Origin: Candidatus Rokuibacteriota bacterium | GTDB lineage: Bacteria; Methylomirabilota; Methylomirabilia; Rokubacteriales; JACPHL01 | Length of the DNA stretch: 8,620 nt | Reading direction: 5' to 3' | Assembly: GCA_016188625.1 (NCBI GenBank) | Contig: JACPHL010000100.1 | Coordinates: forward strand, 1 to 8,620 | In this document: positions 1 through 8,620 of the stretch, one piece after another | How positions within the stretch are numbered: position 1 is the first letter of the stretch | Layout of the letters: the number at the start of each line of letters is the position of its first letter | Position numbers and translations under genes: made by a program | Notes under the pieces: generated by a model | The model's input: only the letters and a program-made list of their open reading frames with translations | What the model was told of the DNA's origin: nothing | Databases searched by the model: none

Positions 1-469
1 GAAGGAGGGCTTGTCCCAGGTGGGGAGCCCGGCCGCCCGCGACAGCTCGCGGATCTCCTGCTTGGTCAGTCCGGCATCGAGGAGCGGGGCCGTGACCCCC
101 TTCTGCCGCGCGGCGACCATCCCCGGCCGGTGGTCGCCGAGATCATCGAGGTTGGCGCCGTAGACGAGGTGGGGAAGCCCCTCGGCCTCGGCGACGGGCT
201 CGAGGCGCGTGAACAGCTCCTCCTTGCAGAAGAAGCAGCGGTTCGGTGCATTCCTGGCGTACTCGGGATTCTGGAGCTCCTGCGTCCGGATGACGAGGTG
301 GCGCATCCCGAGGAGGGCGGCCAGCCGCCGGGCTTCCGCCAGCTCGGCGGAGGGGTAACTCTCCGAGTCCGCGGTCGCCAGGAGGGCGCGCTCGCCCAGG
401 GCGTCCCTGGCCGCGTACCCCAGGCGCGTACTTCTCGCGCAGGACCGGATCGAGGTCTGCCGAAGACAT
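1..469 (-). pseudogene. larE: LarE-type sulfur transferase, 5' end deleted and frameshifted, 3' end outside window
   Basis: LarE is the ATP-dependent sacrificial sulfur transferase that adds sulfur to the pyridinium precursor of the nickel-pincer nucleotide cofactor. From about 423 down to 1 one frame reads as a clear LarE. It contains RLGYAARDALGERALLATADSES, split here as RLGYAARD and ALGERALLATADSES, then RCFFCKEELF (cysteines at 237-235 and 228-226), YGANLDDLGDHRPG, and TWDKPSF at the window edge, just before the expected ACLASR region. The start is different. An ATG at 469 has a GAGGTG ribosome site 5 nt upstream and encodes MSSADLDPVLREKYA, a plausible LarE N-terminus, but in another frame that soon leaves LarE-like sequence. 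The LarE frame itself has no ATG, GTG or TTG before ATG at about 306. About 20-25 codons carrying the SGGxDS PP-loop are missing, so the product should not bind ATP. It starts 2 nt after the PfkB stop. A pseudogene and an assembly error both fit. No larB or larC is visible. Confidence 0.85.
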
Positions 470-471
470 CG

Positions 472-1380
472 CTACACCTCGACCTTCATCATCTCGCCGA
501 AGGCCCGGACGCGCTCGTCGATCTCCTTCGGCTCGAGGCGACGCAGGCGATTCAGGGAGAAATCCTCCACGGTGAAGGAGGCCATGACGCTCCCGTAGAC
601 GATCGCCCGCCGGAGCGCGGGCTCGTCCAGCTCCCCGTCCCGGGCCAGGACGCCCATGAAGCCGCCGGCGAAGGTGTCCCCGGCGCCCGTGGGGTCGAAG
701 ACCGACTCCAGGGGGTAGGCGGGGGCGAAGAAGAACCGGCCGTTCGTGGCCATGAGCACGCCGTGCTCCCCGCGCTTGATCACGACGATCCGCGGACCGT
801 AGCCGAGGATCGTCCGCGCCGCCTTCACCAGGCTCGGCTCCCGGGTGAGCTGGCGGGCCTCGGCGTCGTTGATGACCAGCGCGTCCACCTCCCGGAGGAC
901 CCGGAGGAGCGCCTCGCGCTTCCCCTCGATCCAGTAGTTCATGGTGTCCAGGGCGACCAGGCGCGGCCGCTCGAGCTGGTGGAGGACCTCTCGCTGGAGG
1001 TCCGGGTCGATGTTGGCGAGGAAGAGGAACGGGGTCTTCCGGAAGTCGGCGGGGAGGCGCGGACGGAAGTCGGCGAAGACCCCGAGGTGGGTCGCCAGGG
1101 TCGTGGCCTCGTCGAGGTCGTAGCCGTACTCCCCGGCCCAGCGGAAGGTCTTCCCGGGGGCGACCTCGAGGCCGGCGAGGTCCACCCCGCGCTCCCGGAG
1201 GAGGTCGAGGTGCACCCCGGGGAAGTCCTCCCCGACCACCGCGACCAGGCGGACCGGGACGAAGAAGCTCGCGGCGTACGAGAAGTAGGTGGCCGAGCCC
1301 CCGAGGGCCTCCTCGGCCTGCCCGAAGGGGGTGCGGACCGAGTCGAAGGCCACCGAGCCGACGACCAGGACCTCAGCCAC
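472..1380 (-). CDS. PfkB/ribokinase-family sugar or nucleoside kinase
   Basis: A 302-residue ATP-dependent kinase of the PfkB (ribokinase/adenosine kinase) fold. Visible features are the N-terminal strand VLVVGSVAFDSV, the substrate-side GGSA at 27-30, the VVGEDFPG turn at 48-55, NDAEARQL at 171-178, VVIKRGEHG at 199-207, and the second PfkB signature DPTGAGDTFAGGF at 229-241 with anion hole GAGD and catalytic base Asp235. Length is normal for the family. The start is GTG at 1380, with GGAGG 4 nt upstream. It overlaps the mtnP stop by 8 nt (GTGGCTGA), so translation is probably coupled. The substrate cannot be read from sequence. Next to an MTA phosphorylase, a nucleoside (adenosine-like) or a deoxy/methylthio-pentose is a reasonable guess. 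A phosphorylase product such as methylthioribose-1-phosphate would not need a kinase, so an adenosine or other salvage role is at least as likely. Confidence 0.9.
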   Translation of the reverse strand: MAEVLVVGSVAFDSVRTPFGQAEEALGGSATYFSYAASFFVPVRLVAVVGEDFPGVHLDLLRERGVDLAGLEVAPGKTFRWAGEYGYDLDEATTLATHLGVFADFRPRLPADFRKTPFLFLANIDPDLQREVLHQLERPRLVALDTMNYWIEGKREALLRVLREVDALVINDAEARQLTREPSLVKAARTILGYGPRIVVIKRGEHGVLMATNGRFFFAPAYPLESVFDPTGAGDTFAGGFMGVLARDGELDEPALRRAIVYGSVMASFTVEDFSLNRLRRLEPKEIDERVRAFGEMMKVEV

Positions 1381-2311
1381 GGCGCCTCCGGTCCTGGCCG
1401 GCCCTGCCCGGCCCCCGGGGCCGTGGCCGCGCCCGGTCTCGGCCCCCGGCGGGGAAGTACTTGCCGATCAGGAGGTCGAGGGCCCGCCGGGTGCGCGGCG
1501 GGAAGGCGCCCCGGGCGGTGATGACGGCGTCCTTCAGGAGGGACGGGCAGGAACAACTCCTCGGGTGGCTCACGGCCGGGATCAGGCGCCGGAGGACCTC
1601 CCGGGCGGTGGCGACGCCCTTCAGGAGGTTGGCGATCACCGCCTCGACGTTGACTACCGCCTCCGTCTCGTGCCAGACGTCGTAGTCGGTCACCAGGGCG
1701 AGGGTCGCGTAGCAGAGCTCGGCCTCGCGCGCCAGCTTGACCTCGGGCATGTTGGTCATCCCGATGACGTCCACCCCCCAGGAGCGGTAGATCCTGGACT
1801 CGGCCTTTGAGGAGAACTGCGGCCCCTCGATGCAGAGGTAGGTCCCACCCCGATGGACGCGGGCCCCCGCGGCGACCGCCGCGTCGTGGAGCCGGGCGGC
1901 CAGGTCCGGGCAGATCGGCTCGGCCATCCCGACGTGGCCGACGATCCCCGCGCCGAAGAACGTGGAGACCCGCCGCTTGGTCGCGTCGAAGAACTGGTCC
2001 GGGACCACCATGTCCAGCGGGCGCAGCTCTTCCCGCATGCTCCCCACCGCGCTCACCGAGACCACCCACTCCGCCCCGAGCTTCTTCAGCCCCCAGATGT
2101 TGGCGCGGAAGTTCAGCTCCGAGGGCATGAGGCGGTGACCCCGGCCGTGACGGGGGAGGAAGACGACCCGGCGGCCGGCGAAGCGGCCGACGCAGTAGGC
2201 GTCGGAGGGATCGCCGAAGGGGGTGCGCACCCGGACCCAGCGGACCTCCTCCAGGCCCTCCAGCTCGTAGAGGCCGCTCCCCCCGATGATCCCGAGGGCC
2301 GGCTCAGGCAC
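1373..2311 (-). CDS. mtnP: S-methyl-5'-thioadenosine phosphorylase (MTAP family)
   Basis: A 312-residue PNP/MTAP-family phosphorylase. It cleaves 5'-methylthioadenosine with phosphate to adenine and 5-methylthioribose-1-phosphate, in the cytosol, as part of SAM by-product recycling. Motifs: phosphate-binding GIIGGSGLY (7-15), RHGRGHRLMPSELNFRAN (54-71), SVSAVGSMREEL (85-96), the family block YLCIEGPQFSSKAESR (158-173), sugar-site GMTNMPE (184-190), and TDYDVW (208-213). The aspartates of TDYDVW match the adenine-binding pair of MTAP and argue against a 6-oxopurine enzyme. CSC at 253-255 resembles the CxC motif of some thermophile MTAPs. The core ends near residue 286 (LLIGKYF), the usual family length. 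The last ~26 residues are an Arg/Gly/Pro-rich tail encoded across the spacer and into the next gene. The start is GTG at 2311, with GAGGT about 7 nt upstream, overlapping the mtaB stop by 8 nt. Inosine-type activity cannot be fully excluded. Confidence 0.93.
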   Translation of the reverse strand: MPEPALGIIGGSGLYELEGLEEVRWVRVRTPFGDPSDAYCVGRFAGRRVVFLPRHGRGHRLMPSELNFRANIWGLKKLGAEWVVSVSAVGSMREELRPLDMVVPDQFFDATKRRVSTFFGAGIVGHVGMAEPICPDLAARLHDAAVAAGARVHRGGTYLCIEGPQFSSKAESRIYRSWGVDVIGMTNMPEVKLAREAELCYATLALVTDYDVWHETEAVVNVEAVIANLLKGVATAREVLRRLIPAVSHPRSCSCPSLLKDAVITARGAFPPRTRRALDLLIGKYFPAGGRDRARPRPRGPGRAGQDRRRRG

Positions 2312-3662
2312 CGACGACCTCGCCGAGGGTCCGCTCGGGGGTGACCTCGGTGACCCTGACGGTCGTAAAGCCCCGCATGAGGGATTCGGGCCCCGGGAAG
2401 GCGACCTCGATGTAGTTGCCGGTGAGCCCGGTCAGGAGCCCGGTCGCCCGGTCCCGCTGCTCCAGGACCAGCAGCTCCACCTCCCGCCCGAGGTGGGCGC
2501 GGCGGAAGGCGAGCTGCTTCATCCGGCCGAGCGCCCGCAGCCGGGTAGTCCGGCGTTTGATCTCCGCCGGGGCGACGTGGCCGGGGAGGCGGACCGCCTC
2601 CGTCCCCGGGCGGTCGGAGTAGCTGAAGACGTGGAGGTAGGTGAACTGGAGCGCCTCGACGAAGCCGACCGTCTCCTCGAACTCGGCCTGGGTCTCGCCG
2701 GGGAAGCCGGTGATCAGATCCGCGCCGAGGCCGAGGTCGGGGAGCGCCGCCGCCAGCCGCTCGACGAGCCCGCGGTAGATCCGGGCGTTGTAGGGGCGCC
2801 GCATCGCCCGGAGGACCCGGTCGGCCCCGGACTGGAGCGGGATGTGGAGGTGCCGGCAGATCCGCTCCGACCCGGCGATCACCTCGATCAGCTCGTCGGT
2901 GAAGTAGGCCGGCAGGACCGAGGAGAGGCGGAGGCGGCGGAGCCCGGGGACCTCGAGGAGCCGACCGAGGAGCCGGGCCAGGGTCGTCCGCGGGGCCAGG
3001 TCCCAGCCGTAGTGCCCCATGTCCACGCCGGTGAGGACGACCTCCGGGTAGCCGGCCTCGACGGCCTCGTGGAGCCGGTCCACGACCACCTCGACCGGCT
3101 GGCTCCGGCTCGGGCCGCGCGCGTAGGGGACGATGCAGAAGCTGCAGCGGTGCTGGCAACCGTCCTGGATCTTCACGAAGGCCCGGGTGTGGCCCGCGAA
3201 CTTCCGGACCGGAATGGCCGGGAGGGTCCGCGCCCGGGAGATCTCCCCCACCCGGATCAGGGGGCGGACCCGCTGTTTGACGGAGTCGAGCAGGCGGACC
3301 AGTTCGTACTTCTCCTGGTTGCCGAGGATCACGTTCACCCCGTCGATCCGCGCGATCGCCCCGGGGTTGGTCTGGGCGTAGCAGCCGGTCACCACCACCA
3401 GGGCGTTCGGGTTCCGGGCCACGGCGCGGCGGATCGCCTGCCGGTCTGAGTAGTCGGCCCGCGCCGTCACGGTGCAGGTGTTGATGACGTAGATATCGGC
3501 CGGCGCCTCGAACGGCACCGTCCGGAGGCCCCGGCCTTCGAGGAGCGCCTGCAGCTCCCAGGACTCGTACTGGTTGAGCCGGCACCCGAGCGTCGCGAAG
3601 GCGACGGTGGCCATCCCCTCGGGCGGCGCGGGCGCGAGGACGGGGAGCGGCTGAGGGCTCAT
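2304..3662 (-). CDS. mtaB: tRNA t6A37 C2-methylthiotransferase MtaB (radical SAM)
   Basis: A 452-residue methylthiotransferase that converts t6A37 to ms2t6A37 in ANN-decoding tRNAs, using two [4Fe-4S] clusters and two SAM molecules. The N-terminal MTTase domain begins near residue 18 (MATVAFATLGCRLNQYE). Its cluster cysteines are Cys27, Cys63 (INTCTV) and Cys94 (VTGCYAQ). The radical-SAM cluster motif is DGCQHRCSFC, with Cys169, Cys173 and Cys176. It is followed by VVLTGVDMGHYG, HIPLQSGAD and GADLITGFPGET. A C-terminal TRAM domain (GREVELLVLE onward) should bind RNA. The opening LGCRLNQYE and the t6A-type body favour MtaB over MiaB or RimO. I chose ATG at 3662 because it forms an ATGA overlap with the rlmN stop. 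An alternative ATG at 3614 would match the conserved domain start more exactly and would remove a Pro/Ala-rich leader of 16 residues. This reading frame stays open far upstream through rlmN, but that is only high-GC shadow. Confidence 0.95.
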   Translation of the reverse strand: MSPQPLPVLAPAPPEGMATVAFATLGCRLNQYESWELQALLEGRGLRTVPFEAPADIYVINTCTVTARADYSDRQAIRRAVARNPNALVVVTGCYAQTNPGAIARIDGVNVILGNQEKYELVRLLDSVKQRVRPLIRVGEISRARTLPAIPVRKFAGHTRAFVKIQDGCQHRCSFCIVPYARGPSRSQPVEVVVDRLHEAVEAGYPEVVLTGVDMGHYGWDLAPRTTLARLLGRLLEVPGLRRLRLSSVLPAYFTDELIEVIAGSERICRHLHIPLQSGADRVLRAMRRPYNARIYRGLVERLAAALPDLGLGADLITGFPGETQAEFEETVGFVEALQFTYLHVFSYSDRPGTEAVRLPGHVAPAEIKRRTTRLRALGRMKQLAFRRAHLGREVELLVLEQRDRATGLLTGLTGNYIEVAFPGPESLMRGFTTVRVTEVTPERTLGEVVGA

Positions 3663-4729
3663 GAGGCCGCCGCGGCGCCCACCGGCTGCCGGCGCGCCCG
3701 CTGCTCGGCGGTGCGGAGCTGGCCGCACGCGGCCCCGATGTCCTCCCCCTTGGACCAGCGGATGGTGGCGGTGACCCCGGCGTCCAGCAGGACCCGCTGG
3801 AAGGCCAGGATGCGCTCCAGGGGGGGACGGCGGAAGCCGGAGCCGGTCCAGGGGTTGAAGGGGATGAGGTTGACCTTGGCGCGGAGCCCCGCCAGGCGGC
3901 GGGCCAGGCGCCGGGCCTCCTCGGGGGAGTCGTTCACCCCGTCGAGGAGAACGTACTCGAAGGTCATCCGCTGGCGGACCGGGAGCGGGAAGCGCCGGCA
4001 GGCGGCCAGGAGGTCGTCGAGGCCCCAGCCCCGGTTGATCGGCATCAGCCGGCCCCGGACCTCGTCGGTGGCCGCGTGGAGCGAGACGGCGAGGTTGACC
4101 TTGAGCCCCTCCCGGGCCAGCCGGTCGATCCCCTGCACGAGGCCCACGGTGGAGACGGTGATCCGGCGGGGCGAGTAGCCGAGGCCGTGGGGAGAGGTCA
4201 GGGTCCTGAGGGCCGTCACGGTGGCGGCGTAGTTGGCGAGCGGCTCCCCCATCCCCATGAAGACGAGATGAGTGATCCGGCTCCCGGAGGGGAGGGTCGC
4301 GCGCGCCGCCAGGAGCTGCCCGACGATCTCCCCGGCGCCGAGGTGCCGGACGAGCCCCATGGTCCCGGTGTAGCAGAAGGCGCAGGCGAAGCCGCACCCG
4401 ACCTGGGTGGAGAGGCAGAGGGTCAGCCGGTCCTCGTCCGGCATCAGGACCGCCTGCACGGTCCGGCCGTCGCCCAGGCGCAGCTCGAACTTCTGGCTCC
4501 CGTCCGCCGACGCCGCCACCCGCGCGATCGCGGGGAGGGCCAGGGTCGTCTCGCGGACGAGGCGCTCCCGGAAGCGCCCGGGGAGGTCCGTCATCGCCCC
4601 GAAGTCGAAGACCCCTTTGCGATAGATCCATCCGGCGAGCTGGCGACCCCGGTAGGACGGCTCGTCCCAGCCGAGGGCGAGCGCCTGGAGCTCTTCGGGG
4701 GTGCGATCGAGGAGATTGATCAGTGACAT
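3659..4729 (-). CDS. rlmN: Dual-specificity 23S rRNA/tRNA adenine-C2 methyltransferase RlmN (radical SAM)
   Basis: A 356-residue radical-SAM enzyme that methylates C2 of A2503 in 23S rRNA and A37 of some tRNAs. Each turnover uses two SAM and releases SAH, methionine and 5'-deoxyadenosine. The N-terminus (residues 1-70) is the RlmN accessory domain, with YRGRQLAGWIYRKGV. The block LCLSTQVGCGFACAFCYTG holds the conserved pre-cluster Cys105 and the radical-SAM cluster cysteines 112, 116 and 119. GMGEPLANY lies at 159-167, ITVSTVGLV at 190-198, NLAVSLHAA at 212-220 and INRGW at 231-235. The methyl-carrying C-terminal cysteine is Cys335 in GEDIGAACGQL. All catalytic features are present and the length is normal. 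The CSTQVG-type motif and A2503 specificity favour RlmN, although the family also includes Cfr, which differs in its resistance role. It is first in its operon. ATG at 4729 has no Shine-Dalgarno upstream but lies 9 nt below a strong -10 element. Confidence 0.96.
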   Translation of the reverse strand: MSLINLLDRTPEELQALALGWDEPSYRGRQLAGWIYRKGVFDFGAMTDLPGRFRERLVRETTLALPAIARVAASADGSQKFELRLGDGRTVQAVLMPDEDRLTLCLSTQVGCGFACAFCYTGTMGLVRHLGAGEIVGQLLAARATLPSGSRITHLVFMGMGEPLANYAATVTALRTLTSPHGLGYSPRRITVSTVGLVQGIDRLAREGLKVNLAVSLHAATDEVRGRLMPINRGWGLDDLLAACRRFPLPVRQRMTFEYVLLDGVNDSPEEARRLARRLAGLRAKVNLIPFNPWTGSGFRRPPLERILAFQRVLLDAGVTATIRWSKGEDIGAACGQLRTAEQRARRQPVGAAAAS

Positions 4730-4738
4730 GACGACATT

Positions 4739-4767
4739 AGGATACTCAAACCCCCAGGAGCGGTCAA
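4739..4767 (-). promoter_or_regulatory. sigma-70-type promoter of the rlmN operon, probably leaderless
   Basis: On the minus strand, TTGACC (4767-4762) and TATCCT (4744-4739) are separated by exactly 17 nt, close to the TTGACA-N17-TATAAT consensus. Only 9 nt lie between the -10 element and the rlmN ATG. A start site at the usual distance would fall about 0-4 nt before the ATG, which fits the missing Shine-Dalgarno. This is the one AT-richer stretch next to the gene. Assignment is from sequence only. Confidence 0.65.
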
Positions 4768-4780
4768 ACCACCACCCCCC

Positions 4781-4817
4781 GAGCAGAGGGTGCTCCCTGG
4801 CTCGGAGCCCGTCCGAG
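4781..4817. other. Two small inverted repeats upstream of the rlmN promoter
   Basis: GAGCA-GAGGG-TGCTC (4781-4795) and CTCGGA-GCCCG-TCCGAG (4801-4817) are two perfect inverted repeats with 5-nt loops, 5 nt apart. They lie just upstream of the -35 element on the side away from the gene. They could be an operator or chance palindromes in GC-rich DNA. The second shares its arms (GGCTCGGA and TCCGA) with the larger repeat at 4865-4943 and may be a shortened relic of it. Confidence 0.3.
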
Positions 4818-4864
4818 TCACGCTGGTAGTACGTTCACACGCTCTCGACCCTCGGCCCGCGGCA

Positions 4865-4943
4865 GGAATGGTCCGCTCCGAGCGCGGGCTTCGCCCGCGC
4901 AACCTTGGGGGAGGCTCGGAAGGGGGGCGGAGCCCCCCTCCGA
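4865..4943. repeat. Two-hairpin dispersed-type repeat, copy 1
   Basis: An ~79-bp unit that recurs at 5221-5303 in the same orientation. It starts with ATGGTCCGCTCC. Hairpin A follows at 4882-4900 (stem GCGCGGG/CCCGCGC, loop CTTCG). Next comes the spacer AACCTTGGGGGAGGCTCGGA, then hairpin B at 4921-4939 (stem AGGGGGGC/GCCCCCCT, loop GGA). Outer arms TCGG (4916-4919) and CCGA (4940-4943) extend hairpin B, leaving one bulged A. It resembles REP/BIME-type intergenic repeats in layout. No open reading frame across it is credible. Confidence 0.85.
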
Positions 4944-5220
4944 ATTATTGTCCACACCCGCTGTGAGGAAGCTGTGCATAACCCGGTGGGGAACCCCAAA
5001 AAGCGCAAGTCGGACAAGCGCGAAGACCGCCTCGCCCATCCCGCGCACAAGGCCTCGGGGGGGATTGGCACCCGAGCGGGAGGCATCGGTCCCTCGCTCC
5101 ACACGCTCCGCGGCGCACCCGTCTGTGGCTCGCCGCGCGGGGCCCCTCCTGTTTGTTTCCCGCTCGCCTGTCGGCTTCCCCACCCGGCTCGCTCACGACG
5201 GGGACCCGCGCCGCTCCTCG
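4944..5220. other. Intergenic segment between the two repeat copies, no convincing gene
   Basis: This 277-bp stretch is bounded by the two hairpin repeats. Apart from the DnaA-box-like cluster near its left end, it holds weak inverted repeats. One is CTCGGG/CCCGAG (5054-5059 with 5071-5076); another is GAGCG/CGCTC (5074-5078 with 5095-5099). Short open frames on both strands run through it and into the repeats. They have arginine- and proline-rich low-complexity translations, no domain and no good ribosome site, so I do not call them. A structured RNA is possible but nothing matches a tRNA, tmRNA, SRP RNA or riboswitch that I recognise. Confidence 0.5.
4948..4993. promoter_or_regulatory. Cluster of DnaA-box-like 9-mers
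   Basis: TTGTCCACA (4948-4956) differs from the DnaA box TTATCCACA by one base. TGTGCATAA (4973-4981) is the exact complement of TTATGCACA, a consensus TTATNCACA box. Two degenerate copies, TGTGAGGAA (4962-4970) and GGTGGGGAA (4985-4993), flank it in the same orientation at 11- and 12-bp steps, about one helical turn. A short AT-rich patch (GAATTATTG, 4942-4950) adjoins. There is no long AT-rich unwinding element and no dnaA or dnaN in view, so an origin is unproven. A DnaA-binding or titration site is possible. Confidence 0.4.
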
Positions 5221-5303
5221 GGGATGGTCCGCTCCAAGCGCCGGCTTCGCCGGCGCAACCTTAGGGGGGAGGCTCGGTAGGGGGGGCGTCAGCCCCCCTC
5301 CGA
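5221..5303. repeat. Two-hairpin dispersed-type repeat, copy 2
   Basis: This is the second copy of the unit at 4865-4943, starting GGGATGGTCCGCTCC. Hairpin A at 5238-5256 has stem GCGCCGG/CCGGCGC and the same CTTCG loop. Relative to copy 1, one base pair is flipped on both sides (4886 G with 4896 C becomes 5242 C with 5252 G), so pairing is kept. Hairpin B at 5281-5298 has stem GGGGGGC/GCCCCCC and loop GTCA, so it differs from copy 1 only in the loop. The left arm of hairpin B contains or abuts the stop codon of the glycerate kinase (TGA, 5291-5289). The repeat therefore encodes that protein's last residues. Confidence 0.85.
5279..5299 (-). terminator. Possible terminator hairpin of the moeB-aminotransferase-glycerate kinase unit
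   Basis: On the minus strand a strong GC hairpin (GGGGGGC-TGAC-GCCCCCC) forms exactly at the end of the glycerate kinase gene, the last gene of its unit. No T-run follows, so it is not a canonical intrinsic terminator. It may act as an mRNA 3'-end stabiliser, a Rho-linked pause, or only as part of the dispersed repeat. Confidence 0.35.
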
Positions 5304-6620
5304 GATGAGAAGCAGGTAGAGGTCCATCAGGTTGGTCCGGGTCGCGCCGGTCACCACGAGGTCCCCGAGAGCGTGGAAGAAGGTATAGGAATCATTCTCT
5401 CCCAGGGCACGCCGGGGGTCGAGGCCGAGGGCCCGGGCGCGCCTCACCGTCTCCCCGTCAGCCAGGGCGCCCGCCGCATCGGTGGGGCCGTCGGTCCCGT
5501 CCGTCCCCGCCGCGAGGACCAGAATCCCCGGAAGATCCTGAAGTTCCAGGGCCGCGGCCAGGCAGAGCTCCTGACAGCGCCCGCCGCGGCCGTCCCCGCG
5601 CACGGTCACCGTCGTCTCCCCCCCGGCGATCAGGCAGGCAGGCGGCGGGATCGGGCGCCTGAAGGCGACGACCTCCTTGACGAAGGAAGCGAAGGCCCGG
5701 CCGACCTCTCGGGCCTCGCCCTGGAGACTCCGGCTGAGCAGGAGCGGGGTAAGCCCATGTCGCCGCGCCTCTTCCACGGCGCGCTCCACCACCAGCGAGT
5801 TGTTCCCGATCACGACGTTCAGGACGCGGGCGAAGAGGGGATCACCCGCCTTCGGGGTCTCGGGGATCTCCCTGCGGGCTCCCGTCTCGAGGTGGCGCCG
5901 GACGGAGGCGGGGACGGCCTCGAGGAGCCCGAAGCGGCCGAGGATCTCGAGGGCTCCGACGTAGGTGGAGTCGTCGGGGGCGGTCGGCCCCGAGGCGATC
6001 ACGTCGAGGGGATCGCCGATGACATCCGAGAGGAGGAGGCTCACGACCGGGGCGGGCGCGGCAGCCCGGGCGAGCTGCCCCCCCTTGATCCGGGAGAGGT
6101 GCTTCCGGACCGCGTTCAGCTCGTTGATGGTCGCCCCGGCCTCGAGGAGCAAGCGGGTCACCCGGCGCTTCTCCTCCAGGCCCACCCCGGCGACCGGGAG
6201 CGGGGTCAGGGCCGAGCCGCCCCCCGAGATGAGGCAGAGGACGAGGTCTTCGGGCCCCGCGGAGCGGGCCAGCTCGACGATCCCCTCCGCGGCCCGGAGG
6301 CCGCGCTCGTCGGGGATCGGGTGGCTCGCCTCCACCTGGCGGATGCGCCTCGTCGGGTAGAGGGCCCCCTCCTTGACCACCACCAGCCCGTCGGCGATCC
6401 GCTCCCCGAGGAGCCGCTCCAGGGTCTGGGCCATGGCCCCCGAGGCCTTCCCCGCCCCCACCACGAGGAGGCGGCGGACGCGCTCCAGGTCGAAGGCCCG
6501 GTCATGGACGACGAGGTGGGCGCCCTCGAGCCGGACCGCGGCCGGGATGAGCCGGGCCGGATCGCCGGCCTCGAGGGCCGCGCGGAAGATCGCCAGACCG
6601 GCGGCGCGCAGGTCGGGCAC
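5289..6620 (-). CDS. gckA: Glycerate 2-kinase (GckA/MOFRL family)
   Basis: A 443-residue glycerate kinase of the DUF4147/MOFRL type, which phosphorylates D-glycerate to 2-phosphoglycerate in the cytosol. Older databases label relatives hydroxypyruvate reductase (TtuD). The N-terminal domain has VVGAGKASGAMA (53-64), SHPIPDE (99-105), LISGGGSAL (130-138), NAVRKHLSRIKGG (169-181) and LSDVIGDPLDVIASGPT (197-213). The C-terminal MOFRL domain has AGGETTVTV (332-340), GRGGRCQEL (344-352), AGTDGTDGPTDAAGA (371-385) and ENDSYTFF (408-415). The final block reads TGATRTNLMDLYLLLI where relatives usually have TGPTGTNVNDLYLLLI, and the protein ends in SEGG, encoded by the downstream hairpin repeat. Start GTG at 6620 lies 10 nt after the aminotransferase stop and lacks a clear Shine-Dalgarno, so translation is probably coupled. 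With the aminotransferase it may serve serine, hydroxypyruvate or glyoxylate metabolism. Confidence 0.92.
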   Translation of the reverse strand: MPDLRAAGLAIFRAALEAGDPARLIPAAVRLEGAHLVVHDRAFDLERVRRLLVVGAGKASGAMAQTLERLLGERIADGLVVVKEGALYPTRRIRQVEASHPIPDERGLRAAEGIVELARSAGPEDLVLCLISGGGSALTPLPVAGVGLEEKRRVTRLLLEAGATINELNAVRKHLSRIKGGQLARAAAPAPVVSLLLSDVIGDPLDVIASGPTAPDDSTYVGALEILGRFGLLEAVPASVRRHLETGARREIPETPKAGDPLFARVLNVVIGNNSLVVERAVEEARRHGLTPLLLSRSLQGEAREVGRAFASFVKEVVAFRRPIPPPACLIAGGETTVTVRGDGRGGRCQELCLAAALELQDLPGILVLAAGTDGTDGPTDAAGALADGETVRRARALGLDPRRALGENDSYTFFHALGDLVVTGATRTNLMDLYLLLISEGG

Positions 6621-6630
6621 GAGGCGGCGG

Positions 6631-7794
<1,164 letters not shown>

Positions 7795-7810
7795 GCCGCC
7801 GCCCCGGCGG

Positions 7811-8620
7811 CTACGGGGTGGGGGGCCGCTGGATCTCGCAGACCTCGCCCTCCTCGCGCAGCTCGGTGATGGTGGGGTGGTCCGAGCAGACCGGGCAGTC
7901 CGGGTCGCGGCGGACGGCCACCTCGCGGAACTCGGTGGTCGCGGCGTCGAAGAGGAGGATCCTGCCGGCCCGGGTCTCCCCCGTCCCCAGGAGGATCTTC
8001 AGGGCTTCCACGGCCTGGAGGGTCCCCATGACCCCGGCCACGGCCCCGAGGATCCCGGCTTCCTCGCAGGAGGGGATCAGGCCGGCGGGCGGGGGCTTGC
8101 GGAAGATGCAGCGGTAACACGCCCCCCGGCCCGGCAGGATCGTGAAGAGCTGGCCGTCGAAGCGGAGGATCCCGGCGAGGACCAGGGGCTTCCCCAGCAT
8201 CACGCAGGCGTCGTTGACGAGGAACTTGGTGGGGAAGTTGTCCGAGCCATCCAGGACGATGTCGTACCCCCGGATGATCTCGAGGGCGTTGGCCGCCGTG
8301 AGGCGCTCGTGATAGGGGACCACCCGGATGTCGGGGTTGAGCCCCTCCATCCGCTCCTGGGCCGAGAAGACCTTGGGGCGGTCGAGGTCCTTCGTCGAGT
8401 GGAGGACCTGCCGCTGGAGGTTGGAGAGGTCCACCACATCGGCGTCGATCACCCCGATGGTCCCGACCCCGGCCGCGGCGAGGTAGAGCCCGGCGGGGGA
8501 GCCGAGGCCGCCGGCCCCCACGATGAGGGCCTTCCCAGCCAGGAGCTTCTTCTGGCCCTTCCCCCCCACCTCGGGGAGGATGATGTGGCGGCTGTAGCGC
8601 TTGATCTGCTCCTCGGTGAA
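7811..8620 (-). CDS. moeB: ThiF/MoeB-family adenylyltransferase (5' end outside window)
   Basis: An E1-like enzyme that adenylates the C-terminus of a small ubiquitin-fold sulfur carrier (MoaD, ThiS or similar). The 269 visible residues begin FTEEQIKRYSRHIILPEVGG, so only a few residues are missing upstream. Counting from there, the ATP-binding loop GAGGLGSP is at 35-42 and IDADVVDLSNLQRQ at 58-71 with the key arginine 70. Lys83 lies in RPKV and Asp127 in LDGSDNFPTK. The zinc cysteine pairs are CYRC (168, 171) and CPVC (242, 245), and the conserved Cys185 is in IPSCEEAG. It ends at ...CEIQRPPTP with no C-terminal rhodanese domain, so it is the short MoeB/ThiF form, not MoeZ-like. GTG at 8569 is internal to the conserved domain and not the true start. 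The carrier partner is not in the window, so MoeB versus ThiF versus a cysteine-pathway paralogue cannot be settled. Confidence 0.9.
   Translation of the reverse strand, partial: FTEEQIKRYSRHIILPEVGGKGQKKLLAGKALIVGAGGLGSPAGLYLAAAGVGTIGVIDADVVDLSNLQRQVLHSTKDLDRPKVFSAQERMEGLNPDIRVVPYHERLTAANALEIIRGYDIVLDGSDNFPTKFLVNDACVMLGKPLVLAGILRFDGQLFTILPGRGACYRCIFRKPPPAGLIPSCEEAGILGAVAGVMGTLQAVEALKILLGTGETRAGRILLFDAATTEFREVAVRRDPDCPVCSDHPTITELREEGEVCEIQRPPTP

Follow-up and report, generated by a model that had tools for sequence, protein, structure and literature searches.

In the assembled sequence, larE has lost 71 nt, a loss that removes the ATP-binding loop and breaks the reading frame. The gene lies at the end of an 8,620-nt contig, C224, of a Candidatus Rokuibacteriota bin; the whole contig is the window analysed here. 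We put the probability at roughly two in three that this Rokubacteriales lineage has recently suffered a frameshifting 71-nt deletion in its ancestral larE. Beyond what the earlier note on this DNA had described, the bin contains another larE of the same lineage, which is intact (contig C302), the window copy is the ancestral one, and its body is undecayed.

A larE gene without its ATP-binding loop

Position 1 of the window is the contig end, where larE runs off. The bin holding the contig comprises 2.6 Mb in 344 contigs (estimated 84.5% complete, 2.1% contamination), and its nearest relatives are Rokubacteriales metagenome genomes. The features discussed below are as follows.

1..59, no strand: end of the contig, the same sequence as C302:830-888; the assembly probably broke here between two larE copies
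1..426, minus strand: LarE body lacking the PP-loop, open over 142 codons, CFFC (CXXC) kept, running off the contig end (TIGR00268, 169 bits; 88% amino acid identity to C302)
143..469, minus strand: ORF that opens at the normal larE start but is out of frame, 14 LarE-like residues followed by nonsense, 108 aa (start aligns with C302 MSLTDLDSGLREKY)
424..430, minus strand: deletion join (TACGCG / C / CTGGGGTACGCG), 71 nt including the PP-loop gone (25 codons in 49 loci versus 4 nt; C302 alignment)
472..1380, minus strand: PfkB-family sugar kinase, intact, conserved upstream neighbour of larE (PF00294; synteny)
1373..2311, minus strand: S-methyl-5'-thioadenosine phosphorylase (MTAP), intact, conserved neighbour (TIGR01694 above cut-off; synteny)

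The ATG at 469-467 is a normal LarE start reading MSSADLDPVLREKY. The ATG is followed by MSSADLDPVLREKYA and then by nonsense up to a stop at 143. The LarE body picks up at 423 (LGYAARDALG...) in a different frame, which stays free of stops through all 142 codons from 426 to 1 and matches profile positions 31-169 of the 259 in the LarE model TIGR00268 above its cut-off of 150 bits. The window copy thus has no single uninterrupted reading frame, as start and body lie in different frames, and SGGxDS is missing from both. This bears out the earlier note, which had seen an intact-looking start at ATG 469, a body in another frame and no SGGxDS. TAC at 417-415 does lie 52 nt from the ATG, as it had counted, and its resumption of the body at about 423 stands; TAC 417 is not the first clear body codon, since LGY is already readable at 423.

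The size of the missing piece follows from the relatives. The spacing from the KY pair to the body Leu is 25 codons in 49 of the 49 loci measured (C302 counted in, some records occurring in two collections) versus 4 nt in the window, which gives a loss of 71 nt (3n+2), within the 60-75 nt that the earlier note had predicted. Its proposed alignment with LarE from the closest genomes shows one spacing everywhere measured, and C302 has SGGxDS, as does every Rokubacteriales locus for which the 5' part was read. CFFC is retained in the window copy; the third Cys of the CXXC-C motif is present in C302, and its place in the window lies past the contig end.

The ancestral locus and a second larE copy

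Genes for ThiF, an aminotransferase, glycerate kinase, rlmN, mtaB, MTAP and pfkB precede larE in identical order in the genomes G002 and G003, and other members of the order have most of the ThiF-pfkB block before larE and usually larB after it. Because this upstream block is conserved in the order, the window larE is the orthologue at the ancestral locus; it shows little added decay. Other window genes align over near-full length with G002 and G003, so the contig is not error-ridden in general; no further lesion was found in the window's genes in that comparison.

Two families of repeats occur in the window. At 5078-5217, between the genes glxK and rlmN, is a repeat of about 140 nt, of which the bin has more than 35 copies, about 87-95% identical. 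The consensus ends in inverted arms that match almost perfectly (GGGAGGCGTCGGCCCC / GGGGCCGACGCCTCCC) and folds as one long hairpin; the repeat is MITE- or REP-like. It has no Rfam match, and an Rfam search of the window gave zero matches. The first repeat is flanked by two direct copies (4840-4948 and 5230-5305, 82% over 65 nt) of another, about 65-100 nt long, which also occurs in 20-38 other places among the contigs sampled.

The intact larE of the same bin lies at C302:518-1369 (locus L006). Its product begins MSLTDLDSGLREKYERLLGVLRELGGVVVAFSGGVDSTFLGYAAREALGG and carries the PP-loop SGGxDS. Behind the gene is larB; in front of it are isochorismatase-type hydrolase genes and one uncharacterised gene. 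The C302 and window copies are each other's nearest relatives (grouping support 99/91), next to G003. Two peculiarities were seen on C302. Position 109 of its LarE body is Glu, versus Gly in 48 of the 48 relatives compared. In the gene before the intact larE, at about 1820, an in-frame TGA separates two well-coded halves (GTHGREAD*KDRRKSKG), for which a nonsense mutation, an error and recoding are all possible; neither half has a homologue in the loci searched.

The two copies may not share a cell. C302 could come from a co-binned sister population, in which case the population of the window would have lost its only larE. We regard this as possible, if doubtful. It would fit the 11% difference in bases between the copies, the different upstream context on C302 and the fact that nearly every other genome searched in the order has a single larE. 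Duplication of the remaining window genes was also checked as a sign of a second population, and none of these has a close second copy anywhere in the bin, which speaks mildly against such a mixture, as does the contamination estimate of 2%. The question bears on how the loss is tolerated and not on the lesion itself, and a mixture overlaps with the reading as a recent deletion.

Age and origin of the join

Over 141 codons, the window and C302 copies differ at 8 first, 10 second and 28 third positions (dN 0.067, dS 0.286, dN/dS 0.23). With G003 as the outgroup, the window branch carries 14 synonymous and 6 non-synonymous changes, and a further 9 differences, 5 of them non-synonymous, are ambiguous in their placement. 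Under neutral drift about 40 non-synonymous changes would be expected on that branch, by a simple ratio over 109 synonymous and 314 non-synonymous sites. The end branches measure 0.039 for the window copy and 0.11 for C302; the intact copy thus evolves faster than the broken one. By these substitution patterns, larE was under constraint until very recently, or is so still if the join is an artefact. As the codons of its body are open, its dN/dS low and its branch shorter than that of C302, the lesion is either very recent or artefactual.

The sequence around the join bears on how it formed. When direct repeats mediate a deletion, a single copy is left. Both TACGCG copies remain, one on either side of the join. 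In G003, the nearest outgroup, the Lys codon is followed by TAC GCG CGG, which matches the window's TAC GCG C; at the opposite edge, each relative matches the window over 0-1 nt ahead of the Leu codon. The short-repeat deletion suggested by the earlier note is therefore rejected. A k-mer assembler needs a long shared stretch to collapse a region, and with homology of only 0-1 nt at the join such a collapse is not expected. The earlier note had offered a recent pseudogene or an assembly problem; that pair of options holds good, and a repeat collapse drops out as the form of the second. The absence of a collapsible stretch favours a join that was present in the sequenced molecules.

The last 59 nt of the contig (window 1-59) are identical to C302:830-888, versus 89% nucleotide identity between the copies overall and a longest identical run elsewhere of 40 nt; it is therefore probable that the assembly stopped at the point where the two larE copies were indistinguishable. 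Two of the bin's contig ends have exactly 141 nt in common, which suggests assembly with k = 141. The fragmentation of the bin, and the end of the contig 424 nt past the join in the same gene, count against a real deletion. A chimeric or faulty read, or a low-coverage local assembly step, might have produced the join, leaving an intact larE behind pfkB in the real genome. The contig end lies in larE itself, within sequence common to the second copy, and the absence of decay in the body is equally expected from an artefact. We nevertheless consider this explanation unlikely, and less likely than a real deletion: the join offers no shared stretch to collapse, the window's genes show no other lesions against G002 and G003, and k-mer assemblers normally discard one-off chimeric reads, whose multiplicity is low.

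A recent deletion would have occurred in real DNA by the joining of ends that share little or no homology, stripping the PP-loop (SGGVDS in relatives) and shifting the frame. The normal start would then give rise to a nonsense product of 108 residues, and the locus would give no ATP-activating LarE. The loss might be tolerated since the second copy supplies LarE or since the organism can now do without the nickel-pincer cofactor; the C302 copy may cover for the broken gene if both are in the same cell.

Function and comparison with known LarE proteins

LarE cannot work without the SGGxDS motif, which binds ATP, and a CXXC-C motif for a [4Fe-4S] cluster is found in most members of the family (PMC9283937). 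With SGGxDS gone and the body out of frame, the window copy should yield no active LarE. It could be argued that an internal frame, e.g. from ATG 306, makes a PP-loop-less LarE-derived protein (the cysteine/substrate part) that is useful beside full-length LarE, as the body is constrained and another PP-loop-less larE with an otherwise open body exists. The essential role of SGGxDS speaks against such a protein, and the constraint is accounted for by the time before the deletion. The other case is a 5'-truncated larE at L071 6001-6711 in an Acidobacteria-labelled genome, away from pfkB and larB; its breakpoint and neighbours differ. It thus represents an independent event, and no family of LarE without the PP-loop emerges from one other instance, in line with the decay that the earlier note had set against such a family. 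A functional remnant is very improbable.

Neither larC nor larA was found in the bin. Relatives have larC shortly after larB, a place past both contig ends here, and larA is missing from many members of the order; their absence was therefore dropped as a sign of pathway loss.

For annotation, the window larE should be marked as disrupted, with no cofactor-pathway call made from this locus. The significance beyond annotation is slight, the gene most likely being an ordinary pseudogene. If the deletion is real, it would be a clear, very recent loss of an ancestral orthologue in a bin that also has a relocated, faster-evolving copy.

Compared with LarE, the ATP-dependent sulfur transferase of nickel-pincer cofactor synthesis (TIGR00268; [4Fe-4S]-type, Thermotoga maritima, PMC9283937), the window gene shares the body above the family cut-off, the CXXC motif and the conserved place behind pfkB. 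It differs in that SGGxDS is absent, the frame is broken and the 3' half is not on the contig. The C302 larE, its nearest relative, has the PP-loop, accessory genes in front instead of pfkB, and faster evolution. The larE of L071 (QHYA01000009.1) likewise has no PP-loop and an otherwise open body, whereas it breaks at a different point and has none of the window's neighbours nearby.
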